The position numbers were made by a program, and so were the translations under genes. This document shows, one piece after another, positions 1 through 64,000 of a stretch of DNA of 64,000 nucleotides (position 1 is the stretch's first letter; each line of letters begins with the position of its first letter). Where the stretch lies: assembly GCA_030431635.1 (NCBI GenBank), contig JAUIIL010000003.1, positions 124,001-188,000 of the forward strand. The letters are read 5' to 3'. The notes below the pieces were generated by a model that saw nothing but the letters and a program-made list of their open reading frames with translations, did not search any database and was not told the DNA's origin. The DNA comes from Bacteriovoracia bacterium (GTDB lineage: Bacteria > Bdellovibrionota > Bacteriovoracia > Bacteriovoracales > Bacteriovoracaceae).

Positions 1-215
1 ATAGCTTCAACGGGACAGCTTTCTAGTGCGCTTTCACACTCTTGAATTTCAGAAGGTGATTGAGGTTGTTTTTTGACAAAAGCATGGCCGTCATCATCGT
101 TCATTTCAAAAAAACGATCTGCTTCCATGACACAAGCATCGCATGCAATACACTGGTCATCGACATAGTACTTACCAGGAATATTATCTTTAAACTTTGC
201 TGATTTATCAGCCAT
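1..215 (-). CDS. Single-cluster ferredoxin (3' end outside window)
   Basis: The minus strand reads from an ATG at 213-215 as a small acidic protein whose C-terminus runs off the left edge. Residues about 23-29 carry Cys-Ile-Ala-Cys-Asp-Ala-Cys, and a later Ser-Cys-Pro-Val-Glu-Ala supplies the distant cysteine. This is the layout of Bacillus-type ferredoxins with one cluster, which carry low-potential electrons in the cytoplasm. An AAAGGTG ribosome-binding-like sequence lies upstream of the ATG. It follows the ppiD-like gene on the same strand after about 50 bases, so the two may be cotranscribed. Its redox partner is unknown. Confidence 0.85.
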   Translation of the reverse strand, partial: MADKSAKFKDNIPGKYYVDDQCIACDACVMEADRFFEMNDDDGHAFVKKQPQSPSEIQECESALESCPVEA

Positions 216-267
216 AACCACTCACCTTTAGATAAGTGGCTATGTACCATAGATTTTTTGTTTTTGG

Positions 268-1764
268 CTAGTTTTTACAAACGTCAACGCTGTTAAAATC
301 GGGAATACAGTCAATATTTGAGTTCTTAGTTAACTTAGAAATAAGGGTGCTTCTGTACTGCCTTGAAATCTTTGAGCTAAGCTGAGACTCTTGATTTTTC
401 GCAAGAGCGTCAAGATCTTTTCTTGTTCCTTTAGAGTTAACTTTAACGAGCCAAATATAACTTGGAGTTTTAAAGCTGATAATATCGCCATCTGTAGCCG
501 AAAATAATTGCTGGGTTTGCTCATTATTAAGTTCATAACGAGAGAGTTTGCTATCAAAAGCATTGACTTCAAATTTTTCTGTCAAATCCAAGTTATACTC
601 AGAAGCTAATTTTTTAGCATTTCCTTGTTTTAAACTTTTTTCAAAATTTTGCGCTACTTGATTCATTAATTCATCAAGTTCTTTAGATTTCTTCTTTCTT
701 ATAGACTCTTCGGCCAATTCTTTTTTGGCAGCTTCAAATGGAGTTACTTGTGCTGCTTTTTTATCTTCTACATAAATGATGTGGTAACCAAAATCTGTTT
801 TAACAGGTTGTGATATTTCACCTTTTTTAAGCTCAAAAGCCACTTTTTCAAACTCTGGTACCATCCTTCCTTTAGAGAACCACCCTAAACTTCCTTCCTT
901 TCCTTTTCCTGAAGGATCTTGAGTTTCTTTATTGGCGACGCTCTTAAAGTTCGTTGCTGAAAGAGTTTTCCTTAGTTCTTGTAATTTTTTAAGAGAGGCA
1001 GGTGAAGTGTCTCTATAGAGAATGTGGTAAGCTTTCACTTCTTCAGGTTTGTGATAAACATTTTTTTTACCATCATACATAACTTTAAGAACACCAATGT
1101 TTTTTTCATCTTTTAAGTAATCTTCAATTTCTTTAGATGAAACTTTAACGAAGTCCTGAAGCTTATTTTTCTCAACTCGAACTGAGTCAACGTTAACAAC
1201 TTTACTTTTAAATTGAGTAACTTCAGAAGCAAAGCTCTCAGAAACAGGACTCTCAAAGAGAATTTCTTCAATTTTTTTGACTTGAAGATCTTCTTTAACC
1301 ATATTTTCAAATTTCTGTGGAGTTAGATTATTACTTCTTAAAACAAGTCGGTACTGTTCAACATTAAAGCCGTTAGGGGCATCTTTAAAATAAACATCCT
1401 TGATATAATCCCTAATTTCTTGAGAACCAGTGATAACCCCCATGTTTTCGGTAAGGTTAAAAAGCATTTTTTTCTCAATGAGTTGCTTAATAGTTGAGCC
1501 ATATAGTCCGAATTGCTGTAATTGCTGAGGTGAAAGCTCCTTACCTCCAAAAAGCTGAGAGTATCTTTGGGCCATTTGAGAAAGCATCATTTGGAACTCT
1601 CTATAGGTAATCGGGGTTGAATCAACGGTCGCAACGTTTTCATCTGCTTTAAAAAAAGAGCCCCCCTGTCTTGTTGTGAAGACAAAACCAATAATAATGG
1701 CGAAAACAAAAATGGAAGCAATAATTCTTGCAGAAGTACTAGTAAATTGAGTTGGCATTGGCAT
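268..1764 (-). CDS. PpiD/SurA-type peptidyl-prolyl isomerase, membrane-anchored
   Basis: A 498-residue protein with one N-terminal membrane segment (about residues 13-30), a SurA_N-like helical region (about 40-170) and a parvulin rotamase domain (about 240-335). The parvulin domain shows the usual AYHIL, GSLGWF and FGYHIIYVE blocks. This is the architecture of PpiD, an inner-membrane chaperone that faces the periplasm and helps outer-membrane and exported proteins fold. Its length is shorter than E. coli PpiD (623) but normal for a single-parvulin version. Two in-frame ATGs (residues 1 and 3) compete; an AAGGAT sequence upstream serves either. A good sigma-70 promoter lies just upstream. It is divergent from the mreC operon. 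Confidence 0.85.
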   Translation of the reverse strand: MPMPTQFTSTSARIIASIFVFAIIIGFVFTTRQGGSFFKADENVATVDSTPITYREFQMMLSQMAQRYSQLFGGKELSPQQLQQFGLYGSTIKQLIEKKMLFNLTENMGVITGSQEIRDYIKDVYFKDAPNGFNVEQYRLVLRSNNLTPQKFENMVKEDLQVKKIEEILFESPVSESFASEVTQFKSKVVNVDSVRVEKNKLQDFVKVSSKEIEDYLKDEKNIGVLKVMYDGKKNVYHKPEEVKAYHILYRDTSPASLKKLQELRKTLSATNFKSVANKETQDPSGKGKEGSLGWFSKGRMVPEFEKVAFELKKGEISQPVKTDFGYHIIYVEDKKAAQVTPFEAAKKELAEESIRKKKSKELDELMNQVAQNFEKSLKQGNAKKLASEYNLDLTEKFEVNAFDSKLSRYELNNEQTQQLFSATDGDIISFKTPSYIWLVKVNSKGTRKDLDALAKNQESQLSSKISRQYRSTLISKLTKNSNIDCIPDFNSVDVCKN

Positions 1765-1790
1765 AGTTATAATCCTTTTTCTATCAAGGG

Positions 1791-1819
1791 ATTTTATCTC
1801 CCCTCTCAGGAGGCGTCAA
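1791..1819 (-). promoter_or_regulatory. Sigma-70-type promoter for the ppiD-like gene
   Basis: Read on the minus strand, TTGACG (1814-1819) and TAAAAT (1791-1796) are separated by exactly 17 bases, with an A-tract directly upstream of the -35 element. It lies about 27 bases upstream of the ppiD-like start codon. This is a motif match only; no transcript data. Confidence 0.55.
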
Positions 1820-1845
1820 AGCGCTTTTTTTAACCTATCATTTAT

Positions 1846-1872
1846 TTGGCAGCTTAGCACTCTTTAGATAAT
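1846..1872 (+). promoter_or_regulatory. Possible promoter for the mreC operon
   Basis: TTGGCA (1846-1851) resembles a -35 box and GATAAT (1867-1872) a -10 box, but the 15-base spacer is short. A TAATCT at 17-base spacing is a weaker alternative. It is placed correctly, 40-70 bases upstream of the mreC start. Confidence 0.3.
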
Positions 1873-1914
1873 CTATATATCTAGGAAATATCCCATAGTT
1901 TAAAGGACTGAAAA

Positions 1915-2754
1915 TTGAAAATAGCTATTTCTGAGAACTCAAAAATAAAACTGATTAATATACTCCTTGTTCTCATTTTCTCTATTTATGGTGTGTCAAA
2001 AAAAAGTTTTAAACATGATGAGGTTTCCACTTTTCAATCTGTCATGATGGAAGTTTTTGCGCCTCTGCAGCAGGGCACAATGAGCTTGAAGGAAAGGGTT
2101 GATTATGTTTTTACGCATTATTTCTTTCTTATCGAAACAAGTAAGAAAAACCAAATTTTGAAAAAGAAAATCCAAGAACTAGAGAATGCGATTTTTCAAT
2201 TTGAAGAAGTTCAAAAAGAAAACGAAAGACTCAAAGAGCTTTTAAAATTTGGAGAGGATATACCACGAGAAAAAGTACTGGCCCAGGTCGTTGGATGGGA
2301 TTCTTCAAATGAGTTTAAAGTATTAAGAATTAATAAAGGAAAAAAAGATGGCATAAAACTTAAATCACCAGTCATCACTATCAATGGTCTCGTCGGTTAT
2401 GTTTACAGGCTTTCAAATAACTATTCTGACATTCTAACTATTTTAGATCAAAACAACCGAGTTGATTCAATTGTAAGTAGAACTCGCTCTCATGGAATTA
2501 TTGAAGGTCTTGCTAATTTTAAAGCGAGATTAAAGTATGTGGTCAGAACTGAACCTGTTGAAATTGGAGATATGGTTATTACTGCAGGTCTAGGTAATAT
2601 TTATCCTAAAGGAATCAAAGTTGGAAAAATAACCAATATAGAAAAAGAAAGTTATGGACTCACTCAATCGATTGAAATCACGCCTACAGTTGACTTTCAT
2701 CGTTTGGAAGAAGTGGTTGTCCTAATAGCAAGGGAAGAGGAGCAAAAAGAATGA
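1915..2754 (+). CDS. mreC: Rod shape-determining protein MreC
   Basis: A 279-residue bitopic membrane protein with a membrane segment near residues 13-27, a coiled coil (about 60-105) and the two small beta-barrel domains of MreC (about 110-275, including the VVGWDSSNEF and VITAGLG blocks). MreC scaffolds the elongasome and links the cytoskeleton to PBP2 and RodA. The start is a TTG at 1915, preceded at good distance by AAAGGACTG; no ATG fits better. Its stop overlaps the mreD start by four bases (ATGA), which implies translational coupling. No mreB lies in the window. Confidence 0.93.
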   Translation: MKIAISENSKIKLINILLVLIFSIYGVSKKSFKHDEVSTFQSVMMEVFAPLQQGTMSLKERVDYVFTHYFFLIETSKKNQILKKKIQELENAIFQFEEVQKENERLKELLKFGEDIPREKVLAQVVGWDSSNEFKVLRINKGKKDGIKLKSPVITINGLVGYVYRLSNNYSDILTILDQNNRVDSIVSRTRSHGIIEGLANFKARLKYVVRTEPVEIGDMVITAGLGNIYPKGIKVGKITNIEKESYGLTQSIEITPTVDFHRLEEVVVLIAREEEQKE

Positions 2755-3284
2755 ACCAATATAAACTCAAAGAGCTTGTCTTATCCTTTCTCTATACCTG
2801 TATTTTGTTAGTTGTTTTAGAAGTTTTCTCAGCAACTTTTCTTCCATCTGTTGGACTAAGTAGTTACATCTTAAGCTTTCATATACTCGTTGTTCTTTTT
2901 ATTGGATTTCGTGTTCAAACAATTTATCAACCTTATCTTATTCTTATGGTTGAGCTTATTCATTCTGTTTTTACGATCGAGGGATGGGCCATAGGGACTC
3001 TTGCTGGAATTATTGTGACAAGTCTTATTAGTTATTTGAAAGATATGATTCAATTAAACTCAAGACTTTCTACAATAATTGTCGTTCAAATTTTCCAGGT
3101 GATCTGGTTCGTCCTTGTGAGCTCTCTCATTTCGATAAAACTGGGGGATTTTTCTTATATCTTAACTAGGTTTTGGCGTTTTCTACCTGAAAGTTTTTTA
3201 TTATCACTTATTTCTCCATTCTTCTTTATTGTCCTGATGAAGTTTTGGGGAACCAAAAAATCGTTAAAAGGTGTTAGAATTTAA
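2751..3284 (+). CDS. mreD: Rod shape-determining protein MreD
   Basis: A 177-residue, strongly hydrophobic protein with about five predicted membrane segments and an overall length typical of MreD, the integral membrane partner of MreC. Sequence conservation in this family is low, so the call relies mainly on topology, size and position between mreC and a class B PBP. It overlaps mreC by four bases. Its TAA shares a base with the ATG of the PBP2 gene (TAATG), so all four genes of this operon are translationally linked. Confidence 0.85.
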   Translation: MNQYKLKELVLSFLYTCILLVVLEVFSATFLPSVGLSSYILSFHILVVLFIGFRVQTIYQPYLILMVELIHSVFTIEGWAIGTLAGIIVTSLISYLKDMIQLNSRLSTIIVVQIFQVIWFVLVSSLISIKLGDFSYILTRFWRFLPESFLLSLISPFFFIVLMKFWGTKKSLKGVRI

Positions 3285-5287
3285 TGTTTGCTGAAGATGA
3301 TATCATCAAGTTTCATAGACGTAGGGTAACAATCATTGCCTATATTGTGACAATAAGCTTTTTAGTTTTAGTTCTAAGACTTTGGTTCTTACAGATCTAT
3401 AAAGGTGAAACGCTCCATGAATATTCCGTTCAAAACCGTTTACGGAAAGAAGTCGTTAGGGCCCCAAGGGGATTGATATACAGTAGAAATGGTCAAATTT
3501 TAGTTGATAACTTCCCTCGTTTTGATGCTGTTGTGACAAGACAGTTTTTAAAGAAAAGAAAAAAAACAATTAAAAGACTAAGTCAAATCCTAGATATTTC
3601 AGTTAAATCAATTGAGAAAATGATCCGCAAAAATAGTTCACAAGCAAAATATATTCCCATCACAATTAAAAAGAATATTTCTTCTAAGGAAATGGCCCTC
3701 ATTGAGACAGAGAACTCTGAGTTACCAGGTGTAAGTGTGAATGCTTTTATTTCAAGAGAGTATTTACACAAAGAAATAGGGGCCCATGCTCTTGGGTATA
3801 TTTCAGAAATCTCTCAAGAGCAACTTCCTAAATTTAGAAAAAGAGATAAGCTCGATTATCGTTTAGGAGACTTTATCGGTCAGTTTGGGATTGAAGAGCA
3901 ATGGGATAGAACCCTAAGAGGGATCAGTGGACATGAATATGTTGAAGTGGATGCTCTTGGAAGAAAAAATAAATATATCAATACAGATAATCTTTTTAAA
4001 GGAATTGAAGATCAAGCTTCAATTCCTGGTCAGAGTCTTAAGCTAACACTTGATTCTGACTTACAACAAGCTGGTTATCACGCTCTAGTAGGTGATGAAA
4101 AAAATAGAGCAAAATTTCCTAATAAAGTAGGGAGTGTCGTGGCCTTAGATGTGAAGACTGGAGAAATCCTGGCCATGGTTTCAAACCCCTCGTTCGATCC
4201 TTCTCAATTTAGTAGAGGACTAAGTGCTGATTACTGGAGTCAGCTTATTAATGATGATAACAACCCATTAAGGGATAGAAATATTCAAGAACATTATTCT
4301 CCGGGTTCAACCTTTAAACCTTTTACGGCAATAGCAGCTCTTGAAGAAGGTGTGATCAATGAAAAAAGTAAGATTCGTTGTCATGGAACCTTTAAACTTG
4401 GACGTAAGGTCTATCATAGTTGGAGAAAATTTGGGACTGAAAAAGTAAATATTGTGGATGCTCTTATGCAGTCTTGTAATATCTTTTTTTATAAAGTCGC
4501 TACAGAACTAGATATTGATGTCCTTGCAAAATATGCCAAGATGTTTGGACTTGGTAGCCGGTCTGGTATTTCTCTTCCAAGAGAGGTTTCAGGACTGATC
4601 CCTACGAGAGAGTGGAAGATGAAAAGAAATGGAGTTGATTGGCAATTGGGTGAGACTCTTTCTTGTTCCATTGGACAATCTTATGTTTTAACTTCAACGC
4701 TCCAGCTGGCCATTGCCTATGGAGCTATCGCAAACGAAGGAAAAGTTTTCAAACCAATTATAGTAAAAGAGATTATTGATAGAGATGGTACTGTCATTGA
4801 AAAAAGAAAAGCTGAAGTGACAAGAGAAATTAAACTCAAGCAATCAACTTGGGATTTAGTAAAAAAAGGTCTTTATCAGGTTGTGAATTCACCCAATGGT
4901 ACTGCTTGGTGGAGAAGAGGTTTTGGTTTAGAAATGGCCGGAAAAACGGGAACTGCCCAAGTCGTCAGTTCATCTGCCGATAAAATTTATGATAAATGTG
5001 AAAATAAACCTTATGAACAGAGACATCATGGAATCTTTGTTGGTTTTGCTCCATTTGATAATCCAAGGATTGCTGTTGCTTCCATGGTTGAACATGGATG
5101 TCATGGAAGTTCTGCTGCTGCTCCTGTAGTAGCCGCGGTTATTAATGAGTATATGGAAAAATATATGCCAAAAGAAAAAAGAGAGAATGAGAAAAAACAA
5201 ACAGCTCAATACAGAAGGTACTTAGCTAAGAGACAACAAGCTGAAGAAGCGAAGAAAAAAGAAGAGCAGTTAGAGGAAGATGAATAA
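3284..5287 (+). CDS. mrdA: Penicillin-binding protein 2 (elongation transpeptidase)
   Basis: A 667-residue class B PBP with one N-terminal membrane segment (about residues 17-38), a PBP dimerisation domain (about 60-230) and a transpeptidase domain. The catalytic motifs are all visible: SxxK with Ser342 and Lys345 (PGSTFKP), SxN in QSCNIF, and KTG in AGKTGTAQ. It crosslinks peptidoglycan in the elongasome. The C-terminal 40 residues are a highly charged Lys/Glu/Gln-rich tail beyond the catalytic domain, of unknown role. It sits between mreD and rodA with TAATG junctions on both sides. Confidence 0.95.
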   Translation: MFAEDDIIKFHRRRVTIIAYIVTISFLVLVLRLWFLQIYKGETLHEYSVQNRLRKEVVRAPRGLIYSRNGQILVDNFPRFDAVVTRQFLKKRKKTIKRLSQILDISVKSIEKMIRKNSSQAKYIPITIKKNISSKEMALIETENSELPGVSVNAFISREYLHKEIGAHALGYISEISQEQLPKFRKRDKLDYRLGDFIGQFGIEEQWDRTLRGISGHEYVEVDALGRKNKYINTDNLFKGIEDQASIPGQSLKLTLDSDLQQAGYHALVGDEKNRAKFPNKVGSVVALDVKTGEILAMVSNPSFDPSQFSRGLSADYWSQLINDDNNPLRDRNIQEHYSPGSTFKPFTAIAALEEGVINEKSKIRCHGTFKLGRKVYHSWRKFGTEKVNIVDALMQSCNIFFYKVATELDIDVLAKYAKMFGLGSRSGISLPREVSGLIPTREWKMKRNGVDWQLGETLSCSIGQSYVLTSTLQLAIAYGAIANEGKVFKPIIVKEIIDRDGTVIEKRKAEVTREIKLKQSTWDLVKKGLYQVVNSPNGTAWWRRGFGLEMAGKTGTAQVVSSSADKIYDKCENKPYEQRHHGIFVGFAPFDNPRIAVASMVEHGCHGSSAAAPVVAAVINEYMEKYMPKEKRENEKKQTAQYRRYLAKRQQAEEAKKKEEQLEEDE

Positions 5288-6390
5288 TGTTTGCTGATTC
5301 AATTGAGTATTTTAAAAAATATGACTATAGTTTTTTAGGTCTTGCACTCACTATTTTTGTTTTGGGTGTTCTCAATCTCTATTCTGCCACTCACTCTAAT
5401 CCTTCATTAGAAGGAATTTATAAAACTCAAATTTTCTATTTTTTTATTTCCATGATGATAGGGGTTATTGTTAGTTTTATTAATCCCAAAAATCTTTTTC
5501 GTTATTCATACATTATTTATGGTTTTAATATTTTTCTTCTAATTCTGGTTCTTGTGTTGGGAAAAATCGGAATGGGAGCTCAGCGCTGGTTGGTCCTAGG
5601 ACCTTTTAGATTACAACCTTCTGAGCTTATGAAAATTTCAACAGTCTTGGCCTTGGCAAGATGGTTTTGTAAAGCAAACCCTGAAAGAGGATTGGTTTTA
5701 AAAGATTTAATATTCCCTTCTTTTATTGCTTTTATTCCAGCCATTTTAATTATTATTCAACCTGATTTAGGAACAGGACTTCTCATACTTCTTATTTATG
5801 CAGTTCTTGTTTATTATAGAAAGCTTCATTGGAAATCAATTACAATACTAGCTTTCATTGGACTTATTTCCGGGGGCGTAATGTATAAGTATGGTCTCAA
5901 GGAATATCAAAGAAAAAGAATTCAGACTTTTATTAACCCTTATGCTGACGCGAAGGGATCTGGGTATAATGCGATTCAGTCAGAAATTGCTATTGGTTCA
6001 GGTAGGCTTTTTGGAAAGGGATATATGAAGTCCTCCCAGGGAGCACTGGCTTTTTTACCTGAGAATCATACAGATTTTGTCTTTTCAATTTTCAATGAAG
6101 AGCATGGTTTTATTGGTGCCCTTTTTCTCATTGTTCTTTATCTGATTTTACTCTTACGCTTCATTTGGCTTTCAACGGCTGTCCTTCACTTTTATGAGTC
6201 TATTGTTGTCATTGGTTTGATGTCGATTTTCTTTTGGCATACGTTAGTAAATATGAGTATGGTTATGGGATTAATGCCAGTTGTTGGACTTCCACTGCCA
6301 TTTATGTCTTATGGGGGATCGTCCTTACTCACCTTTGGTGTCGTTATTGGGCTTGCAACATCCATCAGTAATTCACGAAATTTATTTTAG
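5287..6390 (+). CDS. rodA: Rod shape-determining protein RodA (SEDS glycosyltransferase)
   Basis: A 367-residue polytopic protein with about ten membrane segments and the SEDS-family blocks: QRWLVLGPFRLQPSE near residue 100, IQPDLGTG, ENHTDFVFS and the C-terminal PLPFMSYGGSS. RodA polymerises glycan strands and works with the adjacent PBP2. It starts at an ATG sharing a base with the PBP2 stop. Its TAG overlaps the stop of the convergent gene by four bases (6387-6390), leaving no room for a terminator between them. Confidence 0.95.
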   Translation: MFADSIEYFKKYDYSFLGLALTIFVLGVLNLYSATHSNPSLEGIYKTQIFYFFISMMIGVIVSFINPKNLFRYSYIIYGFNIFLLILVLVLGKIGMGAQRWLVLGPFRLQPSELMKISTVLALARWFCKANPERGLVLKDLIFPSFIAFIPAILIIIQPDLGTGLLILLIYAVLVYYRKLHWKSITILAFIGLISGGVMYKYGLKEYQRKRIQTFINPYADAKGSGYNAIQSEIAIGSGRLFGKGYMKSSQGALAFLPENHTDFVFSIFNEEHGFIGALFLIVLYLILLLRFIWLSTAVLHFYESIVVIGLMSIFFWHTLVNMSMVMGLMPVVGLPLPFMSYGGSSLLTFGVVIGLATSISNSRNLF

Positions 6391-8243
6391 TTAATATCTT
6401 CTTGGAGTTTAAGCTTGTTAAGAAGTTCTCTCGAAGGTTTTAGGTTTTCAAGAATATTTCGATTTTTCAAGACTGATTCAATGAGTTTTTTGTAAGCTTC
6501 ATCTTTAGCAATGATATATCCTTCTTCTCTAAGGTTATCGATAATATTTTCTCTTTGACTAAGATAACCATGGATTGTATAAAGAAAATCTTCTCCTGCT
6601 TTTTGCTTTATCTCCTTGCCCATTTCTGTTCTTAATTCCAAGTCTCCATTACTAAGATAATTATCAATATAATTATGTGACAGTTCTAGTGTTTCAACAA
6701 AATCATCTCTATCTTCACCTAGCGCAGTTAGAAAATTATCATCTATAAAGCTCGAATAACCATCTTCAATAAGATATTTTTTGTGTTTAGAGAAAGCTTC
6801 AGCGACTTTATTGTAAATTCTTTTAGATAAAAAAAGCTGAGTTAGTTCATTTCTTTTATTGATATATTCAGGCTCTTGGTCCCAATTGGGGTTTTTATCT
6901 AAAACTCCTTGATAAACGTAATGAGAGAGAAAACTCATTAGAAATTCATGGTAACAGCTTTCTTCAACAGTGAATTTTCTCGTTGCATTTGCACATTCGG
7001 CCAGAGCTGGTGTTGTGTTAAAATACTTTAATAAAATCCAATTTCTTCTGTTGGTAATTGAGGCACGCTTCTCTTTAACCCAGGTATTTTCAGTGAAAAG
7101 GCTAACAACATAAGACACGAAAAAACCCGCTCCTACGAGCCAAAAACCAGTTAGGTTTCCAAAAATTTTCCCTTTAAAGTTTTTAAATTCCCCTTGAAGC
7201 TCTTCCATAAGAGGAAGATTTTTTGCTTGCCTGAGCCTTTCTTTACCTTTTCCTCTTTTGGGAATAGCTTTAACCTCTTTCCAGAGCTCTCTTCTAAGTG
7301 CTCTCGTGAACGCTCCACTTGTGGGATAATAAGAAGGGTTTATCATTGCTATTTCAATGAGAGTAAGTAATTGCTCTTGAAGAAGAGTTCTTTTATCTTG
7401 AGGAATACTATTGAGTTTATTTCTCACAAAACCAAGTCGGCGTTTCATATGTGCTTGCTCTACAAGAAGATCGTGAATATCACTATTTTTAAAGACTTCA
7501 TCAGTAATATTATTTCTTGTGAAGGTATTCTTAGAGATTTGCTTTCTCTCCTTAAGTATCCCTAGAAAATTATTCCATTCACCAATTTTTATTTTCTTCC
7601 AGTGAACTTCTTGGTTCTCTACCCATGGCAGAAGAATATTAACACTCAAATCTCCATCAAAGTCTCTTTTTGATAGTTTTTTTCCTTGATAAAGTTTTTT
7701 TCCATTTTTATAAAGAAGTAATTCTTGATGTTGAAGAGTGGCCTCGAAACCTTCTTCAATTGTTCGCTCCATTCTTTTTTTGTAAGAGGTATAATAATCA
7801 AGCCAATCATAGATAATCTCAGTTATTTTTTTGGAATCATCAGGACTCATTTCTTGGATACGATCAATGTTATTAATCACCCAAACGTTTTGAAATTTAT
7901 TGTCATAAAACTGATAGTAGCTTGGAAGAAAAGCTGATTTATTGAAACGTCCAATAGATGAGCGTAAGTCATGATAGGCACTAACAAACCCTTTTAAAAT
8001 AGGTTCACTTGTTCTGTTATCATGCATTTGCCAAATGTTTTTAATAAAACCTTTGATATCATTGTTAAGCCTGGCTTGGTGAAGGAGCTTCTTTCTTTGG
8101 GAAAGAGAGAGAGGTGTTCTTTCCTCCCAGTGAGCATTACAAAATTTAGGATCGTCATAAAGGCTTTTAAGAACATAATCCTCTTCTGATGCGTAAGAGG
8201 TCATTTTGATGAAAAAAAAGAAAAGGAAAAATATTTTATTCAT
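6387..8243 (-). CDS. Large exported protein of unknown function
   Basis: A 618-residue protein that I do not recognise. It has a short phenylalanine-rich N-terminal signal or anchor (about residues 3-18) ending near SYASEED. A second hydrophobic stretch (about residues 365-385, FWLVGAGFFVSYVVSL) would place a charged, mostly helical C-terminal half on the opposite side of a membrane. There are scattered cysteines (near CNAHW, AECAN and ESCYHEF) but no catalytic motif I can name. The gene stands alone between the convergent rodA operon and a divergent small gene, with its start codon at 8241-8243. Confidence 0.7.
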   Translation of the reverse strand: MNKIFFLFFFFIKMTSYASEEDYVLKSLYDDPKFCNAHWEERTPLSLSQRKKLLHQARLNNDIKGFIKNIWQMHDNRTSEPILKGFVSAYHDLRSSIGRFNKSAFLPSYYQFYDNKFQNVWVINNIDRIQEMSPDDSKKITEIIYDWLDYYTSYKKRMERTIEEGFEATLQHQELLLYKNGKKLYQGKKLSKRDFDGDLSVNILLPWVENQEVHWKKIKIGEWNNFLGILKERKQISKNTFTRNNITDEVFKNSDIHDLLVEQAHMKRRLGFVRNKLNSIPQDKRTLLQEQLLTLIEIAMINPSYYPTSGAFTRALRRELWKEVKAIPKRGKGKERLRQAKNLPLMEELQGEFKNFKGKIFGNLTGFWLVGAGFFVSYVVSLFTENTWVKEKRASITNRRNWILLKYFNTTPALAECANATRKFTVEESCYHEFLMSFLSHYVYQGVLDKNPNWDQEPEYINKRNELTQLFLSKRIYNKVAEAFSKHKKYLIEDGYSSFIDDNFLTALGEDRDDFVETLELSHNYIDNYLSNGDLELRTEMGKEIKQKAGEDFLYTIHGYLSQRENIIDNLREEGYIIAKDEAYKKLIESVLKNRNILENLKPSRELLNKLKLQEDIN

Positions 8244-8407
8244 AGGCCAATAAGCTTAGATTGATGATGCGTTTTGTTATCACAAAGGATGGTAAATTTA
8301 AACTCTTTCGATAAATTTTGCCTGAAGTTTTTGTCCATTTAATTTTCATTTGGCGACGAAAAGTCTAGTTAATCTATGTAATTTTAGTTGGTTAGCGTGG
8401 TTTTAAT

Positions 8408-8423
8408 TGGCATATTCTTTGCT
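8408..8423 (+). promoter_or_regulatory. Sigma-54-like -24/-12 element
   Basis: TGGCATATTCTTTGCT matches the TGGC-N8-TTGC spacing of sigma-54 promoters exactly, with GG and GC eleven bases apart in the required register. A start of transcription would fall near 8434, only about two bases from the downstream ATG at 8436, so the message would be nearly leaderless. That makes chance a real alternative. Confidence 0.3.
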
Positions 8424-8435
8424 CTCTAAAAGAGT

Positions 8436-8684
8436 ATGATTAGTTTTACACGCTCAATTCTTCTTTTTTTTATTATTATTGTCAGCGCTTCTGCTATCTC
8501 AGGGGAGCGAGAAGCCAAAGCTGTTCCAAAGATTCTAGGTACTTATGCGAAATCTACTGTGCGCAAAAGCCTCTTTGAGCAAGGAGTTTTCTTAGAAGCT
8601 CAAGAAAGTGGAGATAAAAAGCCTAATATCAAAAAGCTCATCTATCAAAGCGAGAGATTCAAGCGATTGGTAGAAAGTCTATAA
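8436..8684 (+). CDS. Small exported protein, unknown
   Basis: An 82-residue protein with a clear signal peptide: about 20 residues of Leu/Phe/Ile ending at SASAISG, giving a mature basic protein of about 60 residues. No domain is recognised. The start ATG has only a weak AAAAGAG upstream. It lies in front of the MarR gene, with a 64-base gap holding a palindrome, so it is probably a separate transcript. Confidence 0.55.
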   Translation: MISFTRSILLFFIIIVSASAISGEREAKAVPKILGTYAKSTVRKSLFEQGVFLEAQESGDKKPNIKKLIYQSERFKRLVESL

Positions 8685-8711
8685 TTTGCATTTAGTTTTA
8701 AGCTGGGATAA

Positions 8712-8728
8712 AGTATTACAGTAATACT
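8712..8728. promoter_or_regulatory. 17-bp palindrome upstream of the MarR gene
   Basis: AGTATTAC-A-GTAATACT is a perfect inverted repeat with one central base, ending 20 bases before the MarR start codon. MarR dimers typically bind palindromes of 16-20 bases in their own promoter, so autoregulation is likely by analogy. The TAATACT half could also overlap a -10 box. Confidence 0.5.
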
Positions 8729-8748
8729 ATTTTGTGCGCAGGATTTAA

Positions 8749-9207
8749 ATGAAAAGAATCTCACACATAGGAAATCTTCTCAAGAAAATTTATAGATCTT
8801 ATAGTCAAGAGTTGCTTTCCAGTCTTCAAGAAAGAGGTTTTACAGATCTGAGACCAAGCTTCTTAGAGATTTTAATGTTTTTATGCGAGCATGAAGGACC
8901 TTCAATTAAAGAAATTGGAAGGGTTTGTGGTCTAAAAAAGCAAACAATGACTAGTCATCTAAATGAGTTAGAAAAAAGAGGCTATATTATACGAAAAGCT
9001 TCGTTGGCAGATAAAAGAGAGCAAAATGTCTTTCTTACTGAATATGGAGAAAAATTTAAATTTAACCTCGTTGAAGTCGTTGATAACCTCGAAAACAGAT
9101 ATTCTGGAAGAGTAGGTGAGGTTGAACTTGATCGTGTTCAGCTTATGCTTGAAAATTTACATAAAGAACTGACGTTTAAAGAAGAATTTAATCTTTTTAA
9201 TCACTAG
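8749..9207 (+). CDS. MarR-family transcriptional regulator
   Basis: A 152-residue winged-helix protein. The central region (about residues 45-105) has the MarR pattern: IKEIGRVCGLKKQTMTSHL as helix-turn-helix, then LEKRGYIIR and the wing with ADKREQNVFLTEYG, which is the conserved D-x-R signature. It is a dimeric DNA-binding repressor whose ligand cannot be told from sequence. An AGGA sequence lies before the ATG. The upstream palindrome probably marks autoregulation. Its TAG overlaps the stop of the convergent rhodanese gene in a CTAG. Confidence 0.85.
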   Translation: MKRISHIGNLLKKIYRSYSQELLSSLQERGFTDLRPSFLEILMFLCEHEGPSIKEIGRVCGLKKQTMTSHLNELEKRGYIIRKASLADKREQNVFLTEYGEKFKFNLVEVVDNLENRYSGRVGEVELDRVQLMLENLHKELTFKEEFNLFNH

Positions 9208-9716
9208 GCCGTGAGTTTTTTACTATTTTCTAATTTTTTTCCTGGCCAAAATTTATAACCACCAGAAATATTAATCAGATTAAAATAGCCTTTATTAACT
9301 AAGAGATTACAGGCCAGTATAGAGCGAACTCCTTCTTCTGAAATGACTAAAATAGGAGTGTGTTTATTAAGAGCTTCAAGTCTTGAATGAGAGAGACTTT
9401 CTAAAGGAATCCTAATTGCTTCTGGTAGTAGAAACTCAGCTTCGTAGGATTCACGTGAAACATCAAGCAAAATAAAGTCTCTATTTTTTTGGTTATAGAT
9501 CATAAAAGCTTTTTCTGGCCCAAGATCATTATAGGGGATAGAGTTGAGAATGACTTCGTCACTAATATCTTCATTATTTTTAATTCGAACAAGATGATTT
9601 CTTTCAATATTAAAAAGTCGATCCATTTTTTCATCGATCTCCCATAATCGTTTTTGGACATAAGAGAGTTTTTCTTCTAGCATTTTAATTTCTTGTTTTT
9701 CGTTTAGTTTTCCCAC
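9204..9716 (-). CDS. Rhodanese-like domain protein lacking the catalytic Cys
   Basis: A 170-residue protein with an N-terminal coiled coil (about residues 5-45) and a single rhodanese domain (about 60-160): FILLDVSRESYEAEF, PEAIRIPLESL and the C-terminal GGYKFW. In active rhodaneses the loop reads Cys-x4-Arg. Here the loop reads ISEEGVRS, with Ser at the cysteine position and Arg kept. It is therefore unlikely to transfer sulfur and is more likely a binding or regulatory module. It ends in the CTAG shared with the MarR gene and lies about 30 bases downstream of the membrane-protein gene on the same strand. Confidence 0.75.
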   Translation of the reverse strand: MGKLNEKQEIKMLEEKLSYVQKRLWEIDEKMDRLFNIERNHLVRIKNNEDISDEVILNSIPYNDLGPEKAFMIYNQKNRDFILLDVSRESYEAEFLLPEAIRIPLESLSHSRLEALNKHTPILVISEEGVRSILACNLLVNKGYFNLINISGGYKFWPGKKLENSKKLTA

Positions 9717-9745
9717 CAGATCATTGTACCAGTGTTAATAATTGA

Positions 9746-10645
9746 CTAAAAGAATGGGTAAATAGTTCCAAATTGGATTCTTCCAACGACAATAGAGGTG
9801 AGAAGGGCACTTGCGAGGAAGGTTCCCCCTTCATAAACCCCATATCCAATAGGAATTTCAAGCTCTTGAGTATTCTTAGGTTTGTATTCTTGTTCGCTTT
9901 GAATTTTGTAGACAAAAATAATAGCTTTTCTAAAAAGAGGGTAAAAAATAATGGAAAGCAGAATTCTTAATACCACCTGAAGTCCATAATTTTTTAAGTC
10001 AAAATGCTCTTGATCAAAAGCTGTCACAATAATAATGGTACATCCCATAATGAATCCACTATAAGAGATTGCGAGGGCCATACTTTTTCTAATAAGCATT
10101 CTATTAAATGAAAAATTTGAAACATATTTATAAAGCTTAGTAGAGAAACCAAAAAGAACGAGGGCAAAAAGCCAAAGCATGATAAGAATAATAAGAGAGC
10201 CTTCAGATTCTTTCACGATGGCCCTAATGACAAAAGAAAGGGAAATTGCTTGAGTAAAACTAATAACCGAGTAGCTTAAGTTTTTTCTTTTTTGGACCTC
10301 ATCGTAATATTCAAAGTTATAAAGAACGATACTTTCGATAAGATAAATAGAAATGATGTAAATAAAGTAACTAAGAGTACCCCACGTAAAAAAGTGAAAA
10401 AAGCTAAGAAAAATACCACTTGATTGATCGAAGCCCAGAGTAGAGAAAATAAAAGCAATCCCAAGGATTCTTGAATAAAAATGCAGAGTATTCGCAGAGT
10501 TTTCAGCAGGAAAATGAAGCTTTAAAATATTATTTTTTTCGTTACGGTAAAAAAAAGCATGAATATATTTATAAAGAAGAAAGAGGGCCACAATAAAGCC
10601 CATAAATAAAGTCTGAATGATAAGTTTATCAAATATTTCGTTCAT
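9746..10645 (-). CDS. Polytopic membrane protein, DUF350-like
   Basis: A 299-residue protein with about eight membrane segments. Several repeated units resemble DUF350 (YjfL) repeats, each with a short charged or polar lead followed by a small-residue helix: KNLSYSVISFTQAISLS, MALAISYSGFIMG and GYGVYEGGTFLASALL. DUF350 proteins are inner-membrane proteins of unknown function. The match is by eye and moderate. The start is separated by only two bases from the stop of the upstream exported-protein gene, so the pair is an operon. Confidence 0.6.
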   Translation of the reverse strand: MNEIFDKLIIQTLFMGFIVALFLLYKYIHAFFYRNEKNNILKLHFPAENSANTLHFYSRILGIAFIFSTLGFDQSSGIFLSFFHFFTWGTLSYFIYIISIYLIESIVLYNFEYYDEVQKRKNLSYSVISFTQAISLSFVIRAIVKESEGSLIILIMLWLFALVLFGFSTKLYKYVSNFSFNRMLIRKSMALAISYSGFIMGCTIIIVTAFDQEHFDLKNYGLQVVLRILLSIIFYPLFRKAIIFVYKIQSEQEYKPKNTQELEIPIGYGVYEGGTFLASALLTSIVVGRIQFGTIYPFF

Positions 10646-10647
10646 AG

Positions 10648-11313
10648 CTAAAAATTATTTTTTAAGTACTCTAGTATTATATCTTGAAAGCTCTTCTGAG
10701 GTCTATTAAGTCTTTCGAAATAATCAGGAAAACTTTTCTGACTTATGTATCCTTTAGAGCCAAATTCGAGATTTTCTCCATAAAAAGCTTTATTTTGTCC
10801 TATATGAGATTGAGCAAGTTCTAAAAATTTTTTTGAAGGCTTGAATTCATCCCAACCTAGATCTTTGGGAAGGTTTCGATAGGCCTTAAAAAAATGCCAT
10901 ACTTTTCTCCCTGAAGGAGCATATTTCCATCTCCCAAAAGCAGGATCACCGATAAAGATGACACCAGGAGGCAAAGGCGTTGTATTCTCCAATTCATCTT
11001 TGTTATATCTTCTAAAAAGAGAAAGACCTATATTGGTAAGATTTTCTGTCGCAAATTTTCTGGATGTTCTGACAATAATTTCTTTGGGTGTATCTAGCCC
11101 ATAAACAATTTTGTATTTTTGATAATAGGTTTTAATAAGAAAACCTGTCGAGTGAGTATCGGTTAAAATGGCTGTGAGGTTTGTTCCTTCTACTATTTGA
11201 GAAAGAGAATTCACGTTTTTAATATAGGCAAGTCCCAACTCATTAGTTGAAAAACTTTTGGCCAATCCAAGATAAATCAAAAGGATCAGGACATAAATAG
11301 CGACTTTGTTCAT
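10648..11313 (-). CDS. Exported protein of unknown function
   Basis: A 221-residue protein with an N-terminal hydrophobic segment (about residues 5-19) that could be a signal peptide or anchor. The mature part is basic and contains FIGDPAFGRWKYAPSGRKVWHFF around residues 130-152, which may be a conserved core, but I do not recognise the family. Two bases separate its stop from the DUF350-like gene, suggesting a functional pair at the inner membrane. Confidence 0.65.
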   Translation of the reverse strand: MNKVAIYVLILLIYLGLAKSFSTNELGLAYIKNVNSLSQIVEGTNLTAILTDTHSTGFLIKTYYQKYKIVYGLDTPKEIIVRTSRKFATENLTNIGLSLFRRYNKDELENTTPLPPGVIFIGDPAFGRWKYAPSGRKVWHFFKAYRNLPKDLGWDEFKPSKKFLELAQSHIGQNKAFYGENLEFGSKGYISQKSFPDYFERLNRPQKSFQDIILEYLKNNF

Positions 11314-11346
11314 TAACTTATTCTAACACGAATTGGGATAAGATAA

Positions 11347-12648
11347 TCAATGAGAGTGGATAAGATCACTAATTTTTTGTTGCTGAGAAGAAGGGAGTTC
11401 GTTAATTTCGCAATGGAGTCTATTAACCGCGTGTGACTTACTGTAGCGCTCATATAAATCTGTTGCTTCATTGATATGTGGAAAACGATTTAGGGAAGAA
11501 TTAGGAAAGTTCCTGACTACCCTTATTGGGTACAAGTGACTTTCCTCAACATTTTCCATATCTTCAGAATAATATTTGGAGAGTCGACCAGTGGAAGAGC
11601 ATTTAATATATTCAATATTATTTTCTTTTAAATAACTTTCCAGCTCTTTAAGTTTGTTAATATTTGTATCTCCGAAAGTTTCAAAAATTTTAGCTGGGAT
11701 TTTATTTTCTACAATTTTTTTTGCCCATCTATTATTACTGTTTCTTAAAATTTTCATGAGAGAGTAATCATCATGATTTTTGTATTCATCAATATTAGCA
11801 GGGATTGCATACTCTTTTGATTCTTCAAAATAGTTATAGAGCATTTTCTCTAGGCAAACAGCTTTGTAATGAAAATAAACCATCATGAACATATGGAAGC
11901 GACTGATAAGAAAATCATCAAAAGTTGAAATGGCCCTCTCACTGATTCCAAGAGAAGCTTGGTTATCGATTCGGCAGATTTTAAAGTTATCAATCAGCCA
12001 ATCAAGATCATAATTCCCATAACTCACTCCACAGAAATAACTATCTCGCAAGAGATAATCCATTCTGTCACAATCAATTTCACTTGAAACCAATTGATGT
12101 AGTAGTGGAAAATAGTTAGTTCCTTCTACCGTAAAATATTCGGGGTTTGCAGTTTGTCCAAGAATGAGTTCAGCTACACTGTAACATTCAACTCCAAAAT
12201 CATTTTTTACTTGAGAAAACATTTCTGTGAGAGAAGAGTCGACAATAGTCTTTAAGGTATAGTGTTCATGGGTTGCTTGCCCTTGCTCAAATTCATACTT
12301 AGAAGGAAGCTTGAGGTCCTCAACCATTGGCATGGCCAATTCTGTTGTGTGACTGAGAGGAGCATGACCAACATCATGAAGAAGACAAGCAAGACGTAGG
12401 GTCTCTTTGAGTCTTAAAAACTCTTTGTTAAAAAGTTTATCATGAAAAAGTCTGTTAAAAGTTCTGTTGGCGACTTCCATCACTCCAATGGAGTGAAGGT
12501 ATCTTGTATGAGTTGCCCCAGGGAAAACATATTCAGAAAAACCTAATTGTTTGATACTTCTTAATCTTTGAAAATAAGGGTGTTCAATGATGGGAATTTC
12601 ACCACTTTCTATATAAATTGAGCCATGTACCGGATCTCTTACTTCCAA
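11347..12648 (-). CDS. HD-domain phosphohydrolase (dGTPase/SAMHD1-like, COG1078)
   Basis: A 433-residue protein opening with EVRDPVHGSIYI and FQRLRSIKQLG, then TRYLHSIGVMEVA and LLHDVGHAPLSH, which supply the H...HD metal ligands of the SAMHD1/YwfO-like group. A downstream SSEIDCDRMDYLLRDS block holds the final Asp. Members hydrolyse dNTPs or other nucleotides; substrate is not predictable here. The start is a TTG at 12648, chosen because AAAGGAT precedes it at the right distance and the family motif begins immediately after. The glutaredoxin gene lies just upstream on the same strand. Confidence 0.88.
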   Translation of the reverse strand: MEVRDPVHGSIYIESGEIPIIEHPYFQRLRSIKQLGFSEYVFPGATHTRYLHSIGVMEVANRTFNRLFHDKLFNKEFLRLKETLRLACLLHDVGHAPLSHTTELAMPMVEDLKLPSKYEFEQGQATHEHYTLKTIVDSSLTEMFSQVKNDFGVECYSVAELILGQTANPEYFTVEGTNYFPLLHQLVSSEIDCDRMDYLLRDSYFCGVSYGNYDLDWLIDNFKICRIDNQASLGISERAISTFDDFLISRFHMFMMVYFHYKAVCLEKMLYNYFEESKEYAIPANIDEYKNHDDYSLMKILRNSNNRWAKKIVENKIPAKIFETFGDTNINKLKELESYLKENNIEYIKCSSTGRLSKYYSEDMENVEESHLYPIRVVRNFPNSSLNRFPHINEATDLYERYSKSHAVNRLHCEINELPSSQQQKISDLIHSH

Positions 12649-12664
12649 GATAATATCCTTTCAT

Positions 12665-12901
12665 TCAGAGGTTTTCTTCAAGCCACTGGTTAATGTCAGC
12701 CGATTCAAACATAGGTTGATCGTCTATGTAAAGGCAGGGAACGGTTTTTCGGCCAGTTAAGCGCACATGTTTTTCATAAGCATTTCTATCTTCAAAAATA
12801 TTGCGAAGAGTTATCTTATCTTGCACTCCTAACTCATCAATTTTATGAAGGACTCTTTGGCAGTATGGACATTCTGGAAAATAGTAAAGTTCTAAGTTCA
12901 T
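12665..12901 (-). CDS. Glutaredoxin
   Basis: A 78-residue glutaredoxin beginning NLELYYFPECPYCQRVL, with the CPYC redox site near residue 11, a TVPCLYIDD cis-proline segment and ADINQWLEE at the C-terminus. It would reduce disulfides or glutathione adducts in the cytoplasm. The ATG at 12899-12901 is preceded by GAGGAAAACAAT, a better start than the TTG six codons upstream. It is followed by the HD phosphohydrolase after 16 bases. Confidence 0.9.
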   Translation of the reverse strand: MNLELYYFPECPYCQRVLHKIDELGVQDKITLRNIFEDRNAYEKHVRLTGRKTVPCLYIDDQPMFESADINQWLEENL

Positions 12902-12913
12902 ATTGTTTTCCTC

Positions 12914-12942
12914 AAACAAAAAAGGTGGCCACAGGCCACCTT
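12914..12942 (-). terminator. Intrinsic terminator after the H1-like gene
   Basis: A 9-bp perfect stem, AAGGTGGCC (12922-12930) with GGCCACCTT (12934-12942) and a three-base loop, followed on the minus strand by a run of six T and then GTTT. It separates the H1-like gene from the glutaredoxin gene. Confidence 0.8.
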
Positions 12943-12983
12943 ATAAAATAATAAAAAGTATTTTGAAAATGATTAATAACTAT

Positions 12984-13685
12984 CTACTCATCATCATAGT
13001 TAATTGATGTTCCTTTAGCATACTCTTCATCTTCATCGATATAATCAGATTGATCACCATCATCTTCTTTCTGTGAATCAAATTGATCATCATAACCCCA
13101 ACCATAACCATATCCATCGCCTTCTTCATCTTGCTCATCATCAGGGTTATATTCATCTGAAAGTTTTCCAGGTGCTTCATCACCTGAATCATTTTCATCA
13201 AATTCTTCTGTATCAAACTCATCATCTTGCTCATCAACCGCTGGGCTTTGTTTCGCCTCATAATCATTAACTGCAGCGATGGCCGCTTCTGGAGTGACAA
13301 CTGGGCTACTGGCTTCTTCTTTTTTCTCAGTAGCTTTTTTCTCTTTTGTTTTTGTTACTTTCTTTGTGGCTTTTTTTGGAATCGCTTTCTTTACTACTTT
13401 CTTTTTCGAAGTTTTTTTCTTCGCTGCTTTTTTAGCAGTCGCTTTCTTTACTACTTTCTTTTTCGAAGTTTTTTTCTTCGCTGCTTTTTTGGCAGTCGCT
13501 TTCTTTACTACTTTCTTTTTCGACGTTTTTTTCTTCGCTGCTTTTTTAGCAGTTGCTTTCTTTACTACTTTCTTTTTCGACGTTTTTTTCTTCGCTGCTT
13601 TTTTAGCAGTTGCTTTTTTTACTATTTTCTTTTTCGACGTTTTTTTCTTCGCTGCCTGTTTTTTAGTGGCTTTCTTTTTTGCCAT
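12984..13685 (-). CDS. Histone H1-like protein with acidic C-terminal tail
   Basis: A 233-residue low-complexity protein. Residues 1-120 are almost entirely Lys, Ala, Thr and Val in five 19-residue repeats (KKKTSKKKVVKKATAKKAA type), as in bacterial H1-like and AlgP-like proteins that bind DNA non-specifically. Residues 120-233 switch to an Asp/Glu-rich region with a short Gly-Tyr-Gly-Tyr-Gly-Trp-Gly stretch. That strongly bipolar charge is unusual; the tail might modulate DNA binding or bind other basic proteins. It has its own promoter region and a strong terminator, so it is probably expressed alone. Confidence 0.8.
   Translation of the reverse strand: MAKKKATKKQAAKKKTSKKKIVKKATAKKAAKKKTSKKKVVKKATAKKAAKKKTSKKKVVKKATAKKAAKKKTSKKKVVKKATAKKAAKKKTSKKKVVKKAIPKKATKKVTKTKEKKATEKKEEASSPVVTPEAAIAAVNDYEAKQSPAVDEQDDEFDTEEFDENDSGDEAPGKLSDEYNPDDEQDEEGDGYGYGWGYDDQFDSQKEDDGDQSDYIDEDEEYAKGTSINYDDE
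13365..13649 (-). repeat. Five tandem 57-bp coding repeats
   Basis: The Lys-rich part of the H1-like gene is built from five units of 57 bp (19 codons). The inner four are nearly identical in DNA sequence and the last (low-coordinate end) has diverged. Such repeats can change copy number by slippage or recombination, so length differences between strains are expected. Confidence 0.85.
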
Positions 13686-13761
13686 ATTAAAGTCCTTTGT
13701 TGAAAAACTGAGTTACACCCATAGTATATTTCTCATTTTTATCATTTCAATATGAAATTTA

Positions 13762-16440
13762 TCAACGATAAATGTTTTCTAAATTGACATCAATCAAAGC
13801 ATTTTCAAAAACAGCTTGGACGTTTCTGTTTGCTCTCTGACCTTCTGAGTAGTTTTCAGGATTTCCTCCTCCAGCAGGGTTAAAAGTGTTATCATAATTT
13901 GACGCAACACTTCTCAAAGTGACAAATTTTGTAGAGTAAAAGTTTCTGCGCATATCTGATGTCGCCCCTAAGATTCTATTTCTTACTTGCCCTTCAGGGC
14001 TTCCCCCTTGGTAAGTTCCTGGTCTGTAAGCATTAAGAAGCTCAACAGGGTTTATTCCTTCGTTTTTAAGAACGTAGCGGCCTTGAAAATAATTGAGGCT
14101 ATTTTGGTTAGATTTTCTCTCAGACCAGTGCTGATAAAGAATTTCTCGAAAAGAAGTTGGGCAACTGGTTTGAGTCACAACAGTTTGAGGGCCTAGTAGG
14201 TAAGAAGCCATTCTGGCTGCAATGCTTGAGCAGTCAGGGAAGCCACTTTCCCCCGGAGCAGCTGTAGCATTACTGATTCCTAGTGCTGCTGTTTGGTAGC
14301 GTTCAGTGTTAGAAATTGAGATAATTTTTTCTCTCACCTGAAAAAGGGCATTAAGATATTTTTTTACAGAGCCTTCTACTCTTTTTTCTAAGTATTTATT
14401 CACCATATCTTCAATATCACCCATCGCATTGAATAAATAAGCTGAATTTCCTTCAAATAGTGGGGCAAAAATTCTGTAGTTATAGATAGTATAGTCGTTC
14501 TTCTGTTGTGTTTCAGAAGTAGGGATATATCCGACAGAGTCAAGGGAGAGGCCAGAAGGGCCATGAAGGCTCTGAGGAGTTGGAATAAGATAGTTGAGTT
14601 TTTCGTATTCAGTAGGAGCTCTTACTTTGTTAAGGGCATCTGAAATAGCTTGAGCACTTATACTTCCCCCAGATCTCATTTCAGGAAAATTAGAAGAAAA
14701 AGACTCAAATTGCTCTTTATTGTAGAGACCCATTTGGGGCTCCGTCCTTCCATCGGGGTTAATAACTTGGATGGCCCCATCTTCGTTTTGATGAATTCCC
14801 ATCTGCCCCACATAATCATAAATAAGATTGGGGATACCAAAACGCACTTCTGTATCAACCCATCCTCCAAGTTTTTGAGTTGGTTCCTCGACCCAAAAAT
14901 CATTGGTCAAAGGAATGGGCTCTCCAAAGTTAAAAGCGTTTTGAGCGAAAAAAAGCCCAGAGATATAGGGATTGCTTCTATAAGGCTGCTCATTTCTTCC
15001 ACGTACTGTGAGATCATCCCCTAAGAATGTTTCAAACAGGTGAGGGCCTATTCTTCCTCCAAAAGGTTTTGCTGCAGCATAAGCTGTTAATTTCACAAAT
15101 CCCGAATTGCTCGTTTCAAAGGGGTTGAGAAGACCAAAAAAATTAGCTTCGGCCTTCACTGCATAGTAAGTCAAAATAGAAGGGTTTTTAGTAAAGCCAA
15201 GTGGGTAACCTGGAACAGGGAGTGCTACTTTTGTGACTGAGCATTCAGCGCTATTTTGAACATTTCCGCTTCTGCCTCCCTTAACAACAAAGGTCGTATA
15301 GAAAGTGGCTAAATTTAAAAGCATTGGTCTAAGGTCTACGTAATATTTAGGTTCTCTTTTATCATCAGGATAAAAGGTATAACTTAAAGAGTTCTCAGCT
15401 CCAGGAGGGTTATACTCCTTAGGACCTAGTTCAGTAATAACGAGAGAGTTTTTCATTTCTGAATCAAAGTTATTACCAAGATTTCTAAAAGCTGAATAAA
15501 AGGCTTTCACGCTTCTTTCATTATGGGGAAGGTTTTCAGCTCCTAAAGAAATAACATCTTGAGCACAACTAGCAGCGGGCTCTCCTCCTGCTTGACAAAT
15601 ACCTTGTATAGGGGCTCTATTCATAATGTGTTCAAGGGTTCTAATTCTAATCGCTGTCTCCAGAGCTTCAGGGAAAGCACCAGTCCTATCCATGGCAACT
15701 TGAGGAGCAGATTCACGAATATTATTTGTAGCATCAGACTTCACTCCATAGGCCCAGTTGGTAGCCACGAGAAAGTTTAAGTCCGACCTCTCTGTACAGC
15801 TTTCCGCTTTTTTCTGAACGAGTTTATCAATAAAGTTTTGTGTTGTTTCATCAACTCCAACTCCTGTTGAAACTCCTATTTCAGGAAGACCTGGGATTTT
15901 ATAAAGCTTACATATATCTGGTACATCTTGAGTTGGTAGACCAGCATCCACAATGTGAATGCAAACAGAGGGGAAATTAAATCGATCGGGACAACCCTCT
16001 CTTCCTGTGCCATCGGCCCTAGGAGGTTCTAGGCATTTTGCAAGACCATTTTGTCCGTCACCTCCAAGCATATAGAACTGAATATTTCCATCCCCTGGCT
16101 TGGCCAAACTAGAAACAGAATTGCCTTGGTCTGGATTTTTCACTTCAGCTATAGAGAGATTTCCAAGAACGTAATACTTAAACATCCACTCTTTGTAAGT
16201 GTTGCGCATTTCCCAGTTCAGATAACCAATTTCAGTTAATTGCCTGGCTTGTGTGGCCGCTCCAGACCAAGCCGCTGCATCGGCAGCGTTTTGTAGGTTG
16301 ATTTTGGCCTTAACGAAAAGTCCTACATTAATAATGAAAGCCAGGAGGCCAAGAATGGCCATCATGGTAACGCCGAAAAATAGAGTAAGTTGACCTTTTT
16401 GTCTGTTTTTTTTCATTCTCTTGGTGTCTGAGTGCCCCAT
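13762..16440 (-). CDS. TadE/TadG-like giant pilin-related protein
   Basis: An 892-residue protein whose N-terminus matches the TadE/G-like module: a basic lead, then QLTLFFGVTMMAILGLLAFIINVG as the membrane helix, followed by KAKINLQNAADAAAWSGA, the conserved Asn-Ala-Ala-Asp-Ala-Ala motif. The rest is a long extracytoplasmic region with several cysteines and no domain I recognise. TadE/G proteins are minor pseudopilins of Flp/Tad pili. The size is large for TadG and no other tad gene is nearby. The ATG at 16438-16440 lacks a clear ribosome-binding site; an in-frame ATG eight codons later is an alternative. Confidence 0.75.
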   Translation of the reverse strand: MGHSDTKRMKKNRQKGQLTLFFGVTMMAILGLLAFIINVGLFVKAKINLQNAADAAAWSGAATQARQLTEIGYLNWEMRNTYKEWMFKYYVLGNLSIAEVKNPDQGNSVSSLAKPGDGNIQFYMLGGDGQNGLAKCLEPPRADGTGREGCPDRFNFPSVCIHIVDAGLPTQDVPDICKLYKIPGLPEIGVSTGVGVDETTQNFIDKLVQKKAESCTERSDLNFLVATNWAYGVKSDATNNIRESAPQVAMDRTGAFPEALETAIRIRTLEHIMNRAPIQGICQAGGEPAASCAQDVISLGAENLPHNERSVKAFYSAFRNLGNNFDSEMKNSLVITELGPKEYNPPGAENSLSYTFYPDDKREPKYYVDLRPMLLNLATFYTTFVVKGGRSGNVQNSAECSVTKVALPVPGYPLGFTKNPSILTYYAVKAEANFFGLLNPFETSNSGFVKLTAYAAAKPFGGRIGPHLFETFLGDDLTVRGRNEQPYRSNPYISGLFFAQNAFNFGEPIPLTNDFWVEEPTQKLGGWVDTEVRFGIPNLIYDYVGQMGIHQNEDGAIQVINPDGRTEPQMGLYNKEQFESFSSNFPEMRSGGSISAQAISDALNKVRAPTEYEKLNYLIPTPQSLHGPSGLSLDSVGYIPTSETQQKNDYTIYNYRIFAPLFEGNSAYLFNAMGDIEDMVNKYLEKRVEGSVKKYLNALFQVREKIISISNTERYQTAALGISNATAAPGESGFPDCSSIAARMASYLLGPQTVVTQTSCPTSFREILYQHWSERKSNQNSLNYFQGRYVLKNEGINPVELLNAYRPGTYQGGSPEGQVRNRILGATSDMRRNFYSTKFVTLRSVASNYDNTFNPAGGGNPENYSEGQRANRNVQAVFENALIDVNLENIYR

Positions 16441-16583
16441 CTACAAAGGGTTAAGGCCATTTTGCACGCACCATGACACGATAACCCACTGAAAGTGCAT
16501 AATACCTTTCTTTACTATTTTGGTATGGGTCTTGAATTAAGTCAAAGGTGAAGGCCAAGGAAGGTCGTGACCTTGGTATCGCT

Positions 16584-16694
16584 GGACGTATGCTGGAAAC
16601 GACGGGCCTCTCTTAGCGTAGCTTTTTTCTTTAGCTTTTCTTACAGTCGTAAGTTTCGTCCCTGAGTCCCGAAGGGGGCTCAGAGGCCCTTTTT
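16584..16694 (+). ncRNA. Candidate structured RNA with terminator-like 3' end
   Basis: The 294-base gap between two divergent genes holds several matching stems: GGAC/GTCC plus GAAAC/GTTTC (16584-16600 with 16653-16661), CTTAC/GTAAG (16640-16653), a 9-bp hairpin with a GAAG loop (16662-16683), and GGGCCTCT/AGAGGCCC (16604-16611 with 16682-16689). The last is followed by five T. The first and last helices interleave, so together they would form a pseudoknot. I recognise no family; it does not match c-di-GMP-I, SRP, RNase P, tmRNA or 6S signatures that I know. The plus strand is chosen because of the T run. Confidence 0.35.
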
Positions 16695-16734
16695 CTACTG
16701 GAAAAGTTTTTCTCCCTTCATTAAAAGCTTTGTT

Positions 16735-17157
16735 GTGTGTTCTAATAAGAGAGTGGAAGTGAATGATAAAAATCGTTTTTATAAGTTAAAAAATCCAGCA
16801 TTGAGGTTTTACTGTGCTCTTTGTAGAACTCCAAGAGAGATGATTTATAGAAAAAATCTCTCTAGCAAGAACTACGCTCAGATTTTAGTACTCAGTATCA
16901 CTTTGATTTGGCTTCTTTTTCCTCTAATGAATTTTAAATCTTTCTTTTTATTTTTTGTGGTTTGGAGTGCTTTTGAATTAGTGAACAAAATGCTCTATCG
17001 CCGAGAACTACCTTGCCCACACTGTGCCTTCGATCCAACCTGGTATAAGAAAGATGTAAAATTGGCCAAAAGAAAGGTTCGTGAGTTTTTTGCGCAGCAA
17101 GAACAAAGTTTAATCAAAAATGAAGAAGAAGATTTTTCTAAGGAAGCACTGAGTTAG
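16735..17157 (+). CDS. Small membrane protein with zinc-ribbon cysteines
   Basis: A protein of about 132-140 residues with two CxxC pairs, CALC near residue 29 and CPHC near residue 92. They flank two membrane segments (about residues 50-85), so the pairs would meet on the cytoplasmic side as a zinc ribbon. The C-terminal tail is charged. No family recognised. Only GTG starts are available (codons 1, 7 and 9); the third, GTGAATGAT, is the most plausible by spacing from GAGAGTGGA, but this is unresolved. It follows the candidate structured RNA. Confidence 0.6.
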   Translation: MCSNKRVEVNDKNRFYKLKNPALRFYCALCRTPREMIYRKNLSSKNYAQILVLSITLIWLLFPLMNFKSFFLFFVVWSAFELVNKMLYRRELPCPHCAFDPTWYKKDVKLAKRKVREFFAQQEQSLIKNEEEDFSKEALS

Positions 17158-17312
17158 AAAAGAAAAAAGTTTCCACCTTTAAGAAAAATTTTCATCAATA
17201 ATTCCTTATCATTTATTAAATCTTTTTATTTTTAATACGTTAGAAAAACAAAGAGTGGTAACTCGTTTGAACTTCATGCCCAAAAAGGCGTCAAATGGCG
17301 CTTTTCTTGTGA

Positions 17313-17334
17313 GACATATTAGGTTAAGTATGTC
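17313..17334. promoter_or_regulatory. Inverted repeat in the ssb leader region
   Basis: GACATA and TATGTC are perfect inverted repeats with a ten-base spacer, about 40 bases upstream of ssb. It overlaps a weak promoter-like pair (TTGTGA and TATGTC). It may be an operator, but does not resemble the SOS boxes I know. The rest of the gap at 17158-17374 shows nothing else clear. Confidence 0.25.
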
Positions 17335-17374
17335 AGACACATATTAAGTTATTCACTAGAAAGGAGAGACAAAT

Positions 17375-17842
17375 ATGAGCGTTAACAAAGTCATTATACT
17401 TGGTCGTCTAGGACAAGATCCTGAACTTAAATATACACCTTCTGGAGCTGGTGTTTGTAATTTTTCAGTAGCAACTTCTGAAAATTGGACTGATAAGTCA
17501 GGCCAAAAACAAGAGAAGACTGAATGGCACAGAGTTGTTGTTTGGGGGAAACTCGCAGAATTATGTAATCAGTACTTAACTAAAGGAAGACAAGTTTTTC
17601 TTGAAGGAAAATTACAGACGAGATCTTGGGATGATAAAGATGGTAATAAAAGATACACAACTGAGATAAACGCAACAACGATTCAGTTTATCGGAGGCCA
17701 AGCTCAAGCCGGAGCAAACAACTACAACCAAAACTCTTCAATTGAATCATCATCTGCTTCACACATGGCACCTGCAGGGGAGCCTACTTATAGTAATATT
17801 GCAACAGATTCAAGCTTTGCTGCTGATGATATTCCTTTTTAG
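17375..17842 (+). CDS. ssb: Single-stranded DNA-binding protein
   Basis: A 155-residue SSB: an OB-fold domain (about residues 1-108) beginning [20 protein letters not shown], with [15 protein letters not shown] and [17 protein letters not shown], then a Gln/Asn/Ser-rich linker and the acidic tip DDIPF that recruits repair and replication proteins. It coats single-stranded DNA during replication. A strong AAAGGAGAG precedes the ATG, and a strong hairpin terminator follows, so it is monocistronic. Confidence 0.97.
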
Positions 17843-17873
17843 TTTTTAACTTAAAAATAAATTTGAAATAAAG

Positions 17874-17901
17874 AAAAGCCTGGTTGTTGCCAGGCTTTTT
17901 T
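17874..17901. terminator. Bidirectional terminator between ssb and the exported-protein gene
   Basis: A 10-bp perfect stem AAAAGCCTGG/CCAGGCTTTT with a TTGTTG loop, T-rich on the plus side and A-rich on the other, so it can stop transcription from both convergent genes. It touches the stop codon of the minus-strand gene. Confidence 0.85.
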
Positions 17902-18613
17902 ATTGAGGATCGATAAGAGTCATTTTTCCCCCATCTAAATCAACAAGAACATTTCCTGTATGGGGGATAAGTGTAATATTATCACCCAAAGTCGGATGAT
18001 TAATTTGCATTCTAAAACTTGGGACAATGACATCTGTTTTTCTATAGCTCTGGTAGTTAACGTTTGAATTATAAAAAAGCTCGACATTTTCTGGACCATA
18101 TTTTTCTTTAGCTCTTTTATGAATATTAAATAAATATTCGGAGTAAATCTTTTGAAACTTAATGGCCAAATTCTCTGGAAAGACACCGCTTCTAATAACA
18201 CCATCAAGGGTCAAGCCTTTAAGTGGTTCATAAAAAACAAGGGTCTGGTGAGAAGATTTAATCTCTTTTATGATTTTAACTGGATCATCTTCTTGAGTGA
18301 GTTCTGAGAAAACTTGGAGCCCTCTACGATCTCGTCTGAGATCGTTCATATGTGAGTATCGTTTGATGTGAACTTGTTCTTGCGCACTTCTCCAGGAATA
18401 AACAGGAGAGGCGATAAGTTTTAGCTCTCCAGATTGATAAGAAAAAAAGTTTTTAATCTCCTGAGGCCAGTTTCCATTTAAATCGATGTGCTGGTTGGGA
18501 GTAAGCTTTCTTAAATATGGTAGATACTCATTAAAGTGAGAAACACATTTTTCTGAAGGAAAAAGCGGTAGAGAAAAAAAAACAAAAAGAAAGCAGAGTT
18601 TAAAAACTTGCAT
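17900..18613 (-). CDS. Exported protein with kinase-like C-terminal motif
   Basis: About 237 residues from the ATG at 18611-18613, which begins a good signal peptide (QVFKLCFLFVFFSLPLFPSE). The longer upstream frame lies inside the helicase gene and is rejected. A hinge-like FYEPLKG is followed at the C-terminus by HTGNVLVDLDGGKMTLIDP. This resembles the Asn and Asp of phosphotransferase catalytic loops (as in APH or Kdo-kinase folds), but the catalytic Asp five residues before the Asn is replaced. If related, it is probably an inactive or divergent kinase fold outside the cytoplasm. It overlaps the helicase gene by 14 bases. Confidence 0.55.
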   Translation of the reverse strand: MQVFKLCFLFVFFSLPLFPSEKCVSHFNEYLPYLRKLTPNQHIDLNGNWPQEIKNFFSYQSGELKLIASPVYSWRSAQEQVHIKRYSHMNDLRRDRRGLQVFSELTQEDDPVKIIKEIKSSHQTLVFYEPLKGLTLDGVIRSGVFPENLAIKFQKIYSEYLFNIHKRAKEKYGPENVELFYNSNVNYQSYRKTDVIVPSFRMQINHPTLGDNITLIPHTGNVLVDLDGGKMTLIDPQ

Positions 18614-20132
18614 GCTCTGAGTAACTTGGTCTTCTTTTTCTACGACTAAATTGAGAAGAAGAGTTGCCTCCTCGAGAAGAGCTGGCTCCTCTATGAGAGT
18701 TACCTCCTCGAGAACTAGATCTTTCACCATTTCTTCTTGGGCGTGAGCGCTTGCGAGGATCCCTTCTGTAGTCTCTTTCCTCGTTCTCCTCGGGAGCTTC
18801 AAGACTTCCTAAATCATCAATTTGTCTTAATGATTTGTTGAATACCCAAGAAAAGAAGAGTTTTAAAACTTCTTCTTGGTCCATATCGGAAAAACTCTCT
18901 TTAAAAGAATTAAAACTTTCATCAATTCTAAAACCATCTCCTTTACCTTGAATCGCTTCTTTAAGAGGTAGCATTTTTTCCATCTCATTTTTCACTTTTG
19001 TGATCTTTATTTGAGAAGCACTTGGAAGAGCAAGAGGAGTAATTTCAGATTGAGCAGTGTAGGATAATCTTTTAAGAGTTCTTTTTTCAAAAGGAGTGAT
19101 AAAAGTAATTGCTGTTCCCTTTGAACCTGCTCGCGCAGTTCGGCCAATTCGGTGAACATAGGACTCATGTTGTCTAGGAATTCCAATGTTAATAACATGA
19201 GTGATATCATTGATATCGATACCTCTGGCAGCAACATCAGTACAAGTGAGTATTTGCACTTTTCTTTGTTTGAAAGCATTAAGAGCTAAGTCTCTTTGGT
19301 ATTGGCTTAAGTCTCCGTGTAAAGAGGCGACAGCAATACCATGCTCTCCAAGCTTATCTGCTAACTCTTGTGTTTCTCTTTTTGTTTCGCAGAAAGCAAT
19401 TCCATAAAAATCAGCTTCACATTGTAGAATCCTGATAAGAGCTTGGTGGAAGTTTTTTCTTTTAACAACACAAAATCTCTGATCTATATTTTCGTTACTG
19501 ACACTTTTCTTTTTGGTTTTTAAAATCTTGGGAGAATGAAAGTTATTTTCAATCAGTGCCTGGATTGAATCAGGCATGGTCGCAGAAAACATCCACGTCT
19601 TTTTTTCTGAATGGAGTGATTTGATAATAGTTTCAACATCCTCTAAAAAGCCCATATTGAGCATTTCATCGGCTTCATCAATAATAAGATATTGAACATG
19701 AGAGAGCTTTAAAACACTCTTTTCAATAAGATCAATCGTTCTTCCTGGCGTACCAACAATAATTTGGGGTCTTTTTCTCTTGATTTGAGAAATCTGCTTA
19801 TCGTATGAAACCCCTCCATAAATAGTTGCAATTTTAAGAGGTAAGTTCTTTCCAAATTTTTCTAGCTCTTGGCTTACTTGAGAAGCCAGTTCTCTTGTTG
19901 GAGTTAAGATAAAAGCTTGAACAACTGGAGAGTTAAAATCAATTCTTTGAAGAAGTGGTAAACCAAAAGCAGCTGTTTTTCCTGTTCCTGTTTGGGCCTG
20001 GGCCACAAAGTCTTTCTCGTGGTCTATGAGAAAAGGGATAGTCTTTTCTTGTATTTCAGTAGGGTTTCTGTAACCCATCTCGTGTATCGCTTCAATTATC
20101 GCAGGATCGATCCCAAGCTCTTCAAATGTCAT
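18600..20132 (-). CDS. DEAD-box ATP-dependent RNA helicase
   Basis: A 510-residue DEAD-box helicase with every core motif: Q motif NPTEIQEKTIP, Walker A AQTGTGKT (about residues 45-53), PTRELA, DEAD (near 150), SAT, and HRIGRTARAGSKG in the second RecA-like domain. After residue about 370 there is a linker, and the last 60 residues form an Arg/Ser/Gly-rich tail with RGG-like repeats, which usually binds RNA. It unwinds RNA in ribosome assembly or decay (DeaD/CsdA group). The DNA of the RGG tail also encodes the first codons of the next gene. Confidence 0.95.
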   Translation of the reverse strand: MTFEELGIDPAIIEAIHEMGYRNPTEIQEKTIPFLIDHEKDFVAQAQTGTGKTAAFGLPLLQRIDFNSPVVQAFILTPTRELASQVSQELEKFGKNLPLKIATIYGGVSYDKQISQIKRKRPQIIVGTPGRTIDLIEKSVLKLSHVQYLIIDEADEMLNMGFLEDVETIIKSLHSEKKTWMFSATMPDSIQALIENNFHSPKILKTKKKSVSNENIDQRFCVVKRKNFHQALIRILQCEADFYGIAFCETKRETQELADKLGEHGIAVASLHGDLSQYQRDLALNAFKQRKVQILTCTDVAARGIDINDITHVINIGIPRQHESYVHRIGRTARAGSKGTAITFITPFEKRTLKRLSYTAQSEITPLALPSASQIKITKVKNEMEKMLPLKEAIQGKGDGFRIDESFNSFKESFSDMDQEEVLKLFFSWVFNKSLRQIDDLGSLEAPEENEERDYRRDPRKRSRPRRNGERSSSRGGNSHRGASSSRGGNSSSQFSRRKRRPSYSEHASF

Positions 20133-20230
20133 TTCCGCTCCGTTATTTTGGGAATTTAGTGTACTCTTCTATCAGATAAAATGCTGCATTGCGCTTTTTA
20201 AATGGAATATTGTAAGATTTACCTCATAAT

Positions 20231-20260
20231 AAAAAAACCCGGTTTTAAGCCGGGTTTTTT
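20231..20260. terminator. Intrinsic terminator downstream of the lipoprotein gene
   Basis: An 11-bp stem, AAAAAACCCGG/CCGGGTTTTTT with a seven-base loop, T-rich on both strands in the direction of exit. It lies between the minus-strand lipoprotein gene and the helicase gene. Confidence 0.85.
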
Positions 20261-20281
20261 TATGATTTGTTTGTGAAATAT

Positions 20282-20752
20282 TTACTTAACAACGTGCTCT
20301 ACAGAGAAAACGGCTTTCTCTCCATTTCTTGAAATTGTGAAATTATCCGAAGTCAGTTTAAAACCTTCTGCAGTTTTTTCCCATTGAACATTTCCTTTAA
20401 TGGTCACGTTTGAGTTTGAACTTGAAACTGTTTCAGGAATAACGACGCTACCTTGGTTAGAGCGAATAGTATCTCTAGCGATTTGGGAAAACTGAGATAG
20501 ACTTGGCTTAAGATCAAAAGTATAAACTTCCCCAGTATTTAAGTCTTCAGTGTTAAGCTCAATAGTGGCACCGTCAAATTCAATATCAGCGATGTAGTCA
20601 ATTTTTATTTTACTAGCTTCATCTGCATATCTAGTTGAGCTTGCATCCCCAGTACTGGCTGAAGAAGTAGCAGTCGTTGAGTCAGAAGAAGAACTTCCTC
20701 CTCCACAAGAGACAAGTAGAGTTAATGTCAAAAGAGCAGCCAAGTAATTCAT
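20282..20752 (-). CDS. Lipoprotein of unknown function
   Basis: A 156-residue protein with a type II signal peptide: the lipobox LVSC places the lipidated Cys near residue 16. It is followed by a Gly/Ser/Thr-rich linker (about 17-40) and a domain of about 110 residues that looks beta-rich. A CGGAGGAAA ribosome-binding site precedes the ATG. It sits alone between its own terminator and a divergent ABC-F gene. No family recognised. Confidence 0.75.
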   Translation of the reverse strand: MNYLAALLTLTLLVSCGGGSSSSDSTTATSSASTGDASSTRYADEASKIKIDYIADIEFDGATIELNTEDLNTGEVYTFDLKPSLSQFSQIARDTIRSNQGSVVIPETVSSSNSNVTIKGNVQWEKTAEGFKLTSDNFTISRNGEKAVFSVEHVVK

Positions 20753-20891
20753 ATCGTTTCCTCCGGAAAAAGATTAGTGATTTTTTGTTCTATCCATTCG
20801 CACGCCGAGAATATATGATGCTAACTTTGCATGGCAATAAATGTTTATTTGAATGAATATTTTACAAATAGACGCTTGATTTTTATTGAAT

Positions 20892-20900
20892 TGCTATAAT
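20892..20900 (+). promoter_or_regulatory. Extended -10 promoter for the ABC-F gene
   Basis: TGC-TATAAT matches the extended -10 form (TGnTATAAT) exactly and stands 25 bases before the ATG. No good -35 box lies at 17 bases, which is acceptable for extended -10 promoters. Confidence 0.5.
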
Positions 20901-20924
20901 AAACAGTCTTAGTAAAGGGTATTT

Positions 20925-22538
20925 ATGTTAAATATTTCAAATCTTAAAAAAACTCAGAGTGGGGAAGTTTTATTCTCAGGAGCGACTTTTCAGATTAATC
21001 CAGGGGAAAAAGTTGGGTTAGTAGGACCTAATGGAGCTGGGAAATCAACGATATTTAGAATCATTACAGGTGAAATTTCGGCTGACGAAGGGCAGGTAAG
21101 TCTTCCTTCAAAAACAAGAATGGCTTATTTTTCACAAAATGTTGGAGAGATGAAAGGCAAGAGCGCCCTGAAAGAAGTCGTTGAAGGGGATGAAAAAATA
21201 AAAATCCTTGCTGCTCAACTTAGAGAGTGTGAAGAGAAGTTGGCTGATTATGAAAGTTTATCAGAAGAAGAAATGAATGATGTGATGATGAAGATGGGAG
21301 AGTTGCAAAGCGATTTTGAAAGTCGTGGAGGATACGATCTCGATAGTCGTGCAGCAGAAATACTCACTGGTCTTGGTATCATGCCAGAAGATCATGGAAA
21401 AGATAGCGGACTTTTTAGTGGTGGATGGAAGATGAGAATCGCACTGGCCAAAGTTCTTGTGATTAAGCCGGATTTAATACTTATGGATGAACCGACCAAC
21501 TACCTTGATTTAGAAACGATTCTTTGGTTAGAAAAATGGCTGCAAGATTATGAGGGCGCTATCTTTATGACAACTCACGATCGTGATTTTATGAATAATA
21601 TTTGTAAAAAGACGATAGAGATTTCAAATAGAAAAGTAACCACCTATAGTGGAAATTATGATTTTTATGAAAAAGAAAGAGAGGTAAGACTTCAGCAACT
21701 TAAAGCTGAGCATTCAAGGCAACAAGATATGTTGGCAAAAGAAGAAGAGTTCATTGCAAAATTTAAAGCGAGAGCTTCTCATGCTGCTCAAGTTCAATCT
21801 CGAGTGAAAAAGTTAGAGAAAATTGATCGCATTGAGCTTCCTCCTGAGGAAGAGAGTATTCAATTTGAGTTCTCTACTCCTGAAAGAGGAGGAGATGATG
21901 TGATTTCTCTTAAAGGCTTAACAAAAGCTTGGGGAGAGAACATTGTTTTTGAAAATTTAAGCGCACTTATTAAACGTTTGGATAAAATCGCAGTTGTTGG
22001 AGTGAACGGAGCTGGGAAATCAACCCTTCTTAAAGTTATCTGTGAACAAACAGAGCCTACGGCTGGGAGTGTTCACATTGGTCCAAGTATTAAAATGGGA
22101 TATTTTAGTCAATACTCCTTGGAAGTGCTTGATGGAGAAAAAACTGTTTTTGAAGAAATGAGAAGTCAGTTAAAAGAAGCCAGTGACGGTTATATTAGAA
22201 ACCTTTTGGCTGCATTTCTCTTCAAGGGAAATGATGTTGATAAAAAAGTTAAATACCTATCAGGTGGAGAGAAAAGCCGGCTTATTTTGGCCAATCTTCT
22301 CTCTCAAAAAAATAATCTTCTTATTTTGGATGAACCCACTAACCACTTAGATATCAAATCAAGAGAAGTTCTTTTAGAAGCGTTGAAAAAATTTGAAGGA
22401 ACATTGTTATTTGTCAGCCACGATAGACATTTTCTTCATAGCTTATCTGAAAAAGTTTACGAAGTTGATAAGGGAAAAATTGAAGTTTATCCAGGAAACT
22501 ACAAATATTATTTAGAAAAAAAGAATCTAACTGTTTGA
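20925..22538 (+). CDS. ABC-F family ATPase
   Basis: A 537-residue soluble protein with two ABC domains and no membrane segment. The first Walker A is GPNGAGKS (about residues 33-40) with signature LFSGGWKMR and a DEPTNYLD Walker B. The second is GVNGAGKST with signature LSGGEKSR and DEPTNHLD. Between them lies the charged P-site tRNA interaction motif linker (about 240-310). ABC-F proteins act on the ribosome as translation factors or antibiotic protection factors; the subgroup cannot be settled by eye. An AAAGGG sequence and an extended -10 promoter lie upstream. Confidence 0.93.
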   Translation: MLNISNLKKTQSGEVLFSGATFQINPGEKVGLVGPNGAGKSTIFRIITGEISADEGQVSLPSKTRMAYFSQNVGEMKGKSALKEVVEGDEKIKILAAQLRECEEKLADYESLSEEEMNDVMMKMGELQSDFESRGGYDLDSRAAEILTGLGIMPEDHGKDSGLFSGGWKMRIALAKVLVIKPDLILMDEPTNYLDLETILWLEKWLQDYEGAIFMTTHDRDFMNNICKKTIEISNRKVTTYSGNYDFYEKEREVRLQQLKAEHSRQQDMLAKEEEFIAKFKARASHAAQVQSRVKKLEKIDRIELPPEEESIQFEFSTPERGGDDVISLKGLTKAWGENIVFENLSALIKRLDKIAVVGVNGAGKSTLLKVICEQTEPTAGSVHIGPSIKMGYFSQYSLEVLDGEKTVFEEMRSQLKEASDGYIRNLLAAFLFKGNDVDKKVKYLSGGEKSRLILANLLSQKNNLLILDEPTNHLDIKSREVLLEALKKFEGTLLFVSHDRHFLHSLSEKVYEVDKGKIEVYPGNYKYYLEKKNLTV

Positions 22539-22597
22539 AACTTAATGAAAAAATAGACTTATTTGAATGAAGAGGCATACCGATAAGTTTAGTTGGT

Positions 22598-23761
22598 ATG
22601 GGAGCTAAGAGAAATCAAATCTATTTTTCAGTAAGTTTTGACCTGTTGTCAGTGAATGAGAAACTGCAGTTCGATCTTTACATAAACTCATCAACAAATA
22701 GCACTGCTCATTTTGTTAGAATTCTTCCCAAAGGGGAGTTACTGACTCAAAAAGATCTGAGTTCTTTTAAAAGAAAGTATAATCAACTTTATATTTCAGA
22801 ATCTCAAAGAAAAAACTATATGGATTCTTTAATGAAAAATCCTCATTTTGATAAGGTTGAAAAAACGGACGTTGTAAAAAAAGCTGCTATTGAGTATTTA
22901 GATAAAATTTTTGAGAGTGAACACGAATTCACAACGGAGGTTCTTGTACAAACTGTCGAAGGATGTAGAGACGTTGTTGAGAATATGATTGATGTGGTTG
23001 AGGATTATAAACTTGATGGACTCCAAAAATTAATTGGAAGTTTGAGTTTTCATGATTTCTATACTTATGATCATTCAATCAATGTTTCTATGTATTGTAT
23101 TGCTATATTTAAATTACTCCATCCTCATGCAAGCAAAAAACAAATGATAAGTGCTGGTTTGGGAGGTCTTTTACACGATTTAGGAAAAATAAAAGTTCCA
23201 ACTGAAATTCTCAATAACCCCGGCAAATTAACTGATGAGCAGTTTTCTATTATTAAACAGCATCCAGATTTTGGCTTGGCCCTAATTAATCAAGGAGAGG
23301 TTGAGCTTTCCTCTGAAATAGACTTGGAAAGTATTAAAAGAGTTGTTTATGAGCATCATGAAAATTGGAATGGAACAGGTTATCCAAAAGGTTTGAAAGA
23401 AGAAGAAATTAGTGAGCATTCAAGGATTTGTGCCATTGCTGATTTCTTTGATGCCATTACAACGAAGAGATCATACGCTGATGTTCTTGGTATTGATGAA
23501 GCGATTAAAGTGATGGAGAAGACAAGAGGAACAAAGCTAGACCCTAAAATGTTTGATATATTTGCGTCTCAGTTTAAAAAACAAATAACGAAAACTCCTT
23601 TTCCTTTTCAAATGAAAGAAGACTTCGATTCAGAAAAACCTTATAAAGAATTTCCCCTTGAAGAAATTAAAGATTCAATGGATGTAAGCTTTCGAGATAA
23701 AAATAACAAAGAGCGCTCTTCAAAGGTTAATCTTTTTGGTGGAAAGAAAAAAGCAAGCTAG
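22598..23761 (+). CDS. HD-GYP cyclic-di-GMP phosphodiesterase
   Basis: A 387-residue protein with an N-terminal region of about 140 residues of uncertain type and an HD-GYP domain. The key motifs are HDLGKIKVP (His193-Asp194), a second HHENWNGTGYPKG segment (about 252-264, containing the GYP), and DFFDAITTKRSY. All metal-ligand positions I can check are kept, so it is probably active on cyclic-di-GMP. Such enzymes set motility and lifestyle switches in Bdellovibrio-like bacteria. It follows the ABC-F gene after about 60 bases and shares a CTAG with the convergent aminotransferase gene. Confidence 0.9.
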   Translation: MGAKRNQIYFSVSFDLLSVNEKLQFDLYINSSTNSTAHFVRILPKGELLTQKDLSSFKRKYNQLYISESQRKNYMDSLMKNPHFDKVEKTDVVKKAAIEYLDKIFESEHEFTTEVLVQTVEGCRDVVENMIDVVEDYKLDGLQKLIGSLSFHDFYTYDHSINVSMYCIAIFKLLHPHASKKQMISAGLGGLLHDLGKIKVPTEILNNPGKLTDEQFSIIKQHPDFGLALINQGEVELSSEIDLESIKRVVYEHHENWNGTGYPKGLKEEEISEHSRICAIADFFDAITTKRSYADVLGIDEAIKVMEKTRGTKLDPKMFDIFASQFKKQITKTPFPFQMKEDFDSEKPYKEFPLEEIKDSMDVSFRDKNNKERSSKVNLFGGKKKAS

Positions 23762-24897
23762 AGATCGAGTGTGTCGATAAGAGTATTAACTTGCTCGATG
23801 GTATTAAAGAAGTGAAATGAAAGCCGTATATTTCCCTGTCTCACACTCACATCAATAAGATTGTGCTTTAATTCTCGTTCGAGTTTAACTGAATCAATAT
23901 TATTACTTTTAATACATATAATATTGCCCATATGTGTTTCAGGAGTTATCAGTTCATATTTTTTTCGAGGGAAGTTCTCTAAAAAATGGTCTCTTAACCC
24001 GGCGTTAAATTCTTGGATGGTTTCAAGGCCAATATAGTCAATAAGGTCAAGGCTTGCTTCAAGGCAAGCGTTCACCAGCATATTAGGCGCTTGTCCTCTA
24101 TCAAATTTCCGGGCTCCAGGAAGAGTCTTTGTGGTGTAATCAAGAAGGTTATAAACGTTCTTAGAATTAATTGATGCAATCCAATTACCCACTCTATGTT
24201 TAATCAGTTTTTGCGCTCTGGGGCTAAAATAACCAAAAGCGCTCCCGTAAGGACCTAGTAACCACTTGTAACAAGAGCAGGAAAGCACGTCGATATAAGA
24301 GAGTTCTTCTTCACTGATGGCCATTCCACCTAGGGATTGTGTTGCATCGACAACAAATAAAATCCCTCTTTCTTGCATGAGTTTTCCGATCTCTTTGAGA
24401 TCAATTTTTTTCCCTGTATCAAAAGTCACATGAGAGATATTGAAAACTTTTGTGTTAGAGGGAAGGTTTTTTTCCAGCCACTGGGCAGTTGGAAGAGCAT
24501 GTTCAAGAGTATGAACTTCAATCCCTCTATTTTCTTTGGCCAACAACCAAGGAAGTGCATCAGAGGGATAGTCTCCTTTCATGAAAGCTGCGGCCCCATT
24601 AGAACCAAAGTCAAAACCATTAGCAACGATACTGATAATGTCTGAGCTTGAGCTCTGAAGAGCAATATTATTGGGATTTGTTTTAATAAGTTTGGCCAAG
24701 GACTTTCTGATTTTATCAGGGATACCCATCCAGGCATTGTAAGCGTAGAAAGAAGGATCGAGTTCCTTAAACATTGCATTGGCGACTTTTTGTTTGGCAA
24801 TGTAGGGACTTGGCCCAAAATAAGCAGAGTTAAAATAAAGCGTATCAATATGTGAGAACTCTTTTCGAATCCTTTCTTGAACTTCCCCTGTCATCAT
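23758..24897 (-). CDS. Class V aminotransferase (cysteine desulfurase-like fold)
   Basis: A 379-residue PLP enzyme. It shows YFNSAYFGPSP at the N-terminus, the cofactor Asp in FVVDATQSLGG (Asp184) and the Schiff-base Lys in SCYKWLLGPYG (Lys211), followed by a small C-terminal domain. The family includes cysteine desulfurases, kynureninase-like and isopenicillin-epimerase-like enzymes. I see no obvious desulfurase active-site Cys, so substrate is open. It lies 12 bases downstream of secG on the same strand and may belong to the glycolytic transcript. Confidence 0.85.
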   Translation of the reverse strand: MMTGEVQERIRKEFSHIDTLYFNSAYFGPSPYIAKQKVANAMFKELDPSFYAYNAWMGIPDKIRKSLAKLIKTNPNNIALQSSSSDIISIVANGFDFGSNGAAAFMKGDYPSDALPWLLAKENRGIEVHTLEHALPTAQWLEKNLPSNTKVFNISHVTFDTGKKIDLKEIGKLMQERGILFVVDATQSLGGMAISEEELSYIDVLSCSCYKWLLGPYGSAFGYFSPRAQKLIKHRVGNWIASINSKNVYNLLDYTTKTLPGARKFDRGQAPNMLVNACLEASLDLIDYIGLETIQEFNAGLRDHFLENFPRKKYELITPETHMGNIICIKSNNIDSVKLERELKHNLIDVSVRQGNIRLSFHFFNTIEQVNTLIDTLDL

Positions 24898-24909
24898 AAA
24901 GAAACTCGT

Positions 24910-25293
24910 TTAGTTTTTAGTTGGTTCTTTGTTTTCTGGAGAGGTCTCTTCTTTTTGAGCATTTGCATTTTCTGAAGCTTGCTGAGCTTCTTGGTTTTGA
25001 GCATCACTATTTAAAATAGGAGCGGCAGGAGCTTCGTTGTCAAAAAGAGATTCTTGAGATTTATTCGAAGTAATAGTTGTGAGAACAATTGAGTTGGCCA
25101 TGAAGGCAATAGCTAAAAAAGTCGTTAGTTTGGTAAAAAAGTTTCCTTTTCCTCCTGTTGAGAAAACGGCTTGAGATGCTCCTGAACCTCCCATAACTGC
25201 TCCCACTTCTGCTCCTTTTCCAAATTGGATAAGAACAACAACAGTAAGAAGTATACAAATAATAACGTGTAAAATAATAAGTCCGGTTACCAT
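24910..25293 (-). CDS. secG: Protein translocase subunit SecG
   Basis: A 127-residue protein with two membrane segments (about 1-23 and 50-72) and the conserved loop GSGASQAVFSTGGKGNF between them, which is diagnostic for SecG. It is part of the SecYEG channel. The C-terminal 50 residues form a Glu/Gln/Asn-rich tail longer than in E. coli. Location immediately after tpiA is common in bacteria. Confidence 0.93.
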   Translation of the reverse strand: MVTGLIILHVIICILLTVVVLIQFGKGAEVGAVMGGSGASQAVFSTGGKGNFFTKLTTFLAIAFMANSIVLTTITSNKSQESLFDNEAPAAPILNSDAQNQEAQQASENANAQKEETSPENKEPTKN

Positions 25294-25338
25294 AATTTAT
25301 TCCTTTCAAACATTTCTATCAAAATATTGACCAGATGC

Positions 25339-26073
25339 CTAGTGAGTTTTAGACGCAACTTGGCACAATACAATAAAGTCTTGGGCCTTAAGGCTTGCCC
25401 CACCAACAAGTGCACCATCGATATCATCTTGTAGAAGTAAGCTTTCAATATTATTGGGCTTTACACTTCCGCCATAAAGAAGGGGAACTTCTTGCGAGAA
25501 AATTTCCTTAAGATAATGACGGATTTGTTGATGAACTTCTTGGGCCTGTTCAGGTGTGGCACTTTTTCCTGTTCCTATGGCCCAAACAGGTTCATAAGCA
25601 ACAATGAGCTGAGCTCCCTCTGGGATAATAATCTCATTTAAGCCTTCAAAGATTTGTTTTTTTATAATACCAAAGGTCTGGTCTTGCTCTCTTTGCTCAA
25701 GAGTTTCACCTACACAATAAATAACATCCAATTTGGCTTTAAAAGCGGCCTGAATTTTTTGATTGAGCTCTTTATTATCTTCATTAAAATAAGCTCTTCT
25801 TTCAGAGTGCCCTATAATAGTGAATGAAGCTCCAATGTTTTTTATCGCTGCAGGTGAGAGCTCTCCAGTGTAAGCCCCGCTCAAGTAGCGAGACGTATTT
25901 TGAGCTCCAATTTTAAGAGATTTTGTTTTGGATACCATGGGAGAAATATGAACAGATTGAGGAGCTATCCAACTTTGGCAATCAAAACCCCCAGCTTCTT
26001 CAACGGAGTTGATAAAATCCTCAACTTGAGCGAGGTCTTGATTCATTTTCCAGTTCCCTACAATGTATTTCAT
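25339..26073 (-). CDS. tpiA: Triosephosphate isomerase
   Basis: A 244-residue TIM-barrel enzyme with GNWKMN (Lys9), the catalytic His in IGHSERR, the catalytic Glu in AYEPVWAIGTG and the phosphate-binding GGS and GALVGGASL loops. It interconverts dihydroxyacetone phosphate and glyceraldehyde 3-phosphate. It overlaps pgk by four bases (ATGA) and forms the operon gap-pgk-tpiA-secG. Confidence 0.97.
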   Translation of the reverse strand: MKYIVGNWKMNQDLAQVEDFINSVEEAGGFDCQSWIAPQSVHISPMVSKTKSLKIGAQNTSRYLSGAYTGELSPAAIKNIGASFTIIGHSERRAYFNEDNKELNQKIQAAFKAKLDVIYCVGETLEQREQDQTFGIIKKQIFEGLNEIIIPEGAQLIVAYEPVWAIGTGKSATPEQAQEVHQQIRHYLKEIFSQEVPLLYGGSVKPNNIESLLLQDDIDGALVGGASLKAQDFIVLCQVASKTH

Positions 26074-27263
26074 AAATCAACTCCAAACTTTAAGGCTTGT
26101 ACTCCAGGCAATTGGCCTTTTTCTATATATTCTAGAGAAGCCCCGCCTCCTGTGGAAACATGAGAAAACTTTTCTGCCGTACCTGATTTTTTGACAGCGC
26201 TAACAGAATCTCCTCCTCCTACGAGTGAAAAAGCAGTTGTGTTCGCAATCACTTGGGCAAGCTTCATTGTACCTTCAGCAAACTGCTCTTTTTCGAATAA
26301 ACCCATAGGTCCATTCCACAAAATTGTTTTAGAAACTTGAAGTATTTGAGAATATTTCTCAATAGATTTTGGACCAATATCAAGACCCATGAAACCATCG
26401 GCTATTTCAATTGATTCGCTTAATTGAGCTTTTCCATCAAGAGACTCTGAAATGACGTGGTCCAAAGGGAGAACTATTTTTTTGCCTTTATCATTTTTAA
26501 GCAAGTTCTTTGCAAGCTCAACATCTTCATTACTACAAAGAGACTTTCCAACTTGATGGGATTGAGATTTTAAAAAAGGGTAGGCCATCGCTCCTCCGAT
26601 GAGAAGATGGTCTACACTTATAAGAAGTTTCTCAATCGTTTTAATCTTATCACTGACTTTTGCTCCCCCAACAATAGCGGCAAAAGGCTTTTGAGGTTTG
26701 TTAAGAATTTTATCAAGGGCTTCAATTTCTTTTTTCATGAGAAAGCCAGCGTAGGCTTTTTTAGGGAAAAACTTATGAATAGCATGTACTGATGCGTGTT
26801 TTCTGTGAGCTGCTCCGAAGGCATCATTGACATAAATATCTGCGTAGGTCGAGAGCTTTTGGGCAAAAACTAAGTCATTACTCTCTTCACCTTTATGAAA
26901 ACGTAAATTTTCAAGTAAAACAATCTTTGCTTTCTTTAGTTCAAGGTAAGGCTTAACTCCAGCATCAACGGCTGCTTCAGCCAGAACAACTTCTGTATTT
27001 AATTTTTCAGCCAAGTATTGCGCCACAGGTTCAAGGGAGTACTCTTTTTTTACTTCACCTTTTGGGCGTCCTAGATGGCTCATGAGAATGAGTTGTTCAC
27101 ATCCGTTTTCTAAAATATAGCGAATCGTAGGCAGTGCTAAATCAACTCGACTTGAATCTGAAATAGTTCTTGGGTTTTCTTTGGTAAGAGGAGTATTAAA
27201 ATCAAACCGAGCTAGTACCTTCTTCTTTTCAAAATTCGCATCATTGATGTATTGAATGGCCAT
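26070..27263 (-). CDS. pgk: Phosphoglycerate kinase
   Basis: A 397-residue monomeric kinase of the usual length. It has RFDFNTPL at the N-terminus, LMSHLGRPKGE, LLENLRFHKGEE and the C-terminal nucleotide-binding GGGDSVSA and STGGGASLE blocks. It makes ATP from 1,3-bisphosphoglycerate. Its ATG shares a base with the gap stop (TAATG) and its end overlaps tpiA by four bases. Confidence 0.97.
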   Translation of the reverse strand: MAIQYINDANFEKKKVLARFDFNTPLTKENPRTISDSSRVDLALPTIRYILENGCEQLILMSHLGRPKGEVKKEYSLEPVAQYLAEKLNTEVVLAEAAVDAGVKPYLELKKAKIVLLENLRFHKGEESNDLVFAQKLSTYADIYVNDAFGAAHRKHASVHAIHKFFPKKAYAGFLMKKEIEALDKILNKPQKPFAAIVGGAKVSDKIKTIEKLLISVDHLLIGGAMAYPFLKSQSHQVGKSLCSNEDVELAKNLLKNDKGKKIVLPLDHVISESLDGKAQLSESIEIADGFMGLDIGPKSIEKYSQILQVSKTILWNGPMGLFEKEQFAEGTMKLAQVIANTTAFSLVGGGDSVSAVKKSGTAEKFSHVSTGGGASLEYIEKGQLPGVQALKFGVDL

Positions 27264-28285
27264 TAAAATTTTCCTGCAACAAGATTCACGAGATCAATGA
27301 TCCTGTTAGAGTAACCGGCTTCGTTATCATACCAAGAAACAACTTTAACAGCATTGCCAATAACATTCGTCATTTCACTATCAAAAATTGAAGATTCTCT
27401 TCTTCCCATGAAATCTTGGCTTACGAGTGGAATATCACAATAGGCCAATAATCCCTTCATTGGACCTTCAGCTGCTTTTTTAATAGCTTCGTTTACAGAT
27501 TCAATTGAAGCCGCTTTTTTTACATTAACTGTTAAATCAACTAAAGAAACATTGGGAGTAGGAACTCTAATAGAAAACCCATCCAACTTTCCTTTAAGAT
27601 CTGGGAAAATGAGTCCAACAGCTTTGGCCGCTCCTGTGGTTGTCGGAATCATGGAAAGAGCAGCCGCTCTTGCTCTTCTTAAGTCACTGTGTGAGTTATC
27701 AAGAATATTCTGATCTGATGTATAAGAGTGTACTGTTGTCATGAAGCCATTTTCAATTTCAAAAGTTTCATGAAGAACTTTAGCAATTGGAGCTAAGCAA
27801 TTTGTTGTGCAACTTGCGTTGGAAAAAATATGGTGAGACTGAGGGTCGTAAGAGTCATCATTAATTCCAACAACAAATGTTCCATCGAGTTTTTTTCCAG
27901 GAGCACACATAATGACTTTTTTTACATTACCTCTCATGTGCTTTCCTAGAGATTCTTTATCTTTAAAAATCCCAGTTGCATCGATAACGATATCAATATC
28001 AGCTTCTTCCCAAGGAATAAGGGTTGGGTCTTTTTCCGAATAAAATTTAACTTCCTGATTATTCATGTAAAGGCTATTTCCTTCAAGCTGAATGGGGAAT
28101 TTAGCTATCCCGTGCACTGAGTCGTACTTAAGTAAATGGACATAAGGATCTGGTTTTCCAGGGTTATTAATGGCCTTAATAGTGAAATTAAAGTCAAAGC
28201 CTTCTTGAGAGCGCTGAAAGTACTCACGTAAAATAGTTCTTCCAATTCTTCCTATACCGTTTACAGCGACATTAATTTTTTTCAC
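27263..28285 (-). CDS. gap: Glyceraldehyde-3-phosphate dehydrogenase
   Basis: A 340-residue GAPDH when read from the GTG at 28283-28285. TTTTAGGAG precedes it by five to six bases, and the protein then opens with the Rossmann motif NGIGRIGR where expected. An ATG 14 codons upstream has no such site and is rejected. The catalytic Cys lies in SNASCTTNCLAP (about Cys159) with His about 185 in TVHSYT. It is the first gene of the glycolytic operon. Its leader is squeezed into the 97 bases before the divergent YhaM-like gene. Confidence 0.96.
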   Translation of the reverse strand: MKKINVAVNGIGRIGRTILREYFQRSQEGFDFNFTIKAINNPGKPDPYVHLLKYDSVHGIAKFPIQLEGNSLYMNNQEVKFYSEKDPTLIPWEEADIDIVIDATGIFKDKESLGKHMRGNVKKVIMCAPGKKLDGTFVVGINDDSYDPQSHHIFSNASCTTNCLAPIAKVLHETFEIENGFMTTVHSYTSDQNILDNSHSDLRRARAAALSMIPTTTGAAKAVGLIFPDLKGKLDGFSIRVPTPNVSLVDLTVNVKKAASIESVNEAIKKAAEGPMKGLLAYCDIPLVSQDFMGRRESSIFDSEMTNVIGNAVKVVSWYDNEAGYSNRIIDLVNLVAGKF

Positions 28286-28382
28286 ATCTTCTCCTAAAAC
28301 TGAGTTTTTACTTAATTTTCGCCCCATAACATGCCATATTGAGGGGAAATTGAATAGGTATTTTACTAGATTTGGAGCAGAT

Positions 28383-29468
28383 ATGAATCAAAAGAAGTTT
28401 ATAACAGATTTTAATGTCAAAGATCAGGTGGAAACGACCTTTTTGGTGAAGTATCTGGCCCTTAATAATGCAAAAGACGGTAAAAAATATATAAATATGA
28501 TTCTCACTGATAACTCTGGTGATTTAGAGTCTCGTATTTGGAGTGATGCGGAAAGCGTATATGAGAGTATTGATAAAGGGGATTTTGTTGTTGCTAAAGG
28601 TAAAATCAACCTTTTTCAAGGGAGAAAACAATTTATTGTCTCTAGTGTTGAAAAAATAGCGGATTCAGATGTTGATATGGAGGACTATTTGAGTAAATCA
28701 ACTCACGATCCTGAAAAAATGTTTAGAGAACTCATTGATATTGTAAATAGACTAGATGATGTTTACATCAAAGATTTGCTCACTCTCATTCTCTCTGATG
28801 CTGAAATAGCAAGGAGACTAAAGTTATGGCAGGCGGGAAAGACGATTCACCATGCGTATCAATCAGGTCTTATCGAGCATATTCTCTCTTGTGCTCGATT
28901 AGCAGATTCTCTGTCAGATCATTATCAAGTGAATAAAAACTATGTGGTCGCAGGAGCCGTTCTTCATGATTTGTGTAAGATCTATGAACTCACAGATGGT
29001 CTTAACGTTGATTATACTGAAGAAGGAAAGCTTGTTGGTCATTTAGTAAAGGGGTTAGAAATTGTTGACCGTTTTAGCTATAAAATTAAAGGGTTTCCTT
29101 ACGATCTTAAATTGCATCTGAAGCATATTTTGCTGGCCCATCATGGAGAGTACGAGTACGGATCTCCTAAAATCCCTCAGACATCAGAGGCCTATCTTGT
29201 TCATCTTATTGATTTAATGGATTCAAAAATGCACACACTTGAAGCCATCAAAAAAGCAGATTTAGCTCCTGGGCATTGGTCAAACTTTAACAAAAGTTTA
29301 GATAGGATTGTTTTTAAAAACGATTTGCCTCATTATCCAGAGTACCGAGAAGATGAGCGAACAGCTTCTAACGCGTCAAGTTTTGAAAAAAAACGTGTAA
29401 AAGGGACAAAAGAATTAAAACAAAATTTGGGAAGCCTTTTAGCGGACTTTAAAGTTGATGAAAAATAA
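28383..29468 (+). CDS. YhaM-like 3'-5' exoribonuclease (OB fold plus HD domain)
   Basis: A 361-residue protein from the ATG at 28383, preceded by GGAG at five bases; the TTG 11 codons upstream is less likely. An N-terminal OB fold (about 10-95: INMILTDNSGDLESRIW, DFVVAKGKINLFQGRKQF) is followed by an HD domain with HHAYQSGLIEHI, AGAVLHDLCKI and LLAHHGEYEYGSP. This is the architecture of Bacillus YhaM/CBF1, a nuclease that trims RNA and single-stranded DNA. The HD metal residues are intact. It is divergent from gap. Confidence 0.88.
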   Translation: MNQKKFITDFNVKDQVETTFLVKYLALNNAKDGKKYINMILTDNSGDLESRIWSDAESVYESIDKGDFVVAKGKINLFQGRKQFIVSSVEKIADSDVDMEDYLSKSTHDPEKMFRELIDIVNRLDDVYIKDLLTLILSDAEIARRLKLWQAGKTIHHAYQSGLIEHILSCARLADSLSDHYQVNKNYVVAGAVLHDLCKIYELTDGLNVDYTEEGKLVGHLVKGLEIVDRFSYKIKGFPYDLKLHLKHILLAHHGEYEYGSPKIPQTSEAYLVHLIDLMDSKMHTLEAIKKADLAPGHWSNFNKSLDRIVFKNDLPHYPEYREDERTASNASSFEKKRVKGTKELKQNLGSLLADFKVDEK

Positions 29469-29501
29469 TATAGTAATGAAACCTAACTAATAGGAGCGTC
29501 T

Positions 29502-30989
29502 ATGAAAATCCTTTTTCTTTTTGTCTTTGTTTCAATAAATCTTTTTGCTGCTAAGGTTGATACATTAAAGGTTTACTTAAACCCTGAGCTACTTGGAAGT
29601 TTTAGTGGAACTGTGAAGATTAAGGCCAAAGGTTTAAGTATCTCCAAAAAAGAAGTTGTGATTCCTCGAATTGATGCCAAAGCACAGTTTGTTCAAAAAT
29701 TAGAAAAAGAAATAAACGCAGGAAGTATTCTTGCTGATTTAGTGTTTTACACTCCTTCTGAGTTTGATCGCGTTGAGCTTGATGATGATAGTTTTGTTAT
29801 TGAGACTGTAAAAATAAAAATTGGAGATGCACAAGGCTCCTATCCTGCAATGTTTAGCTCTATCAAACAAAAAAGACCTAAGCTAAGTAAGAAAGTAAAA
29901 GAGATTAATTGTTCAAACCAAATTCAAGCAACAGTGGAATCAAATGTTCTGATTCTTGATCTAAGAGCAGTTAAAACTCTAGCTGGTTGTGCCTCTATGG
30001 CGGTTTTTAATCCTGAGAATGTAAAAAATCTGGAGGGCTATCTTAATCCAGCGAGAAACAGAAAAGGAAAAAATCGCAATAAATACTCAATTGAAGATGA
30101 TATTACTATTGGTGGAGAGTATGCGGCTCAGTTAGACGAAGAATACAAAAAAGAAGGAATTCTCCTGACTCCAGAAAACGATGAAATGGCCGCCTATCTT
30201 CAGAAACAAATGGAGAAAATAGCTAGTGTTGCTGGCCCAGTGGAGGGGGTTGTTATTACGCCTAAGGTGAGAGTTATTAATGCAAATATCCTTAATGCTT
30301 TTGCTCTCCCAGGGGGACATGTTTTTGTTTATAAAGGTCTTTTAGATTCAGCTGAAAGTGAAGCCGCTATCATGGGTGTCCTTGGACATGAGTGGGCCCA
30401 TGTCACACACAGGCATGGTACAAAAGGTGTTTCTCGTGCAAACAGAATTATTATTCCTATGTATGCAGGAGCTATTGTTGGGGCCATTATTTCTGAGACT
30501 TCTAAGAATTGGAAAGCAAAGCTTGCTGGAAACTTATTGTCTCTTTCATCTATTTTTGTTGGTTATACAACGATTATGGGGCAAGGCCGTGAAGCAGAGA
30601 GGGAAGCCGATTTAGCTGGAGCAAAATACGCTTATCATGCAGGCTTTCACCCTACAGGTATCGCTGATATGTTTACAACTTTTTCAAAAAAATCTCCAAA
30701 AACACCATCAAAGCTTGAAAAACTTTTTAGCTCACACCCCTCTCACGATGAGAGGATTTCATCGAACAAAAGAAATGTTGGTAGTGTGTTTGAATTAAAA
30801 GAAGATTTTATTTTTGAAACAACAAGTGACTTTAGAACAGCATACGCTTCAATGCCTCAAATGCCTGATAGCTCAGATGCAGCGACTGATAAGGTGGCTG
30901 AAGCTCTTGTCTCTAAGTTGGAAGAGATGAGTGGGGCATTTCTTATGAAAGACCAGTTTATGAAAGATATATTAGAGAGCAAGAACTAG
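29502..30989 (+). CDS. Exported M48-family zinc metalloprotease
   Basis: A 495-residue protein with a signal peptide (about residues 1-17, ending FAAK), an N-terminal region of about 200 residues without known domain, and an M48 peptidase domain. The zinc site HEWAH is at about 296-300, the third ligand lies in REAEREADLAGAKYA, and there is an ALPGGHVFVYKGLL lead as in BepA/Oma1-like enzymes. It probably acts in the periplasm on misfolded or envelope proteins, or on prey proteins if secreted. It is cotranscribed with the YhaM-like gene and ends in a CTAG shared with tatD. Confidence 0.88.
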   Translation: MKILFLFVFVSINLFAAKVDTLKVYLNPELLGSFSGTVKIKAKGLSISKKEVVIPRIDAKAQFVQKLEKEINAGSILADLVFYTPSEFDRVELDDDSFVIETVKIKIGDAQGSYPAMFSSIKQKRPKLSKKVKEINCSNQIQATVESNVLILDLRAVKTLAGCASMAVFNPENVKNLEGYLNPARNRKGKNRNKYSIEDDITIGGEYAAQLDEEYKKEGILLTPENDEMAAYLQKQMEKIASVAGPVEGVVITPKVRVINANILNAFALPGGHVFVYKGLLDSAESEAAIMGVLGHEWAHVTHRHGTKGVSRANRIIIPMYAGAIVGAIISETSKNWKAKLAGNLLSLSSIFVGYTTIMGQGREAEREADLAGAKYAYHAGFHPTGIADMFTTFSKKSPKTPSKLEKLFSSHPSHDERISSNKRNVGSVFELKEDFIFETTSDFRTAYASMPQMPDSSDAATDKVAEALVSKLEEMSGAFLMKDQFMKDILESKN

Positions 30990-31756
30990 TCGAAAAAAAG
31001 CGTTTGAGAGTTTTTATAAACCTGTTGGACAAGCTCTTGGATTGATACATTTTTAATTTCAGCAATTTTTTCAACGATATGTGGAAGATAGAAAGGGGCA
31101 TTTTCTTTGCCCCTGTGGGGTACAGGAGTGAGAAAAGGAGAATCCGTTTCAAAAAGAATTCTCTCTATTGGTGTCATTCTTACGATATCTCTTACTTCTT
31201 CAGCTTTCTTAAAAGTGATAATACCATTAAAACCGATATAGAATCCCAATTTAAGGGCCTCGTGGGCCAATTGAGGGCCAGAAGTAAAACTATGGAGGAC
31301 TCCCTTTTTTTTAAGAGAAGGAGCTAGTTCAGATAAAATTTGAATTGTATCCTCATCAGCATCTCTCGTATGAATGACAATAGGTTTATCAATTTCTATA
31401 GCCAACTGAAATTGCTCTCGAAAGTACTTTTTTTGTATCTCTCTAGGAGAATTATCATAGTGATAATCAAGACCTATTTCTCCAATGGCCACAACTTTTT
31501 TCTCTCTTAAAGCATTGGTCTTAATTGTACTAAGTACTTCTGGTGTGACGAGCCTAGCATCATGAGGATGAACCCCTTGAGTGCAAAAAATCTCTTCATG
31601 AGAGTTGGCGAGCTCGATAACTGTTTGAAGATTATCAGGCTCAACAGAGATAGTGATAATTTTTTCTATTTTTTTCTTTCTAGCTTCATCTAAAATACTC
31701 TCAAGAGGCATTTGTTTGAGATAATCTAAGTGGCAATGAGTTTCAATAAGACTCAA
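30986..31756 (-). CDS. TatD-family metal-dependent hydrolase/DNase
   Basis: A 256-residue TIM-barrel hydrolase with the TatD metal-ligand motifs in order: ETHCHLDYL, GEIGLDYHYD, VIHTRDADED, and ETDSPFLTP. TatD proteins are 3'-5' DNases involved in repair and quality control. It is the last gene of a six-gene minus-strand operon, following the VKOR-DsbA gene after one base. Confidence 0.92.
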   Translation of the reverse strand: MSLIETHCHLDYLKQMPLESILDEARKKKIEKIITISVEPDNLQTVIELANSHEEIFCTQGVHPHDARLVTPEVLSTIKTNALREKKVVAIGEIGLDYHYDNSPREIQKKYFREQFQLAIEIDKPIVIHTRDADEDTIQILSELAPSLKKKGVLHSFTSGPQLAHEALKLGFYIGFNGIITFKKAEEVRDIVRMTPIERILFETDSPFLTPVPHRGKENAPFYLPHIVEKIAEIKNVSIQELVQQVYKNSQTLFFD

Positions 31757-31757
31757 A

Positions 31758-32909
31758 TTATTTCCCTCTTTTTATGATCTCATCAAACAGGGCCATGTAT
31801 TGTTTGATTTTTAATGAGCCTTCAATTTTAACTCCGTTAATAATGAGAGTTGGAGTTGAGCGAAGGTTGAATTTTTTTGATTGAGAAATCACTTGTTCAA
31901 CTTGTTGCTTATTTTCAGTTTTACTTAAGCATCCACTTAAACCATTGGCCTTCTCAATTTGATTGAGCATTTCCATAGAGAGTTTCTCTTGGTTTGAAAA
32001 GATATCATCGTGGATAGCTTTGAATTTAGAAGGATCACAGGCAGAGAGGTAAGCTGCTTTACAAGCAAGAGGATGAATTTGTCTTTTGACTTCTTGATTA
32101 CACTCAGAATCAAGAGGAAAAAAATAATAATTAATATTCATTTTTCCTTCGTAAAGACGCTCTAGTTTATGAAATTGCTCGTTTAAAACTTTACAAAAAG
32201 GACATTGGAAATCTGAAAAAATAGAAATCCTAATAGGAGCATCATTAAAATTTTCACTTGCTCTTAGAAGTTTAAATGGAGACTCGATATCTGGATCTCC
32301 TAAGTTTGGAAGCTCAAAGAATTGGTTGATAATTTGCTTATTAACAGCAACTTGTTTTTCTTCTTTATTTTGACTGTAGCTATAAACTCCTGCACTTCCC
32401 AATAGAAAAAGCCCTCCCCAAATGGCCAAGATTTTAAAGTCTGGAAGCTTAGCTTCAATACCATGAACAAAAAAGAGGTAGAAGGTTATCCCTGAAAGGG
32501 TGTAGTAAAGAGTACATAAGGGACATAAAGAACCTAATGCCACAAGAGAGTAAATAAAAAGAACAATACATCCAACAATATTAAATTTAGCGATAAAGCT
32601 AGAAGTTTTCTCCATTGATTCTGAAGGAAAAACACTTCCCATAAGATAGATTAGATTTACCACAAGCCCAAAAAAAGCTACGGGAACTCCCATAAAATTT
32701 GACATAGGAGAGTAGGTTGCTGCATCACAATTCCAAAAACTTGAAAGGTCACAAAAAGAAGCTCCTCCAACAAGAGATGTTGGGTAATGAGAATCAAAAT
32801 AGTACTTTGTAAGATAAAGACAAACCCCAGTAGAAATGAGAGTAACGAGTATATGAATACTGTGAGGTAAGGTCATACCATCAAGTGTAAGGTTTTTCTT
32901 TTGGCCCAT
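31758..32909 (-). CDS. VKOR-DsbA fusion, disulfide-forming enzyme
   Basis: A 383-residue protein. The N-terminal half (about 1-170) is a vitamin-K-epoxide-reductase domain with about five membrane segments, the loop cysteines around SFWNCDAATYSP and the quinone-reducing pair CPLC. The C-terminal half (about 195-383) is a periplasmic thioredoxin-fold domain with CPFC and a RSTPTLIING cis-proline. VKOR reoxidises the fused DsbA-like domain with quinone, replacing the DsbB-DsbA pair in one polypeptide. It sits in an operon with pgeF, rluD and tatD. Confidence 0.92.
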   Translation of the reverse strand: MGQKKNLTLDGMTLPHSIHILVTLISTGVCLYLTKYYFDSHYPTSLVGGASFCDLSSFWNCDAATYSPMSNFMGVPVAFFGLVVNLIYLMGSVFPSESMEKTSSFIAKFNIVGCIVLFIYSLVALGSLCPLCTLYYTLSGITFYLFFVHGIEAKLPDFKILAIWGGLFLLGSAGVYSYSQNKEEKQVAVNKQIINQFFELPNLGDPDIESPFKLLRASENFNDAPIRISIFSDFQCPFCKVLNEQFHKLERLYEGKMNINYYFFPLDSECNQEVKRQIHPLACKAAYLSACDPSKFKAIHDDIFSNQEKLSMEMLNQIEKANGLSGCLSKTENKQQVEQVISQSKKFNLRSTPTLIINGVKIEGSLKIKQYMALFDEIIKRGK

Positions 32910-32920
32910 AAATTCACTCC

Positions 32921-33535
32921 TTAAGAAGACTTTTCCTTATTATAGTCAAAATTATAGGTATCAGGAATAAAAAGGTTCCAATTTCTCTGAGTTGTTTTGT
33001 TACGCCGGTAACTATGAAAAAGAGAGGAGCTAAAAGTGCAAATACCAGAGTCTTCGACTGAAATATTTTGATAATATTCAACTAGAGCATCTTGTGCGTA
33101 TTTAGTGAGATCGAAATAAAGAGCATCATCCAAGAATTTAAAATATTCTTGAGGAAAATAATTTTTAAAATCTTCTCCAACCTGGTAGGAATCAACATGA
33201 ATATGAGGGCCAATAAAAGCATATATGGGGGCAATTTTTTTTAGTTGAGGATTTTCTAGAATTTTTGAATGCAACCCTCTCCATCCGGCATGAACAAGGG
33301 CATTTCCATTTTTTCCTTGAAGAAAAATAGGCAAGCAATCAGCTGTTTTTATCCCCCAAATATGAGAACTTTCTTTTTGAGAGTAAAGACCATCGGCTTT
33401 TAGTTTCTTTAGAGAAGCTTCAACAATATCATTTCCATGAACTTGTTCGACTTCGGTAAACGAGAAAGATGGTTTTTCTGAGAAAACAATGAATTTTCCA
33501 TTGGGAAGTATTTTTTCATATATTCCTTTATTCAT
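32921..33535 (-). CDS. pgeF: PgeF/YfiH-family multicopper-oxidase-like domain protein
   Basis: A 204-residue protein, shorter than the usual 240 or so. It has the zinc-site residues of the family in QVHGND, TADCLPIF and VHAGWRGL. E. coli PgeF edits mis-incorporated amino acids in peptidoglycan precursors; other members act as purine nucleoside phosphorylase-like enzymes. It overlaps the start of the rluD reading frame's end by eight bases, which matches the frequent rluD-pgeF pairing. Confidence 0.85.
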   Translation of the reverse strand: MNKGIYEKILPNGKFIVFSEKPSFSFTEVEQVHGNDIVEASLKKLKADGLYSQKESSHIWGIKTADCLPIFLQGKNGNALVHAGWRGLHSKILENPQLKKIAPIYAFIGPHIHVDSYQVGEDFKNYFPQEYFKFLDDALYFDLTKYAQDALVEYYQNISVEDSGICTFSSSLFHSYRRNKTTQRNWNLFIPDTYNFDYNKEKSS

Positions 33536-34496
33536 TCTTCATTGCTTCTTGGACTTTTTGAAAAATGAGAGGAGGAGGTGTTTCAAACGAGAGTTCTTTT
33601 CCAGTCATAGGGTGTTTAAAGCGAAGTATTTTGGCGTGCAAAAAAGGATGTTCATAGGAATCAAATACTTTTTTGATAGCAGGTGAGAGTCTTTGATTTT
33701 GTTCATTGATTCGACCGTAGAGCATATCATTAATAATAGGCTTATTAAGAAGCTCGCTGAGGTGAACTCTAATTTGGTGAGTGCGGCCTGTTTCAAGTTT
33801 TAGCTCTAGATGAGAGGACTGTTTATACAGATCAAGAACCTTAAAATAAGTGATGGCTTCTTTTCCGTTTTTAACATGGGCCTTCATTTTAAGTCTATTA
33901 TAAGGGCTTCGACCAATTGTCGATTCTAGTTTACCTTCTTGAGGAATTTTTATTCCAAGAACGAGAGCTTCATAATACCTTTCAATGTCATGTCTTGAAA
34001 AAATATCAATAAGTTTTTGATGAGTCTTATCTTCTTTGGCCACAACCATGACACCACTTGTTCCCTTATCAAGCCGATGAACAATTCCAGGCCTTTTAAT
34101 ATTTCCAATCCCTCTCAGATCAGGACAATGATAAAGGATGGCGTTGACAAGTGTACCATCTGGGTTACCTGGAGCAGGGTGGACTACCATGCCAGCTTCT
34201 TTATTGATGATAATGAGATGTTCGTCTTCATAAAGTATTTCAAGTGGAATATTTTGAGGTTTCGCATCATCATCTTCAAGAGAGGGAAGGTTGATGGTGA
34301 TTGTTGTTCCAACGGGTGGCATTTTTTTTAATTCAATTTTATCAGGGCCCTGAATTAGGCCTTGTTCGTAAAATTTTTTAATTAAACTTCTACTGAGTTC
34401 TGGGATTTTTTTGGCAATAAGAACATCAAGTCTTTTATGAATCAGATCTTCATCTGCGATGATAATCTGAATGGTTTTATCGATATCATCATCCAT
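33528..34496 (-). CDS. rluD: RluD-family 23S rRNA pseudouridine synthase
   Basis: A 322-residue enzyme with an N-terminal S4 RNA-binding domain (about 15-75: HKRLDVLIAKKIPELSRS) and a catalytic domain with the active-site Asp in HRLDKGTSG and a TGRTHQIRVHL motif. It modifies uridines in helix 69 of 23S rRNA if it is true RluD; the RluC/RluD distinction cannot be fixed by eye. It overlaps pgeF by eight bases. Confidence 0.92.
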   Translation of the reverse strand: MDDDIDKTIQIIIADEDLIHKRLDVLIAKKIPELSRSLIKKFYEQGLIQGPDKIELKKMPPVGTTITINLPSLEDDDAKPQNIPLEILYEDEHLIIINKEAGMVVHPAPGNPDGTLVNAILYHCPDLRGIGNIKRPGIVHRLDKGTSGVMVVAKEDKTHQKLIDIFSRHDIERYYEALVLGIKIPQEGKLESTIGRSPYNRLKMKAHVKNGKEAITYFKVLDLYKQSSHLELKLETGRTHQIRVHLSELLNKPIINDMLYGRINEQNQRLSPAIKKVFDSYEHPFLHAKILRFKHPMTGKELSFETPPPLIFQKVQEAMKNE

Positions 34497-34505
34497 TGGA
34501 AAAAA

Positions 34506-35255
34506 CTAAGACTCTTGTTGTTTAACGGTCTTGAGATGCTCAAGGTAACTTTTGCAAACAAGATCTGGATTTAGTTTTAAGCATTTAGCATATTGAAAAA
34601 CAAAACCTCTCACGTAAACAAAGGCAGGGAGTTTACTGTAGTTATCAGATTCAATATTTCTAATATGAGTCTTTGAAACTTTTGTCATTTCGGCCATTCT
34701 TTCAACGCTTACTTTTTTGTATTCTCTTATTCTTTGCAAGAAAGATCCTGTAAATTCAGTCGTATTCTCAATTTCTTGTTCCATTTCTTCATTGACAGGG
34801 TAATCAAGAGAAAACTTTGAGTAGGCTTCAGCTCTTGAGGCTGTTGATTTATTTTGAATGCTTGAATATTGAAACTCTTGTTTTCTAAATTCTTCTCTTT
34901 TCAAATCGTGAGCAGAAACCTGGTCTTTTTGATAGGAATGAGAATTTGTTTCATTTGATTGAGAAATAAGATCAGCAAGACTTGAAGTAGGAGCTGGTCT
35001 ATGATGAACGTGCTCCCCAAAACCTCTTGCTCTATCGTACTGTGTTCTTTTCTCAGGAGCTCCTAAAACAGAGTAGGCTTCTTCAATAGCGGATAAAATA
35101 TTAGCGCAATCTTCTTCAGTTAAAAGAGAATATAGAGCAGCACTCTCTCCAGCATAGGCATTTCTGGAGCGAATATAGGCTTGATGAATTTCTTCTTGAG
35201 TTGAAGTCGTTGGAATTTCTAAAATCTCGTAATAGTTTTTATCTTCAATATTCAT
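34506..35255 (-). CDS. J-domain-like plus RodZ-type helix-turn-helix fusion
   Basis: A 249-residue protein. Residues about 7-78 follow the J-domain pattern (KNYYEILEIPTTSTQEEIHQAY ... YSVLGAPEKRTQYDRARG), but the His-Pro-Asp tripeptide that activates DnaK is absent: the loop reads RNAYAGES. A polar linker (about 80-165) leads to a RodZ/HTH_25-like domain (about 170-245: LQRIREYKKVSVERMAEMTKVSKTHIRNIE, then LPAFVYVRGFVFQYA). It has no membrane segment, unlike RodZ. It lies three bases downstream of a MinD-type ATPase gene, which suggests a shared role in positioning or envelope organisation. Confidence 0.75.
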   Translation of the reverse strand: MNIEDKNYYEILEIPTTSTQEEIHQAYIRSRNAYAGESAALYSLLTEEDCANILSAIEEAYSVLGAPEKRTQYDRARGFGEHVHHRPAPTSSLADLISQSNETNSHSYQKDQVSAHDLKREEFRKQEFQYSSIQNKSTASRAEAYSKFSLDYPVNEEMEQEIENTTEFTGSFLQRIREYKKVSVERMAEMTKVSKTHIRNIESDNYSKLPAFVYVRGFVFQYAKCLKLNPDLVCKSYLEHLKTVKQQES

Positions 35256-35257
35256 GA

Positions 35258-36157
35258 CTAAGAAAACTCCAGTAATCTGTGAATAATTTTATCAAAATTT
35301 CCCACCAGTCTTGAATTAGGAAATTCCATCAGAAGCGGACGCCTTTTCTTTACACTTTGCCAAACACTCGCATCATAATCAAGGTATCCGATATAATCCA
35401 TATCAATACCAAAATATTTTTTACAAATACTTTTCATTGAAAAACCAATATCAATATCAGACTGGCTTCTGGCTTGGTTGATAATAAGTTTTGGTTGAAA
35501 TTTAGAGATCTCTGATTGGAGTTTTGCGCCCATATCTGGATTTAGTTCATAAACTTTTTTTACCAAATCAGTTGGAGTTGCTTGTGTATTGGTCATTTTT
35601 GCATTCATCGCTTGGTGAAGCAGCGGTTGAATATCGAGAAGATCTTCAATCAGTTTAAGCCTTCTGTAATAAACAGATTTAATAAATCGATATGTATTTT
35701 CAATAGAAGTTGGCTCAGGAAGAACAACAAGAACACCCTTGTCTGCTGAAATAAAAAAATCCAGAGTGTTGTAACTTGTTCCAGCACCAAGGTCGATAAG
35801 AACATAGTCTGCATTAATTTCTCTCAAGGACGTGAGTATTTTATTTTTATGAGTGTGCTTAAGGTTGGCCATGCCAAGTTCATCTTGAGCAGCACTGATA
35901 ATTGAGAGGTTTTTAATTTTTGTTGGAATAATAAGTTCTTCAATATTATTAACTTTTTTTGTGACGTAATCAGAGAGTGTTTTATCAGGAATTGGCATTC
36001 CAAGTGTTGTGTGAAGGTTTGCTCCACCTAAATCAAGATCGATGGCCACAACTTTATAACCCATAAGGGCAAGACCAATTGAAGTGTTGGCCGTGACAAG
36101 AGATTTTCCAACTCCACCTTTACCACCACCTATGGCCCATAATTTAGTGTGAGACAT
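35258..36157 (-). CDS. MinD/FlhG-type P-loop ATPase
   Basis: About 299 residues from the ATG at 36155-36157, which starts SHTKLWAIGGGKGGVGKS. This is a deviant Walker A with the signature first Lys. It is followed by VVAIDLDLGGANLHTTLG and DYVLIDLGAGTSYNTLD. The set is typical of the FlhG/MinD-2 group, which positions flagella, pili or division proteins. The reading frame stays open 41 codons further to a TTG at 36280; that part looks coding but has no ribosome-binding site, so the start is uncertain. It is the first gene of the six-gene operon. Confidence 0.85.
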   Translation of the reverse strand: MSHTKLWAIGGGKGGVGKSLVTANTSIGLALMGYKVVAIDLDLGGANLHTTLGMPIPDKTLSDYVTKKVNNIEELIIPTKIKNLSIISAAQDELGMANLKHTHKNKILTSLREINADYVLIDLGAGTSYNTLDFFISADKGVLVVLPEPTSIENTYRFIKSVYYRRLKLIEDLLDIQPLLHQAMNAKMTNTQATPTDLVKKVYELNPDMGAKLQSEISKFQPKLIINQARSQSDIDIGFSMKSICKKYFGIDMDYIGYLDYDASVWQSVKKRRPLLMEFPNSRLVGNFDKIIHRLLEFS

Positions 36158-36395
36158 TGGTGCGATTCCAGAACCATGGCCGGTTAAGTTTTCACCGAAT
36201 TGATCATGTAAGTGTCTGAAATATTTTTCCAAAGATGTATCCTTCGCTCTATCCCATACAATTATAGGCAGCACTTTCAAAATGGTAAAGCGATAAGCTC
36301 TTATTTGGCCATGTGCGCAATTGATGTCGTTCCTGAGTAAATTGGACGATAGGAGAAAACTTCATTAAAGTCTTCTCTTAACCGAGAAGTTAGTT

Positions 36396-37055
36396 ATGCT
36401 GCAAACAAGTGAATCAACGATAGATAATTCTGGGGCCAAACGCTCTGATTTACATTTACCTCGAAAAATTTGGCACATGGGAATGGGTTCTTTGTGTTTG
36501 GTTTTTTACTATAGTTTTGTTGAAAGAGAATCTCTGGCCCTTCTCGCTTTTGTTGTCGCTGTTCTAGGTTTTGTTTGGGATATACTGAGAATTAAAAATA
36601 GAAAAGTGAATGAAATAGCTTTCAAGATAGGTGGGCCTCTTTATAGAGATTCAGAGAAAAGTGGAATTAGCGGTCTTCCTTATTATGCTTTAGGTATTTC
36701 TCTGTCTTTATTTTTCTACAAAGAGAATATAGCTCTTTTATCTATTTGGTTTTTAGTTTTCTCAGACCCTATCTCATCACTCTTTGGAATTTTGTTTGGC
36801 AAAGATAAAGTTCTTCCTAATAAATCAATTCAAGGAAGTGCTGCTGGTTTTTGTACATGTTATCTGATTACTCTTTTCTATTGTCTTAAAATATCAGGGG
36901 TGACTGAGAACCTTGTTCTTTTTTCTTTAATAGCTGGATTGATAGGCAGTATTTCAGAGCTACTTTCAGCCTTTAAGGTTGATGATAACCTCACTATTCC
37001 TGTTGTCTCTGGATTGGGATTAAGTGTTCTAAATCACTTCTTTCAAGTTCTTTAG
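36396..37055 (+). CDS. Diacylglycerol/polyprenol kinase-like membrane protein
   Basis: A 219-residue integral membrane protein with about six to seven segments. RKIWHMGMG near residue 24 and SDPISSLFG with NKSIQGSAAG later match the CTP-dependent lipid kinase group (SEC59/DGK1-like, CDP-diglyceride-synthase superfamily). Members phosphorylate diacylglycerol, dolichol or phytol-type alcohols with CTP. The substrate here is not predictable. It is a lone plus-strand gene; the start follows GAGAAG at moderate spacing. Confidence 0.75.
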   Translation: MLQTSESTIDNSGAKRSDLHLPRKIWHMGMGSLCLVFYYSFVERESLALLAFVVAVLGFVWDILRIKNRKVNEIAFKIGGPLYRDSEKSGISGLPYYALGISLSLFFYKENIALLSIWFLVFSDPISSLFGILFGKDKVLPNKSIQGSAAGFCTCYLITLFYCLKISGVTENLVLFSLIAGLIGSISELLSAFKVDDNLTIPVVSGLGLSVLNHFFQVL

Positions 37056-37116
37056 GAAAAGCTTGTTTTACGGCGAAAAAATAGACTAAGACAAAAATAA
37101 TCAATACCTTTGGCAC
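36994..37116 (-). CDS. Possible 40-residue membrane microprotein
   Basis: A small minus-strand frame overlapping the 3' end of the lipid-kinase-like gene by 62 bases. It starts at a GTG (37114-37116) five bases after AAAGGAGG, an unusually strong ribosome-binding site in a non-coding gap. The product starts PKVLIIFVLVYFFAVK, one membrane segment, then a charged tail of about 20 residues. The good initiation site and sensible topology support it; the GTG start, overlap and lack of homologue knowledge weigh against. Confidence 0.35.
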   Translation of the reverse strand: MPKVLIIFVLVYFFAVKQAFPKELERSDLEHLIPIQRQQE

Positions 37117-37225
37117 AAACTCCTCCTTTCTATAAGCTTAGTCGGATCTTTGGGAGAAAACTTGAGTCTTTTTATCGGAAATGTAAAGATTTAGTGAAAA
37201 ATCAAAGGGTTTTAAATATCAGCAT

Positions 37226-37567
37226 TTAGAAAAGATTCTTCACATTCTCTGGAGGTCTTCCAAGAACAGCTTTATTCCCTTTGACAACGATTGGTCGTTC
37301 AATGAGTTTAGGGTACTTGGCCATCGCCTTTAAGGCCTTAGAATCTGTAGAAATATCAATATTTTCTTCTTGGATGATTTTTTCTTTTTTACGTAAAAGC
37401 TCAGTCGCTGAGAGCCCTAACTTTGAAAGAAGTGATTTAATCTCATTTTCTTTAAGAGGGTTATTGATGTAATCAATAACTTCAACACTTTTACCAGTCT
37501 TCTCAATCAACTCAAGTGTCTGTCTGCTCTTTGAACATCTTGGGTTATGATAAATAGTTAAACTCAT
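37226..37567 (-). CDS. arsC: ArsC-family reductase
   Basis: A 113-residue thioredoxin-fold protein with YHNPRCSKSRQTL (Cys near residue 11), a RPIVVKGNKAVLGRPPE segment near the C-terminus and the usual ArsC length. Glutaredoxin-coupled arsenate reductases have this pattern, but the family also includes YffB-like proteins of unknown function, and no other ars gene is nearby. It lies eight bases downstream of leuS on the same strand. Confidence 0.82.
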   Translation of the reverse strand: MSLTIYHNPRCSKSRQTLELIEKTGKSVEVIDYINNPLKENEIKSLLSKLGLSATELLRKKEKIIQEENIDISTDSKALKAMAKYPKLIERPIVVKGNKAVLGRPPENVKNLF

Positions 37568-37575
37568 CGTGACTC

Positions 37576-39981
37576 CTAATTGGGCTTTACTACAAAATTA
37601 CAAATTCTTCCTGGAACATAAATTTCTTTGACTAAAGTTGAGTCTACGAGAAACTTTTTGATTCCATCAAGTTCTTTGGCTTGCTCTAGAAAATCCTCTC
37701 TTGAAATATCTGCAGAAACTTCAAGTTTTCCTCTTGTCTTTCCATTCACTTGAATTCCCACGGTGATGAGATCGTCTTTAGCGAGCTCTTCATCATAAGT
37801 AGGGAAAGCTTCGTAGGCCAAGGATTGAGTTTGTCCAGTTAAGCTCCAAATCTCTTCAGCAGCATGGGGAGCAAAAGGAGCAAGAAGAAGAGCAAAGGTT
37901 TGAGCTGTCTTTTTTGTGACTTGTTTTTTCTTAATAGAAGTGTTGGTGATAATCATTAATTGACTAATGGCCGTGTTAAATTTCATCGAATCAATATCAC
38001 TGTCAACTTTCTTAATTGTTTTATGAAGCTCTTTTGTGACTTCCTCATCCTCAGAATCACTCCAGTTATTTGAGTCAGCAAAAAAACGGTAAGCCTTATT
38101 AAGAAAGTTATAAACCCCTTTCACCCCTTGCATTGACCAAGGCTTAACTTTTTCAAGTGGGCCCATAAACATCTCGTAAACTCGAAGCGTGTCAGCTCCA
38201 AAGTCATCGACAATTCCATCAGGGTTAATGACGTTACCTCGAGACTTACTCATCTTCTCTCCGTCTTCACCCAAGATCATCCCTTGGTTAACGAGTTTTT
38301 TAAAAGGCTCTTTAGTTGAAACTAAACCTAAATCAAATAAGACTTTGTGCCAGAATCTCGCATAAAGAAGATGAAGAACTGCGTGCTCAACTCCTCCAAC
38401 GTAAAGATCGACTGGCATCCAGTATTTTTCTTTTTCATTATCCCAGGCCTTGTTTGGATTCATGGGATCAAGAAAGCGCAAGTAGTACCAACAGCTACCG
38501 GCCCATTGAGGCATGGTATTGGTTTCTCTTTTTGCTTTCTTGCCAGTTTTTGGACAAGTGACATAAAGCCATTCATCAATCGTAGCTAGGGGAGATTCCC
38601 CTGTTCCAGAAGGTTCATATTTTTCAACATTAGGTAGAGTCACAGGGAGTTCGTCCTCTTCTAGGCAGCGAATACTTCCATCTTCATATTTTAAAATAGG
38701 AAACGGTTCTCCCCAATATCTTTGTCTAGAAAATAACCAATCTCTTAATTTATAATTAACTGTTTTTTTTCCAATACCATCATTTTCTAATTTTTCGATG
38801 ACTTTTTTAATGGCCTCTTCTTTATTAAGACCATTTAGGTAGTCAGAGTTAATATGCTCGCCATCATTAGTGAAAGCTTCTTTTTCAATATCTCCCCCTT
38901 TAAGAACTTCAACAATAGGGAGATCGAACTTCTTGGCAAATTCCCAGTCTCGAGTATCGTGAGCGGGTACGGCCATAATAGCTCCTGTTCCATAGCTAAT
39001 GAGAACGTAGTCAGCTATCCAAATAGGAATTTTTTCTCCATTCACCGGATTAATTCCGTAAGCCCCAGTAAATACACCAGACTTATCTTTATTAAGATCT
39101 GTTCTTTCTAAATCAGACTTGGCCGCAGTTTTTCTGATGTAAGCCTCAACATCTTCTTTTTGCTCTTTGGAAGTGATTTTTTGAACAAGTCTATGCTCAG
39201 GGGCCAAAACCATATAAGTTGCCCCAAAAAGGGTATCGGGGCGAGTGGTATAAATATCAAGAGACTCTTCATATCCGTTGATTTTAAAGGTAACAGTGGC
39301 CCCTTCACTTTTTCCAATCCACTGTCTTTGCATTTCTTTGAGTGATTCAGACCAATCGAGTTCATCAAGGTCTTGTAAAAGCTTTTCTGCATATTCAGTA
39401 ATTTTTAAAACCCATTGCTTCATGGGACGTCTTTCTACTGGGTGGCCTCCAATTTCAGATTTTCCGTCAACAACTTCTTCATTGGCCAAGACTGTTTTAA
39501 GTGCCGGACACCAGTTAACAGAGATCTCATCTTCATAGGCAAGACCCTTATTGTAGAGCTTTGTGAAGATCCACTGAGTCCATTTATAGTAATCAACATG
39601 GGAAGTAGCGACTTCTCTATCCCAATCATAAGAGAAACCCAACATCTTTAACTGTCTTTTAAAAGTTTGGATATTCTTCTCTGTGATGTCATGCGGATGG
39701 GTACCAGTTTTAATGGCATAGTTTTCAGCCGGAAGACCAAAGCTATCCCACCCCATAGGGTGAAGGACATTAAAACCCTTCATTCTCTTATAGCGAGAAA
39801 CGATATCTGTTGCAGTATAACCTTCTGGGTGACCAACGTGGAGTCCAGCTCCAGATGGGTAGGGGAACATATCAAGAACATAATATTTAGGTTTATCGGA
39901 TTTATCGGGTGTTTTAAAAGTTTTGTTTTGGTCCCAATAAGCTTGCCACTTCTTTTCAATGTCAGAAAAACTGTACTCCAT
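37576..39981 (-). CDS. leuS: Leucyl-tRNA synthetase
   Basis: An 801-residue class Ia synthetase. The HIGH-type motif lies in [13 protein letters not shown] near residue 45, the KMSKS loop in [10 protein letters not shown], the CP1 editing domain has [12 protein letters not shown], and [15 protein letters not shown] is present. The length is slightly short of E. coli (860), within the bacterial range. It charges tRNA-Leu. The ATG lies 75 bases from the end of the upstream gene, behind that gene's terminator. Confidence 0.98.
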
Positions 39982-39993
39982 TTAAGCTCCACG

Positions 39994-40017
39994 AAAAATG
40001 CCCTTGTAATAAGGGCA
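39994..40017 (-). terminator. Intrinsic terminator upstream of leuS
   Basis: On the minus strand, TGCCCTT-ATTAC-AAGGGCA is followed by five T. It ends the transcript of the small exported-protein gene at 40057-40452, leaving leuS to its own promoter. Confidence 0.75.
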
Positions 40018-40056
40018 CTTTACTGAACTTTATAGAATTCGTCATCTTTAAGACAA

Positions 40057-40452
40057 TTAGATTCTTTGACAGTTAATGGGGTATGTCATCGTATGTCCTT
40101 TTGGAGAAACGATTGTCATATAATCATGAACATCATTCATATTTCTCAAGTCTTGGATATGAATTCTGTGTTTATTACCATTCATATATAGGACTTTTGT
40201 AAAGCCAATATGGGTATTTTGCGTTCTGGCCGATACTCCAGTTGAAGAAATAGAGCGTCCATTGTGAAAAGCATCTTCATGGTGAAAAGTTACTTTTTCA
40301 GGCCCTACAGTGAATATCTTCTCTTCATTAGGTGTATGGCATTTAAGGTTCACTGGTGTTGCACTAATCGCTTCATTCATGAAGCTTACGTAGAGCATGG
40401 CAATGGCCCCTAAAAATAAGTAAGATGTCATTTTTAAACCTTCTATATTCAT
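40057..40452 (-). CDS. Small exported protein, unknown
   Basis: A 131-residue protein with a signal peptide of about 30 residues (LKMTSYLFLGAIAMLYVSF, then EAISA) and a mature domain of about 100 residues. The mature part is rich in His and has two Cys (LKCHTP near the N-terminus, INCQRI at the C-terminus) that could form a disulfide joining its ends. AAGGAG stands six bases before the ATG. No family recognised. Confidence 0.7.
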   Translation of the reverse strand: MNIEGLKMTSYLFLGAIAMLYVSFMNEAISATPVNLKCHTPNEEKIFTVGPEKVTFHHEDAFHNGRSISSTGVSARTQNTHIGFTKVLYMNGNKHRIHIQDLRNMNDVHDYMTIVSPKGHTMTYPINCQRI

Positions 40453-40613
40453 ACTAGTCTCCTTGCTGTTCTCATGTGTAATTAATACAAGGCGTATGCC
40501 AATTTGAAGGCTCAGAAAAGGCTGTTATTTTAAGTGGTTACGGAGACAAATAAAAGAAGGGTGTCTAAATAAAAAAGACATTGTTTAGTTTTTAGACGGT
40601 TTTCTTATTTAGT

Positions 40614-40859
40614 TTACTGCTTGCTACACTCTTTTTTTGCCTGCTCTTCAGATTCATCAGCCTTTAGTTTAAGAGCTTGTAATCTGGAAGGAGTCATAAA
40701 AGAGTCATTTGTATGATGCGATTTATCTCTTTGGTAATCATTAAGTGATACAGCATATGTTTTAGCATCTTGTATAGCAAATTCTATAGCGAAATTGCAG
40801 TCGTTAGCAAAGCTTGAAAAGTTTCCTAATACAAATAGTCCAATCAATAGCTTCTTCAT
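40614..40859 (-). CDS. Small exported protein, unknown
   Basis: An 81-residue protein with a clear signal peptide, KKLLIGLFVLGNFSSFA, followed by a charged mature peptide of about 60 residues with two Cys. The leader is very close to that of the gene at 61753-62103, which suggests a family of small exported proteins sharing one leader. GGAGAA precedes the ATG. Function unknown. Confidence 0.65.
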   Translation of the reverse strand: MKKLLIGLFVLGNFSSFANDCNFAIEFAIQDAKTYAVSLNDYQRDKSHHTNDSFMTPSRLQALKLKADESEEQAKKECSKQ

Positions 40860-40986
40860 TTTATTCTCCGATTTTAATAATGTTTTTTAGCAGTATGCTC
40901 ATTATCCTAGTTTTTGAAAATCCAAGATAGACTCCTAAATATATTTACATAGGAATGTATAATTTTTTGACAGATTAATAATTTAC

Positions 40987-41610
40987 TCAATTAGGTAGTT
41001 CAGTTTGAGTATGTCTTTTTCTGGGTCTGAAAAACTCAATAGGCTCACTCCATTGAGAGCTAATATCGAACTGTAACTTTTGAAAGCCATCTCGATTTAC
41101 TTCATAATGGTTGATAACTTCAAGCTGCTGTGATTTAAATTGAAAACCGAGTTTTTCTTGCATATTGATTGAACGGTAGTTGTCGTTATAAATGTAAGCT
41201 TTAACAGCATATATATTTTTTTCTTCAAAGGCCCATTTCATGAGAGCGTACTTTGCTTCAGTCCCAAAGCCTTTACCTTGATAAAGATGCTTTTTTTCTT
41301 TAATTGTATAAATAGGCATATGAGCAATTATTCCTTTCTCAGATTGAGAAAGGGTGAACCCAATAATTCCGATCTCTTCAAATGTCTTCCTGTCTAGATA
41401 AACGAACTCAGTTGGTTTTGTTTGGGCCACAATAAGTCTTTCTGTTTGAATAATAGGAGTATACCCATCAGGTAGATTAGGAATGACATTAATCAGCCTT
41501 AGTTCATCGTGATGAATACTGAGCAGGCATTCAAAATAAGGTGAAACAGTATAAGCTCCACTTAATGCAAGTCCAAAAAAGAAAATAGGCCCAAAGAGAA
41601 TGTACTTCAT
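40987..41610 (-). CDS. GNAT acetyltransferase with N-terminal signal/anchor
   Basis: A 207-residue protein. The first 20 or so residues (KYILFGPIFFFGLALSGAYTV) are hydrophobic, like a signal peptide or anchor. The rest is a RimJ/RimL-like GNAT domain: IQTERLIV, EEIGIIGF, the acetyl-CoA loop YQGKGFGTEAKYALMKWAFE and NMQEKLGFQ. Acetyl-CoA is cytoplasmic, so export of such an enzyme is odd. It may instead be membrane-tethered facing inward. It is bounded by other exported-protein genes. Confidence 0.75.
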   Translation of the reverse strand: MKYILFGPIFFFGLALSGAYTVSPYFECLLSIHHDELRLINVIPNLPDGYTPIIQTERLIVAQTKPTEFVYLDRKTFEEIGIIGFTLSQSEKGIIAHMPIYTIKEKKHLYQGKGFGTEAKYALMKWAFEEKNIYAVKAYIYNDNYRSINMQEKLGFQFKSQQLEVINHYEVNRDGFQKLQFDISSQWSEPIEFFRPRKRHTQTELPN

Positions 41611-41700
41611 CAGTACCTTATCGGATAATGAGGTTAAAAGGCTTATGAGCTTTTAGAAGCTAAGTATTTGAAATTTTGTTAAGGATCATCAAAGTAGTGA

Positions 41701-43083
41701 TTACTGACAGAAGACCTCTCGGTGAATCAGGCGGTACTGACTATCGATGGCCTTCTTGATTTCTTGAGACACTTCTTCATCTTGAGAATCTAAATGGAAA
41801 CTTTTAAGAATAAACTGGGCAGTTTGCACTCTCTTTAAAAGTTTTAAAGGTAATGGGATTTCAAGTGCTATCGAAGGGGTCATCTCTTGAAGCTCGAATT
41901 CTATCTGAGCGTATTGGTTGAGTGTAAAATTGTATTTGAATATAGGAATATCAATATTGAGGATTTTTTCTTTAGGCAGACCTGTGACTGTTCTTTTAAA
42001 ATAATCAATCCATCCTTTTAATTTTGTCATACACTGCGGTTGAAAACTAACTAAAAGTTGCGAGTAGTCTCTTGATTCGTTCTCTCCATCAACAAGCATA
42101 GGGCGGCTTCTACTCCAGTGATATACTTGAGGATAGATTTTACTAGAGAAGCTCTCAAGTTTTTTTGCAAGCTCAAGGTCATCTTCCAAGGAAGAATCAA
42201 TGAGAGTGTTAAGCTTTTCAGAGATGGGGTGTTCTCTGATAAGATTGCAATGATAGGGATAATCAATCGTATTGTCTTTGAATTTAAGGCAAGAGAAGTT
42301 ACTGGCCTTAACCATCTTTTCAGGCAACTTATTCTTTTTAAAAGCGATAAAGTCTTTTTCAAAGTTTTCAAAAAAATCTGTCGAGAATGACTCATCTACT
42401 ACTGCATGAACTTTATTTTGCTTAATAATGGGAGCTCCAATCGCGTGTGGGCTGATCTGGCAATCAGAGAAAGAAGCAAATGGAGCTTGAGAGTTATTAT
42501 AGTAAGGAGTTAGAATCGTTTGGAAACGAGAAGTGCATGTTGTTTTTTTGATGACACTCTTATTAGGAGCAACTTCATCTACAAACCAAATATTAAAGCG
42601 ATTATTATTAGAAATTCCTTCATAGCTTTTATCCAGAAACTCTCTCTGAGTAGAAGCTATTTGAATATAGAGAACTTCATCTTCTCTTGAAATACCAAAA
42701 GATTCACTTTGAATATTTTGGCAGTTAAAACTTTGAGCTAATTTTTTCTTTGTCTCTGGAAAAAAAACTTTTATTTTATCATGACAAGAGATTGAGGGGT
42801 GGAAGCCATTTTCTTTTAAACATTTTGAAGATGTCATCACAATGTTATCTTCAATAAGAAATCCGGTGCAGTTTTTTATTTGTTTACCGTTATTAATAAC
42901 TAGTTTCGCAATGGACTCAGGACACTTGGATGGACTTTCGCATTCCACACTTTGGTTTTGAAAAACATGATCGAAGGTATCCTCTAATGAGTACTGTGTT
43001 GATGTTTCTTCGCTCTCTTTACTTTCAGGCAAACACGAGCACAGAAGTGTGAAAAGCAAAAGTATAAGATATTTTAAATTCAT
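41701..43083 (-). CDS. Lipoprotein with inactive trypsin-like domain
   Basis: A 460-residue protein with a lipobox (LCSC, lipidated Cys near residue 17) and a trypsin-like fold (about 45-245). The segment CTGFLIEDNIVMTSSKCL corresponds to the usual TAAHC with Lys in place of the catalytic His. SPHAIGAPII corresponds to GDSGGP with the catalytic Ser lost. It is therefore probably a pseudoprotease. The C-terminal 200 residues are helical or mixed with no known domain. It would sit on the outer or inner membrane as a binding protein. Confidence 0.7.
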   Translation of the reverse strand: MNLKYLILLLFTLLCSCLPESKESEETSTQYSLEDTFDHVFQNQSVECESPSKCPESIAKLVINNGKQIKNCTGFLIEDNIVMTSSKCLKENGFHPSISCHDKIKVFFPETKKKLAQSFNCQNIQSESFGISREDEVLYIQIASTQREFLDKSYEGISNNNRFNIWFVDEVAPNKSVIKKTTCTSRFQTILTPYYNNSQAPFASFSDCQISPHAIGAPIIKQNKVHAVVDESFSTDFFENFEKDFIAFKKNKLPEKMVKASNFSCLKFKDNTIDYPYHCNLIREHPISEKLNTLIDSSLEDDLELAKKLESFSSKIYPQVYHWSRSRPMLVDGENESRDYSQLLVSFQPQCMTKLKGWIDYFKRTVTGLPKEKILNIDIPIFKYNFTLNQYAQIEFELQEMTPSIALEIPLPLKLLKRVQTAQFILKSFHLDSQDEEVSQEIKKAIDSQYRLIHREVFCQ

Positions 43084-43144
43084 CTTAAGTTTTTATAGCG
43101 ACTTTCAAGAGTTATGACAATCAAACTGTCGTTCTTTCAGTTGG

Positions 43145-43936
43145 TTAGGGGGTTGTAATAGGAGTGTAGATGGATGAAACAATGCGGTGGGTGCGCTCCG
43201 CTAGCTCTCCTGCGTCATCTGTAGGGCCTATTTTAAGGGGAGAGGAGACTCTTACTTCAATTTCAAACCCTCTACATTTTAGAAAGTTCCAAAAATGAGG
43301 AAGAAACTCCATGTCAGCGTACCAGCAAACAAGATCTCGGTTTTTCGTGGTTACTTTTTGCTGGTTGATTTTTAAATAATTAATAGAAAGAGGAAGAATT
43401 TCGCTTTCTGCAAAGATAGCTGCATTGAGAAGAGGTTTTCTAAACCTAAGAACTTGTTCTCCGTTAGTACTAGTGGCCTCTGGGAAAATAACAATATCAA
43501 GCCCTCCTTGAAGAGCTTGAGTAATTTCTTGAATCTCATTTTTGATGTTAACTTTATTTCTGCGCTCGACAAAGACACATCCGCCTAGCTTTGCAAGCTG
43601 GCCTATGCCGATAGCATTTTTCATTTCAACTGAAGTCACATAGCAAGCAGGCTTAAGACAAGAGAGGATAAGAACATCAAGGTAAGATTGGTGGTTTCCG
43701 ACAATTAAGCGGTTTTTGTTATCGTTTAAATACTGAGCTTCCCCTGTTACTTTTATCTTGATTCCAAAAATTTTAGAAACTAAAAGAGTTGAGAAACGAA
43801 TATTTCTGATGAGAAACTTGCGGCACTTGATAGGAAAAAAATCGATGAGAAGAGTACAAGGTAGTCCTACAATCCCATAGAGTAGAGCGCAAATAATAAA
43901 ATAAATGAACTTAATAGAAGCAGCTAAATTTCTCAT
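43145..43936 (-). CDS. PlsC/OlsA-type 1-acylglycerol-3-phosphate acyltransferase
   Basis: A 263-residue enzyme with an N-terminal membrane segment and the acyltransferase motifs NHQSYLD (His82, Asp87), a FVERRNK block and FPEATST. It transfers an acyl chain to a lyso-phospholipid or lyso-amino-lipid. The start lies one base after the stop of an OlsB-like gene, as in olsBA operons, so lyso-ornithine-lipid acylation is a good alternative to phosphatidate synthesis. Confidence 0.88.
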   Translation of the reverse strand: MRNLAASIKFIYFIICALLYGIVGLPCTLLIDFFPIKCRKFLIRNIRFSTLLVSKIFGIKIKVTGEAQYLNDNKNRLIVGNHQSYLDVLILSCLKPACYVTSVEMKNAIGIGQLAKLGGCVFVERRNKVNIKNEIQEITQALQGGLDIVIFPEATSTNGEQVLRFRKPLLNAAIFAESEILPLSINYLKINQQKVTTKNRDLVCWYADMEFLPHFWNFLKCRGFEIEVRVSSPLKIGPTDDAGELAERTHRIVSSIYTPITTP

Positions 43937-43937
43937 G

Positions 43938-44744
43938 TTATCTAAAAAACCTATTCCAAAAACTTTGATTGAGATTTTTAAAATCCAAAATAGTCATTAA
44001 GTCAATGCAAGAGAATTCTTTATCAAGAGCAGGGGGCCCATACACTTTAGCTCCACAAGTAAAGTAAGTTCTTAAAAGAGGTGGAATGATTTTTTTTATT
44101 TCTTCGTGTTGATAAGAAACATCTTCTTCGTACTGACATTTAAATTTAGGTAATACTGAAATATTAAACTCATCTGAATACCCTTCATTTTTAATGTATG
44201 AAAAAACTCTTGATATATCTTTTGAGTCAGTGACACCAACACTGCTACAACCAAAAAGATAATCAGCGGCTACTTTATTTGTATAGTGAGCGAGACCTCT
44301 CCAAAGCATAGCAATAGTTGAGCCTGAGCGAAACTCAGGTGTGACACACGCTCGACCTAACTCCAGTTTTACTCCTGGAGCTTGAAAGAAATCGTTCATT
44401 TGGAATTCACTTTGAGAATAAAATGTATCAGTAAACTCTGAACAAAGCATTCGATATGTCCCACAGATAGTATCAGTTTCTTTGTCCGTAATGATAATAT
44501 GGTCGGCAATTTGATCATATTCATCAAATTCATAAAGAGAGCTCTCCATCCCTTTTTTTTGAGGAGAAAATATGCTTTGTCTCATTTTAAAAACTTCAAT
44601 GAGCTCTTTCGTTGTTGTTGCTGTTTTTAACTCTAGATTTCCAGATTCAATTTGAAGAATAATTCTTGGATGATAGTTATCAAAAATCTCCTGTAATTTC
44701 TCCGGTGTGCTGTTTTCTTGCTTCATAATAACTTGACCTATCAT
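43938..44744 (-). CDS. OlsB-like N-acyltransferase (GNAT, Acetyltransf_5)
   Basis: A 268-residue protein from the ATG at 44742-44744, which has CAGGAGG six bases upstream; the longer frame overlaps the neighbour too far. Conserved blocks of the OlsB/hemolysin group are present: YDQIADHIIITD, CGTYRML, FYSQSEFQM, LELGRACVTPEFR, MLWRGLAHY and LFGCSS. OlsB makes 3-hydroxyacyl-ornithine from acyl-ACP. It overlaps the M20 peptidase gene by 65 bases and abuts the PlsC-like gene. Confidence 0.85.
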   Translation of the reverse strand: MIGQVIMKQENSTPEKLQEIFDNYHPRIILQIESGNLELKTATTTKELIEVFKMRQSIFSPQKKGMESSLYEFDEYDQIADHIIITDKETDTICGTYRMLCSEFTDTFYSQSEFQMNDFFQAPGVKLELGRACVTPEFRSGSTIAMLWRGLAHYTNKVAADYLFGCSSVGVTDSKDISRVFSYIKNEGYSDEFNISVLPKFKCQYEEDVSYQHEEIKKIIPPLLRTYFTCGAKVYGPPALDKEFSCIDLMTILDFKNLNQSFWNRFFR

Positions 44745-45924
44745 GCGCGGCCTCCTGCGTGTGTGAGTTAATCTTCCTTGTTTCTTCAATGGCCGTAAGT
44801 AAAGCATTCATGGCCTGAGCTCTTTTGGCCAGAGAAATTTTCTCTATATATTCATCTTTTCTGTGCAAATTCCCCCCAATCGGACCTAAACCATCTAGGG
44901 CCAGGTTTTGTTGGTGAGAAAAATGGCAAACATCAGCAGCTCCTCCTGTTGCTCTGTGCTTAATAGGTTCACTGATAGATTGAAAATATTTTTTGATATA
45001 GGGGACGATTTCTTCTTTTTGAGGCATAGGAGGACAATCGTCTTCGATGGAGTAAAAAGTCATGTTTTCTTTATTTGTGAATTGGCAATTATAATGGCTT
45101 TGAAAAATAATTTCTTCAATCTGCTGATGCAGTCTATCTCTAGATTGAAAACAAGGAAACCTAGTATCAAGTTTTGCTTCAGCCGTGGCGCAAATAACAT
45201 TATAGTGATCAGTTCCTGCTTTGAGGCTTCCGATATTGACTTTGACACCACTGAGGAAATCATTAAGTTGATGGAAAGAGCAAATTTTGGCAGAAATTTC
45301 ATGAGCAGCATTGAGGTGAATATCTTTAAACCTCCCACAGTGATCTTGGTGACCTTGACTCACAATTTTATACCAGCGATTCCCACTTCTTTGAGAAATA
45401 ATGGAGCCACAGTCAAGTGCTGGCTCAAGTCCTAAGGCAAAGTCTGTATCTTGAGCATACTGGTGAAAGAGATGATGAAAACCTTGGGAGCCGATCTCTT
45501 CATTAGAAGAAATAACAAAGCGTAAACTGTGATGGTGGTTTGAAAACTGCTCTAAAAACTGCTCAACAGCATTAAGCCCAAGAACAATTCCTCCCTTGTT
45601 ATCAGCAACACCTGGCCCTTTAATGAGTTCACCCTCTTCTCTGTAGTAGTGGTTGGAGCTGACTCCAAGGACTGTATCAGCGTGACAGACAAAGGTTATA
45701 TAGCGAGATGATTGCCCTTTTTTTTCAGCAATCAGAGCTGGTGCGAACTTTTTTATTTGGCAAGGAGTAAAATGTGTTTGAAAACCAAGAAGCTTCAACC
45801 AAGACTCTAATACTTTTTGAACTTCTAAAACACCGGGAGCATTTTTGGTAGGGGAGTCTATTGAGACTATTTTTTGTAGTCTAGTAAGATCTCTAGTGAG
45901 AAATTTAGGCTGGAAATAATCCAT
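44680..45924 (-). CDS. M20-family metallopeptidase (carboxypeptidase G2-like)
   Basis: A 414-residue protein from the ATG at 45922-45924, preceded by AGGGA; the longer frame would intrude into the divergent def promoter. Metal and catalytic residues follow the M20 order: VCHADTV, GPGVADNKGG, SSNEEIGSQG with the catalytic Glu pair, GLEPALD, and the C-terminal GGAADVCHFS. The lid domain lies around residues 185-300. Members are exopeptidases or amidohydrolases such as ArgE, DapE and CPG2. Clustering with the lipid genes might mean it supplies an amino acid, but this is inference. Confidence 0.88.
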   Translation of the reverse strand: MDYFQPKFLTRDLTRLQKIVSIDSPTKNAPGVLEVQKVLESWLKLLGFQTHFTPCQIKKFAPALIAEKKGQSSRYITFVCHADTVLGVSSNHYYREEGELIKGPGVADNKGGIVLGLNAVEQFLEQFSNHHHSLRFVISSNEEIGSQGFHHLFHQYAQDTDFALGLEPALDCGSIISQRSGNRWYKIVSQGHQDHCGRFKDIHLNAAHEISAKICSFHQLNDFLSGVKVNIGSLKAGTDHYNVICATAEAKLDTRFPCFQSRDRLHQQIEEIIFQSHYNCQFTNKENMTFYSIEDDCPPMPQKEEIVPYIKKYFQSISEPIKHRATGGAADVCHFSHQQNLALDGLGPIGGNLHRKDEYIEKISLAKRAQAMNALLTAIEETRKINSHTQEAAHDRSSYYEARKQHTGEITGDF

Positions 45925-46025
45925 TAAGCAGTCCCTATTTAAGGTTATGCTAACAAGTCTTAACAATCTTTGTACTATTATGTTTGTGTTAAGATTGATA
46001 TAGGATGGAGGATGAGGAGTCAAAA

Positions 46026-46580
46026 ATGGCCGTTTTAGAATTATGTCGGATGGGAAATCCAATACTTAGAAAGGTTGCGCAGAAAGTCGATGTAGCCGAA
46101 ATCCAAACCCCTGCTTTTCAAAAGCTCATAGAAGATATGAAAGAATCAATGGAGCATTATGGTGGAGTCGGCATCGCTGCCCCACAAATAGGAATCTCAA
46201 AACAACTTTGTCTTATTGAATTTGATGGGGATTCTTCAAGATATGAACTTGAGCAAGAGCAGCCCTTGAGTGTTTTTATTAATCCTGAAATTGAAGTTTT
46301 AGATGAATCGACCCAAGGCTTCTGGGAAGGATGCCTTTCTGTTCCTGGTTTACGCGGTTATGTCGAAAGACCTAGTAAGATTAAGGTGAGTTATATCGAT
46401 GAAAAAGCCCAGCCTCAAACCCTTATAGCCGAAGACTTTATGGCCATCGTTCTTCAACATGAACTGGATCATCTTTTTGGAAAACTCTATATTGATAGAA
46501 TAAAAGACCCCCAAAAATTAAGTTTCTCAGAGGAGTTTGATGAATTTATCATGCCCACTTTGTCTGAAGAAAACTACTAA
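46026..46580 (+). CDS. def: Peptide deformylase
   Basis: A 184-residue enzyme from the ATG at 46026, which has GAGGAG six bases upstream; an ATG seven codons earlier lies inside that site. The three family motifs are intact: GVGIAAPQIG, EGCLSVPG and QHELDH. It removes the formyl group from nascent proteins. The 3' end overlaps the start of the methyltransferase gene by 41 bases. Confidence 0.96.
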   Translation: MAVLELCRMGNPILRKVAQKVDVAEIQTPAFQKLIEDMKESMEHYGGVGIAAPQIGISKQLCLIEFDGDSSRYELEQEQPLSVFINPEIEVLDESTQGFWEGCLSVPGLRGYVERPSKIKVSYIDEKAQPQTLIAEDFMAIVLQHELDHLFGKLYIDRIKDPQKLSFSEEFDEFIMPTLSEENY

Positions 46581-47175
46581 AGAGCTTTGCCAAACGCTAC
46601 ACCGATGTGATGAGTGTAAGCTTGTTTTTAAAGCTTCAGAGCAACATCTTGAATCTAGTGAAGAAAAAGCCCGGTATGAAACCCATCAAAACAAAGAAGA
46701 CGATGGATATATAGGCTTTTTAAACCGCCTCAGAGTTCCTTTATTGGAGCACATTAGAGGTTTCAAAAAAGGTTTAGACTACGGTTGTGGGCCAGGACCT
46801 GTTTTGAAAAGGTTGTTAGAAAGAGATGGTTTTTTTATGAGGGCCTACGATCCTTTTTTTGCTCCAGAACTTATTCAAGATAGTTATGATTTCATTACTT
46901 GCACCGAGGCCATTGAGCATTTCTTTAATCCTCAAAAAGAGATCGAGCAGATGCTCTCTCTCTTGAAGCAAGGTGGTGTTTTGGCCCTTATGACTCAAAC
47001 TTACAAAGAAAACGATGATTTATCAGATTGGTGGTACGCTCGGGATCCGACTCATGTTTGCTTCTATCATCAAGAGACTTTTGAGTGGTTAGCGCAGAAA
47101 TATGAGCTTGATTTGCTTCTAAACAAGCAAAACCTATGTTTTTTAAAAAAAGGCGCTAAAACCCTGAAAATATGA
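46540..47175 (+). CDS. SAM-dependent methyltransferase with N-terminal zinc knuckle
   Basis: A 211-residue protein. Residues 4-27 carry CPLC and CDEC, a small zinc ribbon. A class I methyltransferase fold follows: LDYGCGPGPVLKRL is motif I, then CTEAIEHFFNP and LKQGGVLALMTQTY. Such zinc-ribbon methyltransferases are widespread but substrates are unknown. The ATG at 46540 follows GAGGAG. The overlap with def means coupled translation. Confidence 0.85.
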   Translation: MNLSCPLCLKKTTKELCQTLHRCDECKLVFKASEQHLESSEEKARYETHQNKEDDGYIGFLNRLRVPLLEHIRGFKKGLDYGCGPGPVLKRLLERDGFFMRAYDPFFAPELIQDSYDFITCTEAIEHFFNPQKEIEQMLSLLKQGGVLALMTQTYKENDDLSDWWYARDPTHVCFYHQETFEWLAQKYELDLLLNKQNLCFLKKGAKTLKI

Positions 47176-47221
47176 CAAAAGCTCTTGCTATATGTTTTGA
47201 CATTTTGTAAAAATAGACCAA

Positions 47222-47878
47222 ATGAAAAAGCTAATTTATTCTTTTATTTTGCTCTTTTCACATCTAGGCCATTCGACGGTCGATTCTATAACTGTTTCTC
47301 AATCTTTTTTTGATTCAAAAAATAAACAGACGAAACTTATCTCTGGAGTAAAACAATTCTCCTTAGTACTTCCGGAGAAGGAATATCAAAAAAATATTAA
47401 GAAACAGCTGGAGCAAATTTTTGAAGAAACAGGGGATATCTCAGTAAAGTCCCTCGCTGATAAAGCTGTCATCAATTTTTTTTCAGAGGAAGAGCTTCTT
47501 AAGCTTGGGGTAAAAGCAGGGAGTAAAGATGAGGATGATTACTTGTCTCCAGGGAATATGATTCTTAGTTCATACAATGATTTAAAATCAAGTTTTAAGT
47601 TAGAATTTAAGTGCTTGGCTTTTGTTATGGTAGATGAGAAACCATTTTATTATTTTAAATTTGATGATGTTATTGCTTTTGAAAGATTCAGAGATGAGGT
47701 TATTAGAAATCTAGAAAGTGATATCAATCCCAATAATTTCTTAAAAGGTGTTCCAGTCACTCAAGATCATTTAAGTGCTCAAGAGCTCGCAGTAAAAGGA
47801 ATTGATTTATCAATCGCTGGAGAGTGTCTGAAGCCGGTAGAGTCGGTTCCGGGAAAGCAAGAAGAAGATAATCTTTAA
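47222..47878 (+). CDS. Exported protein of unknown function
   Basis: A 218-residue protein with a signal peptide (KKLIYSFILLFSHLGHS) and a mature region of about 200 residues. It contains an EEELLKLGVKAGSKDEDDY segment and the aromatic stretch FKCLAFVMVDEKPFYYFKF. I do not recognise it. It resembles periplasmic two-lobed proteins in length only. It follows the methyltransferase after about 45 bases. Confidence 0.65.
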   Translation: MKKLIYSFILLFSHLGHSTVDSITVSQSFFDSKNKQTKLISGVKQFSLVLPEKEYQKNIKKQLEQIFEETGDISVKSLADKAVINFFSEEELLKLGVKAGSKDEDDYLSPGNMILSSYNDLKSSFKLEFKCLAFVMVDEKPFYYFKFDDVIAFERFRDEVIRNLESDINPNNFLKGVPVTQDHLSAQELAVKGIDLSIAGECLKPVESVPGKQEEDNL

Positions 47879-47890
47879 GAAGAAGTCCAT

Positions 47891-48088
47891 ATGAAAAAGA
47901 AGCATGTATTATTAAAAATAGGCATCCCTGGTATCAAAAGTCTTTCGAAAGTCATAAGCAAAAACCTTACTTTAAAGTTTGAAAGAAAAAATGGGTCTAA
48001 GAACTTCAGTAGTGTCGATCAATACATAGAGTCTAAGAATTATGAGAGCCGCGTAAAATATATCCATAAAACGGGGCGTCTCCTCTAA
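47891..48088 (+). CDS. Small basic protein, unknown
   Basis: A 65-residue, Lys-rich protein starting KKKHVLLKIGIPGIKSL, without signal peptide or membrane segment. It lies 12 bases after the upstream exported-protein gene. The ribosome-binding site is weak (AGAAG). It could be a real nucleic-acid-binding microprotein or spurious; same-strand spacing is the main support. Confidence 0.4.
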   Translation: MKKKHVLLKIGIPGIKSLSKVISKNLTLKFERKNGSKNFSSVDQYIESKNYESRVKYIHKTGRLL

Positions 48089-48187
48089 GTGCTTCACCAG
48101 AGTTTTTTCATCAGTTTTATCATTCTTCAATTAAGAGTTTGCTTTCTTTTATCTAAAAATCAATAATAGCTCCTAAGGAGTTTTGAA

Positions 48188-48712
48188 ATGACACTTATTT
48201 TAAAGCAATTATTTGCTCTTCTTAAAGTCCTAAATTCAGATACAGGAGAAAATCAAATCGCAGCTGGTGTTGCTTGTGGTCTTGTCCTAGGATTTTCTCC
48301 TTTTTTATCTCTTCAAACATTGCTCATTATAGCGGTGCTTTTTTTCTTTAGAGTTCAAATTGGAATGGCCTTGACTTCATCATTTTTTTTCAAAATGGTT
48401 GCTTATTTGTTTGATCCTGTTTTTGATAAGATTGGAACTTTAGTTTTAGAGTTAAAGGCTTTAGAAGGGATTTTTACAACTCTTTATAATCTTCCCATTA
48501 TTCCCTATACAAAATTCTACAACACAATTGTCATGGGAGCAGGAGTGCTTTCTATTTTATTGTTTCCGGTCATTTTTTTAGTCAGCAAAAATATTGTTGT
48601 TAAGTATAGAGTCGTGATTGTGGAGCGTTTTAGAGAATCTAAAGTATGGAAAGTTATCAAGGCCACATCTTTATATAAATGGTACGCAAAATATGAGCAA
48701 TACTATGGATAA
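48188..48712 (+). CDS. TIGR03546/DUF2062-like membrane protein
   Basis: A 174-residue protein with three or four membrane segments. The N-terminal GVACGLVLGFSPFLSLQTLL matches the DUF2062-like TIGR03546 family of unknown function. These are nearly always encoded next to a TIGR03545 protein, as here. AAGGAG precedes the ATG at good distance. Its end overlaps the next gene's start by about 20 bases. Confidence 0.8.
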   Translation: MTLILKQLFALLKVLNSDTGENQIAAGVACGLVLGFSPFLSLQTLLIIAVLFFFRVQIGMALTSSFFFKMVAYLFDPVFDKIGTLVLELKALEGIFTTLYNLPIIPYTKFYNTIVMGAGVLSILLFPVIFLVSKNIVVKYRVVIVERFRESKVWKVIKATSLYKWYAKYEQYYG

Positions 48713-50573
48713 AGTCATGGAAAAGAAAAAGAGACAAAAATCGGGAATGATAAGAAAGGGAGCTGTTGTCCCATTTATTGTCTTTGTTACTGTTGTCGTC
48801 GTTTTTAATATATTACTGCTTGATGGCCTGTTAAAGAAATCAATGGAATTCTTGGGAAGTAAAATTAATGGAGCAGAAGTTAATGTTGCTAGTGTCGAAA
48901 CAGATTTCAAAAAACTGTCACTGCAAATTAAAAATATTCAAGTTTCAAACCCTGAAAACCTTGATTTTAATAGACTTTCAATTGATTCTATCAAATTTTC
49001 ACTCTTATGGGATGGTATTTTAAGAGCAAAATTTATTGTGAATGAGTCACTCATTAGTGGGATAAGGGTTGATCAAAAAAGAAAAAATAAAGCAGTTCTC
49101 CTGAAATCTGAAACAGCCGGAGAGGAAGCGACTCAGGCTGCCCAGAAATCTCTGGCCGTTGCTAAGGAAGAATTTCAAGGAAATATCTTTGGGGATTTAT
49201 CAGCTGTATTATCGGGAGTTGATTCTCAATCTCAACTAAAAGTGATTGAGAGCGATCTCCAAAGCAAAAAGAAATACAATGAAATTAAAAGTGATATTGA
49301 TAAAAAAGAAGAGGAATGGAAGAGTTTAGAGAAAAGCCTCCCTCAAGATGAAGAAATTGACTCTCTGAAAAAGCGAATAAGCTCTATTAATTTTAAAGAT
49401 TTAGGGAATATTAAAAAGGCAGGAAAGGTTTTAAAAGAAATCAATGAAGTAAAAAAACAATCGAAGAGCTATATCGATCAGTATAAAAAAGTTTCACAAA
49501 AATTTAAAGAAGACTCAGAGTATTTAAATAAATCAATTAAAGAGGTAGATAGCTTAGTAGAAGAAGATGTGAGCTCTTTAGAGAAAAGAATGAATATTCC
49601 ATCTTTAGATACAAAAAATATCGCTCAAATTTTATTTGGTAAAGAATTTGCTTCTAAAGTTGAAGAAGGATTACGCTATTTCAATATGGCCAAAGAATAC
49701 CTTCCTCCAAAGAAAGAAAAAACAAAAGAAAACACTGTTATCGTTAAACGCCGTATTGGAAGGAACTATCAATTTGGAAGAGCACAATCCTATCCCGCTT
49801 TTTGGATCAAGAAAATGAAAATTGACTCAGAAAACGAGCAAGGAAAAATGCAAGGTGAGATTCTTGATTTAACCTCTGATCAAGCTCGTTTAAACAAGGT
49901 AACTCTCATTAAAATTGAAGGGGATTTTCCACAAAAAGGCTTAAAAGATATTAAGATCAATGGTGTTATTGATCATCGAAGCACTATTGAAGATAAATTA
50001 AGTGCTTCTTTTAAGTCACCTGTAGAGAACAAAAAATTATCGCAGTCTGATTCAGTTACTTTTAATGTAAGACAAGCATCATCTCAAGTGAATCTAACGG
50101 CTCTTATTAAAGAAAATGATATTGAATTTGATATGAAAAACGTTTTTACAGATGTTGATTATGAAATAGAGGCAAAGTCTTCCACAATGAAAGAGGTTTT
50201 AACTAGTGTCGCCCAAGAGACACCTCGAATAACGGTCGATGCAACGGCCAAGGGGCCATGGCAGGATTTGAAATGGAAAATCAATACAAATTTGGCCCGC
50301 TCAATTAGTGAAGGTCTCAAAAGACATGTTCAAGGAAAAATTAACGGCATGAAGAAAAAACTAAGAGAGAGTATTTATTCTAAAATTGCCGAAGATAAAG
50401 AGTCTTTGAAGAAAAGAGTAACTGCTCTATCATCAGAGAATATTGAAAAATTAAAAGGTAAAAGTAGTAAGGTAGATAATTTACTTACTGATATGAGCAA
50501 AAAGCAATCTGAAGGTGGAAAACCTAAAGTAGATAAGGTCTTTGATTCTCTGAAGAAAAAATTTAAGTTTTAA
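48693..50573 (+). CDS. TIGR03545-family envelope protein (AsmA-like)
   Basis: About 626 residues from the ATG at 48693, the start chosen because it precedes the basic lead and the single membrane segment (VVPFIVFVTVVVVFNILLL). Next comes an AsmA/DUF748-like domain (SVETDFKKLSLQIKNIQV). A long coiled-coil or helical section (about 150-330) and a C-terminal beta-rich part follow. TIGR03545 proteins are partners of TIGR03546 proteins and are thought to act in envelope lipid or protein transport by analogy with AsmA; not shown. ATGs at 48705 and 48717 are alternatives. Confidence 0.8.
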   Translation: MSNTMDKVMEKKKRQKSGMIRKGAVVPFIVFVTVVVVFNILLLDGLLKKSMEFLGSKINGAEVNVASVETDFKKLSLQIKNIQVSNPENLDFNRLSIDSIKFSLLWDGILRAKFIVNESLISGIRVDQKRKNKAVLLKSETAGEEATQAAQKSLAVAKEEFQGNIFGDLSAVLSGVDSQSQLKVIESDLQSKKKYNEIKSDIDKKEEEWKSLEKSLPQDEEIDSLKKRISSINFKDLGNIKKAGKVLKEINEVKKQSKSYIDQYKKVSQKFKEDSEYLNKSIKEVDSLVEEDVSSLEKRMNIPSLDTKNIAQILFGKEFASKVEEGLRYFNMAKEYLPPKKEKTKENTVIVKRRIGRNYQFGRAQSYPAFWIKKMKIDSENEQGKMQGEILDLTSDQARLNKVTLIKIEGDFPQKGLKDIKINGVIDHRSTIEDKLSASFKSPVENKKLSQSDSVTFNVRQASSQVNLTALIKENDIEFDMKNVFTDVDYEIEAKSSTMKEVLTSVAQETPRITVDATAKGPWQDLKWKINTNLARSISEGLKRHVQGKINGMKKKLRESIYSKIAEDKESLKKRVTALSSENIEKLKGKSSKVDNLLTDMSKKQSEGGKPKVDKVFDSLKKKFKF

Positions 50574-50575
50574 TA

Positions 50576-51061
50576 ATGATTAAGAAAAAAGTTCTATTTG
50601 TTTGTTTAGGCAATATTTGTCGTTCCCCTGCAGCTGATGGTATCTTTCATGAGTTAGTTAAAAAAGAAAACTTACAAGACTCTTTTTTCATTGATTCTGC
50701 AGGAACAAGTGCCTTTCATGCTGGAGAGAAAGCGGACCCTAGAATGAGAGAGGCCGCTGCTCAAAGAGGTTACAAACTTGAGAGCATATCAAGGCAGTTT
50801 GTTAAGGACGATTTCAAAGAGTTTGATTTTATTATCGCCATGGATGAGTCAAATAAGAGAAATATGCTTAAATTGGCCAGTACTGATGCCGAGAGAAATA
50901 AAGTTTCAATGATGAGCGATTATTGCACTACTTATGAAATCAGAGAAGTTCCAGATCCCTATTACGGAAATGGGGATGGATTTAACTACGTAATAGATAT
51001 CTTGGAAGATGGGTGTAGTGAATTGCTTAAAAAAATAAAAGCTCAACTTGTCCAATCTTGA
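50576..51061 (+). CDS. Low-molecular-weight protein-tyrosine-phosphatase
   Basis: A 161-residue enzyme with the P-loop VCLGNICRSP (Cys10-x5-Arg16) at the N-terminus, IDSAGTSAFHAG, and the acid loop VPDPYYG (catalytic Asp). It dephosphorylates tyrosine or arsenate-type substrates in the cytoplasm. The start is two bases after the preceding stop, so it is operonic with the TIGR03545 gene. No cognate bacterial tyrosine kinase lies in the window. Confidence 0.92.
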   Translation: MIKKKVLFVCLGNICRSPAADGIFHELVKKENLQDSFFIDSAGTSAFHAGEKADPRMREAAAQRGYKLESISRQFVKDDFKEFDFIIAMDESNKRNMLKLASTDAERNKVSMMSDYCTTYEIREVPDPYYGNGDGFNYVIDILEDGCSELLKKIKAQLVQS

Positions 51062-51082
51062 CTCCTTAAGTAGGATCTTAGG

Positions 51083-52000
51083 GTGTTCTATTTTTTGTTA
51101 ACGCTTCTTTTTTCTTTCTTCTGTTTGGCCGAGGATGACTCTGCTCTTGACCGGTATCATCGTTTTGCTTCAAAAGGACTAGTTGGTTTAAGCTCTAGTA
51201 TTGATTATTTTTTTGGACGCTTCACTATTGATGATGAATTAAATGGAACTTATGCAAGGTTGACCTATACTTCTCGCTTTGTAGAAAGTGAGGATGCTGA
51301 AAGAAAATTTCGTTTTAGAGTGAGAGTTGACCTTCCTGGAACAAAGAAAAGATTAAAACTTATTATTGATGACAACTCTGAAGAAAATGAGAGCGGAAAC
51401 AATCAAGCAAGAAGTATTACAGATACGACCGGACAGGAAAATGAAGGGCTTAATGCAGCTTTGAGATTTATTGTTGAACAAAGAAAAAACTGGAATATAA
51501 ACCTTGATACGGGAATGAAAATCAGGATAGGCAACCCCCTTGATCCTTTCTTAAGGCTAAGGGCCAGACGTTCATTTTTTTTCAATGACTGGGAGTTGCG
51601 TGCAGTTCAAGAAATTTATGAATTTGCTCGAAGGAGTACCGTCTCTACCAGTATCCTTGATCTCGATCATCCAATAACAAACAATTTACTTTTTAGATAT
51701 GGTAATGGAGCAGAGTGGACAAATGAAAATGATTATTTCAACTTCAGTACAGGTCCAACATTATTTCATCAAATGACAGATGAGAAGGCCTTAAGTTATA
51801 ATATAAAAGCTTCGGGAAATAATCGTTTTCAATCAACTTTCACCAGTTATGATTTCTTTGTGACTTATAGACAGCTTTTATATAAGGACTGGGTTTATCT
51901 TCAGTTAACTCCAGGTATTCAATATCCCAAAATAAAGAATTTTGAAAGAACTCCCTTTGTCATTATTCAGTTCCAAGCTTTAGTGGGAAACTTTAAATAA
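51083..52000 (+). CDS. Probable outer-membrane beta-barrel protein
   Basis: A 305-residue protein with a signal peptide (FYFLLTLLFSFFCLAED). The mature sequence has alternating polar and aromatic strands ending in an aromatic-rich VIIQFQALVGNF stretch. This looks like a small beta-barrel but no family is recognised. The start is a GTG at 51083 with TAGGATCTT in front. Its stop directly abuts the stop of the convergent FHA gene with no base between. Confidence 0.6.
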   Translation: MFYFLLTLLFSFFCLAEDDSALDRYHRFASKGLVGLSSSIDYFFGRFTIDDELNGTYARLTYTSRFVESEDAERKFRFRVRVDLPGTKKRLKLIIDDNSEENESGNNQARSITDTTGQENEGLNAALRFIVEQRKNWNINLDTGMKIRIGNPLDPFLRLRARRSFFFNDWELRAVQEIYEFARRSTVSTSILDLDHPITNNLLFRYGNGAEWTNENDYFNFSTGPTLFHQMTDEKALSYNIKASGNNRFQSTFTSYDFFVTYRQLLYKDWVYLQLTPGIQYPKIKNFERTPFVIIQFQALVGNFK

Positions 52001-52399
52001 TTAGTTCTTTCTTTTCTTTGATTTTTTATTATTAATTTCAAGTTCTTTTAAAGAGTCAATATTAGCAATTTGAGTAATATCGCGCTCTTGTTTAAAAGAG
52101 CTTTTGTCTTTTACAGAAGGTTGTACTGAAAAAATAAAGAACTGGTTTCCAGATTTTATTTTATCTTCATTCTTTAATAAAAATTCCTTACCAGCTTCAA
52201 TAACATTACCATTAATATATGTATGGTTTGTTGAGTGAAGGTCAGTAATAAAGACCTGGTTATTCTTGATAGTGAGTTGAAAGTGTTCTCGACTAAGATC
52301 GCTATCAAGTAGAAAGGGTTTTAACTGGCTCTTACGACCAATAATAAGCTTATCTACAATTTTAATCTCAATATCACTATTTATGAGTTTTAATTTCAT
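52001..52399 (-). CDS. FHA-domain protein
   Basis: A 132-residue protein that is almost entirely an FHA domain: IIGRKSQLKPF, DLSREHFQL, ITDLHSTNHTYING and the closing FIFSV. These are the phosphothreonine-binding residues (Gly-Arg, Ser-Arg-Glu-His, Asn). A basic tail of about 30 residues follows. It would read Ser/Thr kinase signals, but no partner kinase is seen in the window. Confidence 0.85.
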   Translation of the reverse strand: MKLKLINSDIEIKIVDKLIIGRKSQLKPFLLDSDLSREHFQLTIKNNQVFITDLHSTNHTYINGNVIEAGKEFLLKNEDKIKSGNQFFIFSVQPSVKDKSSFKQERDITQIANIDSLKELEINNKKSKKRKN

Positions 52400-52433
52400 A
52401 ACAATCCTATCTTACGGCCTTATTAAACAATTT

Positions 52434-52450
52434 GCACTATATACTAGTGC
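52434..52450. promoter_or_regulatory. 17-bp palindrome upstream of the uracil-catabolic operon
   Basis: GCACTA-TATAC-TAGTGC is a perfect inverted repeat 67 bases upstream of the first gene of the operon, with a TATA-like centre. Size and position fit a repressor operator. No regulator gene is adjacent, so the binding protein is unknown. Confidence 0.45.
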
Positions 52451-52516
52451 GTAGTGTCTTCAAGCTTAAGGTAATTTTTTATAGAATCCCTATTTACTCT
52501 TTAAAAAGGAAATATT

Positions 52517-53992
52517 TTGAAAGTTCAAATACCTGATAGATCAATCGAAGTTTTTAATTTTACAGGAGGAGCCTGGAAAAAGGGTAGTGGTGAGTCTTTT
52601 GTTGTTTTAAGTCCCTATACAGGAAAGCAAATTGGTCAGTCTTTCTTTTCAACAAGAGAAAATGTTGATGAGGCCATTAATATGGCCCAATCCGTATTTT
52701 CAAAGTGGTCGCAAACTCCTTTAAAGGAGAGGACTCAGATCATGTTCAGATTTAGAGAAATTCTTTTAAGAGATATTGATAAGATTTCTCATATAGTGAG
52801 TAGCGAGAACGGTAAAACTTTTTCTGAATCTAAAGCAGGTATTCTTAAAGGCGTTGAGGTTTTAGAATTTGCTCTTTCTCTCCAAAATATGGACTCCGGA
52901 GCAAAAATGGAAGTCTCTAGAGGTGTTCACTGTGAGTACAGAAGAGAAGCCATCGGAGTTGTGGCAAGTATCACTCCTTTTAACTTTCCAGCAATGGTGC
53001 CAATGTGGACGATTCCTATTGCTCTGACTTTAGGGAATTGCTATGTTTGGAAACCTTCGGAAAAGACACCTTTAACGAGTTTATTTATAGCAGAAGCTTT
53101 GAAAGAAGCTGGAATACCAGATGGAGTCTTTACTGTTATTCAAGGAGCACAGGAAGCAGTGGAAGCTATCATTGATCACAAATACACCAGAGCAGTTGCT
53201 TTTGTTGGCTCTACTAAAATTGCAAGAATTGTTTACCAAAGAACAAGCCAACTTGGAAAACGTGCTCTTTGTTTAGGGGGAGCTAAAAATCATATCGTAC
53301 TTCTTCCAGATGCTAACCCTGATATTTGTGGCAGAGGAATTAGTGATTCATTCACGGGGTGCGCTGGACAAAGATGTATGGCCGCAAGCGTTCTCTTAGC
53401 TGTTGGAGATGTAGAAGAGCAAATTGAGAAAATTAAACAAAGAGCAGAATCCATGATTCTAGGTGAAGAAATGGGGGCCATTATTACAAAAGAGCAACTT
53501 AATTTTCTTAACCAAGCTATTGGGCGTGCTGTTGAAGAAGGAGCTACACTGTTACTTGATGGAAGAGGACAAAAACCAAATCCAGAGTATGAAAATGGTT
53601 ACTGGCTAGGACCAACTATACTCGACAACGTAAAACCAGGGAGTGAAGCAGCGAGTGTTGAATTATTTGGGCCAGTTTTAAGTGTTGTTAGATGTTCTAG
53701 TATTTCTGAGGCCATGGATATTGAGAACTCTGTTGATTATGGAAATGCTTGTAGTGTTTTTACAGCTAATGGGGCTTTAGCAGAGAAAGTCGTTCAGAGG
53801 GCCAAGGCTGGAATGGTTGGTATTAATATAGGAGTACCAGTACCTCGAGAACCTTTCTCTTTTGGAGGAATCAATGCCTCTAAATTTGGTTACGGAGATA
53901 TAACAGGAGAGCACTCATTAGACTTTTGGACAGATATTAAAAAAGTAACAACTAAATGGGAAATGCAAAAAGATCATAATTGGATGTCTTAA
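52517..53992 (+). CDS. mmsA: Methylmalonate/malonate-semialdehyde-type dehydrogenase
   Basis: A 491-residue aldehyde dehydrogenase. It has the CoA-acylating MMSDH features: GVVASITPFNFPAMVPMW, AFVGSTKIA, LCLGGAKNHIVLLPDA and the catalytic Cys in GCAGQRCMA. MMSDH converts methylmalonate or malonate semialdehyde to propionyl- or acetyl-CoA. In the URC pathway the carbon skeleton emerges as a three-carbon unit, so a malonate-semialdehyde role fits. The start is a TTG at 52517 with AAAAGGA in front. First gene of the operon. Confidence 0.88.
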   Translation: MKVQIPDRSIEVFNFTGGAWKKGSGESFVVLSPYTGKQIGQSFFSTRENVDEAINMAQSVFSKWSQTPLKERTQIMFRFREILLRDIDKISHIVSSENGKTFSESKAGILKGVEVLEFALSLQNMDSGAKMEVSRGVHCEYRREAIGVVASITPFNFPAMVPMWTIPIALTLGNCYVWKPSEKTPLTSLFIAEALKEAGIPDGVFTVIQGAQEAVEAIIDHKYTRAVAFVGSTKIARIVYQRTSQLGKRALCLGGAKNHIVLLPDANPDICGRGISDSFTGCAGQRCMAASVLLAVGDVEEQIEKIKQRAESMILGEEMGAIITKEQLNFLNQAIGRAVEEGATLLLDGRGQKPNPEYENGYWLGPTILDNVKPGSEAASVELFGPVLSVVRCSSISEAMDIENSVDYGNACSVFTANGALAEKVVQRAKAGMVGINIGVPVPREPFSFGGINASKFGYGDITGEHSLDFWTDIKKVTTKWEMQKDHNWMS

Positions 53993-54001
53993 GGAATAAC
54001 T

Positions 54002-55258
54002 ATGAATGAAATAAGAAAATCGTCACATGTGGTTTTAACATCACACTCGAATCAGACCTTTAAAAAATCTCTACCTTTAAAATGGGGGGCACGCAACCCC
54101 TTAGAACGAGGGCCAATTATTGCGACTATTTCTGAAAAAGAGAATAGAAACGCTATAGGCTCTCACTCAGGAAGCTATACTGTTTACAGGGCCCTTGCCA
54201 TCGCTGCTGGGCAATTTCCAAAAGATCACAGACCTGATCTTGAAAACACACAACCAACTGCTGAAGTGAAACCACAGGAATCTTGGTTTGATCCAGAGAA
54301 AATTGTGGCCATCGATCCTTGGGGAGGGCATGTTCAAGAAGTTTTTAAAGAGCAAATTAAACAAGGTTATAATATCGCTCCAACAATTGCAGTCACTCAA
54401 GCCCACCTCTACATCCCTGAGATTGTAGAGGCCATTGATAAAGGGCGTCTCAAGATTGATGGAAAAGTTGTGACGAAATCTAAAGAAATCAAAATTACTA
54501 AAGTTGCCCTAGAGCCAGTATGGTATTTACCAGGACTAGCGAAGCGGATGAATATTGAGGAAGGAGAGTTAAGAAAAATTCTTTTCCAAGAAACAGGAGG
54601 AATGTTTCCAGAGTTAGTCACAAGACCAGATTTGAAAGTACTTCTTCCTCCCATTGGTTCAGCAACTGCTTATATTTTTGGAAATATTGATGATCTCTCA
54701 AATCCAGATGTAAAACTCTCTTGCCGGGTTCATGATGAATGCAATGGCTCGGATGTTTTTGGGTCTGATATCTGTACTTGTAGACCTTACCTTACTTACG
54801 GAATTGAGCATGCGGCAAAAACAGCTCAAGAAGGTGGAGTTGGTCTTGTTGTTTATTATAGAAAAGAAGGAAGAGCACTAGGAGAAGTGACAAAATTTTT
54901 AGTTTATAACGCAAGAAAAAGACAAGAAGGTGGGGACTCAGCTAAGACTTATTTTTATAGAACAGAATGCGTTGCTGGTGTTCAAGATGCTCGTTTTCAA
55001 GAGTTAATGCCAGATATTCTTCACTATTTTGGAGTGAAAAAAATTCATGACCTACATTCAATGTCTAATATGAAATATGATGCCATTGTAGGAAGTGGAA
55101 TAGAAGTAGTTAACAGAATTTCAATTCCTCCAGAACTTATTCCTGAAGACGCTCAAGTGGAAATTGAGGCCAAAAAAGCAGCTGGTTACTTCACTGATGG
55201 AGAAATTAAGAAAGAAGATGAGCTTGATAGAGTACAAGGAAGAAAATTAGATGAGTGA
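54002..55258 (+). CDS. URC1-type GTP cyclohydrolase II homologue (uracil catabolism)
   Basis: A 418-residue protein. An N-terminal region of about 200 residues absent from RibA is followed by a GTP-cyclohydrolase-II domain: RVHDECNGSDVFGSDICTC with zinc ligands Cys247, Cys258 and Cys260, and YYRKEGRALGE near 285-295. The long N-terminus and the neighbouring DUF1688 gene identify the URC1 subgroup, which in yeast is needed to open the uracil ring after ribosylation, not for riboflavin synthesis. It overlaps the next gene by eight bases. Confidence 0.83.
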   Translation: MNEIRKSSHVVLTSHSNQTFKKSLPLKWGARNPLERGPIIATISEKENRNAIGSHSGSYTVYRALAIAAGQFPKDHRPDLENTQPTAEVKPQESWFDPEKIVAIDPWGGHVQEVFKEQIKQGYNIAPTIAVTQAHLYIPEIVEAIDKGRLKIDGKVVTKSKEIKITKVALEPVWYLPGLAKRMNIEEGELRKILFQETGGMFPELVTRPDLKVLLPPIGSATAYIFGNIDDLSNPDVKLSCRVHDECNGSDVFGSDICTCRPYLTYGIEHAAKTAQEGGVGLVVYYRKEGRALGEVTKFLVYNARKRQEGGDSAKTYFYRTECVAGVQDARFQELMPDILHYFGVKKIHDLHSMSNMKYDAIVGSGIEVVNRISIPPELIPEDAQVEIEAKKAAGYFTDGEIKKEDELDRVQGRKLDE

Positions 55259-56468
55259 GCTAAATCTTTCCAATGAGCAAATTCACTACCTCTTATCTCC
55301 TGAAGCTATTAGGGAGAGGGCCCAAGCTGTTTATGAGTTAACCAAAAAAGGAGAAGGTTATTTCAAAATAACGGAAGAAAAAATTAACGAATGCGCTGAT
55401 TTTGTTCTCTCTGTTATTTACCGAAATTACCCTTCTTTAGAGATTCCTTTCCATTCTAGATGGGGGCACTTTAATGTTGGGAAAACTGATAGACTAGGAG
55501 AGTTGAATAATCTTCTTGAAAAAATGGATCCACTAGAAAAAGCTCGCACGAAACTTGATCTTGTGATTGTTTCTGTCTTACTCGATGCTGGAGCAGGAAT
55601 GAAATGGAGCTATCAAACTGATGGAGAAACATTTTCTAAATCAGAAGGGCTCGCAGTTGCTTCTTACGATATGTTTAAAAATGGAGCTTTTTCTCTGTCT
55701 CATGGTCTTTGTACTGATGCACTTAAATTACAGCAAATTTCAGAAGCCGATATTGAAAGAGGATTTCAAGTCTCTGGCTCCAATCCTCTCGTCGGAGTGT
55801 CTGGGCGAGTTGAACTTCTTAATAATCTAGGCAGGGTTATAGAGAAAAATAAAAAAGTTTTCCCTCATTCAAGACCTGGTAATATCATTGATTACTTAAT
55901 TGAAAGTAAAGGACGCTCTTTTGAGGTCAAAGACATTTTAAAAGTTGTTCTTGAGAGCTTTGGAGAAATTTGGCCATCTCGTCTTAAGTCTCAGGGAATC
56001 TCACTCGGAGATGTCTGGAAATACTCATTAAAGAACTCTGGTGAAGATTTTGATAATTTAGTTTGTTTTCATAAATTATCACAGTGGCTTACCTACTCAC
56101 TGGTTGATCCCATTAAAGAAGCTGGAGTAGAGGTTACTGGGGCGCAAAAGTTAACTGGATTGGCCGAGTACAGGAACGGAGGGCTTTTTGTTGATAGTGG
56201 AGTTCTTACTTTAAAAGATGAGTCTCTAAGAGATAAGAAACACAAACCTGATAGCTCACTTATTTTAGAATGGAGAGCATTAACAATTGTTCTTTTAGAT
56301 AAAATTGGTGAGATAGTGAGAGAGAAACTTAATAAGACACCAGATGACTTCCCACTGGCCAAGGTTCTTGAGGGAGGAACATGGCACGCTGGTCGAGAAA
56401 TAGCAAAAAAACTACGTGAAGATGGAGGACCTCCATTGCAATTAGATAGTGATGGAACAGTTTTTTAA
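55251..56468 (+). CDS. URC4/DUF1688-family uracil-catabolism protein
   Basis: A 405-residue protein with a SPEAIRERAQAVYEL lead and conserved-looking IPFHSRWGHFNVG, DAGAGMKWSYQTDGE, LPPPS-type GLAVASYDMF and GTWHAGREIA segments near the C-terminus. These match the DUF1688 (URC4/Urg3) family, which is found only in organisms with the URC pathway. Its reaction is not well defined to my knowledge. It overlaps URC1 by eight bases, so expression is coupled. Confidence 0.82.
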   Translation: MSELNLSNEQIHYLLSPEAIRERAQAVYELTKKGEGYFKITEEKINECADFVLSVIYRNYPSLEIPFHSRWGHFNVGKTDRLGELNNLLEKMDPLEKARTKLDLVIVSVLLDAGAGMKWSYQTDGETFSKSEGLAVASYDMFKNGAFSLSHGLCTDALKLQQISEADIERGFQVSGSNPLVGVSGRVELLNNLGRVIEKNKKVFPHSRPGNIIDYLIESKGRSFEVKDILKVVLESFGEIWPSRLKSQGISLGDVWKYSLKNSGEDFDNLVCFHKLSQWLTYSLVDPIKEAGVEVTGAQKLTGLAEYRNGGLFVDSGVLTLKDESLRDKKHKPDSSLILEWRALTIVLLDKIGEIVREKLNKTPDDFPLAKVLEGGTWHAGREIAKKLREDGGPPLQLDSDGTVF

Positions 56469-56479
56469 CAGGAGAAAAA

Positions 56480-57121
56480 ATGAAAGGTAAGTATATTCAA
56501 ATTAATCATCCCGTTCTTCAGCATAAACTGAGTTTTTTAAGAGAGAAAAAAACAGACTCAAGTCATTTTAGAAACTTAGTTCATGAAATAGGTGGTTTAC
56601 TCGCCTATGAAGTTACTAAGGAACTTGAACTTGAAACAATTGAGATTCAAACACCGCTAGTTGAATCAGCTCCTAGTAAGAGGATTAAAAATAAGCCAAT
56701 AGTTGTTTCTATTTTAAGAGCAGGAAATGCGATGATGGAAGGAATTATTCAAATGCTTCCTTTTACTGCCATTGGGCATATTGGAATTTATCGAGATAAG
56801 TTTATCAATAACACTGTTGAATACTATTTTAAATTACCTCAAAACCATAAAAACAAAATGGTTCTATTAACGGATCCGATGCTTGCGACAGGAGATACAA
56901 TGGTTGCGAGTATCGACAGGTTAAAACAATATGGGGTTGGAGACATTAAGGTTATAAGTATCCTTGTTTCAAAAGAAGGGGTTGAAAAAGTTCATCATTT
57001 TCATCCAGATGTTGATATCTACGCGCTTGATATGGAGACGGAGTTAAGTCCTGAAGGTTATCTCCTTCCTGGAATGGGGGATGTTGGGGATAGGCTTTTT
57101 AGGACAAAGGATTTTGAATGA
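56480..57121 (+). CDS. upp: Uracil phosphoribosyltransferase
   Basis: A 213-residue enzyme of usual length with VVSILRAGNAMMEG, the PRPP loop LLTDPMLATGDTM and the uracil-binding C-terminus GYLLPGMGDVGDRLF. It makes UMP from uracil and PRPP. In the URC pathway this is the entry step (URC6). The ATG follows AGGAG. It overlaps udk by four bases. Confidence 0.93.
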   Translation: MKGKYIQINHPVLQHKLSFLREKKTDSSHFRNLVHEIGGLLAYEVTKELELETIEIQTPLVESAPSKRIKNKPIVVSILRAGNAMMEGIIQMLPFTAIGHIGIYRDKFINNTVEYYFKLPQNHKNKMVLLTDPMLATGDTMVASIDRLKQYGVGDIKVISILVSKEGVEKVHHFHPDVDIYALDMETELSPEGYLLPGMGDVGDRLFRTKDFE

Positions 57122-57732
57122 GCTCTTTTGTTGTCTGCATTGCAGGAGGGAGTGGTTCAGGGAAAACAACTTTTGCTAAAAAGCTTCAACAAAAACTTGG
57201 AGAAGAGAACTGTCATATTTTAGGACAAGATAGTTATTATATCGATCAAAGTAGTCGCTTCGACCATGATGGAGGTAGCGTTAATTTTGACCATCCTGAT
57301 GCTATCGAATTTACTTTAATGGCAAAGCACTTAAGAGATTTAAAAAATAATCAAACTATTCAAGTTCCTATTTATGACTTCGCAACTCATTCAAGGAAAG
57401 AGAAAACTCAAGAGATTCAACCCTCAAAGATAGTTTTAGTTGATGGTATTTTGATTCTCTCTCAAGAATGTCTGAGAGATGAATTCGATCTTTCTCTTTT
57501 TATTTCCTGTAGTGAAGAGACGAGGTTTGAGAGAAGATTAAAAAGAGACACTGTAGAGAGAGGAAGAACACCTGAAGGTGTGAGAAAGCAGTTTTTTAAC
57601 CAAGTTAAACCCATGCATGATGAATTTGTCGAACCTTCTATGCAATACGCAGACATTATCGTTGAGCAAAATGAATTTGAACTTATGCTTGAGACGATTT
57701 ATAACAGACTTGCTAATCAAACTAAGCTTTAA
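57118..57732 (+). CDS. udk: Uridine kinase family protein
   Basis: A 204-residue P-loop kinase: CIAGGSGSGKTTFA is the Walker A, then QDSYYID, VNFDHPDA, PIYDFATHSR and RRLKRDTVERGR, which are typical of Udk. It phosphorylates uridine and cytidine with ATP or GTP, converting prey-derived nucleosides to UMP for growth or for this pathway. The start overlaps upp in ATGA. Confidence 0.9.
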   Translation: MSSFVVCIAGGSGSGKTTFAKKLQQKLGEENCHILGQDSYYIDQSSRFDHDGGSVNFDHPDAIEFTLMAKHLRDLKNNQTIQVPIYDFATHSRKEKTQEIQPSKIVLVDGILILSQECLRDEFDLSLFISCSEETRFERRLKRDTVERGRTPEGVRKQFFNQVKPMHDEFVEPSMQYADIIVEQNEFELMLETIYNRLANQTKL

Positions 57733-57740
57733 TCAATATT

Positions 57741-58901
57741 ATGCTCTATCTTGCTATCTGTTTTATTTTTTTGATTATTCTTACAAATAAAAAAATAGTT
57801 AATTTTAGGCCCTGGAGAGCAACGGTAACTCCATTGGCCTCTATTATCGGGAGTGGCTTTCTCATTGCGGCTCCTGTTCTTAACTCACTTGGAGCAGATA
57901 AGGCTTATTTAATGATGCTTGCTTTATGTGCTGTTTCTTATGCCATTGGAACAGTTATTCGTTGGAATATTCATAATGTTGAAGAGCAATATGCTCGTTA
58001 CCGTTCAGAAAAGTTAAGTGATATTTTTTTGGCTTTTGCTTATATTTTCTCTATTACTTATTATCTTTATTTGTTAAGTTCTTTCTTGTTAAAAGTAACT
58101 TCTTTACAAAATCTTTTTTTAGAAAAAGGATTATGCTCTCTAATTCTTTGCTCAATAGCCTATTATGGTCATCAACATGGATTTAAGTCATTAGAGAAAA
58201 TTGAAATTACCTCGGTGAATTTAAAACTTTCAATCATTTTTACTTTTCTTTTGGCCTTAGGGTACTTCAATCTATCTCACGATACTCCTGAACCCTCCAG
58301 TGTTGTCATTGATAAAAAAGCCATTCAAATTCTCTTGGGGCTTGTGATTATGGTTCAAGGGTTTGAGACAAGCCGCTATCTTGGAACAACATACAAGAAA
58401 GAAACAAGAATCAAGAGTATGAGAACTGCTCAGATCATGAGTAGTGCTATTTACCTCTTATTTATATTACTTTTTAGTGCTGTTTTTGACATGCATCCTT
58501 TAAGTGGAGTTGTAAAAGAGACATCAGTGATTGATAGTGCCAAGTACGTATTTTCGACAGCTCCTTTGATGCTTTTACTGGCTGCTCTCGCGAGTCAATT
58601 AAGTGCCGCCCTCGCAGATATGAGCGGTTGTGGAGGACTTGTTAGTGAGTTCACTAGAGGGAAAATTTCTGAAAAAAATTCATATCTAGTCATTGCAGCT
58701 TTTTCGCTTATTCTCATATGGTCTTTTAATATTTTTGAAGTTATCTCTTTGGCCTCAAAAGGCTTTGCCATCTATTATTTTTTTCAATGCTTAAGCTCCA
58801 TGAAGTTTTATAAGAAGAGGTCTAAGGTAAGGTTTTTATTCTCTTTTTTAGTCAGCCTTGTTTGCCTTGGAGTGGTCATTTTTGGAATTGCTTTTGAGTA
58901 A
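57741..58901 (+). CDS. Polytopic permease, candidate nucleobase/nucleoside transporter
   Basis: A 386-residue protein with ten or eleven membrane segments. An early helix break IIGSGFLIAAPVL recalls the unwound GSG motif of LeuT-fold (APC/SSS-type) transporters, and LALAD-like LSAALADMSGCGG may be part of the substrate path. I do not recognise a named family. Its place as the last gene of the URC operon, nine bases after udk, suggests it imports uracil, uridine or a pathway intermediate. This is inference. Confidence 0.65.
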   Translation: MLYLAICFIFLIILTNKKIVNFRPWRATVTPLASIIGSGFLIAAPVLNSLGADKAYLMMLALCAVSYAIGTVIRWNIHNVEEQYARYRSEKLSDIFLAFAYIFSITYYLYLLSSFLLKVTSLQNLFLEKGLCSLILCSIAYYGHQHGFKSLEKIEITSVNLKLSIIFTFLLALGYFNLSHDTPEPSSVVIDKKAIQILLGLVIMVQGFETSRYLGTTYKKETRIKSMRTAQIMSSAIYLLFILLFSAVFDMHPLSGVVKETSVIDSAKYVFSTAPLMLLLAALASQLSAALADMSGCGGLVSEFTRGKISEKNSYLVIAAFSLILIWSFNIFEVISLASKGFAIYYFFQCLSSMKFYKKRSKVRFLFSFLVSLVCLGVVIFGIAFE

Positions 58902-58935
58902 ATTTTTTCTTCTATAAAATTTACCTATTTTTTGT
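58898..58935 (+). terminator. Weak terminator after the uracil-catabolic operon
   Basis: GTAAATTTT (58898-58906) pairs with AAAATTTAC (58916-58924) and is followed by a T-rich run. The stem is very A+T-rich, so stability is low. It overlaps the permease stop codon. Confidence 0.35.
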
Positions 58936-58978
58936 TTAAATGACGCGCTTTGTTTTCAAATTATGTTATTGAGTTTTC

Positions 58979-59752
58979 ATGAGTGACTTAAGATTTGTGG
59001 TCGTTGTTTTATTGCTTGCTGTTTCTGTTTTTGCTGGGCCAAAAGAGGCGTTAGAGAGGCTTGAATCTCTTTATCAAAAAGGACTCTATAGCGAGCTTTA
59101 TAAAGAGACTATTGTAGAATTGGATAAAGCTTCTCAAAACTCTTACTCTATCTTGAAATTTAAAGACATCATAAAAAAAATAGAAGAACCAACTGTTGAA
59201 ATGTTTGATTTCTTTTTTGTTTTGATGAAGAGAAATGACTTTTACCATTCTACAGGTGCAGATTTAATGACTGAAATGCTTGTAAGATTGGTTCAAAAAG
59301 GTGAGATGGACCTTTTTTATGAAACAATTTTTCAAAGCTCTGATTCAGTGGCCCTTAAAGCTTCGCTTGAGAGTATAAAGTATGTTGAGATTACTCAAGA
59401 GAGATTTATCGATTTAATTCTTAAAACAAGCCAAATTATTTATAAAGAGGCAAGAGAATATAAGGACGCGATGTTTTTTCTCTCTTTGGCCCTTAATGCT
59501 GCAACTAAAAAATATCTCATTGATCTTAGAGCTCTCACGAACAAAGATTTGTTCTACTCTGTATCAAGGAGAATTTTATTTCAAACAAAAGTGAAATTCT
59601 TTTATTCTAGCATCCATCGAGAAACAATTTTGAGACTTGAAGAGGAAGGTTCAGAAGAGTCGCTAAGTCTTGTTAATGAATATTATTCTTGGAGAGAAAG
59701 AGGAGATAGCGCCTCTTCTTCAAATTCATTTTGCCCTCGTTTCTTCAAATGA
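58979..59752 (+). CDS. Exported helical protein, unknown
   Basis: A 257-residue protein with a signal peptide (DLRFVVVVLLLAVSVFAG) and a mostly helical mature part with repeated Leu/Glu/Lys patterns (ALERLESLYQKGLYSELYKE), which could be TPR-like. One Cys occurs near the C-terminus. No family recognised. It heads a possible three-gene operon with the methyltransferase-like and PhyH-like genes, 15 bases apart. Confidence 0.65.
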   Translation: MSDLRFVVVVLLLAVSVFAGPKEALERLESLYQKGLYSELYKETIVELDKASQNSYSILKFKDIIKKIEEPTVEMFDFFFVLMKRNDFYHSTGADLMTEMLVRLVQKGEMDLFYETIFQSSDSVALKASLESIKYVEITQERFIDLILKTSQIIYKEAREYKDAMFFLSLALNAATKKYLIDLRALTNKDLFYSVSRRILFQTKVKFFYSSIHRETILRLEEEGSEESLSLVNEYYSWRERGDSASSSNSFCPRFFK

Positions 59753-59766
59753 AAAGTTAATTAACG

Positions 59767-60231
59767 ATGCTTAAATTTCTTGAATTAAAAATTCCACCTT
59801 TAATACAAGTTTCTTTCTTTTCCTTTGCTATTTTTTCAACGTCTAAGTTTTTCCCTATCTATTCAGGCAATAAACTTGAAAGAGTATTCTTTAGTTTTTT
59901 TTGTGGTGGTTCGGGAGCAGTTATTGTTCTTTTGGGGGTAATGAAATTTCACAAATCCTCAACAACTATTGACCCTCGCTATCCTGGAAAATCAGCGTCG
60001 CTTGTATGTGAAGGAATTTATCGTTATACGAGAAACCCAATGTATTTAGGTATGTTGGTTATACTTATTTCGTTTTGTCTGTATTTAGGAAGTTATTACT
60101 CTCTTATCTACTGCTTTTTTTTCTTTTGGTTTATGTCGAGGTTTCAAATAATTCCTGAAGAAAGGAAACTAGAAGATATATTTGGTAGAGAATATATCTC
60201 ATATAAAGAAAAAGTCAGACGGTGGATATAA
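59767..60231 (+). CDS. Isoprenylcysteine carboxyl methyltransferase-like membrane protein
   Basis: A 154-residue protein with four membrane segments and the diagnostic C-terminal core GIYRYTRNPMYLGML, followed by EERKLEDIFGREYISYKEKVRRW. This is the ICMT/PEMT-type SAM-binding core. Bacterial members methylate lipids or unknown substrates. It is followed seven bases later by the dioxygenase gene. Confidence 0.85.
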   Translation: MLKFLELKIPPLIQVSFFSFAIFSTSKFFPIYSGNKLERVFFSFFCGGSGAVIVLLGVMKFHKSSTTIDPRYPGKSASLVCEGIYRYTRNPMYLGMLVILISFCLYLGSYYSLIYCFFFFWFMSRFQIIPEERKLEDIFGREYISYKEKVRRWI

Positions 60232-60238
60232 AGAATCA

Positions 60239-60979
60239 ATGGAAAACGGATATTATAAAATCCCTAAATTTCTCAATGAATTTCAACTCAAAGAGTTAGA
60301 GGAGATTCTTCTTCGTGTTCATAAAAAATGGCTTATTAACAACAATAAGTTGTACGAAAGAGAAGGACTTATCAATAGCGCTTATATCACTCATCCGAAA
60401 TTTATGAGTTTCAATGATAGAGTTATCTTATTTAACTTGATAGGTTCTTTTCGAATAAAGAATGAACTTAATAAAATTTTTAATGAGAGAAAAAGATTTT
60501 TTTTAAATACTCAACTTTTTTTCGATCCTTTTGAAAAATCAAAGAAAAACTATTGGCATAGAGATATTCAATATACAAACCTTTCTCTTTCTGAACAACA
60601 AAAAGAAATCGAGAAGCAACAAGTTTCAGTTGTTCACTTTCGTTTTGCTTTAAGAGATGAGAAAGGACTTGAATTAATTCCCGGCTCTCATCAGAGATGG
60701 GATACAGAGGACGAATTTAATGTCCGCTACTCTTTAAATGGTCATAATAATTATCAAAATCTCCCAAACAGTCATTGTATTGCTCTTGAAAGGGGTGATT
60801 TATTGATTTTTTCGGCCAATATTATTCATCGAGGTTTATATGGTGAGGATCGCTTGTCCTTAGATATTCTTTATTGTGAAGAGAGTGAAGAAATTTTTAA
60901 GTACAGCGATAAAGAGTGTCATCCGTCAGCAGAAGAACGTCTTAGTATTCAAGACCCTCGTATTTTCTTTTCATTCTAA
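60239..60979 (+). CDS. PhyH-family Fe(II)/2-oxoglutarate-dependent dioxygenase
   Basis: A 246-residue protein from the ATG at 60239; the longer frame overlaps the methyltransferase gene. The iron facial triad is visible: His-x-Asp in YWHRDIQY and the distal His in NIIHRGLYG, followed by an Arg for 2-oxoglutarate. GLELIPGSHQRWD is the usual central block. PhyH enzymes hydroxylate lipids and natural products; substrate unknown. Coupling with the methyltransferase suggests a lipid modification pathway. Confidence 0.82.
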   Translation: MENGYYKIPKFLNEFQLKELEEILLRVHKKWLINNNKLYEREGLINSAYITHPKFMSFNDRVILFNLIGSFRIKNELNKIFNERKRFFLNTQLFFDPFEKSKKNYWHRDIQYTNLSLSEQQKEIEKQQVSVVHFRFALRDEKGLELIPGSHQRWDTEDEFNVRYSLNGHNNYQNLPNSHCIALERGDLLIFSANIIHRGLYGEDRLSLDILYCEESEEIFKYSDKECHPSAEERLSIQDPRIFFSF

Positions 60980-61653
60980 AGGCAGAAAAATATCAGTGAT
61001 AAGCTCCGCTTCTGAAACTTCTGGAAAAAAGTTGTGGTATTGGAGAAACAAAGGAAAATCTCTTGTTTTTTCATTATTTGTTGATAACCACTCTCTATAA
61101 AGAAAATAAACTTTATCTTCCATGATATCATGAGGCCCTTTATGTTGTATTTTAGCACATCTCATGGCGGGAATTGTTTTTTGGATAATTCCTTGAGAGT
61201 TCTCTTTGATAACTTGTTTGACCTCTCCACAAATATCAAATCGAAACTCTTCAGGCAATAAACAATAGAATAGCTTCATTTAATAACTGAGGAGAACCTT
61301 GGTACTCTAAAACAGCAATTAAAGTTTTGGGAAATGTATATTGGGAAGGTGTTAGACCGAAAATTTTTTTAAAAGCCCTTGTGAAAGATTCATGAGTTTC
61401 ATATTGAGCAGTAAAGACAATATCTGTTATTTTGAGTTCTTTATTAAAAACCAACTGGTAAGATGCTCTATTAAAGCGTTCCATTGTTATATAAAAAAAA
61501 TACTTATCCCAACATGAGCAGAGAAAATTGATGAAAATGAAATTGTGAAATTCCTCCGACTCGACTGAGTTTTTCAAGAGATAGATCATTCTTTAAATTA
61601 TTCATAATATAGTTACAGACTAAGGTGATGCTATTGATATAAGGATTATTCAT
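60971..61653 (-). pseudogene. Broken AraC-GyrI transcriptional regulator
   Basis: Minus-strand remnants of one gene in several frames. From the ATG at 61651-61653 the frame reads NNPYINSITLVCNYIMNNL and continues to HFHQ, an AraC first half-domain, then breaks. SAHVGISIFF continues in a second frame. After a run of eight T, a third frame gives ERFNRASYQLVFNKE and LTPSQY, the second helix-turn-helix. It then reads AVLEYQGSPQLLNEAILLFIA and stops. The ligand-binding GyrI part resumes in a shifted frame with PEEFRFDICGEV, about 25 residues of the expected linker being missing. Intact relatives are single proteins of about 280 residues. Confidence 0.85.
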
Positions 61654-61712
61654 TTTTAGATTATAGGAGAGCTTGAATGGAATCTTGATAAATGTTGCTA
61701 TAATAACGAAAT

Positions 61713-61740
61713 AATGGAGGGAAATACTCCTCCCTCCATT
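61713..61740 (-). terminator. Hairpin after the small exported-protein gene
   Basis: A 10-bp perfect stem AATGGAGGGA/TCCCTCCATT with an eight-base loop, just past the minus-strand gene at 61753. The following T run on the minus strand is interrupted (ATTATTTCG), so termination strength is uncertain. The rest of the 61654-61752 gap shows nothing else. Confidence 0.55.
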
Positions 61741-61752
61741 AAAAGCAGAGAA

Positions 61753-62103
61753 TTAAAAATTTTTAATTTCTAATGTAAGCCCATAGTTACGTTCTCCATC
61801 GGCAGATGTACTATAAAAGCACATTGTCGAACTACTTTCGATAGGATCTGCTGTTTCTCTCGCTACTCTAACTAAGTGAGAAATATTATAAGCGCCTTCA
61901 CTTAAGTCCCCATCAATTGCTGTTCTTATTTTGTTAGGGCATCCATCTTGTTGACCAGACTCAGCGATGGCCTGAACCTCTTGGGCAGATAGAATTTTAA
62001 AATGGCCTCTTGAATCATTGTAATTTACTTTGTATTCGTAGCTCGTACCAGCAAACGAAGAGAAAGTTCCTAGGGCCAGTAGTCCAATAAATAATTTTTT
62101 CAT
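61753..62103 (-). CDS. Small exported protein, unknown
   Basis: A 116-residue protein with a signal peptide KKLFIGLLALGTFSSFAG almost identical in pattern to that of the gene at 40614-40859. The mature domain of about 97 residues has two Cys (DGCPNK and TMCFYS) and a tyrosine-rich start. AAAAGGAG precedes the ATG. Function unknown; possibly one of a set of secreted factors. Confidence 0.7.
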   Translation of the reverse strand: MKKLFIGLLALGTFSSFAGTSYEYKVNYNDSRGHFKILSAQEVQAIAESGQQDGCPNKIRTAIDGDLSEGAYNISHLVRVARETADPIESSSTMCFYSTSADGERNYGLTLEIKNF

Positions 62104-62476
62104 TTTTAACTCCTTTTTTATTCTCTCAAAAGATATTTTTTGAGATATTGTTTAATGAATTGTTTGTATGTTATTGTACTTTTTGAACCTCATGGAAAAT
62201 TTTGAAATTATTACATTTGTAATTGTCTAGGTTTTGAGCAATTAACGGCTTAATTTAGTTATTAAAAAACTCTCTCAAATTCTTAATTTTGAGTTTAAAA
62301 GAGTAAGAAAGACTTAAAGAGTGAAAAACATTAACTATAAAGCAATTTTGGGTCTTGCTCTAAGACATGGAATTTAAAAATAGAAAATAGTCTTGCATCA
62401 AGACACAAAGAAGATCTATATTTTGAAATAGAAAAATGGCCTATTAATTTAAAAAGCTCAATAACAAAGGAAAAAA
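62104..62476. other. 373-base A+T-rich gap between divergent genes
   Basis: No coding frame of note. It contains an inverted repeat TCTCAAAA/TTTTTGAGA near 62123-62143 and a palindrome CTCAAATT-CTT-AATTTTGAG near 62274-62294. Both share the half-site CTCAAA and might be operator sites for one of the two divergent genes. No clear promoter was found. Confidence 0.4.
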
Positions 62477-63112
62477 ATGCACCAGTTTAGTGTGATAACA
62501 GACGCTCCTCTTATGACAAAAGGATTTGTGAAAGAATTGAGATTAAGATGGTTTTTTGAAGAAATAGGAGAACCGTATCAAGAAATGAGATATAAGCATT
62601 CAGAGCTTAAAAAGGCTCCATACTTAGAATTGCAACCTTTTGGGCAAGTACCTGCTTATAAAAATGGAGAATGTGAAATGTTTGAAACAGGAGCGATCCT
62701 TCTTTTTTTAGCCGATGAAAAAGGAAGGCTTTTCCCTCAGGAAGGAGTAAAGAGAGCAAAGGCCCTCTCTTATCTATTCGCTCTACTAAATACTTTAGAA
62801 CCATTTATTATTATGCGTAGTTGGTTAAAGTTCTCCTTTGACCAAGAAAATAAACTTATTCAAGAAGTTCTTAATAAGGGACTTAATACAATTAGTGAAA
62901 AACTAACTGGTTTAGAGAGAGTAATAAAGAATAAAGAATTTATGCTGGAAGAATTCTCAATTATTGATATTTTATTTACTACAATATTAAGAAATATCAC
63001 TTCGACGAATATATTTGAGAAGCATCCAAGTCTATTGAAATATCTAAGTAATATGGAAAAAAGACCTTCATTTATAAAGGCCCAGAATGACCATTTTAAG
63101 CTTTATGAATGA
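62477..63112 (+). CDS. Glutathione S-transferase family protein
   Basis: A 211-residue protein. The N-terminal thioredoxin-like domain (about 1-80) shows the GST layout with FGQVPAYKNGE, the conserved cis-proline, and MFETGAILLFLAD, the glutathione-binding Glu-Thr pair. A helical C-terminal domain (about 90-205) follows with EFSIIDILFTTIL. It probably conjugates or reduces electrophiles. AAAGGAA lies before the ATG. The last intact gene before the disturbed right end. Confidence 0.85.
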   Translation: MHQFSVITDAPLMTKGFVKELRLRWFFEEIGEPYQEMRYKHSELKKAPYLELQPFGQVPAYKNGECEMFETGAILLFLADEKGRLFPQEGVKRAKALSYLFALLNTLEPFIIMRSWLKFSFDQENKLIQEVLNKGLNTISEKLTGLERVIKNKEFMLEEFSIIDILFTTILRNITSTNIFEKHPSLLKYLSNMEKRPSFIKAQNDHFKLYE

Positions 63113-63120
63113 TATCATTT

Positions 63121-63414
63121 TTAGTATTTGATAAGATCCCAAATGTCTTCAGAATGATGAGCACTTTCATAGTTAAATGTAAGGTTTTCTTTCGAATAAT
63201 TAAAGCTGGAAAAGTTTTCATTCATATATCTTGATGATAACTCAACTTCACTAGTGTCTTTTCCATATTTCTCTTTAATCCAATCAAAAACTTTGTTGGT
63301 ATCACCAATTGAGAAATCAACATATGTTTCATCTTTTTTTGCCCACTTTCTTCTAAAGTAGTGTAAACATCTACTCGTGCTAAAGTTTAATAAGCTAAAT
63401 ATAGGAAAACAATA
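63121..63414 (-). pseudogene. 3' remnant of an unknown gene
   Basis: The minus strand is open from 63414 to a TAA at 63121-63123 and reads as a plausible protein end (YFRRKWAKKDETYVDFS onward, ending DIWDLIKY), but it has no start codon at the expected place. The first ATG lies about two thirds of the way in. The coding character fades upstream of about 63365, where repeats begin. It looks like the tail of a gene whose front was removed. Family unknown. Confidence 0.45.
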
Positions 63415-63756
63415 TTATCACTAGCAGTTCTACTCTTTCACAAGCTACCGCCATTGAAGTTTAGTAATAGTATCTATAGTGACGTTCTCAACTCATCATT
63501 TGTAGCCTTCCGCTGAAGTCTTCTGGCCTTCGTTTTATACTTCAGAGGTCGTTTGTATACGTATCGTATCCTTGAAATCTACCGGTGGCTCCGACGCTCG
63601 CCAGCTATTACTCCGAGAGTGAGTAAGCTATATTTTTACGATCTACTTAAGCATCATAACATAAATATGTAGTATATTATCTAAGCCAAATATATGTACT
63701 TTGATAAGTTCAGAAGCCTCTGTTCTAGGTTTCTTATTATCAATTTACACGAGTAG
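63361..63756. repeat. Non-coding element with inverted and direct repeats
   Basis: CTACTCGTG (63371-63379) and CACGAGTAG (63748-63756) are inverted copies near the ends, as are GTGTAAA (63361-63367) and TTTACAC (63744-63750). TAAGCTAAATATAGG (63391-63405) and TAAGCCAAATATATG (63682-63696) are direct repeats with 13 of 15 matches. The middle (63481-63630) is about 47% G+C, counted by eye, against roughly a third in the surroundings. No protein is encoded. It may be a decayed recombination site or mobile-element remnant; a nine-base inverted match can arise by chance at this distance. Confidence 0.35.
63603..63629. repeat. Imperfect hairpin with bulged A
   Basis: AGCT-A-TTACTC pairs with GAGTAAGCT around a seven-base loop: ten base pairs with one extrahelical A. 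A second hairpin, CTGAAGT/ACTTCAG (63513-63519 with 63539-63545), lies 60 bases to the left. Hairpins with bulged bases are a feature of recombinase-recognised folded sites, but the core triplets of integron attC sites were not found. Confidence 0.4.
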
Positions 63757-64000
63757 CTGAAACCTTCTTACTTACTCAAAGAACTATTGATGACGTTGTT
63801 TCAAAAGAAGAGTTCCAAAAAATTGAGACAGGTTTACTTGATTATAACTACAAGCTCGAGGCTGATTTTTTTTGGTTTTTGTACTTTACAGGAATGAGAC
63901 TAAATGAGGCTGCTGGTATAAGTTTAGCCGACGTTTTTCCAGGGAAAATCAACAAGAAAGCATTTCAGAATAGGCTAAAGGCGAACAATATTGAGTATTA
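63729..64000 (+). pseudogene. Tyrosine recombinase fragment (runs off right edge)
   Basis: A plus-strand frame opening directly after a TAG at 63726-63728. It reads VAETFLLTQRTIDDVVSKEEF and then FWFLYFTGMRLNEAAGISLADVFPG, the conserved first-arginine region of phage-type integrases and Xer-like recombinases. No ATG, GTG or TTG start lies in a position that would give the N-terminal core-binding domain, so the 5' part is missing or in another frame. The end is outside the window, so whether the catalytic Tyr is present cannot be seen. Confidence 0.7.

Follow-up and report, generated by a model that had tools for sequence, protein, structure and literature searches.

The window, the whole stretch of 64,000 nucleotides of Bacteriovoracia DNA that was analysed, carries two adjoining genes on its minus strand. 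The first (35258..36157) encodes an ATPase of the MinD/FlhG family (ParA/MinD, or A/D), recognized by its matches to Pfam PF10609 and PF13614 and by the invariant residues of the family. The second (34506..35255) encodes a protein of 249 amino acids in which a J-like domain is joined to a helix-turn-helix (HTH) domain of the RodZ type, that we call the J-HTH protein. A first-pass annotation had reported the pairing of such a fusion with a MinD/FlhG-type ATPase, and both open reading frames are indeed there, although the stop codon of the ATPase gene is separated from the ATG of the J-HTH gene by 2 bases and not by the three that had been given. In the loci that we read the genes adjoin and are co-directional, the gap ranging from about -23 to about +90 bases. 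They were adjacent on one strand in every genome from which both were fetched, except in G142, where they are split between contigs.

The pair has conserved neighbours. Downstream lies the gene for an RluD-type pseudouridine synthase (33528..34496, minus strand; PF00849, with synteny across families), and this is usually followed by a YfiH-type (Cu-oxidase_4) gene (32921..33535, minus strand; PF02578, also syntenic). Nearly all loci that extend far enough have rluD after the J-HTH gene, often with yfiH next, and so does L092, a locus that has no ATPase gene. A function linked to the ribosome or to rluD and yfiH might be read from this conserved cluster, but we consider it most improbable; housekeeping genes can stay next to one another without sharing a function, and neither protein of the pair has anything that points to RNA. 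Just upstream of the ATPase gene there is a divergent open reading frame (36396-37055, plus strand) for a membrane-protein-like product of 219 amino acids, for which no Pfam match was found. Similar frames occur in many loci (L062-L097).

The domains of the J-HTH protein are well defined. The J-like domain occupies residues 7-74 (35034..35237, minus strand) and matches DnaJ PF00226 with 35.4 bits (cut-off 27.8), while the HTH_25 domain occupies residues 173-231 (34563..34739, minus strand) and matches PF13413 with 67.2 bits (cut-off 24.6), aligning without gaps to RodZ 2wus. Between them lies a linker (34740..35033, minus strand) whose alignment columns are for the most part gaps or variable. 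An AlphaFold model calculated from 43 aligned relatives has a mean pLDDT of 84, with values below 60 over about residues 81-140 of the linker. The J part of the model matches the J-domain structure 2och with Z 11.5 and an rmsd of 1.3 over 66 residues, and the HTH part matches 2wus with Z 11.2 (VIA re-alignment in both cases). A Foldseek search of the PDB with the whole model gave no match at E <= 0.001, so that the folds are assigned chiefly from the profile hits and the Z-scores of the second aligner. The fusion noted in the first pass is thus confirmed, and its N-terminus, which it had allowed might prove to be some other domain, has the J fold according to both the profile and the model.

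We find no membrane helix in the J-HTH protein, as had been said before; its highest 19-residue hydropathy is 0.86, against 2.5-2.7 in RodZ-type sequences that bear a transmembrane helix. RodZ has a single membrane helix and a periplasmic domain and the J-HTH protein has neither, although the two have in common the HTH_25 domain and both of the aromatic residues that contact MreB in RodZ. Identity with RodZ itself is ruled out, since the membrane part is missing; the genome has a separate RodZ-like protein of 431 amino acids with a membrane helix (L099:409-1704, minus strand).

A J fold ordinarily offers an HPD tripeptide to Hsp70, setting off ATP hydrolysis. In the protein of the window the loop between helices II and III is AYAGESAALYSLLTEE, and HPD is absent. 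It is likewise absent from between these helices in all 119 aligned sequences of the family, indicating an old HPD-less J-like lineage within the phylum and not the recent decay of a single genome. The earlier statement that the protein has lost the HPD is therefore right as to its absence, but not as a local loss. A role as a DnaK co-chaperone (a functional Hsp40) is ruled out, as the J fold is present while HPD is lacking throughout the family. The J-HTH protein is an HPD-less J-like protein with a RodZ-type HTH, and is neither a J co-chaperone, having no HPD, nor RodZ, having no membrane part. Pam16 and the chloroplast J-like proteins are described as having a J fold without HPD (PMC11349236, PMC3196505), and the J-HTH protein has this in common with them.

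The segment that stands in place of HPD is itself conserved, roughly as AYS-x-[DN]-x-x-A-[LI]-Y-[ST]-[LIVM]. In the protein of the window it forms the loop of residues 36-45 (GESAALYSLL; 35121..35150, minus strand), of which A40, Y42, S43 and L44 make up the motif that proved to be linked to the ATPase when conservation was compared with and without that gene.

The ATPase has 299 amino acids counted from its ATG and contains the deviant Walker A sequence GGGKGGVGKS, with the KGGVGKS element and a match to the ParA/MinD profile. FlhG and FleN are the nearest solved sequences, the top match in the PDB being FleN 5j1j (5.9e-24). Against the MinD equivalog (TIGR01968) it scores 85.9 bits, below the cut-off of 212.9 bits, and the C-termini of the family, inspected for the membrane-targeting helix found at the C-terminus of MinD, vary from family to family. 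A flagellar identity can be ruled out, as FlhG is encoded by a separate gene in a separate operon. The flagellar cluster flhB-flhA-flhF-flhG-fliA of the same genome, identified by gene order and by inspection, lies at L098 (G000:C3:310000-322000), away from the ATPase gene of the window, and its flhG-like gene, which sits after the flhF-like gene, encodes a protein with 31% identity to the ATPase over about 158 residues. Thus the ATPase is like FlhG/FleN in sequence, but its gene adjoins rluD and yfiH outside the flagellar operon. Matches to FlhF are found in genomes that have the ATPase and in genomes that have lost it, and some genomes with strong matches lack it; as a test this is weak, because most genomes of the window's family fall under the cut-off. 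By sequence, then, the protein belongs to the ParA/MinD class, and is neither MinD by the equivalog cut-off nor the flagellar FlhG. ParA homologues of B. bacteriovorus described as studied are Bd1326, Bd2331 and Bd3906 (PMC7186360).

Two variants of the ATPase gene were seen. The linked ATPase of L119 and L120 (G229 and G162) has about 262 amino acids, as a middle stretch is missing, with the Walker A sequence and a VWQS motif retained. G188 has a second copy (L126, C50:36147-37007), beside which no J-HTH gene was found, as well as a linked pair.

We searched each of 241 genomes of one phylum with both profiles, reading counts from the tables at thresholds of 1e-6 and 1e-30. The ATPase was found at E <= 1e-30 in 203 of the 241, a count that, like the others, includes draft genomes in which genes can stay hidden. 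Both genes are present in 203 genomes, the J-HTH gene alone in about 23 and neither in about 15, and none of the 241 has the ATPase without the J-HTH protein. The genomes with neither are those with only RodZ- or DnaJ-like matches, which were counted as lacking J-HTH; all lack the ATPase too. Where the flanks of J-HTH genes in ATPase-less genomes were read, they held no ATPase-like open reading frame. The dependence is therefore one-sided: the ATPase appears to need the J-HTH protein, while the converse does not hold, and on several occasions the ATPase has been lost and J-HTH retained. The phylogenetic profile proposed in the first pass accordingly bears out the pair in that the genes do not separate freely, but the link runs in one direction only. 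One of the genomes counted as having J-HTH but no ATPase, G054, encodes the HTH part alone as a protein of 103 amino acids with no J domain (L093:4483-4794, minus strand). A scan of the genome collection with one sequence gave matches only from the same group, and no full-length match was found on plasmids. Among open-licence papers we found none on the pair.

The occurrence of genomes that have J-HTH but no ATPase allows the two states to be compared. For this we used an alignment in which 100 J-HTH proteins come from genomes with the ATPase and 19 from genomes without it. In the A40-x-Y42-[ST]-[LIVM] loop, 98 of the 100 have both A40 and Y42 intact, compared with 2 of the 19 (L131 and L132). 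The same is found within families on comparing ATPase-bearing with ATPase-less members: the loop is intact in 15/15 against 2/9 in f6, 16/17 against 0/3 in f11, 2/2 against 0/3 in f21 and 3/3 against 0/1 in f3. In f18, where all sampled members are ATPase-less, it is intact in 0/3. Sixty-five columns are conserved in the ATPase-bearing set, and the four in which conservation falls most are 40, 44, 43 and 42, with Fisher p values of 2e-9 to 7e-11 per column when the sequences are treated as independent, though they are related. Over the same comparison the J core and the HTH alter little, mean conservation falling from 0.71 to 0.63 in the former and from 0.74 to 0.65 in the latter. The HPD-replacing loop is thus kept intact almost only in genomes that have the ATPase, which is the new finding of this analysis. 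We know of no other HPD-less J-like protein in which the replacement of the HPD loop is conserved solely where a MinD-type ATPase is also present.

Kinship among the sequences was checked with a quick tree of 85 sequences from which the loop columns had been left out. On this loop-free tree 7 changes account for the presence of the ATPase and 8 for that of the motif. The best tree yields seven independent pairs, and three remain when only strongly supported branches are used. When pairs were drawn at random on the latter, the change in the motif either matched that in the ATPase or showed no difference, and was never in the opposite direction. With only three supported pairs a sign test cannot reach significance, and the case rests on repetition in several families. 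Genus g42, in family f6, is instructive. The loop is kept in L119 and L120, which have the shortened ATPase, and in L131 and L132, from which the ATPase has been lost, and is broken in the other five sampled; this fits an order of events in which the ATPase is lost first and the motif afterwards.

The pattern suggests that selection on the replacement loop is bound up with the ATPase, and since the loop is maintained in step with the ATPase the simplest reading would be that it now contacts that protein. It could also be that the loop makes no such contact, and that after loss of the ATPase a surface loop of the J domain simply changes first under relaxed selection. There are weaker falls in conservation elsewhere, at E13, L54, D74 and K192, and in G054 the J domain has gone outright, as would be expected of such a process. 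Yet on those branches conservation persists both in the hydrophobic core of the J domain and in the HTH, and the four columns out of 65 that fall most all lie within one short loop, so we think relaxed selection an unlikely explanation. The loss of the J part in G054, where the HTH alone is kept in the absence of the ATPase, can also be counted in support of a contact between loop and ATPase. The earlier view, by which the J part no longer serves DnaK, is probably correct, but it missed the main point, namely a replacement loop that seems to be selected together with the ATPase.

We propose that the J domain has probably been re-wired from DnaK to the neighbouring MinD-type ATPase. The ATPase would be an orphan of the MinD/FlhG type and the J-HTH protein its dedicated partner. 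The N-terminal J domain would no longer act on Hsp70, and the A-x-Y-[ST]-[LIVM] patch, formerly the HPD loop, would contact the MinD-like ATPase and probably control its nucleotide cycle, perhaps by stimulating hydrolysis. The C-terminal RodZ-type HTH would anchor the complex to some other structure, which might be MreB, DNA, or a polar or cytoskeletal site, and the pair would position a cargo. On balance we incline to this reading as a whole, in which the physical binding, the stimulation of ATP hydrolysis and the positioning of cargo are all inferred. A joined model of the ATPase and the J-HTH protein, with a pTM of 0.60 and confidence that is lower near the loop, gives no usable evidence of an interface and must be counted against it. 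The retention of the motif in L131 and L132, the weaker falls outside the loop and the small number of supported pairs also tell against it.

The arrangement may be compared with that of other A/D ATPases and their partners, such as ParB, MinE and McdB. There too a deviant Walker A ATPase is followed by one dedicated gene, as described in PMC10241942, and the partners have a two-ended build in common with the J-HTH protein, with one end (in J-HTH, probably) facing the ATPase and another end elsewhere. The known and proposed partners described in that source use a positively charged, disordered N-terminus. The J-HTH protein has instead a neutral tail of about 8 residues (median length 8, median net charge 0) and then the folded J domain, and such a partner would therefore act through a folded domain, a difference that likewise speaks against our reading. 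It is possible, and we put this forward tentatively, that an Hsp70-activating loop has been rebuilt as the activator of a positioning ATPase of the MinD/ParA type, giving a folded-domain activator conserved through most of the phylum, which comprises predatory bacteria and their relatives.

What the HTH end might bind can be approached through RodZ. Y214 and F218 of the J-HTH protein align, by way of the ungapped 2wus alignment, with the aromatic residues of RodZ that contact MreB, described in E. coli as F60 and Y64 (PMC4047632). The two positions are Y or F in 99/100 and 96/100 of the proteins from ATPase-bearing genomes and in 19/19 of those from ATPase-less genomes. This retention in nearly all members, together with RodZ being the nearest structural match of the HTH part, is consistent with a polarity or cytoskeleton module, as suggested in the first pass; in it the HTH would bind MreB in the manner of RodZ, with the ATPase placing the complex at the poles or along the cell. 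That would be one version of the cargo end proposed above. MreB was found in all but one of 60 genomes, those without J-HTH included, and being near-universal its co-occurrence says nothing for or against a link; moreover, the genome of the window also encodes a RodZ-like protein that does have a membrane helix, and the neighbours of the pair are rluD and yfiH and not shape genes. We regard the module as conceivable, but on the unlikely side.

Alternatively the HTH might bind DNA, with the FleN/FlhG-like ATPase acting on the HTH protein as FleN does on FleQ. The fold of the HTH resembles XRE-type DNA binders (3qq6, HigA), and FleN is the top PDB match of the ATPase. The HTH nevertheless belongs to the RodZ class, which is best known for binding protein rather than DNA, and such a transcriptional switch seems to us distinctly doubtful.

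MinD/ParA-type ATPases place much of the positioned content of the bacterial cell, and many of them are orphans whose partners cannot be recognized. The pair described here names a candidate partner for one such orphan across a phylum, and singles out four residues of a loop. If that loop acts on the ATPase, the J domain would exemplify the recruitment of an Hsp70 activator to another class of ATPase, and predatory bacteria, with their unusual polarity and division, would gain a candidate positioning system.
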